A DNA stretch of 64,000 nt, from NCBI RefSeq assembly GCF_900167455.1, contig NZ_FUWJ01000001.1, positions 868,001 to 932,000 of the forward strand. The letters are read 5' to 3'. This DNA is from Enhydrobacter aerosaccus. Lineage in GTDB: Bacteria; Pseudomonadota; Alphaproteobacteria; Reyranellales; Reyranellaceae. This document shows positions 1 to 64,000 of the stretch, one piece after another; the first letter of the stretch is position 1; each line of letters starts with the position of its first letter. Position numbers and translations under genes: made by a program. The notes under the pieces were generated by a model. It made no database searches, was not told where the DNA came from, and was given only the letters and a program-made list of their open reading frames with translations.

Positions 1-52
1 CCAGTCGCTGGCCGGCGCCTCCGCGGAGGAGTGGGATCTCGACAAGATCTGA
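1..52 (+). CDS. C-terminal end of a gene cut by the window edge
   Basis: From base 2 one frame reads QSLAGASAEEWDLDKI and stops at TGA 50-52. The acidic, codon-biased tail resembles a real protein end, and it meets the thioesterase gene tail to tail with only three bases between. Too little is present to assign a family; the gene itself lies to the left of the window. Confidence 0.4.
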   Translation, partial: QSLAGASAEEWDLDKI

Positions 53-55
53 CGC

Positions 56-538
56 TCAGCCGCTGCGCGCCAGGCGTTCGGCCTCTTCGGACGGCGGCAT
101 CTCGACGACGTCGGCGATGGGCCGCGGGCGGCCGGTGTCGTCGATGGCGACAAAAGTGAAGACGGCGTCCGTCACCTTCACGCGCGTGCCCTGGCCCTGG
201 CGCATGGCCCAGACCTCGATCGAGAGCGTGATCGACGTCCGGCCGGTACGAAGCAGGTCGGTGTAGCAGCAGACCACGTCGCCGACGTTCACCGGCTGGC
301 GGAACACGATGCGATCGACGGCCACCGTCACGACCCGGCCGTTGGCCACGGTGGTAGCGGACATCTTCCCGGCCATGTCCATGAGGGACATGATCCAGCC
401 GCCGAAGATATCGCCCTTGGGATTGGTGTCGCTGGGCATGGCCAGGATGCGCGAGGCCAACTGGCCCCGCGGCTCCAGCGCCTCGATATCCTGCGGGCGC
501 TCCTGTCCATCGTCGCTGACATATCCGGTATCCGGCAT
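56..538 (-). CDS. Acyl-CoA thioesterase, YciA-like hotdog fold
   Basis: This 160-residue cytosolic protein is a single hotdog domain of the YciA/acyl-CoA hydrolase family, which cleaves acyl-CoA to free acid and CoA. The family signature NPKGDIFGGWIMSLMD, carrying the catalytic Asp, lies at about residues 40-55. The later VTVAVDRIVFRQPVNVGD strand is also typical. I chose the ATG at 538 because GGAGGAG sits just before it; a longer frame to 664 would add 42 residues with no family resemblance. The substrate chain length cannot be read from sequence. It is monocistronic and divergent from the PadR gene. Confidence 0.85.
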   Translation of the reverse strand: MPDTGYVSDDGQERPQDIEALEPRGQLASRILAMPSDTNPKGDIFGGWIMSLMDMAGKMSATTVANGRVVTVAVDRIVFRQPVNVGDVVCCYTDLLRTGRTSITLSIEVWAMRQGQGTRVKVTDAVFTFVAIDDTGRPRPIADVVEMPPSEEAERLARSG

Positions 539-702
539 CGGCTCCTCCGCACCATACGCTACAGGGGCGGGCGTCCTCCCGGACGGCGCCGTCCATGTTG
601 CGGCGCACCTAAGAGTCCTATCGACAGTGTAAGGCAAATCCAAGACGAATTCCGCACTGCACAATGGCAGTCGGAGGAAAAATCAAGCGCCGCTCTTGAA
701 TC

Positions 703-726
703 TGAGATGTGTTAAGATATATCTCA
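703..726. promoter_or_regulatory. Inverted repeat upstream of padR, candidate operator
   Basis: TGAGAT (703-708) and ATCTCA (721-726) form an inverted repeat with a 12-base spacer. The right half also contains the perfect palindrome AGATATATCT (715-724). It lies about 30 bases before the chosen GTG start of the PadR gene, where an autoregulatory operator would be expected. The binding role is an inference from position and symmetry. Confidence 0.45.
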
Positions 727-756
727 GTCATGTCTAAACATAGAGGAGCACATCAA

Positions 757-1386
757 GTGCGTCATTCCCATCATTATGGCCATCACCGGTTCCAGAGCCC
801 GCAGGGCGAAGGCCGGTTTGGCGACAAGATCGGCCGGCTCGCGGCGCGGTTCGGGCGGCACGGATTCGGCCACCATGGCCGGGGCCCGTGGGGCGAAGAG
901 GCGGACGAGGGCCGCGGCGGCCGCCGTCGGCGTGTCTTCGATTCCGGTGAGCTCAGGCTGGTCCTGCTCAAGCTGATCGCCGACCAGCCGCGTCACGGCT
1001 ACGAGCTGATCCGCGCGATCGAGGAACTGACCGGCGGCGCGTATGTGCCGAGCCCCGGCGTCATCTATCCGACCCTGACCATGCTGCAGGAGATGGGCCA
1101 GATTGCCGAGGCGGATGCGGAAGGGGCACGCAAGCCCTTCGCCGTGACGCCGGAGGGCACCGCCCATCTGGCCGAAAAGAAGGAGGAGGTCGAGGCGCTA
1201 TTCGCCCGCCTGGCCGAACTGGCCTCGATCCGCGAGCGCACCGACGTCGCCTCGGTTCGCCGTGCCATGCGCAACCTCAAGACGGCGTTGCTCTATCGTC
1301 TCGAGCGCGGCGACGTGAAGGCGGAGACCCAGCACGACATCGCGGCGATCCTCGACGAGGCCGCGCGCAAGATCGAGCGCCTCTGA
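757..1386 (+). CDS. PadR-family regulator with His-rich N-terminus (YqjI-like)
   Basis: The PadR winged-helix domain spans about residues 63-145 and includes RHGYELIRAIEELTGG and PSPGVIYPTL, the usual PadR DNA-binding core. A C-terminal helical dimerisation part follows. Before the domain lie about 60 residues rich in His and Gly, including HSHHYGHH and GRHGFGHHGRG, which could bind metal. E. coli YqjI, a nickel-responsive PadR repressor, has the same design. I prefer the GTG at 757, which has AGAGGAG nine bases upstream; the in-frame ATG at 730 has no ribosome site. The DUF2218 gene follows after 11 bases and is probably co-transcribed. Metal sensing is an inference. Confidence 0.8.
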   Translation: MRHSHHYGHHRFQSPQGEGRFGDKIGRLAARFGRHGFGHHGRGPWGEEADEGRGGRRRRVFDSGELRLVLLKLIADQPRHGYELIRAIEELTGGAYVPSPGVIYPTLTMLQEMGQIAEADAEGARKPFAVTPEGTAHLAEKKEEVEALFARLAELASIRERTDVASVRRAMRNLKTALLYRLERGDVKAETQHDIAAILDEAARKIERL

Positions 1387-1397
1387 GGAGGCGCTCG

Positions 1398-1790
1398 ATG
1401 CGGCAGACCTATGTCGACGTGCTGCGCAAGCGGTACCGCATCATCGATCCCCTCAGCCAAGGACGACCTTCAATGTTCATCGCCACCGTCCGCGTGCCGA
1501 CCGCGCACGCCAGCCGTTACCTCCAGCAGCTCTGCAAGCACTGGAGCCACAACCTCGCCGTCACCTTCACCGAGACCGAAGGCACGGTGACATTCCCGCG
1601 CAACGCCCGCGGTGCAGACTGGCCGGGCGACGCCACGCTGGCCCTCAAGGCGCAGCCCGACGGTCTCGACTGCCGGCTGGAAGCGAGCGCGGCGGAGCAG
1701 CGCGAGGCCCTGAAGGGCGCCGTCGCCCGACATCTCGACCGTTTCGCCTTCCGCGAGGCGCCGCTCGCCTTCGACTGGCGCGACGCCTGA
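1398..1790 (+). CDS. DUF2218 domain protein
   Basis: A DUF2218 protein: the domain begins at MFIATVRVPTAHASRYLQQL and covers almost all of the remaining 105 residues. In other proteobacteria DUF2218 is found beside or fused to siderophore-interacting (YqjH/ViuB-type) ferric reductases. Here it directly follows a YqjI-like PadR gene, so a link to metal or iron homeostasis is plausible, but its biochemical activity is unknown. AGGAGG precedes the ATG at 1398. An internal ATG at 1473, where homology starts, has a weaker AAGGA, and either start could be used. No YqjH-type reductase gene is adjacent. Confidence 0.75.
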   Translation: MRQTYVDVLRKRYRIIDPLSQGRPSMFIATVRVPTAHASRYLQQLCKHWSHNLAVTFTETEGTVTFPRNARGADWPGDATLALKAQPDGLDCRLEASAAEQREALKGAVARHLDRFAFREAPLAFDWRDA

Positions 1791-1834
1791 CGACCGACAG
1801 CAAATCGACCACAGCGTACCAGAGGAGCTTGCAA

Positions 1835-2455
1835 ATGGATGACAGGATGAAGGCCGTTCTCGCGCTCTATCACCAGCGCATGGAGAAGGAGCGCGAGGCG
1901 ATGCGCGCGGGACCGCCGCCGCACACCCTCTCCAATGCCGAGCTCGACCGCAACCTGCTGGCGGTGGGACCGGATACCGGCCGGCTGATCAACATCCTGG
2001 CTCGCAGCCTCAAGGCGCCGACCATCCTGGAGCTCGGCACGTCCTATGGCTATTCGGGCATCTGGCTGGCGGATGCCGCACGTGCCACGGGCGGCCGCGT
2101 CACGACGATGGAACTGCAGCAGTACAAGTCCGACCACGCCCGCGAGATGTCGGAGAAGGCGGGACTGTCCTCGTTCGTCGATTTCAAGGTCGGCGATGCC
2201 GTCCAGATGATCGAGGCGCTGCCGTCCGGGATCGACTTCGTTCTCGTCGATCTGTGGAAGGATCTCTACGTGCCCTGCCTGGAGGCCTTCTATCCCAAGC
2301 TCAATCCCGGTGCGATCGTGGTTGCCGACAACATGATCTTTCCCGCTTTCACCGAGGTCGCGCAGTACAGGGACGCCGTCCGGGCCAAGCCCAGGATGAC
2401 CAGCATCCTCGTCCCTGTCGGATCGGGCCTCGAGATCAGCCGCTTCGACGCCTGA
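1835..2455 (+). CDS. SAM-dependent O-methyltransferase, class I
   Basis: This 206-residue protein resembles the COMT-like/Methyltransf_24 family of cytosolic O-methyltransferases. The SAM-binding loop is ILELGTSYGYSGIWLA (about residues 67-82), followed by the acidic end of strand 2 (VTTMEL) and the FVLVDLWKDLY strand 4 motif. The final VADNMIFPA segment resembles the metal-binding DN motif of cation-dependent O-methyltransferases. ATG 1835 has AGAGGAG seven bases upstream; a TTG two codons earlier is disfavoured. The substrate is unknown. The next gene is convergent, with six bases between. Confidence 0.8.
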   Translation: MDDRMKAVLALYHQRMEKEREAMRAGPPPHTLSNAELDRNLLAVGPDTGRLINILARSLKAPTILELGTSYGYSGIWLADAARATGGRVTTMELQQYKSDHAREMSEKAGLSSFVDFKVGDAVQMIEALPSGIDFVLVDLWKDLYVPCLEAFYPKLNPGAIVVADNMIFPAFTEVAQYRDAVRAKPRMTSILVPVGSGLEISRFDA

Positions 2456-2461
2456 GGTTGC

Positions 2462-2878
2462 CTACTGCTGGATGATCCGGTCCTTGCCGTCGGGGCGCTC
2501 GGCGGTGTCGGGCGCCGGCGTCTGCAGGCCCGGGTCGCCCGGGCCCGGCCGCTGCATCCCCGGCGCGCCCATCCCCGGAGAGGGTGTGACCACGGTCATG
2601 GAATCCGGTCCGATCAGCATCTGCACCGGCTGACCGTCCTTGTCGCGGGCGCTGACGATAAAGGAGTTCGGCACGACCACGACATCCTTGAAGCCCTGCG
2701 CCACCAGCTTGTCGTGGATCTTCTGTGGCAGGCTTTGCGCGATCTGGTCGTTGGTAGCGGGGGCGGGGATCGACTCGGTCGAGCGCGGCACCGCTTGCCC
2801 CCACAGGGCGACCGGCCAAGCCAGGGCCACGGCGAGGGTCGCGCCGGTGAGCGCGGAAATGGGGTCGGGACGGAACAT
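2462..2878 (-). CDS. Small exported protein of unknown function
   Basis: This encodes 138 residues. The N-terminal ALTGATLAVALAWPVALWGQA looks like a Sec signal peptide or anchor, cut near Ala27 or Ala29. The middle part (NDQIAQSLPQKIHDKLVAQG) is a short alpha/beta region with some resemblance to PepSY-like repeats, and the C-terminal third is a Pro/Gly/Met-rich low-complexity tail. The ATG at 2878 follows AAGGAGG. A longer open frame to 3115 is a shadow of the neighbouring DUF2252 gene. I do not recognise a family; a periplasmic location is an inference. Confidence 0.65.
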   Translation of the reverse strand: MFRPDPISALTGATLAVALAWPVALWGQAVPRSTESIPAPATNDQIAQSLPQKIHDKLVAQGFKDVVVVPNSFIVSARDKDGQPVQMLIGPDSMTVVTPSPGMGAPGMQRPGPGDPGLQTPAPDTAERPDGKDRIIQQ

Positions 2879-2966
2879 GACGTTCCTCCTTGGGTTGGGG
2901 TTCTCCTGTACGAACGACGCAGCCGCCGCGGCGTTGCCCTGAAACCGCCGGCCCCCGCGGGAACCT

Positions 2967-4469
2967 CTAGCCCGGCGGCACCGTCTCCAGCGATGCGGAG
3001 ATGCGTCCCGCGCGCCGGGCCGCCGCGAAGCGGTCATGGTCGCGTTCGGTCTGCTCCAGGTAGGCCAGGGCGAACCGGCCGATCGCTTCGTCGAGCGTGT
3101 CGCCCTTGCCGACATAGCCTGCCATCATCGCCGCATCGCCCGACTTGGCATGCGCCAGGGCCAGGGCCCAGCCACACAGCCGGCAATAGCTGGCGAAGCC
3201 GTCGAGCGTTTCCGTCACGCCCTCGCCGAAGCGGGCACCGCCCTTCATGTCGGCGAGCTGGCGCACGTAGAACTGGCGGCCGTAGGTGGAGTCGCCCCAG
3301 CCGAGGAAGATGTCGGGTGCGCCCTGCGTCAGCCGCTGGCCGACGACGACGCGCTGGCCCTGATGCGTATAGGGCAGGCTGATCGGCGCATACGGCGCCA
3401 GTACCGAGCGCTGCGCCTCCTTGATCTGCAGGAACAGCGGATCGTCGTCATCCAGCCCTTGCAGGAAAGCAACCCAGCAGCTCGTGCCGACGCTACCCAC
3501 GCCCACCACCTTGCGCGCCACATCGACGAGGCGATAGCGCGACATCAGCCGCTTGCGATCGTCGGGCAGGGAATGGAAGTAGCTCCTGAGCACGTCGTCG
3601 ATGACCTCGGCCATCGGCACGCCGTCCTCGCGATGCGTCTCGCGCACCAGCACTGGCGCGATCTCGATCAGGCGATGTTGGCCGGCGACATCCTCGGTCA
3701 GCTTGTCGAGCGAGCGGATATGGCCCTTGGCCCGGGCCTTGTCGAAGATCGCCTCGATCTGCGTCCGCAGTCGCGGGGAGGCGGCATCGAGGATCGTGCG
3801 ATCGTCGATCTCGTCGTACCAGACCTCGAGGAACGGCATCTCCGCGTAGCCGCGCAGCCGCTCGCGCCAGGACGCGACGGCGGCGCGCGCCGCTTCCTCG
3901 GCGCCGACGCGGTCGGCGCCCATGTCGCTCGCGGCGACGGCGGCGCTGGCGGCCAGTCGCTTTAGGTCCCACTCCCACGGTCCGGGATGGACCTCGTCGA
4001 AATCGTTGATGGCGAAGATCAGCTTGCGCTCGGCCGAGGCGAAGACGCCGAAATTGGCGACGTGCATGTCGCCGCAGGCGACCACGTTCAGCCCGGTCGC
4101 CGGTGTGGTGGCGAGATCGGCCGCCATCACAGCGGCCGCGCCGCGCAGGAAGGTGAAGGGCGAGGCCAGCATGCGTGCGTTACGCAGCGGCACCAGCTTC
4201 TGCACCCGGGTCGCGTTCTGCGCCATCAGGATGTCGACCGGATCGGCGCGATCGGCTCTGGGCGTCCAGGCGGCGTGGCTGGTGCGCGGCACCGTCTTGC
4301 GCAGCTGCCGCCCCATCTCCATCCGCTCCGCCCGCGAGGGCCGGGACCCGGTAAAGTTCTGCAGCGACCCGAGCTGGTCGCGATGCGAGAGGAAGCCGAA
4401 GAAATCCTGATCGATGTTGTTCTTGGGAGCCGAAGACATTGTTCGATCTACGGCGTTCCGGTCACGCAT
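2967..4469 (-). CDS. DUF2252 family protein
   Basis: A 500-residue DUF2252 protein at the usual family length. DUF2252 proteins have a protein-kinase/APH-like fold and no settled activity. Recognisable elements are RTSHAAWTP near residue 65, VACGDMHVANFGVF near 155, and FAINDFDEVHPGPWEWDLKR near 178, which resembles the catalytic loop and metal motif of APH kinases. The ATG at 4469 overlaps the last codons of the upstream dehydrogenase gene by eight bases, implying translational coupling. An alternative start is Met11 at 4439, but neither start has a strong ribosome site. Confidence 0.85.
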   Translation of the reverse strand: MRDRNAVDRTMSSAPKNNIDQDFFGFLSHRDQLGSLQNFTGSRPSRAERMEMGRQLRKTVPRTSHAAWTPRADRADPVDILMAQNATRVQKLVPLRNARMLASPFTFLRGAAAVMAADLATTPATGLNVVACGDMHVANFGVFASAERKLIFAINDFDEVHPGPWEWDLKRLAASAAVAASDMGADRVGAEEAARAAVASWRERLRGYAEMPFLEVWYDEIDDRTILDAASPRLRTQIEAIFDKARAKGHIRSLDKLTEDVAGQHRLIEIAPVLVRETHREDGVPMAEVIDDVLRSYFHSLPDDRKRLMSRYRLVDVARKVVGVGSVGTSCWVAFLQGLDDDDPLFLQIKEAQRSVLAPYAPISLPYTHQGQRVVVGQRLTQGAPDIFLGWGDSTYGRQFYVRQLADMKGGARFGEGVTETLDGFASYCRLCGWALALAHAKSGDAAMMAGYVGKGDTLDEAIGRFALAYLEQTERDHDRFAAARRAGRISASLETVPPG

Positions 4470-5538
4470 TCGCCCCGTGGATCGCGGCGATCACGGCCGC
4501 CGTCACGTCGGCGGTGCGGGCGGTGCCGCCGAGATCGGGGGTATGGAAGCGCTTGTCGGCGGTGACGCGCTCGATGGCGCCCATCAGGCGGGCCGAGGCC
4601 GTGGGCTCGCCGAGATGGTCGAGCAGCATCACCGCCGACCAGAAGGTGCCGATCGGGTTGGCGATGCCCTTGCCCATGATGTCGAAGGCCGAGCCATGGA
4701 TGGGTTCGAACATGGACGGAAAGGTGCGCTCGGGATTGAGGTTGGCGGTCGGCGCGATGCCGAGCGATCCGGCCAGCGCGGCGGCGAGATCCGACAGGAT
4801 GTCGGCATGCAGGTTGGTCGCCACCACCGTGTCGATGCTGGCCGGCCGCATCACCATGCGCATGGTCATGGCGTCGACCAGCATCTTGTCCCAGGTGACG
4901 TCGGGGAACTCGCGCGCGATCTCGGCCGCGATCTCGTCCCACATCACCATGGCGTGACGCTGGGCGTTCGATTTCGTCACCACGGTGAGCAGCTTGCGCG
5001 GCCGCGACTGCGCCAGCCGGAAGGCGAAGCGCATGATCCGCTCGACGCCGGCGCGGGTGAACATGGCGACATCCGTTGCCGCTTCGAGCGGCGAGCCCTG
5101 ATGGACGCGCCCGCCGACGCCGGCATACTCGCCCTCCGAGTTCTCGCGCACGATCACCCAGTCGAGTTCCTTGTCGTTGACCGCGCGCAGCGGCGAGGTG
5201 ATGCCGGGCAGGACGCGCGTCGGCCGCACGTTGGCATACTGGTCGAACGGCTGGCAGATGGCGAGCCGCAGGCCCCACAGCGTGATGTGGTCGGGAATGT
5301 CGGGATGGCCGGCGGAACCGAACAGGATGGCGTCGTGATGCCGGATCAGCTCGCGGCCGTTCTCCGGCATCATGCGGCCGTGCTTCTTGTAGTAGTCGCC
5401 GCCCCAGTCGAAGGTATCGATGCGGAAATCGAACGTGCCGACGCGCTTGGCCAGCGCGTTCAGGACCTCGGTCCCCGCGGAGACGACCTCGCCGCCGATG
5501 CCGTCACCGGGAATGGCCGCGATCCTGTAGGTCTTCAT
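4462..5538 (-). CDS. Tartrate/D-malate/isopropylmalate-type decarboxylating dehydrogenase
   Basis: A 358-residue beta-decarboxylating dehydrogenase of the isocitrate/isopropylmalate family, using NAD and Mg or Mn to oxidise and decarboxylate a 2-hydroxyacid. It opens with IAAIPGDGIGGEV. It has the substrate loop RPTRVLPGITSPL, VRENSEGEYAG, the metal-binding VDAMTMRMV and the cofactor motif FEPIHGSAFDI. These features fit the TtuC/DmlA branch (tartrate or D-malate dehydrogenase) better than LeuB, whose leu operon partners are absent. The ATG at 5538 has GGAGA upstream. It overlaps the DUF2252 gene and lies downstream of an alpha/beta hydrolase on the same strand. Exact substrate is uncertain. 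Confidence 0.85.
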   Translation of the reverse strand: MKTYRIAAIPGDGIGGEVVSAGTEVLNALAKRVGTFDFRIDTFDWGGDYYKKHGRMMPENGRELIRHHDAILFGSAGHPDIPDHITLWGLRLAICQPFDQYANVRPTRVLPGITSPLRAVNDKELDWVIVRENSEGEYAGVGGRVHQGSPLEAATDVAMFTRAGVERIMRFAFRLAQSRPRKLLTVVTKSNAQRHAMVMWDEIAAEIAREFPDVTWDKMLVDAMTMRMVMRPASIDTVVATNLHADILSDLAAALAGSLGIAPTANLNPERTFPSMFEPIHGSAFDIMGKGIANPIGTFWSAVMLLDHLGEPTASARLMGAIERVTADKRFHTPDLGGTARTADVTAAVIAAIHGANA

Positions 5539-5607
5539 CTCGAATCTCCATGAGTCGTCGGGACCGCCATCGGGTCCGGGAATGTGCAAGCCATTGAGGG
5601 ACGGGTT

Positions 5608-6393
5608 CTAGTCCGCCGCTGCGCGATGCCCGACGGCAGCGCTCGCCGCCGGCTCGTTCGCCTTCAGGAAGGTCCGGATGTGCCGTACCGCCAGCGGGAT
5701 CTTCTCCTTCACGTCCTTCCAGGGATACATCGAGACCTGCGCGTTGGGCGCCAGCATCGCCGATTCCATCGCCACCGCGTAGGGGTGGGGCGGGATGTCG
5801 TCGGGCAGGATCAGGACCGGCGTGTGGCAGGCGCGCACGAAGTCGCGCGTCACGGTGAACACGAAGTCGGCGCGGTCGCGATACATGGCGGTGAGGAACG
5901 CGCTGACCTGGTCCAGGGTGATGTCGGGCCGCTTGGCCGTGATCTTCGGCCCCCAGTTGGCGATGTTGTTCTGGTAGAACTGGTCGGGCAGCTCGGGCCG
6001 ATGACCGCTCGGCTGCGTCAGCACCGCGGCGACCACGCGATCGGGCGCGCGTTTCAGCAGATTCCAGATGAACGGCCCGCCGATGCAGTAGCCCAGCACC
6101 ATGAACTGGCGGATGCCGAGATGGTCCATCAGGCCGAGATGGTCGTCGGTGAAGGAGTCCCAGGGCCGGTCGGCCTCGAGCGGACCGGACGACTGGCCGT
6201 CGGGTGCATTGCGCAGATCGGCGCCGATGCAGCGATAGCGGTCCTTCAGCTCCTTCATGGCATTGAACGGATGGGTGGCGTCGAGCCCGGCGATGGTCGA
6301 GTTCAGGCCGCCGCCCGGAATGACCAGCAGCGGGAAGCCGGAACCCATCTCCTCGTAATGGATGCGGACGGGGCCTCGTTCATAAATGGGCAT
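5608..6393 (-). CDS. Alpha/beta hydrolase with Cys at the nucleophile elbow
   Basis: This 261-residue single-domain alpha/beta hydrolase has an oxyanion region VIPGGGLNS (about residues 24-32). The nucleophile elbow at residues 101-106 reads GYCIGG, with Cys103 where Ser normally sits. Cys nucleophiles are known in dienelactone hydrolases. A candidate acid lies in LILPDDIPPHPYA, which also holds a His; the usual late catalytic His is not obvious. AGGAGG precedes the ATG at 6393. It lies on the same strand upstream of the dehydrogenase gene, with 69 bases between, and may share its transcript. The substrate is unknown. Confidence 0.8.
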   Translation of the reverse strand: MPIYERGPVRIHYEEMGSGFPLLVIPGGGLNSTIAGLDATHPFNAMKELKDRYRCIGADLRNAPDGQSSGPLEADRPWDSFTDDHLGLMDHLGIRQFMVLGYCIGGPFIWNLLKRAPDRVVAAVLTQPSGHRPELPDQFYQNNIANWGPKITAKRPDITLDQVSAFLTAMYRDRADFVFTVTRDFVRACHTPVLILPDDIPPHPYAVAMESAMLAPNAQVSMYPWKDVKEKIPLAVRHIRTFLKANEPAASAAVGHRAAAD

Positions 6394-6481
6394 GGGCGAT
6401 TCCTCCTGCGCCGCATGGTGGCACGGGCCGGGGAGGGGGTGAAGGTTTGATTGACGCCAGCCCTCGAAGCCGCCTTGTCCG

Positions 6482-6499
6482 CCATCAACTCTTCGTCAG
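6482..6499. repeat. 18-bp repeat, copy A (left of ABC-2 operon)
   Basis: CCATCAACTCTTCGTCAG at 6482-6499 differs by one base from 9310-9327. The two copies lie in direct orientation on either side of the ABC-2 exporter operon. A related site sits at 44629-44646. Copy A lies about 90 bases upstream of the alpha/beta hydrolase start. Function is unknown; a shared operator or dispersed intergenic repeat are both possible. Confidence 0.45.
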
Positions 6500-6562
6500 A
6501 GACACCGACTGTCGGTAGGGTGTGATGAGACGACCTGCTGCGCCGGCGGCCTCTGTGCCAGA

Positions 6563-7372
6563 TCAACTGCCTGAGGAGGCGTAACGTGCCATGCCGGCCC
6601 GCCAGGCGAGGAACGCAAGCGCCAGGAAGATGAATCCCGCGGCCGGTGTCAGTGGCAGAAGCCAGTCCGGCGCGCCAAGGGGATCGGGCCGCTTCAGGAC
6701 CGCAAGCACCGGGTAATAGGCCACGCAGGCGAGCGGCACCGCGAATGTCAGCAGACGCCGGAACCAGGCCGCGTAGATGTTGAGCGGATACTGCGCAGCC
6801 TGGACACCGCCGTAGCTGATGACGTTCGCAACCTCCAGGCTTTCGACCGTCCAGAAGGCGAGCGTGGCCTGCAGCACGAGGATTCCTGCGAACAGAGCCA
6901 CGCCGCCCGCAACGGCCCAGATGGCTGTCACGATCGTGCTCACGTCCCAGGCGATCGGCACGAGACGCGTTGACAGGATCAGGACCAGCGAGCCCTGCAG
7001 CAACCGTCCCAGCCGCGAAAGCCTCACTTCGTGGCCGGCAAGCTGCAGGGCGGCGGCGCGTGGCCGTAACAGCAGGCGGTCGAAGGCGCCCGTGCGTACG
7101 AACTCTGTCCCGAAGACCTCGAAGCCGCGGGTCAGCAGGTCGGCAACCGAGAACATGATGTTGACCAAGGCATAAAACAGGGCGGCTTCGCCAAACGACC
7201 AACCTCCGACCGGACCGAAGCGGGCGAACAGCGCGTAGACGGCCAGGATCTCGATCGCCGTTGCCGCACAGTGGCCCGCCGTGAGCATCAGGGTCGATGC
7301 CGGATACTGTGCCTGGGCCCGGAGGGAAGCGGCGACATAGCGGGCATAGAGGGCAAGCGCATTCACGATCAT
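6563..7372 (-). CDS. ABC-2 type exporter permease (COG3694-like)
   Basis: A 269-residue integral membrane protein with about six hydrophobic segments, beginning LYARYVAASLRAQAQYP. It resembles the second permease of the COG4586/4587/3694 exporter family. The region ALFYALVNIMFSVADLL and the loop FVRTGAFDRLLLRPRA are typical of that family. The ATG at 7372 overlaps the stop of the preceding permease by four bases (ATGA), so the two are translationally coupled. It is the last gene of a three-gene operon. The substrate is unknown; related systems have been linked to export of toxic compounds. Confidence 0.85.
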   Translation of the reverse strand: MIVNALALYARYVAASLRAQAQYPASTLMLTAGHCAATAIEILAVYALFARFGPVGGWSFGEAALFYALVNIMFSVADLLTRGFEVFGTEFVRTGAFDRLLLRPRAAALQLAGHEVRLSRLGRLLQGSLVLILSTRLVPIAWDVSTIVTAIWAVAGGVALFAGILVLQATLAFWTVESLEVANVISYGGVQAAQYPLNIYAAWFRRLLTFAVPLACVAYYPVLAVLKRPDPLGAPDWLLPLTPAAGFIFLALAFLAWRAGMARYASSGS

Positions 7373-8199
7373 CCCCCCTGCATTTCGAGCCGGCGCATCA
7401 TGCGACCCATGGCGAGGCGGCCGACGCCGATCAGCACCAGGGTCCAGGCGGCCTGCAGCGCCAATCCCTGCGCCGCTTGCATGCCGTGCAGGTCCGCAAA
7501 GTAGATCCGGAACGGGATATCGACGAGGCCGGCCAGCGGCTGCAGGTGCAATAGAAGGCGCGCTTCGTCCGGGAAGAAGTCGAGCGGCAGCAGGCTGCCG
7601 GAAAAGACGATCACAAGCGGGGCGAGAACGGCGTTCACGCCGCGCTCGTTGAGGCTTGCCGCGACAACGATATTGGCCAACGTGAGAATCGACGCGCTCA
7701 AGGCGACCATGAGCACGAAAGCCGGTACGAACAGAAGAGCGGCCGCGAGACCTGTGGGCGGTCGCCATGACCAGGCCTCCAGGCCGACGCACGGCAGCAC
7801 GATGGCAGCCGCCAACACCATCAGCGCCGCACGCGGCATGACCCGGGCAAGCATCCAGCCCAGGGTGCGCACATACCAGTAAGCATAGGTATCGAGCGGC
7901 CGGAGTCGGTCGTAGCCGACGGCGCCGCTGCGCACGGCCTGGCCGATCTCCGGGTCGGCGAGCCAGGGCATCAATGCCAGCAGCGCCTGGCCGAGCCAGA
8001 CATAGGTGACGGCATTGGCAAGGCTGATCGGCGCCGCCGCTGCATTGGCGCCATAGAAAGCGGCAAAGACCATGATGCGAATACCGCCCCACCAGCACTG
8101 CGTCGCAAACCCCGCCAAGGCTGCCGTGCGATATTGCAGCATGAGCTGGAAGCGGGCGCGAAGAGCCGCAAGATAGGGGCGAGGGGCGCGCATCGTCAT
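7369..8199 (-). CDS. ABC-2 type exporter permease (COG4587-like)
   Basis: A 276-residue membrane protein with about six transmembrane segments, the first permease of the operon. The segment AVRSGAVGYDRLRPLDTYAYW between the second and third hydrophobic parts parallels the TGAFDRLLLRP loop of its partner. This paired loop is characteristic of the family. Its start overlaps the ATPase stop by four bases and its end overlaps the next permease by four bases, giving a tightly coupled ATPase-permease-permease operon. A second ATG two codons inside (8193) is an alternative start. Confidence 0.85.
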   Translation of the reverse strand: MTMRAPRPYLAALRARFQLMLQYRTAALAGFATQCWWGGIRIMVFAAFYGANAAAAPISLANAVTYVWLGQALLALMPWLADPEIGQAVRSGAVGYDRLRPLDTYAYWYVRTLGWMLARVMPRAALMVLAAAIVLPCVGLEAWSWRPPTGLAAALLFVPAFVLMVALSASILTLANIVVAASLNERGVNAVLAPLVIVFSGSLLPLDFFPDEARLLLHLQPLAGLVDIPFRIYFADLHGMQAAQGLALQAAWTLVLIGVGRLAMGRMMRRLEMQGG

Positions 8200-9188
8200 G
8201 CCTCGTGCGCGTCGTGAAGCTCGTAAAGGCGCGCGATCACTTCCTCGATCGCCGGTTCTTCGACATGGATGTCGTCGACAGCATGCGAGCTTGTGATGGC
8301 CGCGATCAGCTTCGGCGCCGGAAGGCGTCCCGGATTGAAGGTGAGTTCGAGCGAACGGCCTTCCCGCGCCTTGATCGTGACGCCGTCGATGTCGAGCATC
8401 GGCGCGGGACCGACAAAATCGATATAGAGCCGTCGTTCGGCGAGAACGCCGGCACGCAGGCTCGCGAAGGGGCCGTCGACGAGCAGGCGCCCGTGGCCTA
8501 TCACGATGACGCGTTCCGCCAGCGCCTCGACATCGTGCATGTCATGAGTGGTGAGAAGCACGGTTACGCCTTGCTCGCGATTGAGTCGGCGCACGAACTC
8601 GCGCACGGCCAGTTTCGACGGTGCATCGAGCCCTATCGTGGGCTCATCGAGGAAAAGGATCGTGGGGTCGTGCAACAACGCGGCGGCGAATTCCGCGCGC
8701 ATGCGCTGGCCGAGCGAGAGCTGGCGCACCGGCTGGTCGAGCAGCGGTTCGAGCCGCAGCATGGCCACGAGCTCGTCGCGGCGGCGCCGATAGCGGGCCG
8801 GCTCTACTCGGTAGATATCGGCCAGCAGGTCGAACCCGTCGATGACAGGCAGATCCCACCAGAGCTGGCTGCGCTGACCGAACACGACGCCGATGCGGGC
8901 GACATGGTGGATGCGATCCTCGTATGGCACCAGGCCGTCCACTTCGACCCGGCCGCTCGTCGGACGCAGGATTCCCGACAGGATCTTGATGGTGGTCGAT
9001 TTTCCTGCGCCGTTTGGCCCGATGAAGGCCAGCAGTTCGCCAGCCTCGAGGCTGAACGAGACGTCAGCCAGAGCCCAAACTTCCCGCCATTGCCGATGCA
9101 CGAGGCCACGGACGGCACCAATCAGACCTGGTGTCCGCTCGGCAACGCGATAGGTCTTGGCCAGCGCCTCGACGAGGATCTGGGGCAT
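8196..9188 (-). CDS. ABC transporter ATP-binding protein (COG4586-like)
   Basis: This 330-residue cytosolic ATPase energises the two downstream permeases. The Walker A motif is GPNGAGKST (about residues 57-65), the signature is LSLGQ instead of LSGGQ as in other COG4586 proteins, and Walker B is ILFLDEPTIGLD followed by the H-loop TTHDMHD. The DGLVPYEDR segment and the roughly 90-residue C-terminal domain after the nucleotide-binding core also fit this family. It is the first gene of the operon. The promoter should lie in 9189-9393, the region shared with the divergent amidohydrolase gene. Confidence 0.9.
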   Translation of the reverse strand: MPQILVEALAKTYRVAERTPGLIGAVRGLVHRQWREVWALADVSFSLEAGELLAFIGPNGAGKSTTIKILSGILRPTSGRVEVDGLVPYEDRIHHVARIGVVFGQRSQLWWDLPVIDGFDLLADIYRVEPARYRRRRDELVAMLRLEPLLDQPVRQLSLGQRMRAEFAAALLHDPTILFLDEPTIGLDAPSKLAVREFVRRLNREQGVTVLLTTHDMHDVEALAERVIVIGHGRLLVDGPFASLRAGVLAERRLYIDFVGPAPMLDIDGVTIKAREGRSLELTFNPGRLPAPKLIAAITSSHAVDDIHVEEPAIEEVIARLYELHDAHEA

Positions 9189-9309
9189 GACGGCAATCCG
9201 CCGGTTTGTCGCAAAGGGCGCGGAACGTATGCGGAGGCTGCAGCCCGGTCAAGGTCACATGCCGCAGGCGTGGGCTCTGCCGTTTCCTGTGCCCTCGGGG
9301 GGTAAGGCA

Positions 9310-9327
9310 CCATCAACACTTCGTCAG
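9310..9327. repeat. 18-bp repeat, copy B (right of ABC-2 operon)
   Basis: CCATCAACACTTCGTCAG is 17/18 identical to the copy at 6482-6499. It lies between the divergent ABC ATPase and amidohydrolase genes, 122 bases before the former and 67 bases before the latter, so it could also be a regulatory site. Confidence 0.45.
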
Positions 9328-9393
9328 GCGACGCCTGGCGGCCGTCGGTGTAGGCTCCGGCTGCGTTTGGCCCAGTCTGCGGGAGATCTCGAC

Positions 9394-10503
9394 ATGATGA
9401 CCAGCGGCGCGACATCCATCGGTTCGAGGTTCAACGGCATCGCCTTCACCGGCTGTCCCTTCGCCGCGCCGAGACCGGCACCGCACGCTGCCGAGCAGGG
9501 CCACGGACATGCGCACGCCCACGCCGGCGCCGGTTCCCGCCGTCGCGAAGTGGTGGTCAAGGGCACGCGCGTGAAGACCGTCGATATCCATGCCCATTGC
9601 GCGGTGCCGGCGGCGATGGCGCTGGTCAAGCATCCGCTCGAGGCGCCGGGCTTGCTGATGACCGATGTCGATACCCGGCTGGCGGCGATGGATGCGCAGG
9701 GGATCGATGTCGAGGCGCTCAGCATCAATCCGTTCTGGTATCGCGCCGAGCGCGACGTCGCGGCGGAGCTGATCAGGCTGCAAAACGAGACGCTGGCCGA
9801 GTATTGCGCCGAGCAGCCGGAGCGCTTCGTCGGCTTCGCGACCGCGGCGCTCCAGCATCCCGATCTCGCCGCCGAGCAGGTCGAGCATGCGGTGCGCCAG
9901 CTCGGTTTCCGCGGCGTCGGTGTCGGCGGCAGCGTGGCCGGGTTGGAACTGGCCGATCCGAAGTTCCATCCCTTCTGGGCCAAGTGCGAGGAGCTGGGCG
10001 TGCTGGTGTTCCTGCATCCGCTCGGCACGCGCGAGCTGGAACCCAGCGGGCGGCTCGGCGGCTCCGGCCTGCTCACCAACACGATCGGCAATCCGCTCGA
10101 AACCACCCTCGCGCTGTCGCACCTGATCTTCGAGGGCACGCTCGATCGCTTTCCGGGACTGAAGATCTGCGCCGCGCACGGCGGCGGCTTCCTGCCGTCC
10201 TATGCCAACCGCTCCGACGCCGTGATCCGCACCTTTCCCAACCGCGTCGGTCCATTGCCGAAGAAGAAGCCGACGGCCTATCTGCGCGACGGCCAGCTCT
10301 TCTTCGACACCATCGTCTTCACGCCCGAGGCGTTGTGCCACCTGATCGCCGAGACCGGCGCGAGCCAGATCATGATCGGCACCGACTATCCGTTCCCCTG
10401 GACCAGCACCGAGATCGACCTCGTGCTGAACACGCCCGGCCTCAGCGACGACGAGCGGATCGCGATCCTGGGCGGCACGGCGGCCAAGCTGCTCGGGCTC
10501 TAG
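9394..10503 (+). CDS. Metal-dependent amidohydrolase/decarboxylase, ACMSD-like, with His-rich N-terminus
   Basis: A 369-residue TIM-barrel enzyme of the amidohydrolase_2 family, which includes aminocarboxymuconate-semialdehyde decarboxylase. Metal ligands expected for the family are visible: DIHAH near residue 65, LVFLHPLG, CAAHGGGF, and the late Asp in MIGTDYPFPW. The TIM barrel is preceded by about 55 unusual residues containing GHGHAHAHAG, a likely metal-binding His tract. The ATG at 9394 has GGGAGA seven bases upstream. The substrate is unknown; a decarboxylase or hydrolase of an aromatic breakdown intermediate is the likeliest class. It is convergent with the esterase gene, overlapping by four bases. 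Confidence 0.85.
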   Translation: MMTSGATSIGSRFNGIAFTGCPFAAPRPAPHAAEQGHGHAHAHAGAGSRRREVVVKGTRVKTVDIHAHCAVPAAMALVKHPLEAPGLLMTDVDTRLAAMDAQGIDVEALSINPFWYRAERDVAAELIRLQNETLAEYCAEQPERFVGFATAALQHPDLAAEQVEHAVRQLGFRGVGVGGSVAGLELADPKFHPFWAKCEELGVLVFLHPLGTRELEPSGRLGGSGLLTNTIGNPLETTLALSHLIFEGTLDRFPGLKICAAHGGGFLPSYANRSDAVIRTFPNRVGPLPKKKPTAYLRDGQLFFDTIVFTPEALCHLIAETGASQIMIGTDYPFPWTSTEIDLVLNTPGLSDDERIAILGGTAAKLLGL

Positions 10504-11429
10504 GCTCGCCCTTCCTGATCGAAGAAGTCGAGGATGATCCGCCCCAGCGTTTCTTCCTCGGTGTTGAAATGGGCCACGATCGACATGTGATTGTGGCCCT
10601 TCATCTGCACGAACCGCGGCGCGCGTCCACGGGCCTGGGCCAGGCGATGCGCGAACTCCAGGGCGTAGACGTCGAGCAGCGGGTTCTCGAACTCAGCCGC
10701 CGCGACCAGCACCGGCAGATGGCAGTGCGTCGCGTGCGAGACCGGTGAGCGGATGTCGTAGAGACTGGAATCGTCGCCGAAATAGGCGCGGACGCCCATG
10801 GCGTTCGGATTGACGGGCGACTGGTCGGCGCGCAGCCGGGCCGAGATCAGGACCACTGCCGACACATGCCGGCCGAGATAGCCGAGGGCGGGATCGCAGG
10901 CATAGCTCGCGACGTGCGTACCGCCGGCGGAATGGCCGATCAGGAGCACGCGCCCCGGATTGCCGCCGTGGCTGCCGATGTGGCGTTGGACCCAGTCGAG
11001 GGCGAGGGCAAGATCGTGCGCGCCGGCCGGATAGGCAGCCTCCGGCGCCAGCCGGTATTCGATGTTCACGCCGACGAAGCCCTGACGCGCGAACCAGTAG
11101 AGGACGTTGTCGTAGAGCTCGTCGGTGGTGCGTTTGGCGCCGCGGACGAAGGCGCCGCCATGGACGAACACGACCACCGGCGCGGTCTTGGCGTCGACCG
11201 GCCGAAATATGTCGAGCACCTGTCGGGCGTGATCACCGTAGGCGACATCGCGCGTCACGGCGATGTCGGCTTTCGGCGCCCGCGCCAGCACGGGATCATA
11301 GGCGTCCTTGGTGCGCTGGCTGTAGAAGGCGATATCGCTCGCCCATCGCGGACCGATCTCGGCCAGGGCGGCCCGCAGCGCATCCGTCGCTGCAGCCGAG
11401 GTGTCGACGGTGGAAACGTCAGGGGACAT
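10500..11429 (-). CDS. Alpha/beta hydrolase, esterase/kynurenine-formamidase type
   Basis: A 309-residue serine hydrolase of the HSL/BD-FAE-like group. It has the oxyanion motif VVFVHGGAFVRG, the nucleophile elbow LIGHSAGGTH and a late GHNHMS containing the probable catalytic His; an Asp or Glu of the triad should lie in AAAEFENPLLD. The opening region, with FYSQRTKDAYDPV, resembles kynurenine formamidases and related esterases. No signal peptide is visible, so it is cytosolic. It lies downstream of the TTT receptor gene on the same strand, 51 bases away. The exact ester or amide substrate cannot be inferred. Confidence 0.85.
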   Translation of the reverse strand: MSPDVSTVDTSAAATDALRAALAEIGPRWASDIAFYSQRTKDAYDPVLARAPKADIAVTRDVAYGDHARQVLDIFRPVDAKTAPVVVFVHGGAFVRGAKRTTDELYDNVLYWFARQGFVGVNIEYRLAPEAAYPAGAHDLALALDWVQRHIGSHGGNPGRVLLIGHSAGGTHVASYACDPALGYLGRHVSAVVLISARLRADQSPVNPNAMGVRAYFGDDSSLYDIRSPVSHATHCHLPVLVAAAEFENPLLDVYALEFAHRLAQARGRAPRFVQMKGHNHMSIVAHFNTEEETLGRIILDFFDQEGRA

Positions 11430-11480
11430 GAGGGACGCGCGGCAGTGAGCGAGAGGGGGCTTAATGGAGCCGGCGACACG

Positions 11481-12455
11481 TCACGGCGCGAGGCCGTAGC
11501 GCTTGATCACATCGGCCCATTTGACCGACTCGCTGCGCGCATAGGCGGCGTAGGTCACCGGATCGCCGCTTTCGAGTTCGGCTCCGAGCTCGCGCAGGCG
11601 CGCCGTCATTTCCGGTGTCTTGAGGATGTCCGTGATGTCTGTATTCAGGCGCGCCAGGATCGGCGCGGGCAGGCCGGCCGGCGCGAACACCCCGAACCAG
11701 GCGGTGACCTCGTAACCGGGCAGTCCGCTTTCGATCATGGTCGGGACGTCGGGCAGGAGCGAGCTGCGCGTCTTGCTCGTGACGGCGAGCGCCTTGAGCT
11801 TGCCCGACTTGAGATAGGGCAACGTCGTCGTCTGCAGGTCGAACATCATCGGCACGACCCCGGCGATCACATCGTTGAGCGCCGGCGCGCTGCCCTTGTA
11901 GGGAACGTGGAGCAGGCGGATATGGGCTTCCGACGCCAGCAGCTCCCCGGCCAGGTGGTTCGAGGTGCCGGGCCCAGCCGAGGCGTAGCTCAGCCCGTCG
12001 GGCTGCGCCTTGGCCTGGGCGATCAGCGCCGCCACGCTGTCGATCTTGGCGGCCGGATTGACCGCCAGCACGAAGGGGATCGAGGCGAGCGGCGAGACTG
12101 CGGTGAAATCCTTCAGCGGATCGTAGGCCACCTTGTTCATCGCCGGGTTGATGGCCTGCGAGCTGACCGTGCCGAGCAGCAGCGTGTAGCCATCGGGTGC
12201 GGCGCTCGCCACGACCTTGGTGCCGATGGCGGTGCCGGCGCCGCCGCGATTGTCGATCACGACCGGCTGGCCGAGCCGCTTGCCGAGTTCCGCGCCCACG
12301 GTGCGCGCGAGGATATCCGCCGACCCGCCCGGCGGGTAGGGAACCACCAGGGTGATCGGCCGGTTCGGATAGGCGCTCTGGGCCTGGGCGGCGACGCCCA
12401 GGACAAGCGCGACGACGGCGGCAATGCCGGACAGGACGGTGGAGAAGCGGGTCAC
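11481..12455 (-). CDS. TTT-family periplasmic substrate receptor (Bug protein)
   Basis: A 324-residue tripartite tricarboxylate transporter receptor. It has a Sec signal (VLSGIAAVVALVLGVAAQAQS) followed by YPNRPITLVVPYPPGGSADI, the family's opening fold. The DNRGGAGTAIGTKVVA ligand loop and the HVPYKGSAPALNDVIAG motif are conserved. I use the GTG at 12455 because AAGGAT precedes it and the signal peptide begins there; the open frame reaches 12494. No TctA/TctB membrane genes are near, as is usual for the expanded Bug family. The ligand is probably a carboxylate but is not predictable. Confidence 0.85.
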   Translation of the reverse strand: MTRFSTVLSGIAAVVALVLGVAAQAQSAYPNRPITLVVPYPPGGSADILARTVGAELGKRLGQPVVIDNRGGAGTAIGTKVVASAAPDGYTLLLGTVSSQAINPAMNKVAYDPLKDFTAVSPLASIPFVLAVNPAAKIDSVAALIAQAKAQPDGLSYASAGPGTSNHLAGELLASEAHIRLLHVPYKGSAPALNDVIAGVVPMMFDLQTTTLPYLKSGKLKALAVTSKTRSSLLPDVPTMIESGLPGYEVTAWFGVFAPAGLPAPILARLNTDITDILKTPEMTARLRELGAELESGDPVTYAAYARSESVKWADVIKRYGLAP

Positions 12456-12511
12456 GGGATCCTTCGACGAGGGGCGCCGATCGTGGCGATGCAAGGTTGG
12501 GGCCGGGGAGA

Positions 12512-13426
12512 TCAGTGAGTGGCCGCGCTCGGGCGGTCCACTTCCGCGATTTCGGGAATGACGACGCCGTAGGGCGCGACATCCTCGCGGATCTGGTCGA
12601 CGCCGCGCTTGATGATGGAGATCTCGTCATCGGGATGCGTTGCGCCGAGGCCGTACTCGGCGGCGAGGGCGCGGTTGCGGCCGGCGCGCTCGCGCTCGGC
12701 CGGTGGCAGGTTCACGACGGCGTAGACGCCGTTGAGAAGGCTGCCGCGCAGCTTCTTGGCGAACTTCTCGCCCAGCAGGCGGCGGTCGTCGGCCGACAGT
12801 TCGGCGAAGAAGCGCCGCATGATGATGCGCCCGAATTGGATATGCCGCGCCTCGTCGCGCAGGATGAGCTGACAGGCGAGACGCACCGACTCGAAGCGGG
12901 CATTCTCGTAGCGCGCCTGGAGGAGTTCTCCCGAAAGCTGCTCGAACAGCGTGTTGACGGCGAGGCCCGCGTAGAAGCTCATCGCCTTTTCGTCGCGCTC
13001 GTCGTGGAACTTCGGGATGATGGCCTTGAAATATTCCGCGCGCGGTTCGTCGTGATAGCCGGCGAGGCCGTTGGCGATCAGGAACGATGCCTCGTGATGG
13101 CGCAGTTCCTCGGCGATGAAGTTGGTGATCTGCTGTTTGATCTCGAACGGCTCGTGGCGGAAGATCGCCTCGCGCAGCCGTTCGGTGCCGTAGGGCACCG
13201 CGCCATGTTCCATCCAGGCGCGCAGGCTCCACCATTCGGCACCCGCCGCCCGCACTTCGCTCGGGAGGTCGGCGTTGCGCAGGTCGCTGAAATCGATCGA
13301 CGTCGGATCCCAGGCCAGTTCGCGCGCTTGTTCGCACAGCCGCCAGACCTCGGGATATTCGACCTCCGACCGGATCGGATAGGGATTGGGGACGGGGGTC
13401 AGTTCTTCCAGCAAGGAGGGCTGCAT
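12512..13426 (-). CDS. Ferritin-like diiron protein
   Basis: A 304-residue, mainly helical protein. Two ExxH motifs of a carboxylate-bridged diiron site are visible: Glu107-Leu-Arg-His110 and Glu192-Ala-Arg-His195. Glu73 and Glu162 or Glu167 are plausible for the remaining ligands. This pattern matches ribonucleotide-reductase R2-like and AurF-like diiron oxygenases, but I cannot place it in a named subfamily. The ATG at 13426 lies before PSLLEEL and has only a weak GGA; an extension to 13492 is possible. It is divergent from a LysR regulator across 145 bases, which suggests control by that regulator. Confidence 0.75.
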   Translation of the reverse strand: MQPSLLEELTPVPNPYPIRSEVEYPEVWRLCEQARELAWDPTSIDFSDLRNADLPSEVRAAGAEWWSLRAWMEHGAVPYGTERLREAIFRHEPFEIKQQITNFIAEELRHHEASFLIANGLAGYHDEPRAEYFKAIIPKFHDERDEKAMSFYAGLAVNTLFEQLSGELLQARYENARFESVRLACQLILRDEARHIQFGRIIMRRFFAELSADDRRLLGEKFAKKLRGSLLNGVYAVVNLPPAERERAGRNRALAAEYGLGATHPDDEISIIKRGVDQIREDVAPYGVVIPEIAEVDRPSAATH

Positions 13427-13571
13427 GGCGGTTCCACGATCGCGAATGAAAATGATAGGCGGATGCTCCGGCAGGCCGGTCGATCCGTCCAATACCGTTT
13501 ACGTGCCCTGGTGATAGCGATTCACGATCACCGCCATGGACCGCGCCGGATCGAGATCCTAGAGTGATCTC

Positions 13572-14513
13572 ATGGATTTGCGCCGACTGAGGCAGTTCGT
13601 GGCGGTGGCGGAGGAGCGCAGTTTCCGCCGCGCGGCGGAGCGCCTGAACGTGTCGCAGCCGCCGTTGAGCGTGGCGGTGCAGCGGCTCGAAGCCGACATG
13701 GGCGTGACGCTGCTCGATCGCACCCGCCATCACGTGCGCCTCACCGTTGCCGGCGAGGCGTTCCTGCGCGAGGCGCGGCGGACGCTCGCCCATGCACAGC
13801 TCTCGGTCGAGGTCGCCCAGCGGGCCGCCGTCGGCAAACTGGGGACGCTGCGCCTGTCCTTCGTGCCCAGCGCGGCGCTCGACGTCGTGCCCCGGCTGCT
13901 GCGCGCCTTTCATGCCGACTATCCCGACGTCAAGCTGATGCCGAGCGGCGAGACGACGTCGCAGCAACTGGCGGCGCTGCTCGGCGAGACGACGGATGTC
14001 GGCATCGTCGTGCCGCCGCTTCACGACGCGAAGGACCTGCGCGTCGAAAATCTCTGCGAGCAGGAGCTGATGCTCGCGGTTCCGCGTACCCATGCCATCA
14101 GCAATCAGCGCCGCGTGCAGTTGCGTGACCTGAGCGGCGAGGCGTTCGTCGGCTTCTCCTTCAAGGAAGGGCCGGGGTTCGAGAGTGTCGTCGTCGCCGC
14201 CTGCCAGGACAGCGGCTTCATCCCGAACTTCGTCCAGGTCGCGCCGCAGATGCAGACTGTGCTCGCCCTGGTCGCGAGCGGCATGGGCATCGCCCTTGTC
14301 CCGCAGGCGATGCAATCGGTGCAGATGGAGAATGTCGCCTATGTCCAGGTACGGCGCGGCATCGTGCCAGTGAAGTATGCCTTGGGCATCGCCTTCCGAC
14401 CTTCCAACGACAATCCGGCGTTGGGCGCCTTCGTCGCCCTGGCGCATCGCCTGCGGCGGGAGTTGAACCGGGCCCCGCTTCCGCGCGGCAGATCTCCTGG
14501 GGCGAAGCGGTGA
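13572..14513 (+). CDS. LysR-family transcriptional regulator
   Basis: A typical 313-residue LysR regulator. The N-terminal winged helix-turn-helix (residues 1-60) reads LRQFVAVAEERSFRRAAERL and SQPPLSVAVQRLE. The substrate-binding domain begins near residue 90 (GTLRLSFVPSAALDVVP). It is divergent from the ferritin-like diiron gene, the usual arrangement for a LysR protein and its target. The effector is unknown. Confidence 0.9.
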   Translation: MDLRRLRQFVAVAEERSFRRAAERLNVSQPPLSVAVQRLEADMGVTLLDRTRHHVRLTVAGEAFLREARRTLAHAQLSVEVAQRAAVGKLGTLRLSFVPSAALDVVPRLLRAFHADYPDVKLMPSGETTSQQLAALLGETTDVGIVVPPLHDAKDLRVENLCEQELMLAVPRTHAISNQRRVQLRDLSGEAFVGFSFKEGPGFESVVVAACQDSGFIPNFVQVAPQMQTVLALVASGMGIALVPQAMQSVQMENVAYVQVRRGIVPVKYALGIAFRPSNDNPALGAFVALAHRLRRELNRAPLPRGRSPGAKR

Positions 14514-14852
14514 GGGAGTCGGGAAGCGGCCCGTCTTCTCTCCTGAACACCTCGCACGTCTCGTCGTTCATGGGAAAGTAGCACTCCCTGCGCATTGCCG
14601 CTGCGCTATCTCCCGGCTCAACTGGGTTCCGGCGAGTTCAAGGAAGCTGATGTGGCGCCGGGAACAATTCGCCGCCGATGCAAGCCGCGACGGCGAAGAA
14701 CCCGCCATTTCCGGAGGCTCATGAGGTGCGATAGGACGCTCGATTTCCTGCCCATGACCACCTGGCCTGTAGTTGATTGATGCCACCCGCGCCGCGATAG
14801 TGCCGGCCAAGCTTGCTAGTAAGAAGAGCCGCTGCCTGGAGGATCGAAGATA
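14514..14852. other. Gene-free stretch with no recognisable feature
   Basis: This 339-base stretch separates the LysR gene from a decayed dehydrogenase. Short open frames occur on both strands (for example 14595-14780 plus and 14568-14810 minus), but their predicted products are basic, low in hydrophobic order and match nothing I know. GGAGG at about 14838 is a probable relic of the ribosome site of the following pseudogene. I see no strong hairpin or RNA gene. Confidence 0.4.
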
Positions 14853-15112
14853 TTGAAAGCCGTGTTCACCGGGTCTTTGCCGTGCGTTTGATCGAGCCGG
14901 GACGCCAGCGGTTGACCATCCCCTGCGAGTTCGTCTCGGGAGACGAGGCCGACATCGTCAGCCAACTTGGCGATGCCGACATTCTTGTTTCGATGGCTTT
15001 TACGCAAGAGCTGGCGGCCGCGGGCAAGAGGCTTCGGCTTGTGCAGGTGCCGGGAGCCGGCCTCGATCGCATCGGCGAGCAGCCGCTTGGTCTCGTTTCA
15101 TCGGCGGCATGA
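14853..15112 (+). pseudogene. Remnant of a D-2-hydroxyacid dehydrogenase gene
   Basis: A reading frame from TTG 14853, after a GGAGG site, gives KAVFTGSLPCV and stops at 14889. The next frame continues in family-like sequence: RLIEPGRQRLTIPCEFVSGD, ADILVSMAFTQELAAAGK, and LRLVQVPGAGLDRI. These look like the first 80 residues of a D-isomer-specific 2-hydroxyacid dehydrogenase (normally about 310). The frame then ends in SSAA and a stop that overlaps the ATG of the MFS gene. The NAD-binding and catalytic parts are missing. A frameshift near 14880 and a large deletion explain this. The intact gene was probably co-transcribed with the MFS transporter. Confidence 0.65.
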
Positions 15113-16425
15113 CCCGGATGCAGCCAACGTCGAGACACTGGTCGGCCAGACTGCCGTTCTATTATGGATGGTTCATCGTCGGCATCGCATTCGTGACGAT
15201 GGCGATCGGAGTGACGGGACGCACGTCCTTCTCGCTGCTCCTGCCGCCTCTGATCGACGAGTTCAAGTGGGATCGCGGCCTGGCGGCTGGTGCCTTCTCC
15301 TTCGGCTTTCTTGTCTCGGCCATCCTAAGCCCGTTCGTTGGCCGGGTGGTGGATGCACGTGGCCCACGCATCCTCATCCTGATCGGTGTCGTATTGATGT
15401 CGGCCGGCCTGATGCTGGCGCCATACGTGACAAGTCCCTGGCAGCTTTACGCCACTCTGGGCCTCGCCGTCGGCGGCGGCGCCAACATGATGACGTACAC
15501 CGTGCACTCGCAATTCCTGCCGCACTGGTTCGTGCGACGACGCGGGCTTGCCATCAGCATCGCCTTCGCAGGCGCGGGCGTCGGCGCCGTTCTGCTGCTG
15601 CCGTGGTTGCAGACCATCATTGTCACGGAGGGGTGGCGGGCATCGTGCGTGGCGATGGGATGGTTGGTCCTGCTCGGGATTGCGCCGCTGGCGCTGTTCG
15701 TGAGGAAGGGACCGGCAGACGTTGGACAGAATCCGGATGGCGATCGCGCGTCCCCCGGTATGCTGGCCGCGCGGCGTGCCGCGATCACCGATCACGCCTG
15801 GGCCGCGACCGAGTGGTCACTCCGCCGCGCGATGCGCACGGCGCGATTCTGGTGGCTCTCGCTTGGCTATTTCCTGGCACTCGTCGCCTGGTACGCCATA
15901 CAGGTTCACCAAACGACGTACCTCGTCGAGATCGGCTTTGCGCCGCTGACGGCGGCATGGGCGCTCGGCGCGGTGAGCATTATCGGCATTCCCGGCCAGA
16001 TCCTCCTGGGGGCGTTGTCGGACCGCGTCGGCCGTGAGTGGATATGGACAGCGGGCTGCCTCGGGTTTGCCCTTGCCTACGCGGCGCTGATCGGGCTCGA
16101 ACATTGGCCGTCGCCGGCATTGCTTTATTTCATGGTGTTTGCACAAGGGTTCCTGGGATATGCGCTGACGTCCGTCATGGGGCCGATCGTGGCGGAGATC
16201 TTCGAGGGACCACATTATGGTTCGATCTTTGGAGCCATCAGCGTCTCGTTGATCGTCGGCGGCGCCGTGGGTCCCTGGATGGCCGGTGCTATCCACGACG
16301 AGACTGGCAGCTATCGGCCTGCCTTCCTTCTGATCATCGGCTTCTGCCTCGTGTCCATGATGGCGATCTGGATCGCGGGACCGCGCAAGATCCGGCCGGT
16401 TCAGGGACGGGCACGGCCGTCATGA
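15109..16425 (+). CDS. MFS transporter, oxalate:formate antiporter-like
   Basis: A 438-residue permease with 12 predicted transmembrane segments. It begins with PFYYGWFIVGIAFVTMAIG, the start typical of OFA/monocarboxylate-type MFS proteins. Between helices 2 and 3 is the signature GRVVDARGPR. The central loop (about residues 200-240) is hydrophilic. The ATG at 15109 overlaps the stop of the decayed dehydrogenase; an in-frame Met at 15118 is an alternative. The likely substrate is a small carboxylate such as a 2-hydroxyacid, judging from the remnant beside it, but this is an inference. Confidence 0.85.
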   Translation: MTRMQPTSRHWSARLPFYYGWFIVGIAFVTMAIGVTGRTSFSLLLPPLIDEFKWDRGLAAGAFSFGFLVSAILSPFVGRVVDARGPRILILIGVVLMSAGLMLAPYVTSPWQLYATLGLAVGGGANMMTYTVHSQFLPHWFVRRRGLAISIAFAGAGVGAVLLLPWLQTIIVTEGWRASCVAMGWLVLLGIAPLALFVRKGPADVGQNPDGDRASPGMLAARRAAITDHAWAATEWSLRRAMRTARFWWLSLGYFLALVAWYAIQVHQTTYLVEIGFAPLTAAWALGAVSIIGIPGQILLGALSDRVGREWIWTAGCLGFALAYAALIGLEHWPSPALLYFMVFAQGFLGYALTSVMGPIVAEIFEGPHYGSIFGAISVSLIVGGAVGPWMAGAIHDETGSYRPAFLLIIGFCLVSMMAIWIAGPRKIRPVQGRARPS

Positions 16426-16440
16426 TACGGTAGTCCGTAT
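16425..16440. terminator. Short inverted repeat at the end of the MFS gene
   Basis: ATACGG (16425-16430) and CCGTAT (16435-16440) pair around TAGT immediately after the MFS stop codon. The stem is only six base pairs and has no T-run, so it may be a weak terminator or a protein-binding site. Confidence 0.3.
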
Positions 16441-16534
16441 TCCGGCGAGCTTTTGCGACAGGGGAGAAGCGCAGCCGGGCCGGTATGCGAGCGCCTCGTG
16501 CCGAGGGCGATCTCGTCGCCGCGCATGCCGCGGT

Positions 16535-17092
16535 TCACGCGGCAACTTCCAACCGCCGCTCCCGCATCGGTGCCGAAAGGATTGCCGATCTGTAATCCTC
16601 GCCCGCCCGCGTCAGCGCAGCGTCATCGAGGTTGCGCACATCGTGGAGCGCGAACGGAGCCTGCCACCGCCAGCCGCATTTGCGCGCGGTGGCCCGGAGA
16701 GGCGCAAACAGCTCATCGATCGTCGTTCCGGCCGGGTTGCCCGATTGATAGCTCGCCGGCGGACCGCCCGTCGTCGTCGCCGCGAGCACCGGCAGGCCCG
16801 CCGTCGCCGCGGCGATCTCCGGCTCGCGATAGAAGAGCGGCGTCAGCACCGCATCCTGCCAGTGCTTGAGCAGCGGCGGAGTCGAGTACCAGTAGAGCGG
16901 GAACTGGAGCACCAGCCTGCCGGCGCGCAGCACCCGCGCGCGCTCGACCGCGAAGTCGATCCGGCCATCGGGATAGAGCGCGTAAAGCTCGGCGACCTCC
17001 AGTCCGGGCAGATCGTTTAGCCCCGCGAGCAGCGCGCGGTTGACTCGAGAGGCGGCAAAATCGGGATGGGCAAGCAGCAGCACGGTGGTCAC
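16535..17092 (-). CDS. NAD(P)H quinone oxidoreductase, flavodoxin-like (KefF/MdaB type)
   Basis: A 185-residue flavodoxin-fold enzyme that reduces quinones or related electrophiles using FMN or FAD and NAD(P)H. It opens TTVLLLAHPDFAASRVNRAL, the strand and phosphate-binding loop of the family. QFPLYWYSTPPLLKHWQDAV is the classic NQO/KefF motif, and TTTGGPPASYQ follows. A GTG at 17092 with AGGAGG eight bases upstream is the best start; an 18-residue extension has no homology. It is divergent from a LysR gene across 86 bases, suggesting regulation by that protein. Confidence 0.85.
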   Translation of the reverse strand: MTTVLLLAHPDFAASRVNRALLAGLNDLPGLEVAELYALYPDGRIDFAVERARVLRAGRLVLQFPLYWYSTPPLLKHWQDAVLTPLFYREPEIAAATAGLPVLAATTTGGPPASYQSGNPAGTTIDELFAPLRATARKCGWRWQAPFALHDVRNLDDAALTRAGEDYRSAILSAPMRERRLEVAA

Positions 17093-17178
17093 GTTCAAGG
17101 CCTCCTGACACGCCGTGAAAATGGCGGCCCGGCAGACATTGTTCAAAATGATGTTTGTTATGATATGCCATTCACCAG

Positions 17179-18117
17179 ATGAAGCTTCGTGGAATCGACC
17201 TCAACCTGCTCGTGATCGTGGATGCGCTGCTGGACGAAGCGCATGTCGGTCGGGCTGCCGAGCGGCTCGGCCTGTCCCAGCCCGCGGCCTCGAACGCGCT
17301 CGCCCGGGCGCGGGCGCTGTTCGGCGATCCGCTGCTGGTGCGGGCGTCGCCGGGTGGGCTTCGCCGGACAGCGCGCGCCGACGCCATGCGCGAGCCGCTG
17401 CGGGCGGCTCTCGCCGAACTGTCTGTCATCGTGTCGGCCGGCCCGCCGGACCTGGCCGATCTTCGCGGCGCGGTGCGGCTCGTCGCGTCCGACGTTCCCG
17501 CCGTCACCCTCGGCGCCGCCTTGACGGCGGAGCTGGCGAAGCGGGCGCCGGGAATCGACCTGATCTTTCATCCTTGGCACGTCGGCAATGAAATCGAGCG
17601 ACTCGAACGCGGCGAGGTGGACCTCGTCGTTACCGTCGCGTCCGCCTCCGGCGCCTCGCTGCGGACCGAACCCCTCGCCACATACCCCTATGTCGTCGTG
17701 ATGCGACGCGACCATCCGGCGGCAGCCGGTGAGACGCTCGACCTCGACCGCTGGCTGGCCTTTCCCCATGTCGTCGTTTCCGGCCGTGGGGATCGGCAGG
17801 GGTCGGTCGAACCGGCGCTCGCCCGGATCGGGCGCCAGCGACGCGTCGCCGCCGTCGCGCCCACGTTCCTGCACGCGCTAGAGCTGTTGTGTGACACCGA
17901 CCTCCTTGGCGCGTTTCCGTCGGGCGTAATGGCGTGCACGGCCGCGGCGCAGCTGACGTCGCGTGCGGTGCCGATCTCCCTCGAGCCGGTTTCGCTTCAC
18001 CTCGTCCGGCACAGTCGTACCGACATGGATCCGGCAGTGACGCTGGTCGCCGAGCTGGTGCGCGCGGTCGCGCCACGACTGGACGGTCAGGAATTCAACG
18101 ACGCCATGGGCTCATGA
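17179..18117 (+). CDS. LysR-family transcriptional regulator
   Basis: A 312-residue LysR regulator with the NodD/LeuO-like opening LRGIDLNLLVIVDALLDE. Its helix-turn-helix (VGRAAERLGLSQPAASNALA) lies at about residues 23-42. The effector domain follows from residue 90. It is divergent from the quinone reductase gene, and the 86-base spacer contains an AT-rich stretch (TGATGTTTGTTATGATAT, around 17150) where its operator would be expected. Induction by quinones or electrophiles is plausible from context but not shown. Confidence 0.9.
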   Translation: MKLRGIDLNLLVIVDALLDEAHVGRAAERLGLSQPAASNALARARALFGDPLLVRASPGGLRRTARADAMREPLRAALAELSVIVSAGPPDLADLRGAVRLVASDVPAVTLGAALTAELAKRAPGIDLIFHPWHVGNEIERLERGEVDLVVTVASASGASLRTEPLATYPYVVVMRRDHPAAAGETLDLDRWLAFPHVVVSGRGDRQGSVEPALARIGRQRRVAAVAPTFLHALELLCDTDLLGAFPSGVMACTAAAQLTSRAVPISLEPVSLHLVRHSRTDMDPAVTLVAELVRAVAPRLDGQEFNDAMGS

Positions 18118-18232
18118 GTCCGGGGCCACAGGCACCTTGAGGGGGCGCGCTCGCACCAGAGCCGTGGCTGCTTCCGCTTTCGTCATGCTAGAGATGCCTC
18201 GTTCGGCACGGCGAACCGAGGAGGCAGCCGCG

Positions 18233-18622
18233 ATGAAATGCCTGCGCATCTATGCCACTCCCGATGGCGAATCGCATTTCGACGAAATCGAATTGCCGAC
18301 GACGAAGCTGTCGGTGCATCCCGATGCCACGCCGTTCGAGGTGACGGCCAGTTATCCGGCGTCCCGCGTCCGCATCACCCGCATTCCGGCGGGCATGCGC
18401 GAGGTTGCCTGGCACAAGGTTCCGGAGCCGAACCTCACCGTCAGGCTGGATGGGGCGGTCGACTACGAGACGAGCGATGGAGAGGTGCGCCATGTTCCGG
18501 CGGGCAGCTTCGTGTTGGTGGCGGACACACACGGCAAGGGCCATCTGTCACGGCATTCCCCGGAAGCCCAAACGGTCATCTGGATCTCCCTCCCGAACGG
18601 CCTCGATCTGCCGCCGGCATAG
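18233..18622 (+). CDS. Cupin-fold protein
   Basis: A 129-residue protein with a single beta-barrel cupin-like domain: FEVTASYPASRVRITRIPAG, then DGAVDYETSDGEVRHVPAG, then a C-terminal strand with HSPEAQTVIWISLP. The canonical cupin metal-binding His residues are only partly present, so it may be non-enzymatic. The ATG at 18233 has GAGGAGG upstream; the open frame to 18137 is discounted. It follows a LysR gene by 115 bases. Function unknown. Confidence 0.7.
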   Translation: MKCLRIYATPDGESHFDEIELPTTKLSVHPDATPFEVTASYPASRVRITRIPAGMREVAWHKVPEPNLTVRLDGAVDYETSDGEVRHVPAGSFVLVADTHGKGHLSRHSPEAQTVIWISLPNGLDLPPA

Positions 18623-18718
18623 TCCGTCTGGGCATGCTGTCGGCGACGCTGTAGGGGGCCAGCAGGGCAATCGCTTGTGAAGGTTCGATCGTCAGCCTGG
18701 CGGAGCTGTCCGAAGGGC

Positions 18719-18792
18719 GGCGCAGTCGAGGGGCCTGTCTTGGCGATGCTCCATCCAACGATGCGCTGAAGGAAGGGTCCTTCGACTGCGCC
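18719..18792. repeat. Inverted repeat in the 18623-19025 gap
   Basis: GGCGCAGTCGA (18719-18729) is the reverse complement of TCGACTGCGCC (18782-18792). The right arm continues into a GC-rich stretch (CTCGCTACGCTTGGCTCCGC, from 18792) of a kind often dispersed through proteobacterial intergenic regions. The rest of the 403-base gap holds no gene I can support. Whether it is repeated elsewhere in the genome cannot be seen from this window. Confidence 0.4.
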
Positions 18793-18975
18793 TCGCTACG
18801 CTTGGCTCCGCTCAGGACGACGGAGAATCATCGCCATAGGTGATTGTTCCTGCGAGGTGGGTAACGACCGGAATCGTCGTTCTCCCTGAGTCGCTCTTAT
18901 CGTGGCTGTGATGGATCGCCTTTGGTCACGGGGCGCGTGTCGCTTCGGTCATTCCATGGGCGGTCCGTCGTTTAA

Positions 18976-18996
18976 TTCCCGTTTCTTTAACGGGAA
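18976..18996. promoter_or_regulatory. Perfect hairpin 30 bases before the DUF5681 gene
   Basis: TTCCCGTT (18976-18983), loop TCTTT, AACGGGAA (18989-18996) form an eight-base-pair stem. It lies in an AT-rich patch just upstream of the start at 19026. It could be a 5' leader structure, an operator or a terminator of upstream transcription; there is no T-run after it. Confidence 0.4.
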
Positions 18997-19025
18997 GCCG
19001 CTCTCATCCGTGGAGAAGACTCGTC

Positions 19026-19451
19026 ATGGCAAAATTCCAGAAAGGCAATCCCGGCGGCCCCGGCCGTCCGGTCGGCAGCCGCAACAAGGTGAACCTCCTG
19101 CTCGACCAGGTCGCCAGCGAGGGCGCCGAAGCGGTGGTCAAGAAGATGGTGGAGGTCGCTACCGAGGGCGACCGCGTCGCTGCGCGACTGGTGTTGAATC
19201 GCGTCTGGTCGGCGCCCAAGGGGCGGCCGGTCGAGATCGACCTGCCCGAGATCGGCACACCCGCCGATCTCGTCGCCGCGCATGCCGCGGTCATGTCGGC
19301 GATGGCGGCACAAACCATCACGCCGCAGGACGGCGCCGCAATCGCCGCCGTTCTGGAAACCCATCGCCGCGCCTTCGAGCTGCTCGGCCAGGAAGAGCGC
19401 GTCGAGCGGCTCGAGGCCGAGGTGCAGGACCTGAGGAAGCGCCTGAAATGA
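19026..19451 (+). CDS. DUF5681 domain protein
   Basis: A 141-residue basic protein that opens FQKGNPGGPGRPVGSRNK, the hallmark of DUF5681, a domain found in phage-related and genomic-island proteins. A helical region follows, then a C-terminal coiled coil (ERVERLEAEVQDLRKRLK). The ATG at 19026 begins MAKFQKG. Its stop overlaps the ATG of the next gene (ATGA), so the two are coupled. The function is unknown; DNA binding or a terminase-small-subunit-like role is possible. No other phage gene is visible nearby. Confidence 0.75.
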   Translation: MAKFQKGNPGGPGRPVGSRNKVNLLLDQVASEGAEAVVKKMVEVATEGDRVAARLVLNRVWSAPKGRPVEIDLPEIGTPADLVAAHAAVMSAMAAQTITPQDGAAIAAVLETHRRAFELLGQEERVERLEAEVQDLRKRLK

Positions 19452-19987
19452 GGTTGAAGGCGCGGCTCAAGCGCCTCGAGGCCCAGGTCGATTGGCTCGA
19501 CACCTTCGGCGAGTTGATCCTGGCCGAGCAGGAGCTCGAGTTTCTGCTGAAGAAGAAGGAACTCGAGGACTATCTCGCGGACCATCCGCAGAAGGCGGCC
19601 ATCCTGGCGGCGGCTGGCGTGACCTGTGTCAGGCCGACGCCGCGTCCGGTCGCGCGTCCAAGTCCATCGCCGAAGCCGGCGCCAAACCCGGCGCCCAAGC
19701 CGGCACCAGAGCCGCTACCGGAGCCGCGGGCAGAGCCGCCGTCGAACCCGGCTGCGGCCGCGCCAGCACCGGAGCCTCGACCGCCGCCCGTCTCGAAGAA
19801 GTCGAGACCGGATGAGGTCACCTGTCCCGAAGCAATGCCGGTCGTGCCGGAAGCGACCGACATCCCGGAGCATATGCAGATCCGTCCGGTGTTCTGGCGG
19901 GCGTCTTCCGACTACGAGGACGTCCGGCCGCGTCATCCCGAGGACGAGGATTACGATCCCATCGCCGCCTTCTACGACGAGGAGTGA
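19448..19987 (+). CDS. Coiled-coil and proline-rich protein of unknown function
   Basis: A 179-residue protein in three parts. A charged helical N-terminus (ARLKRLEAQVDWLDTFGELI, then a Glu/Lys/Leu-rich helix to about residue 50) is likely a coiled coil that could pair with the DUF5681 partner's C-terminal coil. Residues about 60-120 are Pro/Ala repeats (SPKPAPNPAPKPAPEP). The C-terminus is acidic and ends EDEDYDPIAAFYDEE. It is translationally coupled to the upstream gene. I recognise no family. Confidence 0.65.
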   Translation: MRLKARLKRLEAQVDWLDTFGELILAEQELEFLLKKKELEDYLADHPQKAAILAAAGVTCVRPTPRPVARPSPSPKPAPNPAPKPAPEPLPEPRAEPPSNPAAAAPAPEPRPPPVSKKSRPDEVTCPEAMPVVPEATDIPEHMQIRPVFWRASSDYEDVRPRHPEDEDYDPIAAFYDEE

Positions 19988-20010
19988 GATCGTCGGTGCC
20001 GACGCGTCGA

Positions 20011-21174
20011 CTACAGGGGCACCGCGTCGCCGTCGATCAGTGCATGCGTGCAGCGCAGGCGTTTGGCTTCCTTGCGGGTGTCGGCGGCCGCGGTGACGGC
20101 GCGCACGACGGCATACCCCTTGTCCTGCCAATGCGCGGCCTCGCTCCAGGCCGTGGCAAACGGCAGATAGAGGCGCGGGCGTTCGGACGTGGCATCGGAA
20201 GAGGCCAGGACGGCATCCATGTAAAGGGTGAAGCCGGTCGCGGGTTCGCTGACGCCGTCTTCTGGATAGCCGGCCGAATAACGTCCGCCGCGGGCCAGCT
20301 CCTGCCGGCCCTTGAGGGCGAAGACCGAGAAGGAAACGCCAGTCTGATATTCGAGGCCGCGATATTCGACCGGGTCGAGGGTCAGAGGCAGGTCGGGATC
20401 GGCGCGATGGACGAGCGTCACGACCTCGGCCAGGCGGGCCGCTTCGGCCGTGCCGGCCGCTGGCAGCTTGAGCTTCTTGAGCTGCGCGATCGCGGTGTCC
20501 GCCGGTCCGGCGGCGCGCAGCAGGCCGACGAACAGGTCGATCGCCTTGCGGTCGTCGAGCGCCTTGGCGATGGCGGCCTCGTCCTTGCGGTCGAGGGCGC
20601 GGCGCAGGCGGCGCAGCGGCTCGCCCGAGAGCTTCAATCCGCCGGCGACCGCGGCGACCAGGGTCGGCAGGTTGAGATCGACGGTGAGCTCGGCGACGCC
20701 GATCGCGCGCAGGGCATCGACGGTCAGAAGCACGGCTTCGGCATCGGCTTCGGCGGTATCGACGCCGAACAGCTCGGCTCCGACCTGGGCGAACTGGCGT
20801 TCGGGCTTCAGCGCGCTGCCGCGCACGCGGATGACGTTGCCACCGTAGGAGAGTCGCAGCGGCCGTTCGACATGCTTCAGACGCGTGACGGCGATGCGAG
20901 CCACCTGCAGCGTCATGTCGGGCCGCACGCCCATCATGCGCTGCGATACCGGGTCCATCAGCCGGAAGGTCTGCGAGGCCAGGGCGGCGCCGGGGCCGCC
21001 CAGCAGCGACTCCTCGAACTCGACCACCGGCGGCTTCACGCGTTCGTAACCGAAGGCGGCGAAGCGCTCGATCGCCACGTCGATGGCGCGCGCCTCGCGG
21101 GCGGCGTCGGGAGGAAGCAGGTCGGCCAGCCCGGCTGGCAGGAGACCGCGATGGTCGTTGTCGTTGGCGCTCAT
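20011..21174 (-). CDS. hisZ: ATP phosphoribosyltransferase regulatory subunit
   Basis: A 387-residue HisZ, the class II aminoacyl-tRNA-synthetase paralogue that activates short-form HisG in histidine biosynthesis. It opens LLPAGLADLLPPDAAREARA and has the motif 2-like MMGVRPDMTLQVARIA and LSYGGNVIRV. Later come GLEYQTGVSFSVFA and ARGGRYSAGY. The ATG at 21174 precedes SANDNDHRGLLPAG; the open frame continues to 21861 antisense to the glycosyltransferase and is not used. HisG is not in the window, so hisZ is separated from its partner or lies in a split operon. It diverges from a glycosyltransferase gene across 117 bases. Confidence 0.9.
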   Translation of the reverse strand: MSANDNDHRGLLPAGLADLLPPDAAREARAIDVAIERFAAFGYERVKPPVVEFEESLLGGPGAALASQTFRLMDPVSQRMMGVRPDMTLQVARIAVTRLKHVERPLRLSYGGNVIRVRGSALKPERQFAQVGAELFGVDTAEADAEAVLLTVDALRAIGVAELTVDLNLPTLVAAVAGGLKLSGEPLRRLRRALDRKDEAAIAKALDDRKAIDLFVGLLRAAGPADTAIAQLKKLKLPAAGTAEAARLAEVVTLVHRADPDLPLTLDPVEYRGLEYQTGVSFSVFALKGRQELARGGRYSAGYPEDGVSEPATGFTLYMDAVLASSDATSERPRLYLPFATAWSEAAHWQDKGYAVVRAVTAAADTRKEAKRLRCTHALIDGDAVPL

Positions 21175-21291
21175 GGCCGGCTTGATAGCCTCTTCTTCCT
21201 TGTTCCCGCTAGGGGAACCGACGTGGTCGGTCGGAATGGGCACGGCGAGGGGGTAGCGGGGGAAAGGAACAGGCGTTATTGCTGCAAAAGA

Positions 21292-22266
21292 ATGAACAAG
21301 ACTGACCGACCGGCGATTTCCGTCGTCGCCCCCTGCTTCAATGAGGAGGGCGTGCTGCCGGAGTTTCTGCAGCGGGTCGGGGCGGTGCTCGATCGGCTGG
21401 CCGCAACGGCGGGGCCGGAGGCGGCCGGATCGGGTAGCACGGAGATCGTGCTGGTCGATGACGGCTCGACCGACGGCACCTGGCGGGTGATGGCCGAGGC
21501 GGCGGCGCGCGACCGGCGGGTCGTCGCGGTGCGGCTGATGCGCAATCATGGCCATCAGCTCGCGCTTACGGCCGGCCTGTCGATCTGCCGCGGCGCGCGC
21601 ATCCTGATCATCGATGCCGACCTGCAGGACCCGCCCGAGCTGCTGCCCGACATGATGACCCTGATGGATGAGGGTGCCGACGTCGTCTACGGACAGCGCC
21701 GGCTGCGCGAAGGGGAGAGCCTGTTCAAGCGCGGCACGGCCGCCGCCTTCTATCGCCTGATCGGCCGGCTGACGGATGTCGAGATCCCGTGCGACACCGG
21801 CGACTTCCGGCTGGTCGACCGACGCATCCTCGATCTCTTGCTGGCGATGCCCGAGCGCCACCGCTTCATCCGCGGCATGGTGGCCTGGATCGGCGGTCGC
21901 CAGGTGGCGCTGGTCTACGACCGCAAGGCGCGCGTGGCTGGCGAGAGCAAGTATCCGCTGAAGAAGATGATGGGCTTCGCCGTCGATGCCATCACCGGCT
22001 TCTCGGTGGTGCCGCTGATGGCGTCGATGACCATCGGCTGGATCATGGCGGCGGTGGGTTTCGCCTTCTTCCTCTATTCGATCGTCGGTTGGTTCCTCGG
22101 CGTCAACCTGCCGGGCTGGACCTCGCTGATGGCGGCGATCGGGCTGCTGGCAGGCATGCAGTTCCTGATGCTGGGCGTGATCGGGGCCTATCTGGGCCGG
22201 CTCTACGACCAGAGCAAGGGCCGGCCGCTGTTCATGATCCGCGACATCGTCGGAGGCGACCGGTGA
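21292..22266 (+). CDS. GT2 polyprenyl-phosphate glycosyltransferase (GtrB/DPM1-like)
   Basis: A 324-residue family 2 glycosyltransferase, probably at the inner membrane. It begins ISVVAPCFNEEGVLPEFL. The acidic motif VLVDDGSTDGTW follows, and IIDADLQDPPELLPDM holds the metal-binding DxD. Two C-terminal hydrophobic helices span about residues 230-300, as in GtrB and ArnC. Such enzymes transfer a sugar to undecaprenyl phosphate on the cytoplasmic face. It is the first gene of a three-gene cluster; its stop overlaps the next gene's GTG start. Confidence 0.9.
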   Translation: MNKTDRPAISVVAPCFNEEGVLPEFLQRVGAVLDRLAATAGPEAAGSGSTEIVLVDDGSTDGTWRVMAEAAARDRRVVAVRLMRNHGHQLALTAGLSICRGARILIIDADLQDPPELLPDMMTLMDEGADVVYGQRRLREGESLFKRGTAAAFYRLIGRLTDVEIPCDTGDFRLVDRRILDLLLAMPERHRFIRGMVAWIGGRQVALVYDRKARVAGESKYPLKKMMGFAVDAITGFSVVPLMASMTIGWIMAAVGFAFFLYSIVGWFLGVNLPGWTSLMAAIGLLAGMQFLMLGVIGAYLGRLYDQSKGRPLFMIRDIVGGDR

Positions 22267-22976
22267 AGCCGGCCGAGTTCGACCGCCACGCCGAAGGCTA
22301 TGACGGCGGCTTCGACAATCCGGTCAAGCGCCTGATGGGCCGCTCGGCCGACCAGTTCATCGCCGTAAAGGCGCGCTGGTTGCTGCGGCACGAGAAGGGA
22401 TTGCGCGACGGCACGTCGAGCCTGCTCGATTATGGCTGCGGCGCTGGCGACCTGATGCGCGTGCTGGTCGGGCTCGGGGCCCGCGCACCGTTCGCCGGCT
22501 GCGACGTCTCGCAGGGCATGTTGGAGGAAGCGCTGCGGCGCTGGCCGATGGCCGCCGCACCGTTGCCGCGGCTCGAAACGCAGCGCGACGAACGCACGCC
22601 CTTCGCCGACGGCCAGTTCGACATCGTGGTGGCGAGCGCGGTGCTGCATCACGTTCCCGTGTCGGAACGGCCGGCGGTCTATCGAGAGCTCGGACGGGTG
22701 CTGCGGCCCGGCGGCCGGCTCGTTGTCTTCGAGCACAATCCGCGCAATCCGCTGGTGCGCCATGTGATCGCGCGCACGCCGATCGATGCCAATGCTATCC
22801 TGCTCGACGCGCAGGAGGTGCGGCACGGGCTGCTCGACAGCGCACGTTACGACCTCGAGACGGATTACCTGATGTTCACGCCTCCGGCCCTGGGCTTCCT
22901 GCGCGGCATCGACCGCCTGCTGGCCTGGCTGCCGCTCGGGGCACAGTATGCGGTCTGCGCTCGTAAGCTCGGCTGA
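22263..22976 (+). CDS. Class I SAM-dependent methyltransferase
   Basis: A 237-residue Methyltransf_11/25-type protein. It begins with PAEFDRHAEGYDGGFDNPVK. SAM motif I is LLDYGCGAGDLMRVL, DIVVASAVLHHVPVSE is the post-motif strand, and ELGRVLRPGGRLVVFEHNP ends the core. The GTG at 22263 overlaps the glycosyltransferase stop codon (GTGA), so co-translation is likely. With a lipid-linked sugar transferase upstream and a polytopic protein downstream, methylation of a glycan or lipid is plausible, but this is an inference. Confidence 0.85.
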   Translation: MKPAEFDRHAEGYDGGFDNPVKRLMGRSADQFIAVKARWLLRHEKGLRDGTSSLLDYGCGAGDLMRVLVGLGARAPFAGCDVSQGMLEEALRRWPMAAAPLPRLETQRDERTPFADGQFDIVVASAVLHHVPVSERPAVYRELGRVLRPGGRLVVFEHNPRNPLVRHVIARTPIDANAILLDAQEVRHGLLDSARYDLETDYLMFTPPALGFLRGIDRLLAWLPLGAQYAVCARKLG

Positions 22977-23004
22977 TGTTCGCTTCCTCGATCTGGGCCC
23001 GGCC

Positions 23005-24684
23005 ATGAAGACGCCGTCGCTCGGCCGGCACTTGCCGCCGGTCTTCATCCTGTCGCTCCTGTTCCTGACGGCCATGATCGCCTGGCTGCAGAACGTGCAC
23101 ATCCTCACGGCCAACGGCATGTACAAGAGCATCCAGGCCGAGCCCTGGATCCACGACTTCGCCCATGCCCGGCTCGATCAGTCGAACTATCTGTACTTCC
23201 CGCTCTACGGCTTCCTCGCCCATCTGCTCGACCTCGCCGGCATCCTGAAAGGCGTGGCCTGGAAGCAGTTCGCCTATCTCAACGCTTTCTGGGCGAGCCT
23301 GTGCCTCGTCTGCGTCTATGCCTTCGTCCTGCGGTTCACCGGCAGCGTGACGACGGCGATCCTGGCGACGCTGTTCCATCTCGGCACCGGCTTCTTCCTG
23401 CTGCTCGCCGTCATCAGCGAAGACATCATGCCGGGCTACACGCTGGTGCTGGGATCGATGCTGCTGGCGGCCTTGTGGTTCGATCGCCCGACACACTGGC
23501 GGGTGATCGCCGTCGCGATCCTGTTCACGCTGGGCTGGCTGACCGAATGGCGGCTGATCTTCCCGACGCTGCCAGCCTTCGTCCTGGCGCTGGCCATCGC
23601 CGACGCGCCATTGCGGCAGCGCCTCGGCTGGATCGCGACGCTGCTCGTCACGATCGTCGCTGTAACCGGCATCGTGCAGCAGGTCTGGGAGGGCCATAAT
23701 GGCGCCGTCGGCCTGCCGGACCTGTTGTGGACGGGGAAGGGCGTCGACAGCGGCTGGGGTGGCCTGAGCTGGAGCAAGGCCTGGATGATGCTGGCCGGCC
23801 TCGGCAACTATCTCTTCATCACCGGCAACTACTTCGATCCGGCCTCGGCGGCGCGTGGCGTCCTGCCGCTGTCGCTATCGGTACTCATCGAACTCGCGAT
23901 CTTCGTCGTCGGGCTTGCGTTGCTGTGGCCGCGGCGCGCCGAGCCGCGGCTGCGCGCGGTTGCGGCCGTGTTCCTGGGCACGCTGGCGGCGGGGCAGGCG
24001 ATGAACCTGTACTCCCAGCCGCAGGATCCGCAGATGCAGGTCAACGTCATGCCGTGGCTGACGGTGACGTGGGCGCTGATCGTGGCGACGGTCCTGGCCG
24101 GCCGTCGCTGGGCCGAGCTGAGACCGAAGACGATGGGGCTGCTGGCGGTATTGTCGCTCGTGCCGCTGGCCTGGAATGTCGTGTCGCTGGCGCGCTGGCG
24201 CGGCGAGGATGCGGCGGCGGTTGCCGCCGTGGCGGAAATCGAGCGGTACTTCCCGACCGACCGCACCGTCTTCCTCTATTGGGGCTTCGAGTATATCGCG
24301 ACTTGGCAGTACGCCCTGTGGAGTCACACCTGGGACTGGGACTTCATTCCTCCACCAGGGCCGGCACCCAGCGACTGGCCGCGCTTCAAATGGATCGCCG
24401 TCAATGCCGGCGCGATCCGTCATCCGCAGTGGACTGCCGAGCAGCACGCGGCGGCGCTCAAGCAGCAGATCGATCTCGCCTTTCGTCTTGGCTACCGGAT
24501 CGCGGTGTCGGACTTCTGGAATTGGAGCGAGGACGAGTTGGCCCGTCGGCTCGGTGGTGTCTCGGCGTCGGCTCGCGCACCGGCTCTCTATGACATGTTG
24601 CATCACGACTACGAGGTCGTGCCCGTTTTCAGTAATCCACTGATCGGGCCGTACTACGAGCTGCGCCGCCGCAGCCCGCCGTGA
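23005..24684 (+). CDS. Polytopic membrane protein, possible GT-C-type glycosyltransferase
   Basis: About 560 residues with 10-12 hydrophobic segments, then a hydrophilic C-terminal domain of about 150 residues (from EIERYFPTDRTVFLY). The layout resembles GT-C membrane glycosyltransferases that use polyprenyl-linked sugars, consistent with the GtrB-like gene two positions upstream. I cannot see a clear catalytic Asp motif, so it is not assigned to a named GT family. The start is uncertain: the ATG at 23005 (MKTPSLG) lacks a strong ribosome site, and an earlier start at 22948 would overlap the methyltransferase. It is the last gene of the cluster. Confidence 0.7.
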   Translation: MKTPSLGRHLPPVFILSLLFLTAMIAWLQNVHILTANGMYKSIQAEPWIHDFAHARLDQSNYLYFPLYGFLAHLLDLAGILKGVAWKQFAYLNAFWASLCLVCVYAFVLRFTGSVTTAILATLFHLGTGFFLLLAVISEDIMPGYTLVLGSMLLAALWFDRPTHWRVIAVAILFTLGWLTEWRLIFPTLPAFVLALAIADAPLRQRLGWIATLLVTIVAVTGIVQQVWEGHNGAVGLPDLLWTGKGVDSGWGGLSWSKAWMMLAGLGNYLFITGNYFDPASAARGVLPLSLSVLIELAIFVVGLALLWPRRAEPRLRAVAAVFLGTLAAGQAMNLYSQPQDPQMQVNVMPWLTVTWALIVATVLAGRRWAELRPKTMGLLAVLSLVPLAWNVVSLARWRGEDAAAVAAVAEIERYFPTDRTVFLYWGFEYIATWQYALWSHTWDWDFIPPPGPAPSDWPRFKWIAVNAGAIRHPQWTAEQHAAALKQQIDLAFRLGYRIAVSDFWNWSEDELARRLGGVSASARAPALYDMLHHDYEVVPVFSNPLIGPYYELRRRSPP

Positions 24685-24804
24685 CAGCGGCATTGCGGCG
24701 CGGCTTCCTCGATTTGATTGCTTTTTTGCCCCAATTCACGGATGATTTATCACACGATTGTCACCGCCGGGATCGGCGGGTCACCCGTGAGAGATGCAAT
24801 CGAC

Positions 24805-25620
24805 ATGATATCGCGAAGAAACGTACTCGCAGGGCTGGCCGCAGTGGCCGCGCCCGCGGTGACGGGATGTGCGTCCCGGCAGGCTGCGCAAGCGACGATG
24901 GCGCCGCAGGCATCTGGCAGAGCGCCGGCGGGTGGCCTCGATGCGGTAATCGATATCAGCCACAACGTGACCGTGACGGACTTCGGCGCCGTGCGCCGGC
25001 GCAGCAATATTCTCGCCGTCGTTCACAAGGCGACCGAGGGCGGCGACTATGTCGATCCCTCGTACAGCGTACGACGCCCGGAGGCGGAAGCGGCGGGTCT
25101 GCTGTGGGGCGCCTATCACTTCGGCACGCGGCAGTATCCTGGAGAACGACAGGCGAGGAGTTTCCTCGCGGCGGCTCAGCCCGGGCCGAAGACGGTGATG
25201 GCGCTCGACTTCGAGCCCAACGATCACAATCCGCGCAACACGATGACGCTCGTGCAGGCCGAAGTCTTCGTGCAGACGGTCTATGCGGCGACCGGGCGAC
25301 TGCCGATGATCTACACGCAGCCGAACTGGGCGAATGGCCGGCGCGTCGCCCGCGGCCTCACGCTGGGGCAGCCGATTCCGCCGACGTCGATCCTGGCGCG
25401 CTGCGATCTCTGGCTCGCCGATTATCGCGAATCGCCCGAAGTTCCGGTCGCATGGGCGGGGCGCGGCTGGCACATGTGGCAGTACGCTGGCGACGAGACG
25501 GAACTCGATGCCGCCTACGGCTCGGTGCCGCGCGCCGTGCAAGGCGTGTCCCACTGCGACCGCAACCTGTTCGCGGGTAACGAGGCGGCGCTCTTGCGTT
25601 ACTGGAACTCGCGCGCCTAG
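24805..25620 (+). CDS. Tat-exported GH25 muramidase-like lipoprotein
   Basis: A 271-residue secreted lysozyme of glycoside hydrolase family 25. The N-terminus carries a twin-arginine signal (ISRRNVLAGLAAVAAPA) ending in the lipobox VTGC with Cys22, so it should be a Tat-exported lipoprotein. GH25 features are AVIDIS with Asp50, the ALDFEPND motif with Asp135 and Glu137, and AGRGWHMWQYAG near the C-terminus. Such enzymes hydrolyse peptidoglycan glycan strands. The ATG at 24805 is used because the signal peptide starts there; the open frame from 24718 is longer. It follows the glycan cluster by 120 bases. Confidence 0.85.
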   Translation: MISRRNVLAGLAAVAAPAVTGCASRQAAQATMAPQASGRAPAGGLDAVIDISHNVTVTDFGAVRRRSNILAVVHKATEGGDYVDPSYSVRRPEAEAAGLLWGAYHFGTRQYPGERQARSFLAAAQPGPKTVMALDFEPNDHNPRNTMTLVQAEVFVQTVYAATGRLPMIYTQPNWANGRRVARGLTLGQPIPPTSILARCDLWLADYRESPEVPVAWAGRGWHMWQYAGDETELDAAYGSVPRAVQGVSHCDRNLFAGNEAALLRYWNSRA

Positions 25621-25728
25621 CGCCTCGCGACCAACAACGCACATTGACGGCAGCCTGCCTCCCGCTTATAGGGGCGGCGGGCCACGCTCCCCCACCGGAG
25701 CGCAGCTCTTCTGTAAGGGAGAGGTTTG

Positions 25729-26895
25729 ATGAAGCCGACGACTCGTCCGGCGCGTCCCGATTTTTCTTCGGGACCTTGCGCCAAGCGTCCGGGATGGACT
25801 CCGGAAGCCCTCAAAGATGCCGCCGTGGGGCGGTCCCATCGTTCGAAGCTCGGCAAGAAGAAGATTGCCGAAGCGCTCGATCGCACGCGCGCCATCCTCG
25901 GCATTCCCGCCGACTACAAGGTCGGCATCGTGCCCGCCTCGGATACCGGCGCCGTCGAGATGGCGCTGTGGTCGCTGCTGGGCGGGCGCCCGGTCGATAT
26001 GCTGGCGTGGGAAAGCTTCGGCGAGGGTTGGGTCACCGACGTCGTCAAGCAGCTCAAGCTCAAGGACGCGCGCATCCTCAAGGCCGGCTACGGCCAGATC
26101 GCCGATCTCAAGGCGGTCGACTGGACACATGACGTCGTCTTCACCTGGAACGGCACCACGTCCGGCGTGAAGGTGCCGAACGGCGACTGGATCGCCGACG
26201 ATCGCGACGGCCTTGCCATCTGCGACGCCACCTCCGCCGTCTTTGCCATGGACCTGCCGTGGCAGAAGCTCGATGTCGTGACGTGGTCGTGGCAGAAGGT
26301 CATGGGCGGCGAGGGCGCGCACGGCATGCTGGTGCTGAGCCCGCGCGCGGTGAAGCGCCTGGAAAGCTATTCGCCGCCGTGGCCGCTGCCGAAGATCTTC
26401 CGCCTGACTTCGGGCGGCAAGTTCTCCGAGGCGATCTTCAAGGGCGACACGATCAACACGCCGTCGCTGCTGTGCGTCGAGGACGCGATCGACGGCCTGC
26501 GCTGGGGCGAGAGCGTCGGCGGCCTCAAGGGCCTGATGGCGCGCTCCAACGCCAATCTCGGCGTGCTGGAGAAGTTCGCCGCCGAACGCACCTGGATCGG
26601 CTTCCTCGCCGCCGACAAGGCGATCCGCTCCAACACCTCGGTGTGCCTCAACATCACCGCGCCCTGGTTCACGGCGCTGCCGGCCGACAAGCAGGCCGCG
26701 GCGGCCAAGAAGATGGCCGACCTGCTCGAGACCGAGAAAGCCGGGTACGACCTCGGTTCGTACCGCGATGCTCCTCCTGGCCTGCGCATCTGGTGCGGCG
26801 CCACGGTGGAGAAGAGCGATCTCGAGGCGCTGCTGCCTTGGCTCGACTGGGCCTACGCCGAGATCGAACGCGAGTTCGGCGCCAAGGCGGCTTAA
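25729..26895 (+). CDS. serC: Phosphoserine aminotransferase
   Basis: A 388-residue PLP enzyme converting 3-phosphohydroxypyruvate and glutamate to phosphoserine. It belongs to the alphaproteobacterial/archaeal-type SerC subgroup: it opens [18 protein letters not shown] and has [14 protein letters not shown], the PLP-anchoring [16 protein letters not shown] with its Lys, and [12 protein letters not shown]. The ATG at 25729 follows AAGGGAGAGG. It is immediately followed by serA, so the first two serine biosynthesis steps are in one operon. A large palindrome lies between them. Confidence 0.93.
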
Positions 26896-26905
26896 AGGAT
26901 TCAAG

Positions 26906-26962
26906 GGAGCGCGCCACTCCAGTGGCGCTCGGAACATGAGCGCCACTGGAGTGGCGCGCTCC
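26906..26962. repeat. 57-bp perfect nested palindrome between serC and serA
   Basis: Two 25-base arms (26906-26930 and 26938-26962) are exact reverse complements around the loop GGAACAT. Within each arm, an eight-base stem (GCGCCACT and AGTGGCGC) surrounds two bases, so each arm could also fold alone. In RNA this gives either one very long stem or two smaller hairpins. It starts 11 bases after the serC stop and ends 19 bases before the serA start. It may act as an attenuator, mRNA-stability element or dispersed palindromic repeat. Confidence 0.8.
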
Positions 26963-26981
26963 GATGAAGGAGGCATTTCAA

Positions 26982-28565
26982 ATGGCGAAGCCCAAAGTTC
27001 TCATCTCCGATGAGCTCAGCCCGCGTTCGATCGAGATCTTCTCCGAGCGCGGCTGCGACGTCGATTTCAAGCCGGGCCTGAAGCCGGCCGAACTGCGCGC
27101 GATCATCGGCCAGTATGAAGGCCTCGCCATCCGCTCGGCGACCAAGGTCACGGCGGAAGTGCTGGCGGAAGCGAAGAAGCTCAAGGTGGTGGGCCGCGCC
27201 GGCATCGGCGTCGACAACGTCGACATCAAGGCCGCGACCGCCCGTGGCGTCGTCGTGATGAACACGCCGTTCGGCAACGCCATCACCACGGCCGAGCATG
27301 CGATCGCGCTGATGTTCGCCGTCGCGCGCCAGATCCCCGAAGCCAATGCCAGCACGCAGGCCGGCAAGTGGGAGAAGAACCGCTTCATGGGCTCGGAGCT
27401 CAGCTTCAAGACGCTGGGCCTGATCGGCTGCGGCAATATCGGCTCGATCGTCGCCGACCGCGCGATCGGCCTGAAGATGCGCGTCCTGGCCTACGATCCG
27501 TTCCTGTCGGATCAGCGTGCTGCCGAACTCGGCGTCGAGAAAGCCACGCTCGACCAGGTGCTGGAGCGCGCCGACTTCATCACGGTCCACACGCCGCTCA
27601 CCGAGCAGACCAAGAACATCCTGAGCCGAGCCAACCTGATGAAGACCAAGAAGGGCGTGCGCATCGTCAATTGTGCCCGCGGCGGCCTGGTCGACGAGCT
27701 CGCCGTGCGCGATCTGCTGGTGTCCGGTCACATCGCCGGCGCTGGCTTCGACGTCTTCACCGTCGAACCGGCCAAGGAGAACGTGCTGTTCGGCACGCCC
27801 AACCTCGTCTGCACGCCGCATCTCGGCGCGTCGACGGTCGAGGCGCAGGAGAACGTGGCGCTACAGGTCGCCGAGCAGATGTCCGACTATCTGCTGACCG
27901 GTGCGGTCGTGAACTCACTCAACATGCCGAACGTGTCGGCCGAGGACGCGCCCAAGCTGGCGCCGTATCTCGACCTCGCCGAGAAGCTCGGCTCGTTTGC
28001 CGGCCAGCTCACCGACACCGATATCAAGGCGGTGTCGATCGAGTACGAGGGCCAGGTGGCGGCGCTCAACATCAAGCCGCTGAGCCAGGTCGCGCTGATG
28101 GGCGTGTTGCGGCCGCAGCTCGATACGGTGAACATGGTGAACGCGCCGGCCATCGCCCGCGAACGCGGCGTCGATGTCGCGGAAGTGAAGCACGAGCGTG
28201 ACAGCGACTACCACTCGCTGATCCGCCTGTCGGTGACGACGGAGAAGTACACGCGCTCGGTGACCGGCACGCTGTTCGGCGGCAAGCATCCGCGCATCGT
28301 CGAGATCAAGGGCATCGAGATCGAGGCCGAGTTCGGCCAGCACATGCTCTACATAACCAATGACGATAAGCCCGGCTTCATCGGCCGGCTGGGGTCGCTT
28401 CTGGGCGAGCACAAGGTCAATATCGCGACCTTCCATCTCGGCCGCGACACGCCGGGCGGCTCGGCGATCGCCCTGGTGCAGGTCGACCAGCCGATCTCGC
28501 CCGAGCTGCTGACCAAGATCGCGGCGCTCGAAAGCGTGGTGCAGGCCAAGGTGCTGACCTTCTGA
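26982..28565 (+). CDS. serA: D-3-phosphoglycerate dehydrogenase
   Basis: A 527-residue long-form SerA that oxidises 3-phosphoglycerate to 3-phosphohydroxypyruvate with NAD, the first step of serine synthesis. The catalytic core has GRAGIGVDNVDIKAATARG, the Rossmann motif GLIGCGNIGSIVADRA, NCARGGLVDELAV with the substrate Arg, and CTPHLGASTVEAQENVA with the catalytic His. An intervening domain and a C-terminal ACT domain (YITNDDKPGFIGRLGSLL) follow, the latter usually mediating serine feedback. GGAGG precedes the ATG at 26982. It is downstream of serC. Confidence 0.95.
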   Translation: MAKPKVLISDELSPRSIEIFSERGCDVDFKPGLKPAELRAIIGQYEGLAIRSATKVTAEVLAEAKKLKVVGRAGIGVDNVDIKAATARGVVVMNTPFGNAITTAEHAIALMFAVARQIPEANASTQAGKWEKNRFMGSELSFKTLGLIGCGNIGSIVADRAIGLKMRVLAYDPFLSDQRAAELGVEKATLDQVLERADFITVHTPLTEQTKNILSRANLMKTKKGVRIVNCARGGLVDELAVRDLLVSGHIAGAGFDVFTVEPAKENVLFGTPNLVCTPHLGASTVEAQENVALQVAEQMSDYLLTGAVVNSLNMPNVSAEDAPKLAPYLDLAEKLGSFAGQLTDTDIKAVSIEYEGQVAALNIKPLSQVALMGVLRPQLDTVNMVNAPAIARERGVDVAEVKHERDSDYHSLIRLSVTTEKYTRSVTGTLFGGKHPRIVEIKGIEIEAEFGQHMLYITNDDKPGFIGRLGSLLGEHKVNIATFHLGRDTPGGSAIALVQVDQPISPELLTKIAALESVVQAKVLTF

Positions 28566-28580
28566 GGTCCGGAAACGAGA

Positions 28581-28605
28581 GCGGCGACGGGCGAGGCGTC
28601 GCCGC
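28581..28605. terminator. Hairpin after serA
   Basis: GCGGCGACG (28581-28589), loop GGCGAGG, CGTCGCCGC (28597-28605): a nine-base-pair GC-rich stem 16 bases after the serA stop. It lacks a T-run, so it may be a weak or Rho-assisted terminator. It separates serA from the AhpD-like gene. Confidence 0.5.
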
Positions 28606-28696
28606 CTTCGGGGGCTTCATGAGAAAACCTCTGTCGCGATACCCGGACAGCAGGAGGTACGCTCCTTCCTCTTGAAACAGGGAAGGAGCTGGCTGA

Positions 28697-29245
28697 GTGC
28701 CTCGAGTCACAGAAATCACCGATGACGGCGGCGATCCGACGCTGAAGTCGATCTTCGACAAGCAGCGCGAGATTTTTGGCGACCTGCTCAATCCAACGAA
28801 GGTGATGGCCCATTGCCCGCCGATCCTGCGGGCGGCCCAGCTCCTGGGACAGTCGATCGAACAGTCGGGACAGTTGCCGAAGGCATTATTGCCGCTGATC
28901 TACCTGCGCGTCGCGTCGATCAACGGCTGTCCATTTTGAATTGATATCAATTCCGTCCGTGTGACGGAAACCGAAGGCGGCCTGGACAAGGTCGCGGAAG
29001 TGCTGAGCTGGCGCGACAGCAAGCTGTTCAGCGAGTCCGAACGCGTGGCGCTCGAATATGCCGAGCGCATCACCTATAGCGACCAGCAGGTCGACGATGC
29101 CTTCTTCGCCAAGGTGAAGGAACACTTCACGGAACCGCAGATCGTCGAACTCACGGCGGCCGTGGCACTGGAGAACTTCCGCAGCAAGTTCAATCCAGCC
29201 CTGGGGATCGATGCTCAGGGCTTTTGCCTGGTGCCGAAGCGCTGA
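28697..29245 (+). CDS. Predicted selenoprotein: AhpD-like/CMD protein with CxxU motif (in-frame TGA at 28937-28939)
   Basis: One reading frame runs from GTG 28697 (AAGGAG eight bases upstream) to the stop at 29243-29245, interrupted only by TGA at 28937. Read through, it gives a 182-residue carboxymuconolactone decarboxylase/AhpD-like protein. Family-typical parts lie on both sides: AQLLGQSIEQSGQLPKAL and RVASINGCPF before the TGA, and SESERVALEYAERITYSDQQ plus VALENFRSKFNPALG after it. In relatives this site reads CxxC; here it is Cys78-Pro-Phe-TGA, so the TGA replaces the second redox Cys. A SECIS-like hairpin follows at 28951-28969. Function is probably a thiol/selenol peroxidase or disulfide reductase. 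The alternative is a nonsense mutation. Sec machinery is not in the window. Confidence 0.7.
28951..28969 (+). promoter_or_regulatory. Candidate bacterial SECIS hairpin
   Basis: TTCCGTC (28951-28957), loop CGTGT (28958-28962), GACGGAA (28963-28969) form a perfect seven-base-pair stem inside the coding sequence. The stem begins 11 nt after the TGA and the apical loop begins 18 nt after it. Bacterial SECIS elements recognised by SelB lie directly downstream of the UGA, with a small apical loop having a G in the first two positions; here the second loop base is G, followed by U. A further small palindrome, ATTGATATCAAT, sits between the TGA and this stem. Confidence 0.6.
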
Positions 29246-29255
29246 CACGCAGGAC

Positions 29256-29288
29256 GGGGAGAGCGCCACGCGCGTTGGCGCTCTCCCC
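29256..29288. terminator. Strong hairpin between convergent genes
   Basis: GGGGAGAGCGCCA (29256-29268), loop CGCGCGT, TGGCGCTCTCCCC (29276-29288): a perfect 13-base-pair stem in the 61-base space between the AhpD-like gene and acdS, which converge. It should terminate or insulate transcription from both sides, although neither side has a long T-run. Confidence 0.6.
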
Positions 29289-29306
29289 GCGAGCGATTTA
29301 CAGCGA

Positions 29307-30320
29307 TCAGCCGTTGCGGAAGGCGTAACCGTAGCCGTTGATGGCCGGGGCACCGCCGAGATGGGCGTAGAGGACCTTGGAGCCGGCGGGGAAGTAGCCC
29401 TTCTTCACGAGGTCGATCATGCCCTGCATGGACTTACCCTCGTACACGGGGTCGGTGATCATGCCTTCGAGGCGCGCGCACAGGCGGATCGCTTCCTTGG
29501 TCTCTTCCGACGGCACGCCATAGAGCGGGTAGGCATAGTCCTCGACCAGGACGACATCCTCGTCCTCGATCTCCTTGCCGAGCTTCACGAGCTTGGCGGT
29601 GTTGCGGGCGATCTCCAGGACTTGCGCCTTGGTCTGCTGCGGCGTGGCCGAGGCGTCGATGCCGATCACCTTGCGTTGGCGGCCATCCTTGGCGAAGCCG
29701 ACCACCATGCCGGCATGGGTCGAGCCGGTGACGGTGCAGACGACGATGTAGTCGAAGGAGAAGCCGAGTTCCTTCTCTTGCTGGCGGACCTCCTCGGCGA
29801 AGCCGACATAGCCCAGGCCGCCATATTTGTGCACCGACGCGCCGGCGGGAATGGCGTAGGGCTTGCCGCCGGCCGCCTTCACTTCCTCCAGTGCCTTCTG
29901 CCAGCTCTCGCGGATGCCGATGTCGAAGCCTTCATCGACCAGCCGCACGTCAGCGCCCATGACGCGGCTGAGCAGAATGTTGCCGACGCGGTCGTAGACC
30001 GCATCCTCGTGCGGCACCCAACTCTCCTGCACCAGCCGGCACTTCATGCCGATCTTGGCGGCGACGGCGGCGACCATGCGGGTGTGGTTGGACTGCACGC
30101 CTCCGATCGACACCAGCGTGTCGGCGTTGGAGGCCAGCGCATCCGGGATGATGTATTCGAGCTTGCGCAGCTTGTTGCCGCCGAAGGCCAGACCCGAGTT
30201 GCAATCCTCACGCTTGGCATAGAGCTCGACCTTGCCGCCGAGATGGGCGCCGAGGCGATCCAGCTTCTCGATGTGGGTGGGGCCAAAGGTGAGCGGATAA
30301 CGCTCGAAATTCTCAAGCAT
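29307..30320 (-). CDS. acdS: 1-aminocyclopropane-1-carboxylate deaminase
   Basis: A 337-residue PLP enzyme that splits ACC, the ethylene precursor, into ammonia and 2-oxobutanoate. The PLP Lys is Lys50 in [11 protein letters not shown] and the catalytic loop Ser77 is in GGVQSNHTR. It also has [12 protein letters not shown] and [12 protein letters not shown]. The Glu in YEGKS and the Leu in HLGG are the residues that separate true ACC deaminases from D-cysteine desulfhydrases, so the call is firm. It is divergent from an Lrp-family gene, the standard acdS/acdR pairing. A plant- or rhizosphere-associated life is suggested. Confidence 0.92.
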
Positions 30321-30452
30321 GCGGGTGTCCTCTGCGTGTCGCGCTGATGCAGAGTTTTTACCATCTGGCCTCGCTAAGGTGCTTCCGAAATTGTCCGGTA
30401 AATAGTCCAGATAGCGCTATAGACGTGCGTCTTATGGGCGTAATATCTCGCC

Positions 30453-30944
30453 ATGGCCGCAAGAAACGAGAAAACCTTTCAAGACGAAGGGCTGGACAAG
30501 ATCGACCTGAAGATACTTAGGCTGCTGCAGGGCAACGGACGCCTGACCAATGCGGAGTTGGCGGACAAAGTCGGGGTCAGCCCGGCCACCTGCCACCGTC
30601 GGACCCAGCGCCTGTTCGAGGACGGATATGTCAGGCAGGTGAGGGCGATGGTCGATCCGGGAAAGGTCGGTCGCGGTGCGCTGGTCATGGTGGGCGTCGT
30701 GCTCGATCGTTCGACGCCGGAGAGCTTCGCCCAATTCGAGAAGGCGATCGCCAGGCTCAATTTCGTGCTCGATTGCCACCTGGTGGCCGGCGACTTCGAT
30801 TACTTCCTGAAGATCCGGGTCGGCGACATGGCGGACTTCAACCGCATCCACGGCGATCAACTGATCGCGCTGCCGGGGGTCCGTCAGACGCGGACCTTCT
30901 TCGTGATGAAGGAAGTGGTCGACAACGCCCCGCTCGATTTCTGA
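30453..30944 (+). CDS. acdR: Lrp/AsnC-family regulator of ACC deaminase
   Basis: A 163-residue Lrp/AsnC protein. The DNA-binding domain (about residues 13-72) has LDKIDLKILRLLQGNGRLTN and VGVSPATCHRRTQRLFEDGY. The C-terminal RAM/AsnC effector domain has FVLDCHLVAGDFDYFLKIRV. It is divergent from acdS with 132 bases between, the arrangement known for AcdR. Homologues activate acdS in response to ACC, with oxygen-dependent control in some species. Operator sites should lie in 30321-30452; I see no clear canonical box there. Confidence 0.85.
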   Translation: MAARNEKTFQDEGLDKIDLKILRLLQGNGRLTNAELADKVGVSPATCHRRTQRLFEDGYVRQVRAMVDPGKVGRGALVMVGVVLDRSTPESFAQFEKAIARLNFVLDCHLVAGDFDYFLKIRVGDMADFNRIHGDQLIALPGVRQTRTFFVMKEVVDNAPLDF

Positions 30945-30956
30945 GTCCGGTGGGAT

Positions 30957-32291
30957 CTAGGCACGATCGCTTCCGAGTGGCCCGAAGACGGGGATCGTCA
31001 GTCGCGCGCAGAGGCCATGGGGTACACGGTCATGCAGGGTCAGGGTGCCGTTGTGATGGCGTGCAACGGTGACGGCGATCGCCAGTCCCATCCCGAAGCC
31101 GCCGACGGTTCGGCGCGCCTGGTCCGAACGGTAGAAGGGCTCGACGACGCGTGATTTCTCGGCGTCGGGAATACCCGGCCCGTCATCCTCGACCTCGATC
31201 ACCACCTGGTTGGCCGGCGTCATGCGGAGCCGGACGACGATGGAGCCGCCGAACTTGACCGCATTGTCGATCAGGTTGGCGATGGCGCGCTCCAGGGCGA
31301 GGGGCTGGCAATGAACGTCGAGATGCGATGGTCCGTCGTAGGTGATGACGTGCCCGGCATCTTCGAATTGGCTGCAGATCGTTTGCACGAGAGTGGGCAG
31401 GTCGGTCAGCTCCGTCGCCTCGGTCGCACCGCCTTCGCGGACGTAGGCGATGGCCGACTCGATGGAAGTGTTCATCAGCGCGACGTCGTCCAGCATGCGC
31501 TGCTTCGAGGCGTCCTCCGCACTCTCCTCGATCCGCAAGCGCAGGCGTGTCAGGGGGGTGCGCAGGTCGTGGCTGATAGCCATGAGCATTCGGGTACGAT
31601 CCTCGATCAACCGTTGGATGCGCTGTTGCATGCGGTTGAAGGCCCGCGTCGCGCGGCGAATCTCCTCGGGACCCTCTTCCTTGAGCGACGCTTCATGGGC
31701 TTCCCCTCCGAAGCGATCGGCGGCCGCGGCAAATCTGGACAAGGGAGCGACGAGGCGGCGCAGGGCCCAGCCGAGGAGTAGGGCTATGGATGCGCCAAAG
31801 AACGCAGCCATCAGAATGACGGGGAAGGCGAGCCTGAGCTGCGGATCCCGTATCAGGCGGAACGCAACCAGTTGGCCGTCGGTCAGGGCAACGATGACCG
31901 CGATGTGGGTTTTGCCATCCTCGTAGACGCCGAGAACTCTAATACCCGAAGGAAGCTGCCCCTCGACCCAGGCTTGCAGTCGTTTCGGAACATTCAGGGC
32001 TCTCTGCAGCCGCTCCGGCTTTTCGGGAATGAAGGCCGCGTTCAGTTCGTCAGCTTGATAGGCGGAGAGCAGAATTCTGCGGTCGGCAGCGGGTACAGTC
32101 TCCAGCCCGCGCAATATCGCAGCGATAGTTGCGGCATGTCGTGTCGCCATCGGCGACAGTTCGAATTCGGGCGCAACCGTCAAGATGATTGATACGATGG
32201 CGGCCCAGGCCGCGAGCCCGGCCAGCACAAGGAGGACGACGATCTGGGTGGCAATGCGATTGGTCAGGCCGAGCGCAGTCAGGACCCTCAT
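30957..32291 (-). CDS. Sensor histidine kinase of a two-component system
   Basis: A 444-residue inner-membrane kinase. Transmembrane helices lie at about residues 16-40 and 155-178, with a periplasmic sensor region between. A HAMP segment follows, then the H-box MAISHDLRTPLTRLR with His241. The ATPase core has IANLIDNAVKFGG (N box), VEDDGPGIPDAE (G1) and GGFGMGLAIAV (G2). Its start overlaps the stop of the response-regulator gene by four bases. The phosphotransfer partner is the adjacent OmpR-type regulator; the stimulus is unknown. Confidence 0.92.
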   Translation of the reverse strand: MRVLTALGLTNRIATQIVVLLVLAGLAAWAAIVSIILTVAPEFELSPMATRHAATIAAILRGLETVPAADRRILLSAYQADELNAAFIPEKPERLQRALNVPKRLQAWVEGQLPSGIRVLGVYEDGKTHIAVIVALTDGQLVAFRLIRDPQLRLAFPVILMAAFFGASIALLLGWALRRLVAPLSRFAAAADRFGGEAHEASLKEEGPEEIRRATRAFNRMQQRIQRLIEDRTRMLMAISHDLRTPLTRLRLRIEESAEDASKQRMLDDVALMNTSIESAIAYVREGGATEATELTDLPTLVQTICSQFEDAGHVITYDGPSHLDVHCQPLALERAIANLIDNAVKFGGSIVVRLRMTPANQVVIEVEDDGPGIPDAEKSRVVEPFYRSDQARRTVGGFGMGLAIAVTVARHHNGTLTLHDRVPHGLCARLTIPVFGPLGSDRA

Positions 32292-33001
32292 TGCACTTCC
32301 ACCAGGGGCGTGAAGATATAGCCGGTCGATCGGACCGTCTTGATCAAGGCCGGGTCGCGGGGATCGCGCTCGATCTTGGCGCGGATGCGGCTGACCAGGA
32401 TATCGACGCTGCGGTTCAGCGCCTCGGTGCCGCGGCCCTGGGTGAGGTCGAGCAACTGGTCTCGGGTCAGCGTGCGCTGGGCGTGCTGACAGAAGGCGAC
32501 GAGCAGGTCGAACTCGGCGCCCGTGAGCACGACGCGCGCGCCATGAGGATTACGGAGATCGCGATTGAGAGGGTCGATGCGCCAACCGGCGAAGCTCATC
32601 GGTCGGGGAGGTTTTTGGCCAGCCGCGGGTAGGGCCGCAGCCCGGCGCAAAACGGCACGGATGCGCGCCAGCAGCTCGTGCGGATCGAATGGCTTGGCAA
32701 TGTAGTCGTCGGCGCCCATCTCCAGCCCGACGACCCGGGCAACCGGATCGCCGGCGGCGGTCAGCATGATGATCGGGATGGCCGAGGTTGCGCGCAGGCG
32801 CCGGCAGATGCTGAGTCCATCCTCGCCCGGCAGCATGATGTCGAGAATGATCAGGTCGATTCGTGCCGCCTCGAGGCTGCGCGCCATCGACTGGCTATCG
32901 TTCGCCACGGTCACGCGGCAACTATGCTTCGCCAGGAAGCGTGAAACCATCGTCCGTATTTCGGGATCGTCCTCGACGATCAAGACGTGAGGGCTCTGCA
33001 T
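32288..33001 (-). CDS. OmpR/PhoB-family response regulator
   Basis: A 237-residue two-domain response regulator. The receiver domain has acidic Asp11 and Asp12, the phosphorylation site Asp54 in LIILDIMLPGEDGL, and the conserved Lys in YIAKPFDPHE. The C-terminal winged helix (about residues 135-230) has VVLTGAEFDLLVAF and VDILVSRIRAKIE. It is first in the operon with the kinase gene. It diverges from a MipA-type outer-membrane gene across 166 bases, making that gene a likely target. Confidence 0.92.
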   Translation of the reverse strand: MQSPHVLIVEDDPEIRTMVSRFLAKHSCRVTVANDSQSMARSLEAARIDLIILDIMLPGEDGLSICRRLRATSAIPIIMLTAAGDPVARVVGLEMGADDYIAKPFDPHELLARIRAVLRRAAALPAAGQKPPRPMSFAGWRIDPLNRDLRNPHGARVVLTGAEFDLLVAFCQHAQRTLTRDQLLDLTQGRGTEALNRSVDILVSRIRAKIERDPRDPALIKTVRSTGYIFTPLVEVQ

Positions 33002-33167
33002 CGGGCGACCATTTTACACGCGGCATGCCCACTGATCGCCTACCAACTTTTATTTCTGACTGTTTCCAGCCGCGCCTTGGAAGCGTTCGGCAATAACACT
33101 CCTCGCAGTGGGTAGAGGGATCGCGCGTACAAGCGCTGCGCGTCCTTCCACAAGTACGGAACTCCCC

Positions 33168-33974
33168 ATGCGCACTATGTCCCCGCGTACGCGTTCGTCG
33201 GTTCTCTTCCTCTGCGCGTCAATCGCTACGGAACTCGCTCTTCCCGTTACTCTCTCCGCCCAGGACCGGCAGCGCGCGACCTGGGACGTGACGCTCGGCG
33301 CGGGAGCGGCCGTCAGGCCGACCTACGAAGGCAGCGATCGGTACATCGTGTCGCCCGTGCCGTTCGTGAACGTGATCTGGAACGACACGGTCGCCCTCAA
33401 TGTGGAAGGTCTCAGCGCTTATTGGCGTTACGGTAATCTGCGCGTCGGCGGCGGTCTGACGTACGACACTGGCCGGTCGCAAAGCACCGGCACCTTCCAG
33501 CAAGGAGACTATCGTCTTGCCGGAATGGGCGACATTCCGGCGGCCCTCGCGCTGAAGGCCTTTGCCGACTACAGGCTCGGCCCCGTTGTTCTCAACGCAG
33601 CGGTGAAGAAGCTCACCGCCAACGGCAACGACGGTGTCGTTCTCAATTTCGGCATGGCGCTACCGTACAAGCTGACGGAAAGCACCATGGTGCGAGCCTC
33701 CGTTTCGGCCGACTGGGCGAACCAGAGCTACATGCAGACTCATTTCGGCGTGACGGCGGTGCAAGCCGCCAACTCGGGCTATGCCCAATACAATGCCGGA
33801 GCGGGGATCCAGAGTGTCAATTTCGGCTTGGGGCTGACCCAGAAGCTTGGCGAGCACTGGGAGCTGATTGCCCAGGGTCGGGTCATGCGATTGACTGGCG
33901 ATACCCAGAACAGTCCGATCGTCTTCTCCACGACCCAGGCTGTCGTGATGGGGGCGCTGGCCTATCACTTCTGA
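33168..33974 (+). CDS. MipA/OmpV-family outer membrane protein
   Basis: A 268-residue beta-barrel protein. A signal peptide (SSVLFLCASIATELALPVTL) ends near SAQDR. The mature part has WDVTLGAGAAVRPTYEGSDR, the family opening, and ends VMGALAYHF with a C-terminal Phe typical of outer-membrane insertion. MipA-type proteins often sit beside two-component systems and respond to envelope or metal stress. The ATG at 33168 is preceded only by a weak ACGGA, and the Met at 33177 is an alternative. It is divergent from the response-regulator gene. Confidence 0.85.
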   Translation: MRTMSPRTRSSVLFLCASIATELALPVTLSAQDRQRATWDVTLGAGAAVRPTYEGSDRYIVSPVPFVNVIWNDTVALNVEGLSAYWRYGNLRVGGGLTYDTGRSQSTGTFQQGDYRLAGMGDIPAALALKAFADYRLGPVVLNAAVKKLTANGNDGVVLNFGMALPYKLTESTMVRASVSADWANQSYMQTHFGVTAVQAANSGYAQYNAGAGIQSVNFGLGLTQKLGEHWELIAQGRVMRLTGDTQNSPIVFSTTQAVVMGALAYHF

Positions 33975-34008
33975 CGGGCGCTTCGCCTCTGGCGATGCAA
34001 GATGCGAA

Positions 34009-34035
34009 GGCGCGCAACCAGGAGAGTTGCGCGCC
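34009..34035. terminator. Hairpin between convergent genes
   Basis: GGCGCGCAAC (34009-34018), loop CAGGAGA, GTTGCGCGCC (34026-34035): a ten-base-pair stem in the 68-base space between the converging MipA and TTT-receptor genes, a likely bidirectional terminator. Confidence 0.55.
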
Positions 34036-34042
34036 CGCCCCG

Positions 34043-35020
34043 TCACTCCATCTCGACGTGGAGGTCCTTGAGCGTCTTGCCCCAGAAGGCATGCTCGTCG
34101 CGGACGAACTTGGCGAACTCGGCGCGGGTGCGATCGGGCGGCAGTTCGAGGCCATCCTTGGAAAGCGCGGCTTCCCACTTGGGATCCTTCATCGCCTCCT
34201 TGGCCTCCTTCTCGATCTTGTCGAGGATGGCGTCCGGAGTCTTGGCCGGCGCGAACAGGCCGTGCCAGCTGTTCACCACCACATCGATGCCCTGTTCCTT
34301 GAGGGTGGGTACGTCGGGCAGAGACTTGACGCGCTTGTCGCCGGTGACGGCCAGCGCCTTCAGGTTGCCGGCCTTGATCTGGCTGACCGCCGGCGGCAAC
34401 GACGAGAAGTTCATGGTGATCTGGCCGCTGATCACGTCGGCCAGCGCCGGGCCGGTGCCCTTGTAGGGCACGTGGGTGATCTTGATGTCGGCCGCCTGAG
34501 CGAACAGGGCGCCGGCGAGATGGTTGTTTCCGCCCACGCCAGAGGAGGAGAAGGTGAGCTTCTCCGGATCCTTCTTGGCCAGGGCCACCAGCTCGGCCGC
34601 GGAATTGGCGGGTACCTTGGGATTGACCGCCAGAACGTACTGATAGGCCGTCGTCTGGCAGATCGGCGCCAGCGCGGCCAGCGTATCGATCGCGCCCTTC
34701 TGGATGTGCGGGTTGATGATCACGTTGGTGCCGACGGCATAGAACAGCGTCTGGCCGTCCGGCTTGGCGCTCGCGACGATGCGCACGCCCAGGCTGCCGG
34801 CGGCGCCGCCCTTGTTGTCGACGATCACCTGCTGGCCGATCAGCGGCGACATGATCTGCGCCAGTTCCCGGGCATTGATGTCCGCGCCACCGCCGGCGGC
34901 GTAGCCGACGATCAGGGTGACGGGGCCCGAGGGCCAGGTTCCTTCGGCGCGCACGGCCGAGGGGAGCAGGAGAGCGGAGGCGCTGCCAATCAGCGCGTGG
35001 CGCCGCGTGATCGTGGTCAT
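34043..35020 (-). CDS. TTT-family periplasmic substrate receptor (Bug protein)
   Basis: A 325-residue tripartite tricarboxylate transporter receptor. The N-terminal TRRHALIGSASALLLPSAVR is a signal with an Arg-Arg pair, possibly Tat-dependent. The mature domain has WPSGPVTLIVGYAAGGGADI, DNKGGAAGSLGVRIVASA, FSSSGVGGNNHLAGALF and HVPYKGTGPALADVISG. The ATG at 35020 follows GGGAA. It lies 23 bases downstream of a tricarballylate-dehydrogenase-like gene, which suggests the ligand is a tricarboxylate or similar acid. Membrane subunits TctA/TctB are not nearby. Confidence 0.88.
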   Translation of the reverse strand: MTTITRRHALIGSASALLLPSAVRAEGTWPSGPVTLIVGYAAGGGADINARELAQIMSPLIGQQVIVDNKGGAAGSLGVRIVASAKPDGQTLFYAVGTNVIINPHIQKGAIDTLAALAPICQTTAYQYVLAVNPKVPANSAAELVALAKKDPEKLTFSSSGVGGNNHLAGALFAQAADIKITHVPYKGTGPALADVISGQITMNFSSLPPAVSQIKAGNLKALAVTGDKRVKSLPDVPTLKEQGIDVVVNSWHGLFAPAKTPDAILDKIEKEAKEAMKDPKWEAALSKDGLELPPDRTRAEFAKFVRDEHAFWGKTLKDLHVEME

Positions 35021-35043
35021 GACGTGAAGTTCCCTGTGATTTT

Positions 35044-36534
35044 TCAGTTCTTGCCAGAAACGTAGCGCCCGGCGGAATCGCCGGCCAGCTTGCCCAGCAC
35101 TGCGCCGGAGACCAGGCCCGTGCCACCCGGGTAGTTGTGATAGAAGAGTCCGCCCACCAGCTCGCCCGCCGCATAGAGGCCTGGGATGGGATGACCATCG
35201 GTGCTCTCGACCGCGCCGTCGGTGGTGATCTTGAGCCCGCCGAAGGTGAAGGTCAGGCCGCAGGTCACGGCATAGGCTTCGAACGGCGCCGTATCGATCG
35301 TGTTGGCCCAGTTGCTCTTCGGCACGGCGAGGCCGCGCGTGCCGCGACCATCCTTGACCGCCGGATTGAACGGCACGTCCGTCATCACGGCGGCGTTCCA
35401 TTCCTTGATGGTCTTGAGGAACTGCTGCTCGTCGACACCTTCGAGCTTCTTGGCCAGTTCCTCGATCGTATCGGCGCGCACCTTGGTCACGCGCTTGATG
35501 CGGTACTCGTCGCGCAGCTTGTCGAGCACCTTGGAGTCGAAGATCTGCCACGCGAACTGCTGCGGCTGGGCCAGGATCACCGCGCCGTACTTGGCATAGG
35601 TGTAGTTGCGGAAGTCGGCACCCTCGTCGACGAAGCGCACGCCGTTGGCGTTCACCATGATGCCGAGCGGGTAGGAGTGCTTCTGGAAATTGTCGCCGAC
35701 ATCGAGGTCGCCGAACTGCGGGGCGTTCATGTCCCAGCCCACAGCATGGCCGCCGGACCAGTTGCCGTGCGGCATGGCGCCGACCGCCAATGCCATGTTG
35801 ATGCCGGCGCCGGTGTTGAACCGCGTGCCGCGCACCTTGGCGAGATCCCAGGTCGGGCCGAGATAACGCGTGCGCATCTCGGCATTGCTCTCGAAACCGC
35901 CGCAGGCCAGCACCACGGCCTTGGCGCCGATCCGGATCTTGCGGCCCTTGTGGCGGGCGATGACGCCGCGCACGACGCCATCTTCCTCGATCAGCGACAC
36001 GGCCGGCGTCTCGTAGTGGATGGGAATGCCGGCCTTGACCGCGGCCTTGTGTTCGAGATCGACCAGTCCCGGACCGCCGCCCCAGGCCTCGACGGCCAGC
36101 CCGCCCCAGAACTTGTACTTGCCGTTCACCTTGAAGGCCTGCCGGCCGTAGGAGGGCTGGAAGCGCACGCCCTTGGAGCGCATCCACTTCAGCGTCTCGA
36201 AGCTGCGGCCGATCAGGATGTCGGTGAGCTCCGGGTCGCAGCGATAGTTGGTCACCCGTCCCATGTCGTCGAGATACTGGTCGGCCGAGTAGCTGCCGAA
36301 ATCGACATCGCGCTTCTCGTCCTCGGTCAGGTCGTAGAGCTGCACCAGGTCGTCGACCCCGTGAAAGACCACGCGCATGGCCCCGGCGGTATAGGTGCTG
36401 TTGCCGCCGCGCTCGGCTTCCGGTGCCGCCTCCAGCATTGCCACGGAGGCGCCGGCTTCCCGGGCCGCCAGCGCCGCGCACGCGGCTGCATTTCCGGCCC
36501 CTACAACCAGAACATCGACCTGAAAATCGTCCAC
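35044..36534 (-). CDS. tcuA: FAD-dependent tricarballylate dehydrogenase-like flavoprotein
   Basis: A 496-residue FAD_binding_2 protein related to fumarate reductase flavoproteins and TcuA, which oxidises tricarballylate to cis-aconitate. The N-terminal VDVLVVGAGNAAACAALAAR is the FAD-binding Rossmann motif with a following ERGGNSTYTAGAMR. Later parts are VVLACGGFESNAEM and GLYAAGELVGGLFYHNYPGG, the C-terminal FAD contact. The GTG at 36534 has GAGGAG six bases upstream. It is followed by the TTT receptor in the same operon; the electron acceptor partner TcuB is absent here. The symbol rests on family resemblance. Confidence 0.8.
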   Translation of the reverse strand: MDDFQVDVLVVGAGNAAACAALAAREAGASVAMLEAAPEAERGGNSTYTAGAMRVVFHGVDDLVQLYDLTEDEKRDVDFGSYSADQYLDDMGRVTNYRCDPELTDILIGRSFETLKWMRSKGVRFQPSYGRQAFKVNGKYKFWGGLAVEAWGGGPGLVDLEHKAAVKAGIPIHYETPAVSLIEEDGVVRGVIARHKGRKIRIGAKAVVLACGGFESNAEMRTRYLGPTWDLAKVRGTRFNTGAGINMALAVGAMPHGNWSGGHAVGWDMNAPQFGDLDVGDNFQKHSYPLGIMVNANGVRFVDEGADFRNYTYAKYGAVILAQPQQFAWQIFDSKVLDKLRDEYRIKRVTKVRADTIEELAKKLEGVDEQQFLKTIKEWNAAVMTDVPFNPAVKDGRGTRGLAVPKSNWANTIDTAPFEAYAVTCGLTFTFGGLKITTDGAVESTDGHPIPGLYAAGELVGGLFYHNYPGGTGLVSGAVLGKLAGDSAGRYVSGKN

Positions 36535-36580
36535 GCACTGCTCCTCGATTTTGGCCCCAATTTTGCGCTAGGATATCGCA

Positions 36581-37219
36581 ATGGGTGATCGTTTCGACCG
36601 TCTAAGCGTCCGCCATGTCAATGTCGAGGCCCTCCTGCGCAGGCCCGGCATCGGCCATAACAATGGCCCGATCTTCGACATGTCATGGGAGGCCTGGGTT
36701 TGGCGCCGCGCCACGGCCAAGGCGTGGAAGACGCCGAGCCCGGAAGTCGCGAAGATGCGGGTGCGACGGGCCGAGCGGCTCGGGATCACCTACAAGGAAC
36801 TGACCTCGGCCCTGATGGATTCCGGCGCCAACCTGGGCGCCGCGGTCCTGCCGCTCTCGCTCGCGGCCCGGGTGCGCCGCGGACCGAAGGGCGAAATCGT
36901 GGTCGAGCCGCGCAATTCCGTCGCGGCATTGGTGGGCAAGTTCGTCGGGCGGCTATTCCTGCTGGGCGATATCGATGCCGTTCCGGGGCTGAGTGACGCC
37001 GAACGCACGGAGTTCCTCGCCACCGTGAACCGCGCCTTCGACGGCAAGGTCGAGGCGATCGGCTGGGGCCATGACGGCAAGGCCATACGCGCGATGCTGA
37101 AGGCCAACGCCGTGCCGCATCAGGAGGCTTTCATTGTGGGTGCCGGCATGGGCCATCGGGTGCTGGGCGAGGCCGCCGGCCTGCCGCTCGTGAAGGATAT
37201 CGAGACCTGGTTTTCGTGA
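36581..37219 (+). CDS. Hypothetical protein with an IGHNNGP motif
   Basis: A 212-residue protein I cannot assign. It contains RRPGIGHNNGPIFDMSWEAW near residues 20-39; IGHNN/GP motifs recur in alphaproteobacterial hypothetical and phage-derived proteins. A basic central region (VRRAERLGITYKEL) and a hydrophobic stretch (NSVAALVGKFVGRLFLLGD) follow. The C-terminus has GAGMGHRVLGEAAGLPL. The ATG at 36581 begins MGDRFDR. It is divergent from tcuA. Codon use resembles its neighbours, and the reading frame is plausible. Confidence 0.55.
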   Translation: MGDRFDRLSVRHVNVEALLRRPGIGHNNGPIFDMSWEAWVWRRATAKAWKTPSPEVAKMRVRRAERLGITYKELTSALMDSGANLGAAVLPLSLAARVRRGPKGEIVVEPRNSVAALVGKFVGRLFLLGDIDAVPGLSDAERTEFLATVNRAFDGKVEAIGWGHDGKAIRAMLKANAVPHQEAFIVGAGMGHRVLGEAAGLPLVKDIETWFS

Positions 37220-37268
37220 TGTTGGTCGCGGCACATCCGCGGATCTGAACGCGGCGTGCTGTTCGCCC

Positions 37269-37760
37269 ATGTACCAGCCGCGGACGCCCGGTTATTCGAA
37301 GTCCAATCAGACGATGCGATGGAACCTGCCTGATCGCGTCTTCTTCGCCTGCGGTGCCTGTCACATCCTCGCCTACGCGTTCCTCGAGCGTTACGGCGAT
37401 GCCGACTATCAAACGCTGTGGATCAGGCCGGCCGCCGGTCATATCGGCAATCACATCGTCATCGCGACCGATGCGTGGGTGTTCGACTTCCACGGATATT
37501 CCGACAGACAAACCTTCCTGCGGCACACCTGGAAGCGTGCCCGTCAGCGGTGGCCGGGATGGGACGCGGCTTTGGTATTGATTCCCAAGGATGTCCTGAT
37601 CTCGGAGGCACGATCGCGCCAGTACGAAGGTTTGTGGCTTCGGGAGCCGCATCAGTTCCTGCACGATGCCTTGCCGCGTGCCCGCCGATATGTCGACCGC
37701 TTCCCGGCGCCAAGGAGTGCCGGCAAGCCAAGAGCACAGCTGCAGACGGCGCAATCGTAA
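37269..37760 (+). CDS. Hypothetical protein, possible Cys-His-Asp hydrolase-like fold
   Basis: A 163-residue protein not matched to a family I know. RVFFACGACHILAYAFLERY, then NHIVIATDAWVFDFHGY, give a Cys...His...Asp order seen in papain-like (NlpC/transglutaminase-type) folds; this is a weak structural guess. The C-terminus is basic. Start choice is uncertain: no ribosome site precedes the ATG at 37269, and the Met at 37317 begins a good hydrophobic region. It precedes the CoA-transferase gene by 13 bases and may be co-transcribed with it. Confidence 0.5.
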   Translation: MYQPRTPGYSKSNQTMRWNLPDRVFFACGACHILAYAFLERYGDADYQTLWIRPAAGHIGNHIVIATDAWVFDFHGYSDRQTFLRHTWKRARQRWPGWDAALVLIPKDVLISEARSRQYEGLWLREPHQFLHDALPRARRYVDRFPAPRSAGKPRAQLQTAQS

Positions 37761-37773
37761 GGTAAGGAGGGCC

Positions 37774-38967
37774 ATGGCTTCATCCATTGAACCGCCTCTC
37801 AAGGGCGTCCGCGTCGTCGAACTCACGCACACCATTCTCGGGCCGTCCTGCGGCATGATCCTGGCCGATCTCGGCGCCGAGGTGATCAAGGTCGAGCCGG
37901 TCGACGGCGATCGCACGCGCAAGCTGCGCGGCTTCGGCGCCGGCTTCTTCGGCTACTTCAACCGCAACAAGAAGAGCCTGGCCCTCGATGCCGATTCGCC
38001 CGAGGGCCGCAAGGTGCTGGAGAAGCTCCTCAAGTCGGCCGACGTGCTGATCGAGAATTTCGCGCCCGGCTCGATGGGCAAGCGCGGTTTGGGACCGGAG
38101 CATCTGGAGAAGATCAATCCGCGCCTCATCTACTGCGCGCTGAAGGGCTTCCTGCCCGGGCCGTACGAGAAGCGGCCTGCGCTCGACGAGGTCGTGCAGA
38201 TGATGGGCGGGCTGGCCTACATGACGGGCCCGAGCGGCCGGCCGCTGCGGGCGGGGACTTCGGTGGTCGATATCATGGGCGGCATGTTCGGCGCCTTCGG
38301 CACCGTGCTGGCGCTGAAGCAGCGCGACCGCACCGGCAAGGGGGGGCTGGTCGAGAGCGCGTTGTTCGAGTCGGTCGTGTTCCTGATGGGCCAGCACCTG
38401 GCCATCACGGCGATGAACGGCGCGCCACCGCCGCCGATGCCGGAGCGTGTGTCGTCGTGGGCGGTGTATGAGGTGTTCAACACCGCCGACGGCCAACAGG
38501 TCTTCATCGGCATCACCAGCGACGGGCAGTGGAAGCGGTTCTGCGAGTTCTTCAAGCAGGACGATCTCGCCGCCGACCCCAAGCTCGCCACCAATAATCT
38601 GCGCATCGAGGCGCGACCCTGGCTGGTACCCAAGGTGGCGGAGGTGTTCAAGCGCCACACCAAGGACCAGCTCGAGCAGTTATGCCTGGAGGCCGATATC
38701 TCCTTCGCACCGATCGCGCGGCCACAGGATCTGTTCGACCATCCGCATCTGCTGGCCAACGGCTCGCTGGCGCCGACGACGCTGCCGGGCGGCGTGCAGA
38801 CGCGCCTGCCGTTGCTGCCGTTCCAGATGTTCGGCTGGAGGCCGCCGCTGGTCAGCAATCCGCCCGAGATCGGCCAGCACAACGACGAGGTGCTGGCCGA
38901 GATCGGCTACGACGCGGCGGGGATCGCGAGTCTCAAGGCAACGGGAACGCTCGGCCCCAAGGGTTGA
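37774..38967 (+). CDS. Class III CoA-transferase (CaiB/BaiF family)
   Basis: A 397-residue family III CoA-transferase that moves CoA between carboxylic acids through an Asp-linked intermediate. Family motifs are VVELTHTILGPSCGMILADL, LGAEVIKVEPVDGDR and NRNKKSLALD. Others are NFAPGSMGKRGLG and AGTSVVDIMGGMFGAFG, whose Asp is probably catalytic. AAGGAGG precedes the ATG at 37774. Its stop abuts the stop of the convergent enolase-superfamily gene. The acyl donor and acceptor are not predictable. Confidence 0.9.
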   Translation: MASSIEPPLKGVRVVELTHTILGPSCGMILADLGAEVIKVEPVDGDRTRKLRGFGAGFFGYFNRNKKSLALDADSPEGRKVLEKLLKSADVLIENFAPGSMGKRGLGPEHLEKINPRLIYCALKGFLPGPYEKRPALDEVVQMMGGLAYMTGPSGRPLRAGTSVVDIMGGMFGAFGTVLALKQRDRTGKGGLVESALFESVVFLMGQHLAITAMNGAPPPPMPERVSSWAVYEVFNTADGQQVFIGITSDGQWKRFCEFFKQDDLAADPKLATNNLRIEARPWLVPKVAEVFKRHTKDQLEQLCLEADISFAPIARPQDLFDHPHLLANGSLAPTTLPGGVQTRLPLLPFQMFGWRPPLVSNPPEIGQHNDEVLAEIGYDAAGIASLKATGTLGPKG

Positions 38968-40095
38968 TCAACGTTCCGCGAGGATGCGGGCGTTTGCCCG
39001 CACCGAGTGATCGCTGACCTTGATGCCGAGGCCTGGTCCGTCGGGCACGACGACATGGCCGTCGCGGTTGGGGACCTTCTCCTCCAGCACGTCCTCGGTC
39101 AGCACCCAGTGCGGCATGTAGAACTCGCAGCCGAGGGAGATACCGGGCGTCGCGGCGATCAGATGCGTGCCGGCGGCGAGGCCGATGCCGCCTTCCCACA
39201 GCGTGCCGCCATAGCCGGGCAATCCGGCGGTGTCGGCGATGGCCATGATGCCTTGCGCCTTGAACAGGCCGCCGGCCTTCATCAGCTTGACCGAGATCGC
39301 GTCGGCGGCCTGGAGGCGGACGATCTCCATCAGGTCGCGGCTGTCGAAGCAGCTTTCGTCGGCCAGGATCGGCGTGTCGAGGGCGGCAGCGAAGGACGCC
39401 ATCGCATCGAGATTGTTCCGCGGCACCGGCTGCTCGATGAAGGTCGGGGCGAAGCGGTCGACATCGCGCAGGATGCGCATCGCCCCGAACGGCTGGAGCG
39501 CCTGGTTGTAATCCAGCCGCAAGTCGACCGTGTCCCCGAACTCGGTGCGGATCGCTTCGAGATGGGCGAGGTCTTCCTTGTGCGGCTTGACCCCGGTCTT
39601 GACCTTGTAGATGCGGTTGCCGGACGGAACCATCTGCCGCATGCGGTCGAGATCGGCCGCGAAATCCGGATCGGCGATCGAGAAGGAGAGCGGGATCGTG
39701 TCGCGCACGCGTCCGCCCAGCAGGTCGGCGACGGACAGGCCGGCGGCCTTCCCGACGATGTCCAGCATCGCCGTCTCGATCGCGACCTTGGCCTCCATGT
39801 GCCCGACCAGGGCGCGATCCAGTTCGGCCATCAGCGCCCGCACGCGACGGACCGGCTTGCCCAGAAGGAGAGGGCGCAGATAAACGTCGATAGCGGCAAA
39901 GGCGCCCTCGGCGGTGCCGGTGAAGACCTCCCACGGCGCCGCTTCGCCCCAGCCGACGAGGCCGTCGCTGGCCGTCAGCTCGAGCAGCACGCGCTTAACC
40001 GTGCCCTTGACGTTCCCGACGCCCTGAAGGCGGGCCATCTTGATCGGGCTTTCGATCAGAAACAGCCTTACGCGATCGATTGTCGGGCCACTCAT
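38968..40095 (-). CDS. Enolase-superfamily enzyme, muconate cycloisomerase/racemase subgroup
   Basis: A 375-residue member of the mandelate racemase/muconate lactonizing enzyme family. The capping domain opens RVRLFLIESPIKMARLQGVG. The barrel has the KxK pair in YKVKTGV and metal ligands in LRLDYNQ, TFIEQP and LADESC. The opposing base Lys is in ISVKLMKAGG. This is the MLE-type subgroup. Candidates include muconate cycloisomerase and related sugar-acid or lactone enzymes. The ATG at 40095 is chosen over an upstream GTG at 40110. The substrate is uncertain. Confidence 0.88.
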   Translation of the reverse strand: MSGPTIDRVRLFLIESPIKMARLQGVGNVKGTVKRVLLELTASDGLVGWGEAAPWEVFTGTAEGAFAAIDVYLRPLLLGKPVRRVRALMAELDRALVGHMEAKVAIETAMLDIVGKAAGLSVADLLGGRVRDTIPLSFSIADPDFAADLDRMRQMVPSGNRIYKVKTGVKPHKEDLAHLEAIRTEFGDTVDLRLDYNQALQPFGAMRILRDVDRFAPTFIEQPVPRNNLDAMASFAAALDTPILADESCFDSRDLMEIVRLQAADAISVKLMKAGGLFKAQGIMAIADTAGLPGYGGTLWEGGIGLAAGTHLIAATPGISLGCEFYMPHWVLTEDVLEEKVPNRDGHVVVPDGPGLGIKVSDHSVRANARILAER

Positions 40096-40160
40096 ACGCT
40101 CTCTCTCCACCGTGTCAGGGCGTGACCATACCCAAACACGGCGGGGAGAGTGAGGGCGAA

Positions 40161-41030
40161 CTAGTCGCGGCCGGAGGCGTGGGTGAGCGGGGCCGATTCC
40201 TTGTCGCCGAACGCCGGATAGTCCGGATCCAGCAGGAACGGATACGGGCCCGCGAACGCGCCGATGAAGGCCGTGTGCGTGATCACGCCCGCGCTCGGCT
40301 GCCAGAGATGGAGATGGTAGCCCGGCGGCTCCATCGTGAAGAGGGCGTCCTCGTGCGGCTGCAGGTCGAGCAGGACCTGATGGGCCACCGACGGTGCGAC
40401 GCTGCCGATCGTGCCGGCCCAGCGGATCTGGATCGAGCGATGGTGATGGCCGCAGGCGACGCGCTCGACATTGGGATGGCGGCGCAGCAGCTCGGCCATC
40501 GGATCGGCATTGCGGCAGTTGATCGAATCCATGTGCTGCAGGCCGGTCGGGAAGGGCGGGTGGTGCATGAAGATGAAGGTCGGCCGGTCGGGCTGCTCGG
40601 CCAGCCGTTCCTCCAGCCAGGCCAGGCGCGCCGCATCCATTTCGCCGTGGCCCTTGCCGGGAACGACCGTGTCGAGCGCGATCAGGCGCAGCGGCTGATC
40701 CTCGACCGTGTAGTGGAGGAACTCGCCGTCTGGCGGCAGGTAGCCGTCGCCGGCAAAGACCTTGCGCAGGTTGTCGCGGCGATCGTGATTGCCGGGCACC
40801 AAGTAGACCGGCATGGAGAGCGGCGCCAGGATGTCGCGCAGCAGCTCATATTCTTCCGTCAGTCCGCAGTCGGTGAGGTCGCCGGTGGCGATGACCGCGT
40901 CGGGCCGCCGCGGCTGCGCCAGGAGGGAGGATACCGCGGCGCGCAGCATGGCTTCGGTGTCGACGACGCCATAGGCCTTCTTGCCCGACGGCCGGATGTG
41001 CATGTCGGTGATTTGGGCGATCAGAGTCAT
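40161..41030 (-). CDS. Metallophosphoesterase, GpdQ/CpdA-like cyclic or glycerophosphodiester phosphodiesterase
   Basis: A 289-residue calcineurin-like phosphoesterase. Metal-binding motifs in order are AQITDMHI, ATGDLTDCG, VPGNHDRR, MHHPPF and ACGHHHRS, the complete set for a dimetal site. This family includes GpdQ (glycerophosphodiesterase) and CpdA (cAMP phosphodiesterase). It lies downstream of a Ugp-like importer on the same strand, separated by a strong hairpin. Hydrolysis of imported glycerophosphodiesters is therefore a plausible role. No signal peptide is present. Confidence 0.87.
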   Translation of the reverse strand: MTLIAQITDMHIRPSGKKAYGVVDTEAMLRAAVSSLLAQPRRPDAVIATGDLTDCGLTEEYELLRDILAPLSMPVYLVPGNHDRRDNLRKVFAGDGYLPPDGEFLHYTVEDQPLRLIALDTVVPGKGHGEMDAARLAWLEERLAEQPDRPTFIFMHHPPFPTGLQHMDSINCRNADPMAELLRRHPNVERVACGHHHRSIQIRWAGTIGSVAPSVAHQVLLDLQPHEDALFTMEPPGYHLHLWQPSAGVITHTAFIGAFAGPYPFLLDPDYPAFGDKESAPLTHASGRD

Positions 41031-41060
41031 GGTGATGTTCCTGTCAGGCGGATCGCAGCT

Positions 41061-41095
41061 CTTCCGGCCGCTCGTGATTCCTGAGCGGCCGGAAG
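41061..41095. terminator. Intercistronic hairpin between ugpB-like and phosphoesterase genes
   Basis: CTTCCGGCCGCTC (41061-41073), loop GTGATTCCT, GAGCGGCCGGAAG (41083-41095): a 13-base-pair stem between two genes on the minus strand. It may reduce expression of the downstream phosphoesterase or stabilise the upstream mRNA; it has no T-run. Confidence 0.5.
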
Positions 41096-41112
41096 TCCAA
41101 GGTCCAATGAAA

Positions 41113-42423
41113 TTACGGCAGCTTCAGCGCCGTCTGATCGACATAGGGCTTCATCAGCGCGTCGGCATTGCGCTGGGCGTCCTTGATCGCCTGCGGTGCC
41201 TTCTTCTTGCCGTTCAGCACGGCCTGCATCTCGTCCTCGAGCGCCTTGCGCACGGCCACGGTCTGGTAGGTCGCGAACCAGGGCTTGGCGTAGGGCAGTT
41301 GCTCCAGCGCCACCTTGGCGTCGGGGTTCTTGGCGATGAAGTCCTTCATCTCCGGCAGGTCGTAGGACGACTTGCGCGGCGCGAAGTAGCCGGTGAAGCG
41401 GCTCCAGCCGGCCAGCGTCTCGGCCGAGGTCAGCCACTTGATGAACTTCCAGCCCGCCTGCTTCTGCTCGTCGTTCAGGCCCTTGAACATGACCAGCGAG
41501 CCGCCGCCGATCGGCACGGCGTTGCGCACGTTCCGGGGCACGAAGGCAACGCCGTAGGCCGCCTTCATGTTGTCGCGGACGAAGGAGAGGCTGCCGGTCG
41601 ATAGCAGAACCATCGAGGTCTTGCCGGCCAGGAAGTTGGTGGAGACGCCGCCCGCCTCGACCACGCCCTGCTGCATCACCTTGTGCTTGAAGACGAGATC
41701 CTCGACGAACTGGGCCGCGCCCAGCATCGTTGGCGTGTCGTAGTAGACCTCGCCGCCGTACTCGTCGTTGAAGTACTGGCCGCCGTTCGACATGGTCAGC
41801 GCTTCCATCAGCCAGCCCATGTAGTCGTAGCCTTCCGGCATGCCGAAGCCGTAGCGCTCGACGCTGTCGCCGTTGCCCTTGGTGAGCTTCTTGGCATCGG
41901 CCACCAGCTCGGCCCAGGTCTGCGGCGGCTTCTCCGGATCGAGACCGGCCTCCTTGAAGTGATCCTTGTTGTAATAGAGGAGCGGCGTCGAGTTCTGGTA
42001 CGGCACCGCGTAGAGCTCGCCGTCGACGGTCGCGTTGGCGTGCAGGGCCGGCCAGAAATCGGCGAGGAATTGGCCGCGCGTCGTGCCATCGGTCTTGAGC
42101 ATGGGCTCGAGCGAGATGAGATCGCCGGAAAGCTTGAGGTCGAGCACGAAGTTGGCGCTCATCAGCACGACGGCCGGCGGCTTGCCGGCGCTCGCGGCGG
42201 CCTGGGCCTTGAGCTTGGTGTCGTCGTAGCTGCCGGTATAGACGGCGGTGACCGACACATCCTTCTGGCTGTCGTTGTAGACCTTGACCAGCCGGGTCAT
42301 CTCGCGCGCGAGCTTGCCATCGACCGGTACGGGAAAGAAGAAGTCGATCTTGGTCTGGGCACCGGCGAGGGCCGGCGCCAGCACGGCCAACGCGGCCGTG
42401 GCCAGAGAGGGAAGCCAACGCAT
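41113..42423 (-). CDS. Ugp/MalE-type ABC transporter substrate-binding protein
   Basis: A 436-residue extracellular solute-binding protein 1, UgpB-like. A Sec signal (LATAALAVLAPALAGAQ) is followed by TKIDFFFPVPVDGKLAREMT. The ligand-binding core includes YAVPYQNSTPLLYYNKDHF and GAAQFVEDLVFKHKVM, plus GKTSMVLLSTGSLSFVRDN. UgpB proteins bind sn-glycerol-3-phosphate or its diesters, which fits the neighbouring phosphodiesterase, but other polyol or sugar ligands are possible. It is the third gene of the importer operon. Confidence 0.85.
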   Translation of the reverse strand: MRWLPSLATAALAVLAPALAGAQTKIDFFFPVPVDGKLAREMTRLVKVYNDSQKDVSVTAVYTGSYDDTKLKAQAAASAGKPPAVVLMSANFVLDLKLSGDLISLEPMLKTDGTTRGQFLADFWPALHANATVDGELYAVPYQNSTPLLYYNKDHFKEAGLDPEKPPQTWAELVADAKKLTKGNGDSVERYGFGMPEGYDYMGWLMEALTMSNGGQYFNDEYGGEVYYDTPTMLGAAQFVEDLVFKHKVMQQGVVEAGGVSTNFLAGKTSMVLLSTGSLSFVRDNMKAAYGVAFVPRNVRNAVPIGGGSLVMFKGLNDEQKQAGWKFIKWLTSAETLAGWSRFTGYFAPRKSSYDLPEMKDFIAKNPDAKVALEQLPYAKPWFATYQTVAVRKALEDEMQAVLNGKKKAPQAIKDAQRNADALMKPYVDQTALKLP

Positions 42424-42435
42424 TTGTGTCTCCTG

Positions 42436-43260
42436 TTATCCTTTGAGGCCTGAGAACATGAAGCTGTCGACGAACTGCCGCTGGAAGACGGCAAACAACG
42501 CCAGCAGGGGGAACATCACCAGCAGAGTGCCGGCGGCGAGGACGCCCCATTCCTTGCCGCCTTCGCTGCCCAGGGCGAAGGAGGCGAGTCCGATGGTCAG
42601 CGTCTGGGTGCGCGGTTCGTTGAGAACCATCAGGGGCCACAGAAACTCGTTCCAGTGCGCCATCAGCGAGACCAGCGAAAAGGCGACCAGGGCCGGCTTG
42701 GCCATCGGCAGCAGCACATGCCACAGCGTCTGCCACCAGTGGGCGCCATCGATCACCGCCGCTTCCTCGAAATCGCGCGGGATCTGGCGGAAGGTCTGCC
42801 GCATCAGGAAGGTGCCAAAGGCGGAGGCGAAGTAGGGCGCCATCACCCCCAGCAGGCTGCCATAGAGTCCGAGATCGACCACCGTCCGCAGGTTCGGCAC
42901 GATCAGGACCGGCGGCACCAGCATGAGCTGGAGCAGGAACAGATAGAAGATCAGGTCGCGGCCGGGAAAGGAGAGCCGGGCGAAGGCGTAGCCCGCCAGC
43001 GAGATGGTGACGATCTGGGCCGCCAGGATGCCGAAGGCGACGATTGCCGTATTGAGGTAGTAGAGCGCGAAGTCACCGCTCTCGAGAGCGTCAGCAAAAT
43101 TCCGCAGCGTCGGCTTGTAGTCGGGAACGAGCGACGCCATGCCGATGCCGGCCCCGGCGTCCGGGCGGAACGACGCCACCAGCATCCACAGGAACGGTGT
43201 CGACCAGAGGAAGACAACCGCCAGCATCAATCCGCCGACGATGAGGCTAGCTCGCCGCAT
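42436..43260 (-). CDS. ABC importer permease, UgpE/MalG-type
   Basis: A 274-residue inner-membrane permease with six transmembrane segments. The EAA loop EAAVIDGAHWWQTLWHVLLP is the site that contacts the ATPase. It has FYLFLLQLMLVPPVLIVPNL and SFRPDAGAG near the N-terminus, as in UgpE. Its start overlaps the upstream permease by 14 bases. It lies between the UgpA-like permease and the binding protein. Confidence 0.9.
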   Translation of the reverse strand: MRRASLIVGGLMLAVVFLWSTPFLWMLVASFRPDAGAGIGMASLVPDYKPTLRNFADALESGDFALYYLNTAIVAFGILAAQIVTISLAGYAFARLSFPGRDLIFYLFLLQLMLVPPVLIVPNLRTVVDLGLYGSLLGVMAPYFASAFGTFLMRQTFRQIPRDFEEAAVIDGAHWWQTLWHVLLPMAKPALVAFSLVSLMAHWNEFLWPLMVLNEPRTQTLTIGLASFALGSEGGKEWGVLAAGTLLVMFPLLALFAVFQRQFVDSFMFSGLKG

Positions 43261-44188
43261 GCGATCCCCGTTCCATCGTCTTCAGCGAGACGACCGACAG
43301 CGCCAGGAGGAAGCCGACCGACAGGACACTGGCTGCGGCAGCCTTACCGGCGGCGAAATTCTCCGCTGCCTGTTCGAAGATGTAATAGAGCACCAGCTTG
43401 GTTGCGTTGCTGGGTCCGCCCTTGGTCAGAACGATGACGTGATCGACCTGGGTCAGGGCATTGATCAGCGCGATCACCAGCACGAAGGCGGTGGTCGGCG
43501 CCAGAAGCGGTACGATGATGTGGCGCAGCCGCTGCCAGCCATTGGCGCCGTCGATGGTCGCGGCCTCGAGCACTTCGCCGGGCATGGTCTGCAGGCCGGC
43601 GAGATAGAAGAGCATGTAATAGCCGGCGTTCTTCCACACGGTGATGCCGACCAGAGACCACAGGGCGATGTCGGGATTGCCGAGCCAGTTGGCGCCGCGC
43701 AGGCCGATCTTGGCGAGGTAGTAGTCGAACAGGCCGACGCCCGGCAGGAAGATGAAGAAGAAGAGCGAGGCGGCGGCGACGAGCGGCACCATCGACGGGA
43801 ACAGCAGCAGCGCCCGCATGACCGAATTGAACCGGCTCGAGTGCTGCAGGGCGAGCGCGAAGAGAAGGCCCAGCGCCATGCTGATCGGCACGGTGGTGGC
43901 GGCATAGAGCAGGTTGTTGACGACTGACTGGAGGAAGGCGGCGTCCGAGAACAGGCCGATGTAGTTCTTGAGGCCGACGAACAGGCTCTCGCGCGAGCCG
44001 TGTATTTGCTCGTGCAGCGAATCCCAGATCACGCGCACGACCGGCAGGTACGTGAAGGCTGCCAGCAGCAACAGCGACGGCGTCAGGAGAATGAAGGGCA
44101 GCGCCCGTCGTCCCAACCGTCTGCGCGCAAGGCGCCGAACCGGGCGGAGGTCGTCCAGAGGGGGCGCCCCCGTGGCGATGCTGCTCAT
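43247..44188 (-). CDS. ABC importer permease, UgpA/MalF-type
   Basis: A 313-residue permease with six transmembrane segments and an N-terminal basic stretch. The EAA loop reads EAATIDGANGWQRLRHIIVP. Other family features are FILLTPSLLLLAAFTYLPVV and LKNYIGLFSDAAFLQS. It is the first gene of the importer operon, so the promoter lies in 44189-44325. No ATP-binding (UgpC-type) gene is adjacent, so an ATPase from elsewhere must be shared. Confidence 0.9.
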   Translation of the reverse strand: MSSIATGAPPLDDLRPVRRLARRRLGRRALPFILLTPSLLLLAAFTYLPVVRVIWDSLHEQIHGSRESLFVGLKNYIGLFSDAAFLQSVVNNLLYAATTVPISMALGLLFALALQHSSRFNSVMRALLLFPSMVPLVAAASLFFFIFLPGVGLFDYYLAKIGLRGANWLGNPDIALWSLVGITVWKNAGYYMLFYLAGLQTMPGEVLEAATIDGANGWQRLRHIIVPLLAPTTAFVLVIALINALTQVDHVIVLTKGGPSNATKLVLYYIFEQAAENFAAGKAAAASVLSVGFLLALSVVSLKTMERGSHAAS

Positions 44189-44325
44189 CGCTGACCCGCT
44201 ACTGTCAGCCGATGATGCAGCAATTTCATTTATGTTACAGAAACGTTACTTCCGCTGCGCGGGCGGGGACAAGTGCGCTTGCGACTTGGTCGTCGCCGCT
44301 TTCTGGCCTGCTCTCTGACGATCCG

Positions 44326-44586
44326 TCACAGACAACTGGCCGTGATCAACGGGGTAACCGGCCGTTTGACGCTTTGGGCTAGAGGCGGTGCCGCGGCCCA
44401 CGGAGCATTGGCTTCCGCGGTCTTGGTGGCCGGTGGGCCGACGACCTTGCTCGTACCGGTGGTGACGACGGCGCTGACTGTGAGCGCGATCACGAGGAGG
44501 GTCGCGACGAAATCAACGGCGCTTCGGCGGGGCGGGATGACGAAATCCTGCCATCGGTAATGATCTGGTTTCATGCGCGCGACCAT
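44326..44586 (-). CDS. Possible small membrane protein
   Basis: A weakly supported 86-residue frame in the 470-base gap 44189-44658. After a basic start (HYRWQDFVIPPRRS) it has one hydrophobic segment, FVATLLVIALTVSAVVTT, then a Pro/Ala-rich tail. This is the architecture of a small single-pass protein, but no ribosome site or family match supports it. The second Met at 44574 is an alternative start. The rest of the gap holds only the repeat at 44629. Confidence 0.35.
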   Translation of the reverse strand: MVARMKPDHYRWQDFVIPPRRSAVDFVATLLVIALTVSAVVTTGTSKVVGPPATKTAEANAPWAAAPPLAQSVKRPVTPLITASCL

Positions 44587-44628
44587 GACCGCCGAATGAG
44601 GACAGGAGAGGGCGAGCCGCGGCGCGCG

Positions 44629-44646
44629 CCATCAACTCTTGATGAG
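44629..44646. repeat. Relative of the 18-bp repeat, contains a palindrome
   Basis: CCATCAACTCTTGATGAG shares its first 12 bases with the copy at 6482. Here CATCAA-CTC-TTGATG is a perfect 6-3-6 palindrome, whereas the copies at 6482 and 9310 keep only one half-site intact. This suggests a protein-binding site rather than a neutral repeat. It lies just beyond the end of the LysR gene, 43 bases upstream of the small frame at 44326-44586. Confidence 0.35.
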
Positions 44647-44658
44647 GCACCTGTGATG

Positions 44659-45567
44659 CTACAGCGACCGTGAAAGTCGCGTCACGAGGCTGCGCAGCCA
44701 GGAATGTGCGGGTTGATCGTCGACGCGACGGTGCCACAGCATGGCAACGGTGAGTCGCGGCGAGGTGAAGGGAAGCGCGACGACCTCGAGAGGGACTCTG
44801 TCGGCGAAGACCAGGGCGGCACGCTCGGCCATCACCGCGACCATGTCCGATTGCGCCAGGATACCCGCCGTTGACAGCAGCGGCGCACGAAGGGCGATCC
44901 GGCGCTCGAGGCCGAAGCGTGCCAGTTCGTCGTCGATGAACTTCGTGCCATCGCCTGTCGAAGACAGTTCCAGATGCGGCAGGGTGGCGAGGCTCGGGAC
45001 GTCGATGGTTTTCCGGGACCTCAGGAGCGGATGGTCCCGCCGCAGCACACAGGCAAAGCGATCCTCGAACAGGCGCAGGTCGGAGAAGCGTTCGGCCGGA
45101 GCCGCGAGGCTTCCAAGCGCGAGATCGATGTCGCCGCGATCGAGCTGTTCGGCGATGTTGATCGTGCCGCTGGGCCGCAGATCGAGCGTGACGAAGGGCG
45201 CTTCGCGCGACACCGTCGCGGCCAGCGCCGGTGCGATCACCAGGGCGGCGTAATTGTTGACCGAGACGACGAAGCGACGTTCGACTTCGGCGGGCTCGAA
45301 ATCCCGCGCGCCATCCAATGCCGCGCGCAGATCGGCAAGAGCCTGCCGGACGGATGGAGCCAGGCGTTCGGCCTGGGGCGTGGGCTCCATGCCCTCCGGC
45401 GTGCGGACAAAGAGGTCATCGCGCAGCGCCGTCCGCAAGCGGGCGAGGGCATGGCTGACCGCCGGCTGGCTCATATTCAGCTTCTCCGCCGCGCGGGTGG
45501 CGCTGCGTTCCTGCATCACCGCGTCGAAGACGACCAAGAGGTTGAGGTCAAGCCGCCGCCAATTCAT
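44659..45567 (-). CDS. LysR-family transcriptional regulator, NodD-like
   Basis: A 302-residue LysR regulator starting NWRRLDLNLLVVFDAVMQER. Its helix-turn-helix is TRAAEKLNMSQPAVSHALAR (about residues 23-42), and the effector domain starts at about residue 90. The ATG at 45567 is chosen because the family begins there; the frame extends to 45666. Its target is unclear: it diverges from recA, which is unlikely to be regulated by it. The Ugp-like operon is downstream on the same strand. Confidence 0.88.
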   Translation of the reverse strand: MNWRRLDLNLLVVFDAVMQERSATRAAEKLNMSQPAVSHALARLRTALRDDLFVRTPEGMEPTPQAERLAPSVRQALADLRAALDGARDFEPAEVERRFVVSVNNYAALVIAPALAATVSREAPFVTLDLRPSGTINIAEQLDRGDIDLALGSLAAPAERFSDLRLFEDRFACVLRRDHPLLRSRKTIDVPSLATLPHLELSSTGDGTKFIDDELARFGLERRIALRAPLLSTAGILAQSDMVAVMAERAALVFADRVPLEVVALPFTSPRLTVAMLWHRRVDDQPAHSWLRSLVTRLSRSL

Positions 45568-45706
45568 GGCCAAGCTGGTTGATCGATTTTGGCCGGCAGG
45601 TCCAGTCGGCGCGTGATCTCCGGCGAGAAGACGCGACCGGCGGCCAGACGGTCGCCCTAAGATCAACGGTTTGCCCGTCTTTCACAAAAGGCTGTGGCAG
45701 GGATGG

Positions 45707-45721
45707 GAACATATCTAGAAC
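45707..45721 (+). promoter_or_regulatory. LexA (SOS) box upstream of recA
   Basis: GAACATATCTAGAAC is a direct repeat of GAAC with a seven-base spacer. This is the alphaproteobacterial LexA-binding motif (GTTC-N7-GTTC on the other strand). It lies 142 bases upstream of the recA start in an AT-rich region where the recA promoter should be. SOS control of recA is well known in this class. Confidence 0.8.
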
Positions 45722-45863
45722 TTGTGTCAATAAATTTAATTCTCTCAGCGAGTTATATGCGCCCTTGCCGATGAGAACAAAATGCGTACAGTGACCTTGT
45801 TCCCCGATAGACTTATCCGCATTGCCGCTCCGGACGCGGGCGTGGGAGAAGAGGAGGCAGCCA

Positions 45864-46931
45864 ATGTCGGCAGCGCTGAAACTGGTCGAGAAAGAGGGCA
45901 TGGAGAACAAGAACAAGGCGCTCGATGCTGCCCTGGCGCAGATCGAACGCGCTTTCGGCAAGGGATCGATCATGAAGCTCGGCCAGCGCGAGGCGCTGGA
46001 GATCGAAGCCATATCGACCGGCTCGCTGGGCCTCGATATCGCCCTGGGCATCGGCGGCCTTCCCAAAGGCCGCATCGTCGAGATCTATGGGCCCGAGAGC
46101 TCGGGCAAAACCACGCTTGCGCTGCATGTCGTAGCGGAAGCCCAGAAAAAAGGCGGCGCTTGCGCCTTCGTCGATGCCGAGCATGCGCTCGATCCGGGCT
46201 ATGCCAGGAAGCTGGGCGTCGATATCGACAATCTTCTCATCTCCCAGCCCGATGCCGGTGAGCAGGCGCTTGAGATCGCCGACACGCTGGTTCGATCGGG
46301 CGCGATCGACGTGCTGGTGATCGACTCGGTGGCGGCCCTCGTGCCGCGAGCCGAGCTCGAAGGCGAGATGGGCGACGCGCTGCCGGGCTTGCAGGCCCGC
46401 CTGATGAGCCAGGCGCTCCGCAAGCTCACGGCCTCGATCTCCAAGTCGAACACCCTGGTGATTTTCATCAATCAGATCCGCATGAAGATCGGTGTGATGT
46501 TCGGCAGCCCGGAGACGACGACGGGCGGCAATGCCCTGAAGTTCTATGCCTCGGTCCGCCTCGATATCCGCCGCATCGGCGCGCTGAAGGACAAGGACGA
46601 GGTGGTGGGCAACGCCACGCGCGTGAAGGTCGTGAAGAACAAGGTCGCGCCGCCGTTCAAGGTCGTCGAGTTCGACATCATGTATGGCGAGGGCGTCTCG
46701 AAAACGGGCGAACTGATCGATCTCGGCGAGAAGGCCGGGGTGGTCGAGAAGTCGGGCTCCTGGTTCTCCTATGACGGCCAGCGTATCGGCCAGGGGCGCG
46801 AGAACGCCAAGAACTACCTCAAGGAACATCCCGAAATCGCTCAGGCAATCGAGCAGAAGGTCCGTGCCAATGCCGGCATCGTCGCCGATGCCTTGATGGA
46901 TGGCGGCAAGGACGACGACGAGGACGAATAG
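45864..46931 (+). CDS. recA: Recombinase A
   Basis: A 355-residue RecA, the DNA strand-exchange ATPase and LexA co-protease. Family parts include [19 protein letters not shown], Walker [34 protein letters not shown] (Walker B region) and [20 protein letters not shown]. The C-terminus is acidic (KDDDEDE). GAGGAGG sits six bases before the ATG at 45864. A LexA box lies upstream and an intrinsic terminator follows. alaS lies two genes downstream, as in many alphaproteobacteria. Confidence 0.97.
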
Positions 46932-46977
46932 ATCGTCGCGACCGGATTAGGACTGGCCTCTGTCTCCCTCCGGTCCG

Positions 46978-47021
46978 GGGCGGTGCTGTTCCCCCACGCG
47001 CAGCACCGCCCAACTCTTTTT
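46978..47021 (+). terminator. Intrinsic terminator of recA
   Basis: GGGCGGTGCTG (46978-46988), a 12-base loop, CAGCACCGCCC (47001-47011), then AACTC and a five-T run. This is a good Rho-independent terminator 46 bases after the recA stop. Confidence 0.8.
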
Positions 47022-47038
47022 CAGAACCTGATGGTGCT

Positions 47039-47076
47039 CACCGTTTTCCAACCGTTAATAAACGGTGAAAACGGTG
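47039..47076. terminator. Nested hairpin between recA and the YkgJ-type gene
   Basis: CACCGTTTTC (47039-47048) pairs with GAAAACGGTG (47067-47076). Inside, ACCGTT (47051-47056) pairs with AACGGT (47061-47066) around AATA, so 16 base pairs form with a two-base bulge. It lies 13 bases beyond the end of the minus-strand YkgJ-type gene and is a likely terminator for it, despite lacking a T-run. Confidence 0.55.
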
Positions 47077-47088
47077 GGCTGCCCCAGT

Positions 47089-47796
47089 CTAGTGTCCCGT
47101 CATGCGGGCGACGAAGCGCTGGATCCATTCGGGGCCGGTGCGTCGTCTCGCATGGGGCGGGGTTCTGCGTCCCCGCGCCAGGAGCATGGCCAGCGGGAAC
47201 CAATCGTCGGTCTCGTCCTGGAGGCCGCGCGCCGCCGACGAAACTTTGGGCACTGGCACCGGGGTGACATCGGCCTGCGCCGACCCGGCACAAAGCTCGG
47301 CGGCGGAGGTGACCAGGTATTCCCGGCACACAAGCGGCCGCTCGGTATGAATGGAGCAGCTTTCCTCCTCCAGGAATGGACAAGGCACGCGCAGAGCGAA
47401 GTAGGCGGAGGAAAGTTCGCGATCGCTGCGGCCGGCTCGATCGGCCAATCCTGCCTCCCGGATCTTTTCTTCCGCGGCGGCAAAGCGCGCCTTCAGCACC
47501 TGCCGCCGCTCGGCCGGCATGGCATCTACCAGCACCAACAGTCTTTCACCTTCCGTGCGGGAAACCGGCACGAGCTGCCGGCAGCAGGCGCCGCAGCCTT
47601 TGCGACAGGAGATGCTTTGTCCCTTGTGGACGACCTGATCCTCGGCTGCGGCTACGACAGCGTTGACCAGTTGCTGCAGGGCCGGCACCACGGCCGCCGC
47701 CGGAACCGGCGCGCTGGGCACCGTGATGGGGTGGGCGATGCGCAACGGACCAACCGCGAGGCGCAAAGTGGCCGTGACTCGGCCAGAATCGACCAT
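47089..47796 (-). CDS. YkgJ-family cysteine-cluster protein
   Basis: A 235-residue protein with the CxxxCxxCC motif SCRKGCGACCRQLVPVS (about residues 63-79). Additional Cys residues occur in RVPCPFLEEESCSIHTERP and VCREYLV. This is the YkgJ-type zinc/iron-chelating cluster family, whose exact role is unknown. The ATG at 47796 follows GGAATAG. It diverges from alaS across only 60 bases. Confidence 0.85.
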   Translation of the reverse strand: MVDSGRVTATLRLAVGPLRIAHPITVPSAPVPAAAVVPALQQLVNAVVAAAEDQVVHKGQSISCRKGCGACCRQLVPVSRTEGERLLVLVDAMPAERRQVLKARFAAAEEKIREAGLADRAGRSDRELSSAYFALRVPCPFLEEESCSIHTERPLVCREYLVTSAAELCAGSAQADVTPVPVPKVSSAARGLQDETDDWFPLAMLLARGRRTPPHARRRTGPEWIQRFVARMTGH

Positions 47797-47856
47797 GAAA
47801 CCGCTATTCCCCTGTTATGGACTTGAGCGACGCACGCACGCTACAAGGATTGCATT

Positions 47857-50507
<2,651 letters not shown>

Positions 50508-50511
<4 letters not shown>

Positions 50512-50855
50512 AGTACGGCATCGCTTTGGCGGTGGCTCTGGCGGCGGTCGGACTGCTCAGTGGCTGCACCCAGCCGTCCGACGACGCCCGCGCCAAGAAC
50601 CCGGATAAATACGATCGCGATCGGTCGGACTGCCAGGCGCAGGTCAACGACTACATGAAGACACGCCGCCGCGTGGACAGCTCCCGTCAGGACGTCTTCC
50701 GCGGCGAGCAGGACCGGTTCGGCCAGAGCGCACTGCCGACCCAGATGGACAATTATTCGGACAACAAGGCCAGCGACCGCGTGATGGCCAATTGCATGGA
50801 AGCCAAGGGCTGGGCCCAGCCGGCACGGCCCTGGTGGGATCGGATCGGCCGCTAG
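50508..50855 (+). CDS. Small lipoprotein of unknown function
   Basis: A 115-residue protein with a lipoprotein signal ([15 protein letters not shown], lipobox LSGC). The mature part is highly charged, with [20 protein letters not shown] and a later [20 protein letters not shown]. Two Cys residues after the lipid Cys may form a disulfide in the periplasm. Its ATG overlaps the alaS stop codon, so it is expressed with alaS. The family is unknown. Confidence 0.75.
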
Positions 50856-50877
50856 CCGGCCGGCCGCGGCATCTCCG

Positions 50878-51048
50878 TTACTTTTTCTTCTTGTCGTCCT
50901 TGGTCTTGTCGTCTTCCGGATCGCGGTCAGGCGTGGGCTCGCTTAGCGAGACCGGGTCGCTGGCGGGAAAGCTTTCCGCCAGGGCTTCATCGAGCTTCTT
51001 GTCGACCTTTTTCTTGGTCTCGGAGGCGGCTGACTTCTTGGGGGACAT
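50878..51048 (-). CDS. 56-residue FPASDP-motif protein
   Basis: A short gene with ATG at 51048 after GGAGAGACC and stop at 50878-50880. It encodes a charged peptide with KKKVDKKLDEALAESFPASD, then PVSLSEPTPDR and a Lys/Asp tail. The DEALAESFPASDPVS core recurs in small proteins of unknown role in alphaproteobacteria. The motif, a good ribosome site and a stable reading frame support it. Confidence 0.65.
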   Translation of the reverse strand: MSPKKSAASETKKKVDKKLDEALAESFPASDPVSLSEPTPDRDPEDDKTKDDKKKK

Positions 51049-51219
51049 GGTCTCTCCTGCATCGGTTCGAGGGCAGGTTGCCGATGGTGTGCAATCCCGT
51101 CTTCAGGCAACGCGACACTGCCGTTCCGCGTTGCCTCGGCTGCCTGGTTCCACGATTCCGCCGCCAAATCGCCGGAACGCGGACCGACGATTTGCCTCCG
51201 ATACCAGGGAGGAACCGCC

Positions 51220-51657
51220 ATGACCCGAAGTCCTTTGCCGTTGTTGTTGGCGTTGGCTGTGGGCGCCTGCGCCTCGGTGCCGATGGCCGATCCCCAGGCC
51301 GACCAGGAAGGAAAGCGATTCGATCCGCCGGCGCCCGGCTCGGGCACGGTCTACGTCTACAGGCCGGGCTGGATGGCGCTCGCCAAGACAGTCGATGTCG
51401 GCGTGGCGGGCGGCTACCACGCGGAGTTGGCGTCCAATACCTACTTCCGGCTGGAAGGTCCGCCCGGCCCCATCGACCTCATGTGCAAGACCGACAACAC
51501 CGCCGAGCAGCAGATCGACGTCAGCGCCGGAGAGACGCGCTATGTCGAGGTCGCCATGAATCCCGGTCTTTGGGCACCCCGCTGCTCCATCAAGGAAGTA
51601 TCTCCGAGCGAAGGGCAGGCGGCGATCCTGCGTTCGAAGCGCGTCATCCCGCAATAA
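51220..51657 (+). CDS. DUF2846-type lipoprotein
   Basis: A 145-residue protein with a lipoprotein signal (LLLALAVGAC, lipobox VGAC). The mature part has GSGTVYVYRPGWMALAKTVD near residue 42, the DUF2846 opening, followed by a beta-rich domain. Periplasmic, membrane-anchored, function unknown. The ATG at 51220 has GAGGAACC upstream. It is convergent with the next small lipoprotein gene. Confidence 0.75.
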   Translation: MTRSPLPLLLALAVGACASVPMADPQADQEGKRFDPPAPGSGTVYVYRPGWMALAKTVDVGVAGGYHAELASNTYFRLEGPPGPIDLMCKTDNTAEQQIDVSAGETRYVEVAMNPGLWAPRCSIKEVSPSEGQAAILRSKRVIPQ

Positions 51658-51669
51658 CGGGAACGGGCG

Positions 51670-52011
51670 TCAACGCGCCTGGGCGCGGGCGTTCAACACG
51701 TAGGAGGTCGCCTTCACCACCGCATCCTTGCGGACGGCATCGGTGATGTGAAGTTCGCCGCTGCGATCCATGGTCGACATAAGCTGGATGAGCTTGTCGT
51801 TCTGGGCGGTACAGGCTGAGGCCGCGGCCCGGCCGATGGCTTCGGCGGGAGACCGGCGGTCGTCCAGAGAGACCGCCTCAGTCGATAGGCAATTGTCGCG
51901 AATGACACGTTGCTGGTTGATGGCTCGGGACAGGTGACCATCCTCGTAAGCGGGAGCGCAGGCAGCCACGCAAAGCACAGCCAACACGGCAGTCGACGAT
52001 AGAAAGCGCAT
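51670..52011 (-). CDS. Small putative lipoprotein
   Basis: A 113-residue protein starting MRFLSSTAVLAVLCVAACAP with lipobox VAAC. The mature part is helical and has two more Cys (DNCLSTEAVSLDD and ASACTAQ), probably a disulfide pair. I recognise no family. It converges with the DUF2846 gene, with 12 bases between, and lies downstream of the indolepyruvate oxidoreductase gene on the same strand. Confidence 0.65.
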   Translation of the reverse strand: MRFLSSTAVLAVLCVAACAPAYEDGHLSRAINQQRVIRDNCLSTEAVSLDDRRSPAEAIGRAAASACTAQNDKLIQLMSTMDRSGELHITDAVRKDAVVKATSYVLNARAQAR

Positions 52012-52089
52012 GGCTCCTTCTAGAGCGTTTGGCAGGTCTTTGCCAACACCCTGCAGGGGATAGGCTCGGCCGCCATCGGGCAGCGGCGG

Positions 52090-55000
52090 TTATTCCGCCG
52101 CCTGCTTCAGGGCGTCTGGGTGGCGCCACTGGGCCAGGAGCTCGGCCTCCTTGCGCTTGGCCTTGGCAAGGTGGGCCTCCTTGACGTGCCCATAACCCTT
52201 GATGTCCTCGGGGATCGACGCGAGCTTCACCGCCAGCGGGTGGTTGGCCGTGGTCAGGCCGGCCAGCAGTTCGCCGACCAGGTTCTCGTAGTCGCCGATC
52301 AAGGCCCGTTCATGCCGCCGTTCCGCCGTGTAGCCGAAAGGATCGAGCGAGCTTCCGCGCAGGAACTTGAACCGGGCGAGCAGCCGCAGGACCGACCCCA
52401 TCCAGGGACCGAACTCGCGCTTGAGCAGATGTCCCGTTCTCGGATCGCGCCGGGACAGCAGGGGAGGCGCGAGATGGAACTTCAGCTTGAAGTCTCCCTC
52501 GAACTGCTGGTTCAGCTGCGCTGCGAAGGCGGCCTCGCTGTAGAGCCGGGCGACCTCGTATTCGTCCTTGTAGGCCAGAAGCTTGGCATAGGACCGCGCG
52601 ACAGCCTCGGCGAGCGCATTCTGGCCGGGCTGCACCTTCTGCTCGGCAGTCCGGACCTTGGAGACCAGGGCCTCGTAGCGCTGCGCGAGCGATGCGTTCT
52701 GGAACGCCGTCAGGTGTTTCATTCGCGAGGCGACGAGATCGTCCAGGGAACGGTTGCCGCCGGGGAAGGCGACGACATTGGGAGCTTCCACGGCCGGGGC
52801 GACGAGCTTCTCGACAGCGGCGCGATCGGCAGCTGCGCGTCGGCCCCAGCGGAACGCACCGAGATTCATCTGAACAGCGGTACCGTTCAACTCGATCGCC
52901 TGTTCCAGCGCCGCGTGGCCGATCGGGATCAGGCCCTTCTGATAGGCGTAGCCCAGCATGAACAGGTTGGTGGCGATCGAATCGCCCATCAATCCCGTGG
53001 CGAGCCGGGTCGCCTCGACGAAATCGCAGGCTTCGGCGCCGGTCGCCGCCTCGATCGATAGCCGCAACGTGTGGGAGGGGAAGGAGAGATCCGGATGACG
53101 GGTGAACTCGCCGGTGATGGTCTCGTGCGTATTGACGATGGCGCGCGAGGCGCCGGGCTCCAGCTTGGCCAAGGCGTCCGGGCTCGCGCTGACCACGAGG
53201 TCGCAGCCGAGCAGCGTCCCCGCGCCACCCGCACCGAGGCGGACGGCATGCAAGGCTTCGGGGGTCGCGCCGATGCGCACATGGCTGATGACCGCGCCGC
53301 CCTTCTGGGCCATGCCCAACTGGTCGAGCACGGTCGCGCCCTTGCCCTCGATATGCGCCGCCATGCCCATGATGGCGCCAATGGTCACGACGCCCGTGCC
53401 GCCGATGCCGGTAATGAGCACGCCATAGGGCTTGTCGGTCACTGACGGCAGAGTGGGGGCGGGAGGAAGCGGCGGTTCCGCCGTTGTCGCGGAGGCGGCG
53501 GCTTGGGCCTTGCCCTTGCGCAGGCGGCCGCCCTCGACGCTGACGAAGCTCGGGCAGAAGCCGTTGAGGCAGGAGAAATCCTTGTTGCAGGACGACTGGT
53601 CGATCGCTCGCTTGGTGCCGAATTCCGTTTCGACGGGCGTGACCGACAGGCAGTTCGAGGCCACCGAGCAGTCGCCGCAGCCTTCGCAGACCGCCTGATT
53701 GATGAAGACGCGCTTGTTGGGATCGGGAAAGGTACCGCGCTTGCGGCGCCGGCGCTTCTCGGCGGCGCAGGTCTGATCGTAGATCAGGACGGAGACGCCC
53801 TTCACCTCGCGCAATTCGCGCTGCACCTCGTCGAGCTTTTCGCGGTGATGGAAGGTGACGCCGGGGGCCCACGTGGTGCCGGCCGGGTACTTGTCCGGAT
53901 CGTCGCTGACCAGGGCGATACGCCGGACGCCTTCGGCATAGACCTGCTGGCTGATCGTCCAAGGATGGACGTTGCCGTCATGCGGCTGGCCGCCCGTCAT
54001 GGCGACGGCGTCGTTGTAGAGGATCTTGTAGGTGATGTTGGTGTTGGTGGCGATGGCCTGGCGGATGGCTAGATAGCCCGAATGGAAGTAGGTGCCGTCG
54101 CCCAGGTTCTGGAACACGTGCGGCATGTCGCTGAAGTGGCTGGCGCCGACCCACGGCACGCCCTCGGCCCCCATATGCGTGAAGGTCTTGGTGTTGCGTT
54201 CCATGCCGATGGCGAGCGTGTGGCAGCCGATGCCGGCCATCGCCATCGAGCCTTCCGGCACTTTGGTCGAGGTGTTGTGCGGGCATCCCGAGCAGAAATA
54301 GGGCACGCGGGCCATGCCGGCCTCGTTGCGGATCTGGCGGCCGGCCCGCCGCTTCAGCGCCTCGAAGCGTTGCCGGCTGCGTTCGCTCAGGCTCTCGAGG
54401 CCCAATCGACTCACGATCGCCGAGGCAATCTCATAGGGTGTCAGCTCGCCGTCGGACTTGAACAGCGGCTGGCCGCGCTCGTCCAACTTGCCGACCACCA
54501 CCGGCCGGCGATCGGCCGGAGCGTTGAAGAGCGCGTCCTTGAGCTGCGGCTCGATCAGGGCCCGCTTCTCCTCGACCACCAGGATCTCGCGCTTGCCCTC
54601 GCTGAAGGCGACGGCGCCCTGCGTTTCCAGTGGCCAGACCAGCGCGACCTTGTAGATGGCAAGGCCCAGCCGCTCGGCTTCCGCGTCGTCGAGCCCCAGC
54701 TCATCGAGCGCCTGGCGGACGTCGAGATAGGACTTGCCGACCGTGACGATGCCGAAGCGCGCGTCAGGCCGGCCAAGAACCAGTCGGTCGAGGCGGTTGG
54801 CGCGCCAGTAGGCCAGCGCCGCGGGCAGCTTGACGGTGACGACGCGCTTTTCCTGGCCGAGCCAGTCGTCCGGCCAGCGGATATGCACACCGTCGGGCGG
54901 CAGGATGAAATCGGTCGGCGTATGGACTTCGATCCGATGGGGATCGACATAGACCGATGCGGACGAATCGACGGTCTCGCTCAGGACCTTGAAGCCGACC

Positions 55001-55584
55001 CATAGGCCGGAATAACGCGACAGCGCGAAGGCGTGGAGGCCGAAATCCAGATACTCCTGGACGCCGGCCGGATGGATGACCGGAATGCCGGCGGCCATGA
55101 AGGCAGGTTCGCTCTGATGCGCCACCGTCGATGACTTGGCCATGTGGTCGTCACCGGCCAGCGCCACGACGCCGCCGTGCTTCGAGGTGCCGGCGTAATT
55201 GGCGTGCTTGAAGGCATCGCCGGAGCGATCGACACCGGGACCCTTGCCGTACCAGATGCCGAAAACGCCGTCGTAGCGCGCGCCCGGATAGAGATGGATC
55301 TGCTGCGTTCCCCACAGGGCAGTCGCGGCCAGGTCCTCGTTGAGGCCGGGCTGGAACTCGATGTGGTTCTTCTTGATGAAGCGCTTGGCCTGCCAGAGGG
55401 CCTGGTCGAAGCCTCCGAGCGGCGAGCCGCGATACCCGCTGATATAGCCGCCCGTATTGAGGCCGGCAGCCTGATCGCGCTGGCGTTGCATCATTGGCAG
55501 GCGGACCAACGCCTGTGTTCCGGTCAGATAGACCCGACCGCTCTCCAGTACGTACTTGTCGTCCAAGGTCACCGCTTGGGTCAT
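52090..55584 (-). CDS. Indolepyruvate ferredoxin oxidoreductase, fused alpha/beta form
   Basis: A 1164-residue fused enzyme that decarboxylates aryl- or branched-chain 2-oxo acids to acyl-CoA with ferredoxin as electron acceptor. The TPP-binding part has FCSGCPHNTSTKVPEG and TFTHMGAEGVPWVG. The ferredoxin-like cluster region has CEGCGDCSVASNCLSV and SSCNKDFSCLNGFCPSF. The C-terminal gamma part has ITGIGGTGVVTIGAIMG and LDQLGMAQKGGAVISH. Alphaproteobacteria use this single-chain type for degradation of aromatic amino acids. It stands alone on its strand. Confidence 0.93.
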   Translation of the reverse strand: MTQAVTLDDKYVLESGRVYLTGTQALVRLPMMQRQRDQAAGLNTGGYISGYRGSPLGGFDQALWQAKRFIKKNHIEFQPGLNEDLAATALWGTQQIHLYPGARYDGVFGIWYGKGPGVDRSGDAFKHANYAGTSKHGGVVALAGDDHMAKSSTVAHQSEPAFMAAGIPVIHPAGVQEYLDFGLHAFALSRYSGLWVGFKVLSETVDSSASVYVDPHRIEVHTPTDFILPPDGVHIRWPDDWLGQEKRVVTVKLPAALAYWRANRLDRLVLGRPDARFGIVTVGKSYLDVRQALDELGLDDAEAERLGLAIYKVALVWPLETQGAVAFSEGKREILVVEEKRALIEPQLKDALFNAPADRRPVVVGKLDERGQPLFKSDGELTPYEIASAIVSRLGLESLSERSRQRFEALKRRAGRQIRNEAGMARVPYFCSGCPHNTSTKVPEGSMAMAGIGCHTLAIGMERNTKTFTHMGAEGVPWVGASHFSDMPHVFQNLGDGTYFHSGYLAIRQAIATNTNITYKILYNDAVAMTGGQPHDGNVHPWTISQQVYAEGVRRIALVSDDPDKYPAGTTWAPGVTFHHREKLDEVQRELREVKGVSVLIYDQTCAAEKRRRRKRGTFPDPNKRVFINQAVCEGCGDCSVASNCLSVTPVETEFGTKRAIDQSSCNKDFSCLNGFCPSFVSVEGGRLRKGKAQAAASATTAEPPLPPAPTLPSVTDKPYGVLITGIGGTGVVTIGAIMGMAAHIEGKGATVLDQLGMAQKGGAVISHVRIGATPEALHAVRLGAGGAGTLLGCDLVVSASPDALAKLEPGASRAIVNTHETITGEFTRHPDLSFPSHTLRLSIEAATGAEACDFVEATRLATGLMGDSIATNLFMLGYAYQKGLIPIGHAALEQAIELNGTAVQMNLGAFRWGRRAAADRAAVEKLVAPAVEAPNVVAFPGGNRSLDDLVASRMKHLTAFQNASLAQRYEALVSKVRTAEQKVQPGQNALAEAVARSYAKLLAYKDEYEVARLYSEAAFAAQLNQQFEGDFKLKFHLAPPLLSRRDPRTGHLLKREFGPWMGSVLRLLARFKFLRGSSLDPFGYTAERRHERALIGDYENLVGELLAGLTTANHPLAVKLASIPEDIKGYGHVKEAHLAKAKRKEAELLAQWRHPDALKQAAE

Positions 55585-55786
55585 GGCAACCTCCCTGGCC
55601 CTTTATATAGGTAACGGTAGCGACAGAATGTTGCGCCGATCAATCCGGAAGGAAGAGGGCGACAAAAAAAGACGTTTTTCTGAATATGCACCGCTTCAAC
55701 CTTGCGCCCCGTTTCAAGGTTTCGTTCGGCGTTGAAACGTTGTAATCAGCGCTCCGTCCCTCGTTTGATCGGCAAGCCCACATTTC

Positions 55787-56755
55787 ATGACGATATTGGT
55801 TACCGGCGTTGCCGGCTTCGTCGGCTCGCATGTTGCGCGAGCCTTGCTGGCAAGGGGCGAGCGCGTCCTCGGCGTCGACAATTTCAGCCCGTATTACGAT
55901 CCGGTCCTGAAGTTCGCCCGTTTGAAACCCCTTCGGGAGAATAAGGACTTTACCTTCTGCGAACTCGACATCACCGACCGCGAGGCGATGCTGTCCCTGG
56001 CGGCGCGCTATCCGGAGGTCGATCGCATCGTCCATCTGGCGGCCCAGCCGGGCGTGCGCCAGTCCATCACCGATCCCTTCATCTACGCCCAAGCCAACGT
56101 GATGGGGCAGCTCATTGTCCTGGATCTTGCCCGCCGCCTTACCGGCTTGAGGCACTTTGTCTATGCCTCGTCCTCGTCGGTCTACGGGGGCAATCCGAAA
56201 CTGCCTTTCTCGGTCGCGGACCGGGTCGACCATCCGGTCTCGATATACGCGGCGACCAAGCGGTCAGCGGAGCTCATGGCCGAGGCCTATGTGCACCTTC
56301 ACAAGATCAAGGCGACCGGATTGCGTTTCTTCACGGTCTACGGCCCCTGGGGCCGGCCTGACATGTCGCCCTACATCTTCGCCAAGGCGATCCATGAGGG
56401 TTCGACGATCAACCTGTTCCATCTGGGCTTTGTGAAGCGCGATTTCAGCTATATCGACGACATCGTGGCCGGCACGCTGGCCGTGCTCGACAAGCCGCCG
56501 CAGGAGCCGAGTCATCGGCTCTACAATATCGGCACCGCCGGCAGCGAGGACATCGTCCGCGTCATCGAGTTGTTCGAGAAGGCGATCGGCAAAAAGGCCA
56601 AGATCGAGCTGAAGCCCGGCGAACCGGGAGACATGCTGGAAACCTCGGCAGATATCACGGAGACCACGCGGGATTTCGGCTGGACGCCCAAAGTCTCTGT
56701 GGAAGAGGGCATCCCAAAGTTCGTAGAGTGGTTCAAAGCCTATAACCGCCTGTGA
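55787..56755 (+). CDS. NAD-dependent epimerase, UDP-glucuronate 4-epimerase-like
   Basis: A 322-residue extended short-chain dehydrogenase. The NAD-binding motif ILVTGVAGFVGSHVARAL opens the protein. YASSSSVYGGNPKLPFS and YAATKRSAELMAEAYVHLH supply the catalytic Ser/Tyr-x-x-x-Lys. FTVYGPWGRPDMSPYIFAKA is typical of UDP-glucuronate 4-epimerases (LpsL/CapI). It supplies nucleotide-sugar precursors for polysaccharide. The Liv operon follows 12 bases later in the same frame, so they may share a transcript, although the function is unrelated. Confidence 0.88.
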   Translation: MTILVTGVAGFVGSHVARALLARGERVLGVDNFSPYYDPVLKFARLKPLRENKDFTFCELDITDREAMLSLAARYPEVDRIVHLAAQPGVRQSITDPFIYAQANVMGQLIVLDLARRLTGLRHFVYASSSSVYGGNPKLPFSVADRVDHPVSIYAATKRSAELMAEAYVHLHKIKATGLRFFTVYGPWGRPDMSPYIFAKAIHEGSTINLFHLGFVKRDFSYIDDIVAGTLAVLDKPPQEPSHRLYNIGTAGSEDIVRVIELFEKAIGKKAKIELKPGEPGDMLETSADITETTRDFGWTPKVSVEEGIPKFVEWFKAYNRL

Positions 56756-56767
56756 GCTTCAATCCCG

Positions 56768-57538
56768 TTGTCGTCGTCTCTTCTCGAGCTTAGCGATGTG
56801 CGTCGTGCCTTCTACGGTCTGGAGGTGCTGCGCGGCGTCGATTTCTCCGTCGCGGCCGGCCGCATCACCGGCCTGATCGGACCCAACGGCGCCGGGAAGA
56901 CGACGCTCTTCAATGTCGTCTCCGGCCTGGTGCCGCCCGATGCCGGATCGATCCGGTTCGCGGGGAGTGAAATCGGCGGCCTTTCTCCGGACAAGGTGAG
57001 CCGGGCCGGTCTGGTTCGCACTTTCCAGGTCGCTCGCGGCTTTCCCAAGCTGTCGGTGTTCCAGCACCTCATGCTCTACGGCCGTGACCAACCCGGCGAA
57101 AGCCTGTGGCGAGCGGTACTCGGATCCCGCGCGGCTCGGGACAGGGAGGCAGCCCTGGCGGAGCAGGCCTGGGACATCGCGCGGTTCCTGCGGCTCGACA
57201 AGGTGATCGACAACCAGGCCGTGGCGCTTTCCGGCGGCCAGAAGAAACTTCTCGAGATCGGACGGGCGCTCATGGCGGAGCCCAAGCTCATCCTCCTCGA
57301 CGAGCCGACCGCGGGCGTGAACCCGACGCTGCGCAACGAGATCGGCGAAAGGCTCCTGGAATTGCCCAAGCGAGGGGTGTCGATCCTGTTGATCGAGCAC
57401 GACATGGGCTTCATCGCCGAATTGTGCGATCCGGTCATCTGCATGGCGGAAGGGCGGGTCCTGGCGCAAGGCTCCTTCGATTCCGTGCGGGCCGATCCGC
57501 AAGTTCGCGAGGCCTATCTGGGCCGAAGAGCGGCATAG
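56768..57538 (+). CDS. livG: Branched-chain amino acid-type ABC ATPase (LivG)
   Basis: A 256-residue cytosolic ATPase. Walker A is GPNGAGKTTLFNVVSG, the signature LSGGQKKLLEIGRALM, and Walker B LILLDEPTAGVNP, with H-loop LLIEHDMGF. The TFQVARGFPKLSVF Q-loop region is typical of LivG. The start appears to be TTG at 56768, since a stop in the same frame lies just upstream (56753) and no ribosome site is clear. It is the first gene of a full Liv importer operon. Confidence 0.88.
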   Translation: MSSSLLELSDVRRAFYGLEVLRGVDFSVAAGRITGLIGPNGAGKTTLFNVVSGLVPPDAGSIRFAGSEIGGLSPDKVSRAGLVRTFQVARGFPKLSVFQHLMLYGRDQPGESLWRAVLGSRAARDREAALAEQAWDIARFLRLDKVIDNQAVALSGGQKKLLEIGRALMAEPKLILLDEPTAGVNPTLRNEIGERLLELPKRGVSILLIEHDMGFIAELCDPVICMAEGRVLAQGSFDSVRADPQVREAYLGRRAA

Positions 57539-57546
57539 GCAAAGCG

Positions 57547-58296
57547 ATGGCTCTCCTCACCGTGACCGACCTGCGCGGAGGCTACGCGGCCGCCGACGAG
57601 ATCGTGAAGGGCGCCACCCTGCATGTGGATTCAGGCGACATCGTCGCGCTGATCGGTCCCAACGGTGCGGGCAAGTCTACGCTTCTCAAGCTGATCGCCG
57701 GGCTGTTGCGGCCGAGGGCAGGCCAGGTCCGCCTGTTCGACCGGGAGATCGCTGGTTTCGATGCCTCGGCCATCAGCCGGCTGGGGCTCGCCTTCGTGCC
57801 ACAGGAGCGCAATGTCTTCGGCTCGATGACCGTGGCGGAGAACCTGGAGATGGGCGGCTTTCTCGACGGCCGGCACATGCGGGACCGCCGCGACGAACTT
57901 TACGAACGCTTCCCTCTGCTGGCCGAGAAGCGGCGCGCCGCGGCCCGGACCTTGAGCGGGGGGCAGCGTCAGATCCTGGCGATGGCCATCGCCTTGATGA
58001 ATGCGCCGAAGCTGCTCCTGCTCGACGAACCGACAGCCGGGCTAAGCCCTCAGGCCGCGGAGGATTTGTTCGACACGATCGTCGAACTGAACCGGACCGG
58101 GGTATCGATCCTGATGGTCGAACAGAATGCGCTCGAGGCGCTCGTCGTCTCGACCCGTGCCTATGTGCTGGTCCAGGGCCGTGCCGAGCGCGAAGGCAGC
58201 GCGGCGGACCTGGCCTCGGATCCCACGGTGCGCGATCTCTTTCTCGGCGCCAAGGCGCAGCCTATGCTTGCCGGCAAATCTGGGGGACAGACATGA
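57547..58296 (+). CDS. livF: Branched-chain amino acid-type ABC ATPase (LivF)
   Basis: A 249-residue ATPase with VALIGPNGAGKSTLLKLIAG, LAFVPQERNVFGSMTVAENL, LSGGQRQILAMAIALM and LLLLDEPTAGLSPQ. The NVFGSMTVAEN segment is diagnostic for LivF. It starts at ATG 57547, eight bases after the livG stop. With LivG it powers the LivH/LivM channel. Confidence 0.9.
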   Translation: MALLTVTDLRGGYAAADEIVKGATLHVDSGDIVALIGPNGAGKSTLLKLIAGLLRPRAGQVRLFDREIAGFDASAISRLGLAFVPQERNVFGSMTVAENLEMGGFLDGRHMRDRRDELYERFPLLAEKRRAAARTLSGGQRQILAMAIALMNAPKLLLLDEPTAGLSPQAAEDLFDTIVELNRTGVSILMVEQNALEALVVSTRAYVLVQGRAEREGSAADLASDPTVRDLFLGAKAQPMLAGKSGGQT

Positions 58297-59489
58297 AGCG
58301 AGTTACTTTGAGGCGCCGGACGGCGCTTCTGTCGGGTGTTGCTGCCTTGGCCGCGCCGGCGGTTCTGAGGGCGCAATCCGACCCGATCAAGATTGCCACG
58401 CTGACCCCGTTGACCGGGGCAGGCGGTCCTTATGGACCGGTCATGGCCAAGGTTGCCGCTTCCGTGGTCGATGAGGTCAATGCTGCGGGTGGCGTTCTCG
58501 GCCGCCGGATCCAGCTCACCAGCGAAGACGACCAGACCAACCCGGATGCCGGCGTTCGCGCCGCGCGCAAGCTGATCGACGTCGACAAGGTGGCGGCGAT
58601 CATGGGCACCTGGGCATCGTCGGTGACGACCGCGGTTGCGCCGCTGTGCTGGGAGAGCAAGACCTTCCTCTGCACCGTGTCGGGTGCCGACTCGATCACG
58701 CAGCTGCCGCATCAGGGCTTCCTGGTCCGCACTCAGCCCAACTCGACCCTGCAGGTAGCGCGATCGGGGACCTTCATGCTCTCCCTGGGCGCGAAGAAGA
58801 TCTACACCATGATCCCGCAGACGCCGTTTACGCAGACGACCTTCGACTTGATGGGCAAGCTCGTGGCCAAGGCCGGCGCCACCCATCAGGGCCTCATCTA
58901 CGACGACAAGAAGACCACCTACCGCACCGAGGTCGATCAGGTGCTGCGGTCGAATCCCGACATGATCTTCGCTGCCGGCTACACGCCCGACACGATCATC
59001 CTGCTGAAGGACCTCTATCGCGCCGGGTTCAAGGGCAAGATCATCGGCTTCGGCTATGCCATCAACCAGAAGCTGGTGGATCAGATCGGACAGCCCGAGG
59101 TCGTCGAAGGCGTGTATGCCTATTCGCCGTCACCGGACGAAGGCAGCAAGGCCTACGAACGCGTCAAGAAGGCGACCGGCCTTGCAAACCCTGATCCCTA
59201 TACCTGCCAGGTCTACGATCACGTCAATCTGGTGCTGATGGCGATTGCTCAGGGCAAGGCCGCCACCGGTGTCGGCATCAAGGACAATATTCGTGCCGTG
59301 GCGCAGGGCGGCGGCACGGCGGTCGACAACGCCGTGGATGGCCTCAAGGCAATCGCGGCCGGACAGAAGGTCGACTATAGCGGCGCCTCGGGTCCGTGCG
59401 ACTTCGACGACAAGGGCGACATCATCGACTGCAAGTTCCGCTACGACCAGATCAAGGGCGGCAAGTTCACCCTGGTGAAGATTGGTTGA
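58293..59489 (+). CDS. Liv-type periplasmic substrate-binding protein
   Basis: A 398-residue type I solute-binding protein (Peripla_BP_6). The signal LRRRTALLSGVAALAAPAVL has an Arg-rich region and may be Tat-dependent. The mature start is IKIATLTPLTGAGGPYG; VDEVNAAGGVLGRRIQLTSE and DVDKVAAIMGTWASSVTTAV follow. Its start overlaps livF by four bases. The ligand may be an amino acid, an amide or an aromatic acid; this cannot be told from sequence alone. Confidence 0.88.
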   Translation: MKRVTLRRRTALLSGVAALAAPAVLRAQSDPIKIATLTPLTGAGGPYGPVMAKVAASVVDEVNAAGGVLGRRIQLTSEDDQTNPDAGVRAARKLIDVDKVAAIMGTWASSVTTAVAPLCWESKTFLCTVSGADSITQLPHQGFLVRTQPNSTLQVARSGTFMLSLGAKKIYTMIPQTPFTQTTFDLMGKLVAKAGATHQGLIYDDKKTTYRTEVDQVLRSNPDMIFAAGYTPDTIILLKDLYRAGFKGKIIGFGYAINQKLVDQIGQPEVVEGVYAYSPSPDEGSKAYERVKKATGLANPDPYTCQVYDHVNLVLMAIAQGKAATGVGIKDNIRAVAQGGGTAVDNAVDGLKAIAAGQKVDYSGASGPCDFDDKGDIIDCKFRYDQIKGGKFTLVKIG

Positions 59490-59571
59490 GAGATCGGGGG
59501 GTGGTGTTTCTCCCTGGTCTCCGGCTCGCCGATCGCGGCCGGTCGGTCGCAGGCCTGCGGTCCGGTAGCCG

Positions 59572-60432
59572 ATGAGCCTCGCGCTGCAAGCCCTCGTGAA
59601 CGGGCTGATCTCCGGTACGCTTCTCGCGGTACCGGCGATCGGCTTCACTGCCATGTTCGCCGTGCTGCGCTTTCCGAACTTCTCGGTTTCCGGCATTGCC
59701 ACTCTCGGTGCCTTCGCCGGCTATGCGGCCTACGCTGCCGGCCTCGAACTCATCGGCTCGCTCGTTGCGGCTTTTGCCGTCGCCGGTCTGGTCGGGCTGG
59801 CGCTGGATCGGACGGCGCATTTGCCGCTGGTTAAACAAGGGGCGCTGCCCGCAGCCATCGCCTCGATTGCATCCGGCCTGGTGCTGGAGAACGTGATTCG
59901 ACTCGGCTTCGGCAACGACTTGCGCGGCTTTGACCGGCCGATCGCGCGCGACCTTCACGTCGGCGATATCCGCGTCAGCCCGCAACAGCTCGAGACCATG
60001 GGGCTGGCGCTGGCGATCATGCTCGCCGTTTTCGCGGCGCTCGCCTTCACCCGTATCGGCAAGGCCATGCGGGCCTCGGCCGACAATCCGGAGTTGGCGG
60101 CACTCAAAGGCATCAGGCCGCAGCGCGTAGCCATGATCGCGAGCTTCGTCGGCATGGGGTTGGTCGGGATCGGTGGCATGCTGCTGGGCCTGGACAGCTC
60201 GATCGATCCGCTGACGGGCGCGCGCATCCTGCTCTCGATCTTTGCCGCGGCGGTCCTTGGTGGCCTCGGCAGCGTGCCAGGCGCCGTTCTGGGGGCCTTC
60301 CTGATCGGCATTGCCGAAGAACTGTCGGTTCTGGTGGTCGGGTCGCCATACCGCACGGCGGTGGGCTTCCTTGCCATCCTGGTCGTGCTCACGGCGCGGC
60401 CGCGTGGGCTGCTCGGCGAGCGAGCGTTCTGA
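59572..60432 (+). CDS. livH: Liv-type ABC permease (LivH)
   Basis: A 286-residue inner-membrane permease with about eight hydrophobic segments. ALVNGLISGTLLAVPAIGFT opens it. The motif GKAMRASADNPELAALKGI, then SLVG-type glycine-rich segments (GGLGSVPGAVLGAFLIGI), are LivH hallmarks. It lies 82 bases after the binding-protein gene; its ATG at 59572 has no strong ribosome site. Confidence 0.9.
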   Translation: MSLALQALVNGLISGTLLAVPAIGFTAMFAVLRFPNFSVSGIATLGAFAGYAAYAAGLELIGSLVAAFAVAGLVGLALDRTAHLPLVKQGALPAAIASIASGLVLENVIRLGFGNDLRGFDRPIARDLHVGDIRVSPQQLETMGLALAIMLAVFAALAFTRIGKAMRASADNPELAALKGIRPQRVAMIASFVGMGLVGIGGMLLGLDSSIDPLTGARILLSIFAAAVLGGLGSVPGAVLGAFLIGIAEELSVLVVGSPYRTAVGFLAILVVLTARPRGLLGERAF

Positions 60433-60434
60433 CG

Positions 60435-61352
60435 ATGCTGAACTATCTGCTCTTCATCGCCACGATCGGCAGCATCTATGGCTTGCTGGCCCTCAGCCTG
60501 AACCTGATCTGGGGCGGGGCGGGCATGGTGAATCTCGGCCTCGCCGGGTTCTTTGCGGTCGGCGCCTATGCCTCGGCCTTGGCGACAACGGACGCCCACT
60601 TGCCGATCGTCGCGGGCTGGATCCTGGCCCTGGCGGCAGGTGGCCTTGCCGGTCTGGTCGTCACGCTCTCGACCACGCGCCTGAGAGAAGATTATCTGGC
60701 CATCGTCACTCTGGGCTTCGCCGAGGTCGTGCGTCTCGTCGCGGCGAACGAAGTCTGGCTGACGCGCGGAACCGATGGTATCTCGGGAATTCCAGGACCG
60801 TGGAAGGCGCTGCTGGGTAGCGATTTCAACGCGGTCTACCTCCTGATCGTTCTGACAATTCTCGCGTTGGTCTTCCTCTTGATGCGCCGAATCGACCGTT
60901 CGCCCTATGGTCGCGTCCTGCGCGCCATTCGGGAGGATGCCCAGGTGGCGCAGGTCGCCGGCAAGCCGGTGCTGCGCTTCAAGGCGGAAGCCTTTGCCTT
61001 GTCCGCCGGTATCGCCGGTCTCGCCGGCGCGCTTTATGGCCACTTCACGTCGTATATCGCGCCGGATCTGTTCTTGCCGCTCATCACGGTCTACGTCTTT
61101 CTGGCGGTGGCGGGTGGTGGCACCGGCCGACCTGCCGGAGCGCTCATCGGCGCCTATCTGCTGATGGTGTTGCTGGAATCCGCCCGGTTCCTGGTCGAAC
61201 TCGTTCCGGTGATCTCCGCTGTCCAGCGTGCCGCCCTAAAGGAATTGATCATCGCCGTCGCTCTGATCCTGGTCTTGCGTCTCGCGCCCGGCGGCCTGTT
61301 GTCCGAGCGGGTTCCGGCGGCTCCACGTCTCCCGATGGAAGGAAAATCATGA
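60435..61352 (+). CDS. livM: Liv-type ABC permease (LivM)
   Basis: A 305-residue permease partner of LivH with ALSLNLIWGGAGMVNLGLAG and TLGFAEVVRLVAANEVWLTR. GRVLRAIREDAQVAQVAGKP is the ATPase-coupling loop. It ends in a short basic tail. Its ATG begins two bases after the livH stop, and its stop overlaps the next gene start. Confidence 0.9.
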   Translation: MLNYLLFIATIGSIYGLLALSLNLIWGGAGMVNLGLAGFFAVGAYASALATTDAHLPIVAGWILALAAGGLAGLVVTLSTTRLREDYLAIVTLGFAEVVRLVAANEVWLTRGTDGISGIPGPWKALLGSDFNAVYLLIVLTILALVFLLMRRIDRSPYGRVLRAIREDAQVAQVAGKPVLRFKAEAFALSAGIAGLAGALYGHFTSYIAPDLFLPLITVYVFLAVAGGGTGRPAGALIGAYLLMVLLESARFLVELVPVISAVQRAALKELIIAVALILVLRLAPGGLLSERVPAAPRLPMEGKS

Positions 61353-61846
61353 CACCGTTCGAAACCTGCCTGGCTGCCCTGAGGCAGCCTGGTCCGCCGC
61401 AGGCGCTGTTCGAGGTTGTGGACCGCGCCTTGGCCGAGACGGTCGGGCACAAGCTGTTTACGCTGCTCTATGTCGCGCCGAGCGGCAAGCGCGTGAAGCG
61501 CATCTACACCAACATGCCCAAGGAATACCCGGTCGGCGGCTATAAGGAGATCACCGACTCGCCCTGGCACCAGCGTGTGATCCAGGGGCGGCAGGCCTGG
61601 GTCGGCCACGACGCGAAGGACATTGCCTGGGCGTTCTTCGATCACGAGCTCATCGTGTCGCTCGGATGCGAATCCGCCGTGAACGTGCCTGTGATCTACG
61701 CCGGCCGTGTTCTCGGCACCCTCAATCTTCTCGATGCGGCGGGACATTATCGGGACAGCGACGTCACGGAGATAGAACCCTTTGCGGCACTTTTGATCGG
61801 TCCGTTTCTTGACGCCATCGCAGCGGATCCGGGGCACGGCGCGTAA
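61349..61846 (+). CDS. GAF-domain protein in the liv operon
   Basis: A 165-residue single-domain GAF protein: HKLFTLLYVAPSGKRVKRIY, then CESAVNVPVIYAGRVLGTLN and LDAAGHYRDSDVTEIEPFAA. GAF domains bind small ligands. Its ATG overlaps the livM stop (ATGA), so it is produced with the importer. A regulatory or chaperone-like role in sensing the transported ligand is plausible, but this is an inference; no effector domain is attached. Confidence 0.8.
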   Translation: MTPFETCLAALRQPGPPQALFEVVDRALAETVGHKLFTLLYVAPSGKRVKRIYTNMPKEYPVGGYKEITDSPWHQRVIQGRQAWVGHDAKDIAWAFFDHELIVSLGCESAVNVPVIYAGRVLGTLNLLDAAGHYRDSDVTEIEPFAALLIGPFLDAIAADPGHGA

Positions 61847-62008
61847 CGCCGCTGTAACTGTAAGGCTGCGTGAAGAAATCGCCGCGCGGCGACGTCGCGG
61901 GCGCATGCCCAAGCGCTGCCGGCATGCTAGAGCACATCATGAGCAGGGCCGCTCTGGCCGGGAGACGGTCGAGGTCCCATATCCCTGTCCAGCAAGGAGT
62001 TTTGGTCA

Positions 62009-63778
62009 ATGAACGCTGTCCTGGGCGACCTCCCCACCTGGAACCTGTCCGACCTCTATTCGAGTCCTGTTGGAACGGATCTCGAGCGCGACCTGAAGCG
62101 CGCAGCCGGGGAGGCGGAGGCCTTCGCGAAGGCCTACGAGGGCAAGGTTGCGTCGCTCGACGGTGCCGCGCTGGGCAGCGCGATTGCACGATACGAGGTG
62201 CTTCAGGATTTGATGGGGCGCATCGGCTCCTACGCCTCGCTCTACTACGCGCAGGACATGGCAGATCCGCAGCGTGGCCAGTTCTCGCAGAATGTGTCGG
62301 AGAAACTGACCGACATCGGTTCGACGCTGGTGTTCTTCCGGCTCGAGATCAACAAGATCGAGGACGCCGATCTTGCCGAGAAGCAGAAGGATCCGGTGCT
62401 GGCCAAGTATGGTCCGTGGCTGCGTGACCTGCGCGTGTTCCGTCCGCATCAGCTCTCGGACGAGTTGGAGAAGGCGCTGCACGAAAAGTATGTCGTCGGT
62501 CGTGCCGCCTGGTCGCGCCTGTTCGACGAGACCATCGCCCGGCTTCGCTATCCGTTCCGCAACGAAATGCTGAGCGAGCCCCAGATCCTCGACAAGCTGT
62601 CGAACAAGGATCCGGACATCCGCAAGGAAGCCGCCAAATCCTTCGGCAAGGTGCAGGGCGAGAATATCGGCGTCTTCTCGCTGATCACCAACACCTTGGC
62701 CAAGGACAAGGAGATCGAGGACCGCTGGCGCCATTACGCCCGGCCACAGTCGGCCATGAACCTTGCCAACGTGGTCGAGGACGAAGTCGTGGATGCCCTC
62801 GCCACCGCCGTGAAGGCAGCCTATCCGCGTCTCGCCCATCGCTACTACAAGCTCAAGGCCAAGTGGTTCGGCGTCGACAGGATGCCGTACTGGGACCGCA
62901 ATGCGCCTCTGCCGGAACACGACGATCGCACGATTCCCTGGAACGAGGCGGAGAAGATCGTCCTCGATGCCTATGGCGCCTTCTCGCCGGCACTGGCCGA
63001 TGTCGGGCGCAAGTTCTTCGGCACCGGGTGGATCGATGCCCCGGCGCGCCCCGGCAAGTCGCCCGGCGCCTTCGCCCATCCGACCGTACCGTCGGCGCAT
63101 CCCTATCTGCTGCTGAACTACCAGGGCAAGGTGCGTGACGTGATGACCCTGGCGCATGAGCTGGGGCACGGCGTGCATCAGGTGCTGGCGGCGCCGCAGG
63201 GCGCCCTGATGGCTGACACACCGCTGACGCTCGCAGAGACGGCCTCGGTGTTCGGCGAGATGCTGACCTTCCAGTCGCTGCTCAAGACGGCACCCGACAA
63301 GAGCACCCGCAAAGCCATGCTCGCCGGCAAGGTCGAGGACATGCTGAATACGGTGGTGCGCCAGATCGCCTTCTACGATTTCGAATCGCGCCTGCATATC
63401 GAGCGGCGCAAGGGCGAGTTGACACCCGATGCCATTGGCGAGATCTGGATGGCGGTGCAGAGCGAGAGCCTTGGCCCGGCCTTCACCTTCGACGACGAGT
63501 ACAAATACTACTGGTCCTATATCGGCCACTTCATTCACTCGCCGTTCTATGTCTACGCCTATGCTTTCGGCGATTGCCTGGTGAATTCGCTGTACGCGGC
63601 CTATCAGTCCGGTTTGCCGGGCTTCGAGGGCAAGTATCTCGACATGCTGAAGGCGGGCGGCATCAAGCGGCACAAGGAACTGCTTGCGCCGTTCGGGCTC
63701 GACGCGTCCGATCCCGCTTTCTGGGATCGTGGGTTGGGCGTGATCTCGGGGTTGGTGGACGAGCTCGAGAAGCTTTGA
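62009..63778 (+). CDS. pepF: M3-family oligoendopeptidase F
   Basis: A 589-residue zinc peptidase of the M3B family. The zinc motif is LAHELGHGVHQ (HExxH, at about residue 383). TLAETASVFGEM supplies the third ligand, and IEAR-type surrounding features are present. The N-terminal helical part (LPTWNLSDLYSS) is standard. It is cytosolic and degrades short peptides. The ATG at 62009 follows AAGGAG eleven bases upstream. The ABC1-kinase gene begins three bases after its stop. Confidence 0.9.
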   Translation: MNAVLGDLPTWNLSDLYSSPVGTDLERDLKRAAGEAEAFAKAYEGKVASLDGAALGSAIARYEVLQDLMGRIGSYASLYYAQDMADPQRGQFSQNVSEKLTDIGSTLVFFRLEINKIEDADLAEKQKDPVLAKYGPWLRDLRVFRPHQLSDELEKALHEKYVVGRAAWSRLFDETIARLRYPFRNEMLSEPQILDKLSNKDPDIRKEAAKSFGKVQGENIGVFSLITNTLAKDKEIEDRWRHYARPQSAMNLANVVEDEVVDALATAVKAAYPRLAHRYYKLKAKWFGVDRMPYWDRNAPLPEHDDRTIPWNEAEKIVLDAYGAFSPALADVGRKFFGTGWIDAPARPGKSPGAFAHPTVPSAHPYLLLNYQGKVRDVMTLAHELGHGVHQVLAAPQGALMADTPLTLAETASVFGEMLTFQSLLKTAPDKSTRKAMLAGKVEDMLNTVVRQIAFYDFESRLHIERRKGELTPDAIGEIWMAVQSESLGPAFTFDDEYKYYWSYIGHFIHSPFYVYAYAFGDCLVNSLYAAYQSGLPGFEGKYLDMLKAGGIKRHKELLAPFGLDASDPAFWDRGLGVISGLVDELEKL

Positions 63779-63780
63779 TC

Positions 63781-64000
63781 ATGGCCGACGAGGGCGACAG
63801 TCTAGGCGGACGGCTGGGCCGCTATGCTCGGGTCGGCGCCTCGGTGGGCGGGCTGGCGGCGCGGCTCGCCGGCGAGCGCTATCTCGGCCTGTCTCTCGAC
63901 CGGGACCGCCACGCCACGGAACTAAAGGTCGCACTGGGCGGGCTGAAGGGGCCGCTCATGAAGGCGGCGCAGCTTCTCGCCACCATCCCTGACGCGCTGC
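63781..64000 (+). CDS. ABC1/UbiB-family atypical kinase, N-terminal part
   Basis: The window ends in this gene. The 73 visible residues read GRYARVGASVGGLAARLAGE, then GGLKGPLMKAAQLLATIPDA. The latter matches the ABC1 (AarF/UbiB) family motif, which lies ahead of the kinase core and in UbiB/COQ8 relatives supports ubiquinone biosynthesis. It starts at ATG 63781, two bases after the pepF stop. The kinase active site is outside the window, so the assignment rests on the N-terminal part. Confidence 0.75.
   Translation, partial: MADEGDSLGGRLGRYARVGASVGGLAARLAGERYLGLSLDRDRHATELKVALGGLKGPLMKAAQLLATIPDAL

Follow-up and report, generated by a model that had tools for sequence, protein, structure and literature searches.

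In the genus Reyranella, palindromes have repeatedly landed in the gap between serC and serA and replaced one another there, and the palindrome that fills this gap in the host genome is almost certainly a RAYT-associated dispersed REP doublet (REPIN/BIME). The element is of an ordinary kind with an unusual tag, and its address, the serC-serA gap, is the finding. The explanation that we favor, and consider likely as a whole, is that a REPIN-type element, composed of two inverted GGAG-tagged REP-like repeats and dispersed over the host genome, which is probably of that genus, would have arrived directly after the serC stop codon at a recurrently used site, where it would form a boundary in the RNA; many copies of the family sit by gene 3' ends.

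In an inverted-repeat scan of the window (the whole 64-kb stretch of DNA analyzed), the serC-serA palindrome was the longest near-perfect inverted repeat. A sequence check paired the arms of this 57-bp element at 25 of 25 positions around a 7-nt loop (GGAACAT), and the arms, when extended, reach 31 nt at 94%. Each arm contains GCGCCACT-CC-AGTGGCGC, which gives a hairpin of 8 bp whose nominal loop is 2 nt. The palindrome begins 10 nt past the serC stop codon and ends 19 nt short of the serA ATG. RNA spanning 26880-26990 folds at -75.1 kcal/mol, compared with -37.2 kcal/mol for shuffled sequences (z = -11.2), and none of 200 shuffles was equal, indicating that the fold is not due to chance. Sequence and fold together confirm the preliminary description of a perfect nested palindrome between the two serine genes, with exact 25-base arms that each contain an 8-bp hairpin of their own. 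When the whole window was searched against Rfam at the gathering score, the serC leader was the sole match; the palindrome had none, and a known Rfam RNA was therefore rejected for it.

Table 1. Positions of the serC-serA palindrome and of neighboring features in the window.
Feature	Position	Strand	Evidence or remarks
Leader RNA of serC (Rfam RF00517), 5' of the gene	25675..25727	+	49.5 bits (gathering 35)
serC, phosphoserine transaminase	25729..26895	+	NCBIfam TIGR01365, 669.9 bits; start picked from relatives; stop codon 26893..26895
Palindrome, 57 bp	26906..26962		Arms 26906..26930 and 26938..26962
REP unit 1	26906..26930	+	GGAG tag 26906..26909 and imperfect hairpin; core 26911..26928
Loop between the two REP units, 7 nt	26931..26937	.	
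REP unit 2	26938..26962	-	Exact inverted copy, tags outward; core 26940..26957
AAGGAGG, likely serA ribosome-binding site	26967..26973	+	Sequence; outside the palindrome
serA, phosphoglycerate dehydrogenase	26982..28565	+	NCBIfam TIGR01327, 684.5 bits; ATG at 26982, start conserved in relatives as MAKPK
CMD/AhpD-like gene, downstream of serA	28697..29245	+	In-frame TGA 28937..28939 (INGCPF-TGA-IDINSV)
Perfect 14-bp inverted repeat	29255..29289		Between two convergent genes

Two features downstream of serA deserve mention in their own right. The in-frame TGA of the CMD/AhpD-like gene is TGA at the same codon in 41 of 41 relatives matched, the read-through protein matches Pfam CMD, and the host genome encodes a SelB scoring over the cut-off. 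This neighbor of the serine genes is probably a CxxU selenoprotein and not a pseudogene; the fold of the 56 nt around its TGA was no stronger than shuffles. The 14-bp inverted repeat beyond it, at which the terminator scan did not report a terminator-like site, is possibly a bidirectional 3' end structure.

The preliminary description had listed attenuation of serA among several possible roles of the palindrome, and had noted that many copies elsewhere in the genome would speak against a regulator specific to serA. Such copies exist: allowing up to two mismatches, the core GCGCCACT-NN-AGTGGCGC occurs 127 times in the host genome (G000; 6.77 Mb in 30 contigs) compared with 6 times for a reversed control. 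In a sample of 142 alphaproteobacterial genomes searched at up to one mismatch, the two of this genus stand out, with 79 copies in G000 and 60 in G015; each of the remaining 140 has 0-2. At least one match is present in 64 of 65 genus genomes, with a range of 0 to 182 per genome. An attenuator or intrinsic terminator, in which a switch between long and short stems would control serA transcription, could draw on the two alternative folds that are possible and on the great stability of the stem, but a terminator scan of the serC-serA gap found no U-run after the hairpin and no terminator-like site, the sequence is that of a generic repeat, and other species have unrelated sequences or none in the gap. 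We regard such a mechanism as very improbable; attenuation by termination is unsupported, and the absence of a terminator-like site together with the dispersed copies led us to reject a serA-specific attenuator.

Seventy-nine of the 127 repeat sites were read, in fetched stretches, and 76 of them could be oriented. The oriented unit is made up of a tag and a hairpin, with 2 nt in excess on the side of the tag. The tag is GGAG at 53 sites, GGGG at 16 and another tetranucleotide at 7; GTAG or GTGG, the GT[AG]G tetranucleotide by which REPs and REPINs are recognized at the hairpin foot, was found at 0 of the 76. A paired stem change, GCGCAACT..AGTTGCGC, leaves the hairpin of the repeat intact. 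Among 37 neighbor pairs, 22 are outward (+-) like the serC-serA palindrome, 6 inward, 6 direct and 3 unoriented, and the spacing between neighboring cores is 26-47 nt in 23 of the 37. Of the 23 clusters in loci of at least 2.9 kb with callable surroundings, 22 are extragenic (12 in tandem gaps, 10 in convergent gaps and none in divergent gaps), and 8 of the 23 are single, unpaired repeats. The family therefore bears the marks of a REP doublet, namely an oriented tag, outward pairs, short spacing and extragenic sites; of the features used to define REPs and REPINs it also has a high copy number (~100 or more per genome), along with the extragenic location and the inverted doublets. A mobile or dispersed palindrome, which had been raised as one option for the element, is supported by these counts.

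The repeat family is associated with RAYT-type (HUH tyrosine) transposases of the same genome. G000 contains two Y1_Tnp genes, both of which pass NCBIfam NF047646 (REP_Tyr_transpos) with 83.7 and 85.7 bits at a cut-off of 80 and carry MPNHVH (the HUH motif), and the one that was searched is related to the E. coli TnpA-REP structure 4er8 (E = 2e-8). The C13 RAYT gene (3623-4174 of L157) has repeats upstream at 3357, 3423, 3480, 3546 and 3603 and downstream at 4185 and 4242, the nearest two being inverted, and the C16 RAYT gene has family A repeats on both sides. The genome thus has a cognate RAYT gene with inverted repeats on its two sides, the inversion having been read for the L157 gene. When 31 RAYT loci (29 from relatives and the 2 of the host) were compared with 202 control windows of 3.2 kb, family A was found at 10 RAYT loci and 19 control windows, and a second, GGAC-tagged family at 7 RAYT loci, often at both ends, and 9 control windows; neither family was found at 14 of the 31. 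Loci at which GGAC-tagged repeats flank the RAYT gene on both sides are L130, L133, L139, L141, L150 and L152. From this association we infer that a RAYT would have moved the palindrome, and RAYT-driven spread appears to be the best-supported origin. Y1_Tnp matches were limited to 31 of 61 genomes of the genus, whereas the core is present in 64 of 65, which counts against the favored explanation.

The gap could be taken from 60 of the 65 genus genomes, the five others (G016, G045, G056, G067 and G068) being without a usable serA locus; in five of the 60 (G001, G009, G066, G071 and G204) serC lies off the contig and the gap is partly visible. Gap types were assigned by eye, and one gap with a run of N was typed from its readable part. 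A palindrome fills the gap in 40 of the 60 genomes, and the occupants belong to at least six unrelated families: A (the serC-serA palindrome of G000 and close variants) in 21, B (GGACCGC...) in 7, C (CTCACCCTGAGGAG... and kin) in 6, F in 4, and D and E in one each. Genome-wide counts, made for families A, B and C, show these three to be dispersed. The remaining 20 gaps are either empty (14, with 14-28 nt, start codon counted) or overlapping (6, with serA starting inside serC). The overlapping arrangement, opposite in architecture to a filled gap, was seen at L211, L214, L221, L253, L258 and L260. Separately, the gap palindrome of three genomes (L224, L227 and L231) shows a nested insertion, with a further hairpin lodged within one of its REP units.

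Empty alleles coexist with filled ones in the same clades, and such alleles are the one trace of possible mobility of the element. On a tree inferred by a quick search from the two genes themselves, serC and serA, the gap states require at least 24 changes. The strongly supported branches alone force 9 changes in family A, 7 in B, 5 in C and 4 in F, although recombination at the locus could inflate the number of changes. A first attempt found few conserved genes around serA, indicating that synteny is low. One account of the recurrence is that the surroundings of the serC stop codon and the GGAG ribosome site are a preferred insertion target. Every insertion does fall after the stop codon of serC and before the start of serA, and many empty alleles read stop-GGAG, but the preference would have to be common to at least six families that are unrelated, only A and B are tied here to RAYT genes, and GGAG ribosome sites are everywhere; a hot spot of this kind is unlikely.

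Exact arms of this length had been taken to imply recent origin or active maintenance. In G000, G202 and G015 both arms have no mismatches to the consensus (2 x 23 nt), and among these three species the two genes differ at 23-31% of their fourfold-degenerate sites. Since the arms are exact across this divergence, they look old and either maintained or corrected, and a recent origin is not supported; a recent single insertion was rejected on the same grounds. Their preservation is attributable to one of three processes: selection, correction within the palindrome or re-insertion. In the sister species G003 the arms have decayed, with 6 and 2 mismatches, and in G002, of the same clade, the gap is empty.

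Palindromes very probably occupy the serC-serA gap more often than they do other gaps in Reyranella. Exact inverted repeats of at least 14 bp within 200 nt after the stop codon were counted, with control genes taken from a simple purpose-made codon-score caller and not a standard one. Such repeats followed serC in 17 of 40 cases, compared with 8 of 323 for the other tandem genes in these regions (Fisher p = 9e-13, relatedness ignored); they were found at 14 of 200 convergent ends and in 0 of 473 coding interiors. A first count using start-based gaps had given 18/38 versus 8/392. Among orthologous tandem pairs present in at least 8 genomes, serC-serA scored 18/40 and any other pair at most 2/16. 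The exact-repeat measure misses decayed and composite palindromes, and a fold z-score was used as well: values of -4 or below were obtained for 23 of 40 serC ends versus 25 of 323 controls.

The main rival explanation, to which we give only slightly less than an even chance, is neutral tolerance combined with supply, in which a promoterless-looking gap between two genes with their own ribosome sites accepts any repeat and is filled more frequently where the genome is rich in repeats. As this account predicts, family A copies are more numerous in genomes with a filled gap than in those with an empty one (Mann-Whitney p = 0.005, relatedness ignored). It is also consistent with the copies genome-wide that adjoin gene 3' ends (0 of 22 in divergent gaps), and with the empty alleles within clades. 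That 20 of 60 species lack a palindrome, 6 of them having overlapping genes, counts against the favored explanation, as do the higher copy number in genomes with a filled gap, the noncanonical tag and the weaker excess outside the genus. Against neutral tolerance and supply, other tandem gaps are far emptier, orthologous short gaps included, and the arms are unchanged over the fourfold divergence of three species, the decay in G003 notwithstanding.

Other alphaproteobacteria show a weaker excess of exact repeats after serC (10/52 versus 13/245, p = 0.002, relatedness ignored), and a fold z of -4 or below at 28/52 serC ends versus 40/245 controls. Counted on both strands, the Bradyrhizobium/Afipia-type gap repeat was present in all 8 genomes checked, at 5 to 58 copies, and the Sphingomonas-type gap repeat in all 8 checked for it, at 2 to 37 copies; in some of these 16 genomes, however, the genome's own gap is occupied by another repeat. 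The occupants thus look like repeats of each lineage's own. We tentatively propose that the alphaproteobacterial serC-serA junction is a 'hairpin slot', at which selection would repeatedly capture the lineage's own long dispersed palindrome, to set the SerC:SerA ratio or to protect serC mRNA. A role in that ratio, which the preliminary description had suggested, may still be envisaged from the repeated filling of the gap by unrelated palindromes.

By analogy, the most likely effect of the palindrome at serC-serA is at the level of RNA. A hairpin in the serC-serA mRNA would be a boundary that keeps exonucleases away from the 3' end of serC, and would separate translation of serC from that of serA while leaving the serA ribosome site free; that such a boundary function is under selection is conceivable, at rather less than even odds. 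A role at the DNA level instead, as a cruciform or as a site for gyrase or a nucleoid protein, is improbable, although perfect arms can form cruciforms and REP/BIME elements elsewhere are described as protein binding sites in the available part of PMC2817692.

Were the hairpin slot real, mobile repeats of unrelated families would have converged on a single regulatory task at a single site. Whether REP-type repeats are merely selfish DNA or have been put to use by operons is an open question, for which a single gap, filled by at least six unrelated families across this genus, with sister species in which it is empty, is a natural replicate set for tests of co-option. The data also add, for one genus of alphaproteobacteria, RAYT-linked repeat families tagged GGAG and GGAC. 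Among the papers listed from the open-access collection searched, no title or abstract opening dealt with serC-serA palindromes or with REPs in Reyranella.

Comparison with known systems is based on the portions of each source that were available. Like the REPINs and REP doublets of Pseudomonas (Bertels and Rainey 2011, PMC3116915), the Reyranella elements are inverted pairs of short palindromes that form hairpins, are extragenic and are present in many copies in genomes with RAYT genes; they differ in their tag (GGAG/GGGG and not GT[AG]G), their shorter spacing and their alphaproteobacterial host. A RAYT gene flanked on each side by inverted family repeats is shared with the REPs of Nunvar et al. 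(2010, PMC2817692), who, as far as the consulted text goes, found RAYT-REP pairs by their own criteria only in gammaproteobacteria and with GT[AG]G heads. HUH Y1 transposases beside high-copy, non-GTAG structured repeats also characterize the tnpA-REP classes with atypical structures (PMC6006769); GGAG has 0 occurrences in that text, according to which alphaproteobacterial genomes have no or few tnpAY1 homologues each. CGTC-tagged REPs (Di Nocera et al. 2013, PMC3733652) are likewise alphaproteobacterial palindromic repeats, often head-to-head dimers, and CGTCAT... palindromes resembling them lie in some other alphaproteobacterial serC-serA gaps, but the Reyranella element lacks the CGTC tag and its family adjoins transposase genes, which, in the portion available, CGTC repeats do not. 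Finally, in differentially decaying E. coli operons, a stable RNA structure at the gene boundary protects the upstream gene, according to the available part of PMC5927463, and the serC-serA hairpin may, by analogy, act in the same mode.

Follow-up and report, generated by a model that had tools for sequence, protein, structure and literature searches.

Selenoproteins of the CMD superfamily in which Sec stands second in a CxxU motif were reported in 2005 and 2008 from Sargasso Sea and GOS sequences, as AhpD-like 1 (COG2128/TIGR01926) and CMD-domain/AhpD-like 2 (PF02627), a metagenomic precedent to which the original prediction for the locus studied here had appealed and which is real (PMC1088965, PMC2398784). 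A 2026 review lists AhpD-like/CMD selenoproteins as well (PMC13188914). For the Sec-using alphaproteobacteria then sequenced, fdhA was the sole selenoprotein recorded in a 2006 survey (PMC1794560), and we found no report linking Reyranella to selenoproteins in the literature searched. We analyzed a 64,000-nt stretch of DNA (the window) from Enhydrobacter aerosaccus, whose closest relatives are Reyranella genomes and whose source assembly comprises 6.77 Mb and is 99.87% complete. The window contains an AhpD-like gene with an internal TGA, and comparison with its relatives indicates that the UGA at 28937 is very likely decoded as selenocysteine. The gene has the following features.

28697-29245, + strand: predicted selenoprotein gene of the AhpD-like/CMD-domain type, encoding 182 residues including Sec81 (from frame reading, Pfam match and orthologue alignment)
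28681-28688, + strand: Shine-Dalgarno sequence GGAAGGAG, 8 nt ahead of the GTG (from sequence reading)
28928-28939, + strand: redox motif Cys78-Pro79-Phe80-Sec81, with C78, P79, F80 and position 81 invariant in the orthologue alignment
28937-28939, + strand: TGA codon predicted to be read as Sec (residue 81), TGA in orthologues and a Cys codon in Cys homologues

A re-reading of the window confirms that one frame runs from GTG 28697 to TGA 29243-29245, encoding 182 residues, and that TGA 28937-28939 (residue 81) is its sole internal stop. The start codon site is common to 81 sequences (ATG in 76/81 and GTG in 5/81), and similar purine-rich sites precede most of the orthologues displayed. Once the TGA is read through, the Pfam CMD domain (PF02627) spans it at residues 45-123 (E 1.5e-8, 35 bits, cut-off 23). 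Purifying selection acts on both parts of the gene, with dN/dS values against nine relatives of 0.07-0.16 before the TGA and 0.14-0.23 after it. The claim that coding quality and family likeness continue on both sides of the TGA is thereby borne out. As had been anticipated for gene callers, the standard ORF list has two entries for the gene, 28697-28939 with 80 aa and 28961-29245 with 94 aa, and annotation without Sec models would divide it in the same way. These two mechanically found ORFs would also suit a true stop at the TGA, with the locus being either a pseudogene in decay or a pair of short, distinct genes. Such a stop is, however, extremely improbable, given that the TGA is kept down to 56% identity in all of the best 80 of 152 orthologues, that dN/dS stays low after the TGA with no other stop in the frame, that homologues have Cys at this codon, and that the SECIS element is conserved. 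The relatives are also free of general decay.

At codon 81, TGA is found in 80/80 of the best 80 of 152 relatives in the genome collection (56-84% identity), in the context GCPF-TGA. These 80 sequences are a sample of the close clade, with records assigned to the Alpha-, Beta- and Gammaproteobacteria and to Rokubacteria; many are metagenome assemblies, and their names may be incorrect. Because these 80 orthologues, from independent assemblies, carry TGA, a sequencing error at the codon, a concern raised with the original prediction, can be regarded as excluded. One metagenome-contig orthologue (L065 1676-2173) lacks a stretch of about 16 residues immediately past the TGA, SECIS included, and could reflect a misassembly or a damaged copy of the gene. 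A family-wide survey shows a match in 69 of 75 Reyranellaceae genomes; 68 matches are full-length or nearly so with one TGA, the remaining one is a fragment (residues 121-182 only), and no full-length Cys version of the gene was found among the 75 genomes. The cultured relative Reyranella massiliensis also has an orthologue (L013). In other Reyranellaceae, a second AhpD-like gene (G312:C162:32536-33045 and G333:C152:8512-9000) is 35-36% identical with one TGA in each copy, and it is possibly a further selenoprotein subfamily. In the nearest Cys homologues (34-42% identity), position 81 is Cys in 21/21 cases, and the TGA does stand where the CxxC motif has its second Cys, as was proposed. In the tree, a single branch (support 91/82) separates the Sec proteins from the rest, with a Cys subfamily next to them.

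Downstream of the TGA, the RNA can form a hairpin with the following features.

28951-28969, + strand: predicted bacterial SECIS hairpin, with the 5' arm 28951-28957 (UUCCGUC), the loop 28958-28962 (CGUGU) and the 3' arm 28963-28969 (GACGGAA)
28959-28960, + strand: loop G-U at nt 20 and 21 after the UGA, G23/U24 by E. coli SECIS numbering

The stem has 7 bp and begins 11 nt past the TGA. The bSECIS rules prescribe a loop of 3-9 nt, a stem of 4-16 bp, a G in the first two loop positions, a distance of 16-37 nt from the UGA and an MFE <= -7.5 kcal/mol (PMC13188914). The hairpin of the window agrees with them, having a 5-nt loop that lies 18 nt after the UGA, a 7-bp stem, a G at loop position 2 and an energy of about -8.2 to -9.0 kcal/mol; when the hairpin is scored alone, 19/81 sequences miss the -7.5 kcal/mol rule. 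The RNA 28940-28972 folds at -9.0 kcal/mol with a z of -2.06, the hairpin by itself being only modestly stable, and a longer segment folds differently. In the stem of 67 orthologues, 97.0% of cells are paired, double-sided changes occur in 5/7 pairs, and 45 cells show a compensatory double change, compared with 8.2 in shuffles and <=7 in slid controls. The stem of 13 more distant sequences lies one base out of register and has its own covariation (A-U/C-G exchange). The loop G does not vary among the best 80 of 152 relatives (80/80); the next base is U in 75/80 of them, and the Arg codon of the loop is CGT in 73/80, compared with 18/146 Arg codons across six genes of the window. The loop bases described for the E. 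coli element are likewise G23 and U24 (PMC8659212); the bulged U17 of that element is absent, and C17 is found in 80/80 of the same best 80 of 152 relatives. The Cys homologues are mostly without such a stem, with 1-6 of 7 positions pairing. SelB, directed by the hairpin at 28951-28969, would place Sec at UGA 28937 and so create a Cys78-Pro-Phe-Sec81 redox center.

The genome was checked for the Sec machinery, and selA, selB, selD and tRNA-Sec are all present. The genes for selA (578 bits, cut-off 268), selB (457 bits, cut-off 242) and tRNA-Sec (anticodon UCA, 72.9 bits) form a single cluster, with selD (435 bits, cut-off 125) located elsewhere. Transposase-like ORFs, judged by eye from their translations, adjoin the cluster near a contig end (L090 12706-14213). 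In a survey of 289 genomes of the class, full-length selA is present in 5/5 TGA-form genomes versus 41/289 overall, an association that is not independent, four of the five genomes being from one family. The frame would be open under any code that gives TGA a sense meaning, and general TGA suppression or a TGA=Trp code could place a non-Sec residue at this codon. We consider this very improbable: TGA is the normal stop at the gene's own end and in 41/80 of the best 80 of 152 orthologues, the homologues carry Cys rather than Trp, and both the SECIS element and the Sec machinery are present. Insertion of Sec at the TGA, the central proposal of the original prediction, is supported by the orthologue TGA, the SECIS covariation and the machinery together, about as strongly as sequence data by themselves permit, and it withstood each of the refuting conditions set out with that prediction.

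At least three selenoprotein genes are predicted in the genome: the AhpD-like gene, fdhA and a SelW-like gene. The fdhA gene (TIGR01553, 1451 bits; L144, G000:C13:1093766-1096816, minus strand) has a single in-frame TGA, where Sec usually stands, in the context ARI-U-HGPTVASL, and its loop G-U likewise occupies nt 20-21 after the UGA. The SelW-like gene (Rdx, PF10262; L152 1498-1713, G000:C13 about 318405-318620) reads EYCGA-U-GYKPQA with a CxxU motif (CGAU). Its SECIS and that of the AhpD-like gene have the same loop, CGUGU, on unrelated stems. The pattern TGA-N17/20-C-CGTGTG occurs at 12 genomic sites. A 7-bp stem closes the loop only at the two sites in the AhpD-like gene and the SelW-like gene, the others reaching <=3 bp; the pattern was picked after both genes had been seen, and the result is supportive rather than independent. 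Two unrelated genes with a common SECIS loop in one genome offer a direct handle on SelB recognition in this lineage.

One further gene lies upstream.

26964-28565, + strand: serA (D-3-phosphoglycerate dehydrogenase), upstream of the AhpD-like gene and close to it in many Reyranella loci only

We considered and rejected an operon with serC-serA, or a functional link to the pair: in many Reyranella loci the pair lies close by, at distances that vary, and it is absent beside the gene in the beta- and gammaproteobacterial and Rokubacterial loci. Comparison of the orthologue loci revealed no neighbor conserved across the whole clade. A serC leader RNA (RF00517, 49.5 bits) lies at window 25675-25727, directly before the serC-serA pair.

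The AlphaFold model of the product is all-helical (pLDDT 82.6), and Foldseek matches it to Bmp8, PA0269, Atu0492 and AhpD-family structures. U81 aligns with Cys51 of PA0269 and, through it, corresponds to Cys133 of Mycobacterium tuberculosis AhpD (PMC3141380). AhpD-like peroxidases are recognized by a redox CxxC, a Glu 12 residues before the first Cys and a His 4 residues after the second (PMC3141380). The motif C78-P-F-U81 is invariant and corresponds to the CxxC with Sec counted as Cys, while the alignments place Pro66 at the Glu position and Asn85, invariant in the Sec clade, at the His position. With these residues in place of the relay Glu and His, classical AhpD-type peroxidase activity is uncertain. 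The position of Asn85 is Asn in 20/21 nearest Cys homologues; since these relatives have Asn there too, Asn85 is, judged from the alignment, a trait of the subfamily rather than an effect of Sec. On this ground, we discarded the view that the relay His of AhpD had become dispensable through Sec. Cys177, near the C terminus, is invariant in the Sec clade and present in 21/21 Cys relatives, and this conservation suggests that it may have a role in catalysis or regeneration.

Thiol/selenol oxidoreductase is the most likely activity of the product, and peroxide or disulfide reduction is probably its actual reaction. The selenol-dependent peroxidase or disulfide reductase named in the original prediction is a putative function. 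The Sec81 selenolate would attack a peroxide, a disulfide or a similar electrophile, Cys78 would resolve the oxidized Sec81 as an Se-S bond, and a thiol donor would re-reduce this bond; Cys177 may take part in the cycle. The selenol would be acidic enough to do without the Glu/His proton relay of AhpD. Alternatively, Sec could be inserted and serve a chemistry other than peroxide or disulfide reduction, such as reductive dehalogenation like that of the CMD-family tetrabromopyrrole debrominase Bmp8 (6ohi, 6ohj). Bmp8 is the best Foldseek match (173 columns, TM 0.77), it has a CxxC motif, and a reading of the alignment shows that it also has neither Glu at C-12 nor His at +4 of the motif. It was reportedly compared with the selenoenzyme thyroid deiodinase. 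Nevertheless, Bmp8 is only 24% identical at a TM of 0.77 and has Cys where the window protein has Sec; PA0269, a weak peroxidase (PMC3141380), fits about equally well; and no halogenated-compound genes are seen among the identified neighbors, leaving the window locus with no dehalogenation context. Dehalogenation by a Sec-containing product is therefore unlikely, and we hold in equally low regard the broader proposal of a Sec-only CMD subfamily with no AhpD relay, a Cys78/Sec81/Cys177 redox set and another reaction, for example Bmp8-like dehalogenation.

Among the structural matches, PA0269 of Pseudomonas aeruginosa has the same all-helical CMD fold with CxxC on a conserved helix pair (26-28% identity, rmsd 1.7-1.9 Å), and M. 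tuberculosis AhpD itself matches the window protein weakly in the structure search. PA0269 and AhpD have the relay Glu and His and a second Cys, whereas the window protein has Pro66, Asn85 and Sec at these positions, as well as extra N-terminal and C-terminal parts, the latter with Cys177. Among the family models, the nearest from NCBI, NCBIfam NF053654 ('GroundWater_YciW', YciW-related (seleno)protein), aligns with residues 1-175 of the window protein at 124 bits, far below its curated cut-off of 310 bits, and matches 43/43 orthologues tested (best E among these 5e-46). TIGR01926 (peroxidase-related enzyme, COG2128-like) scores 43.9 bits against a cut-off of 81.8. Because its score lies far below the NF053654 cut-off, the clade of the window protein is a separate, unnamed subfamily beside NF053654. 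With it, the Reyranellaceae gain a well-supported, near-universal predicted selenoprotein, and the picture of alphaproteobacterial selenoproteins becomes richer than that of the 2006 survey. Relative to the described systems, it is a new subfamily within a known kind, the AhpD-like/CMD CxxU selenoproteins reported since 2005.
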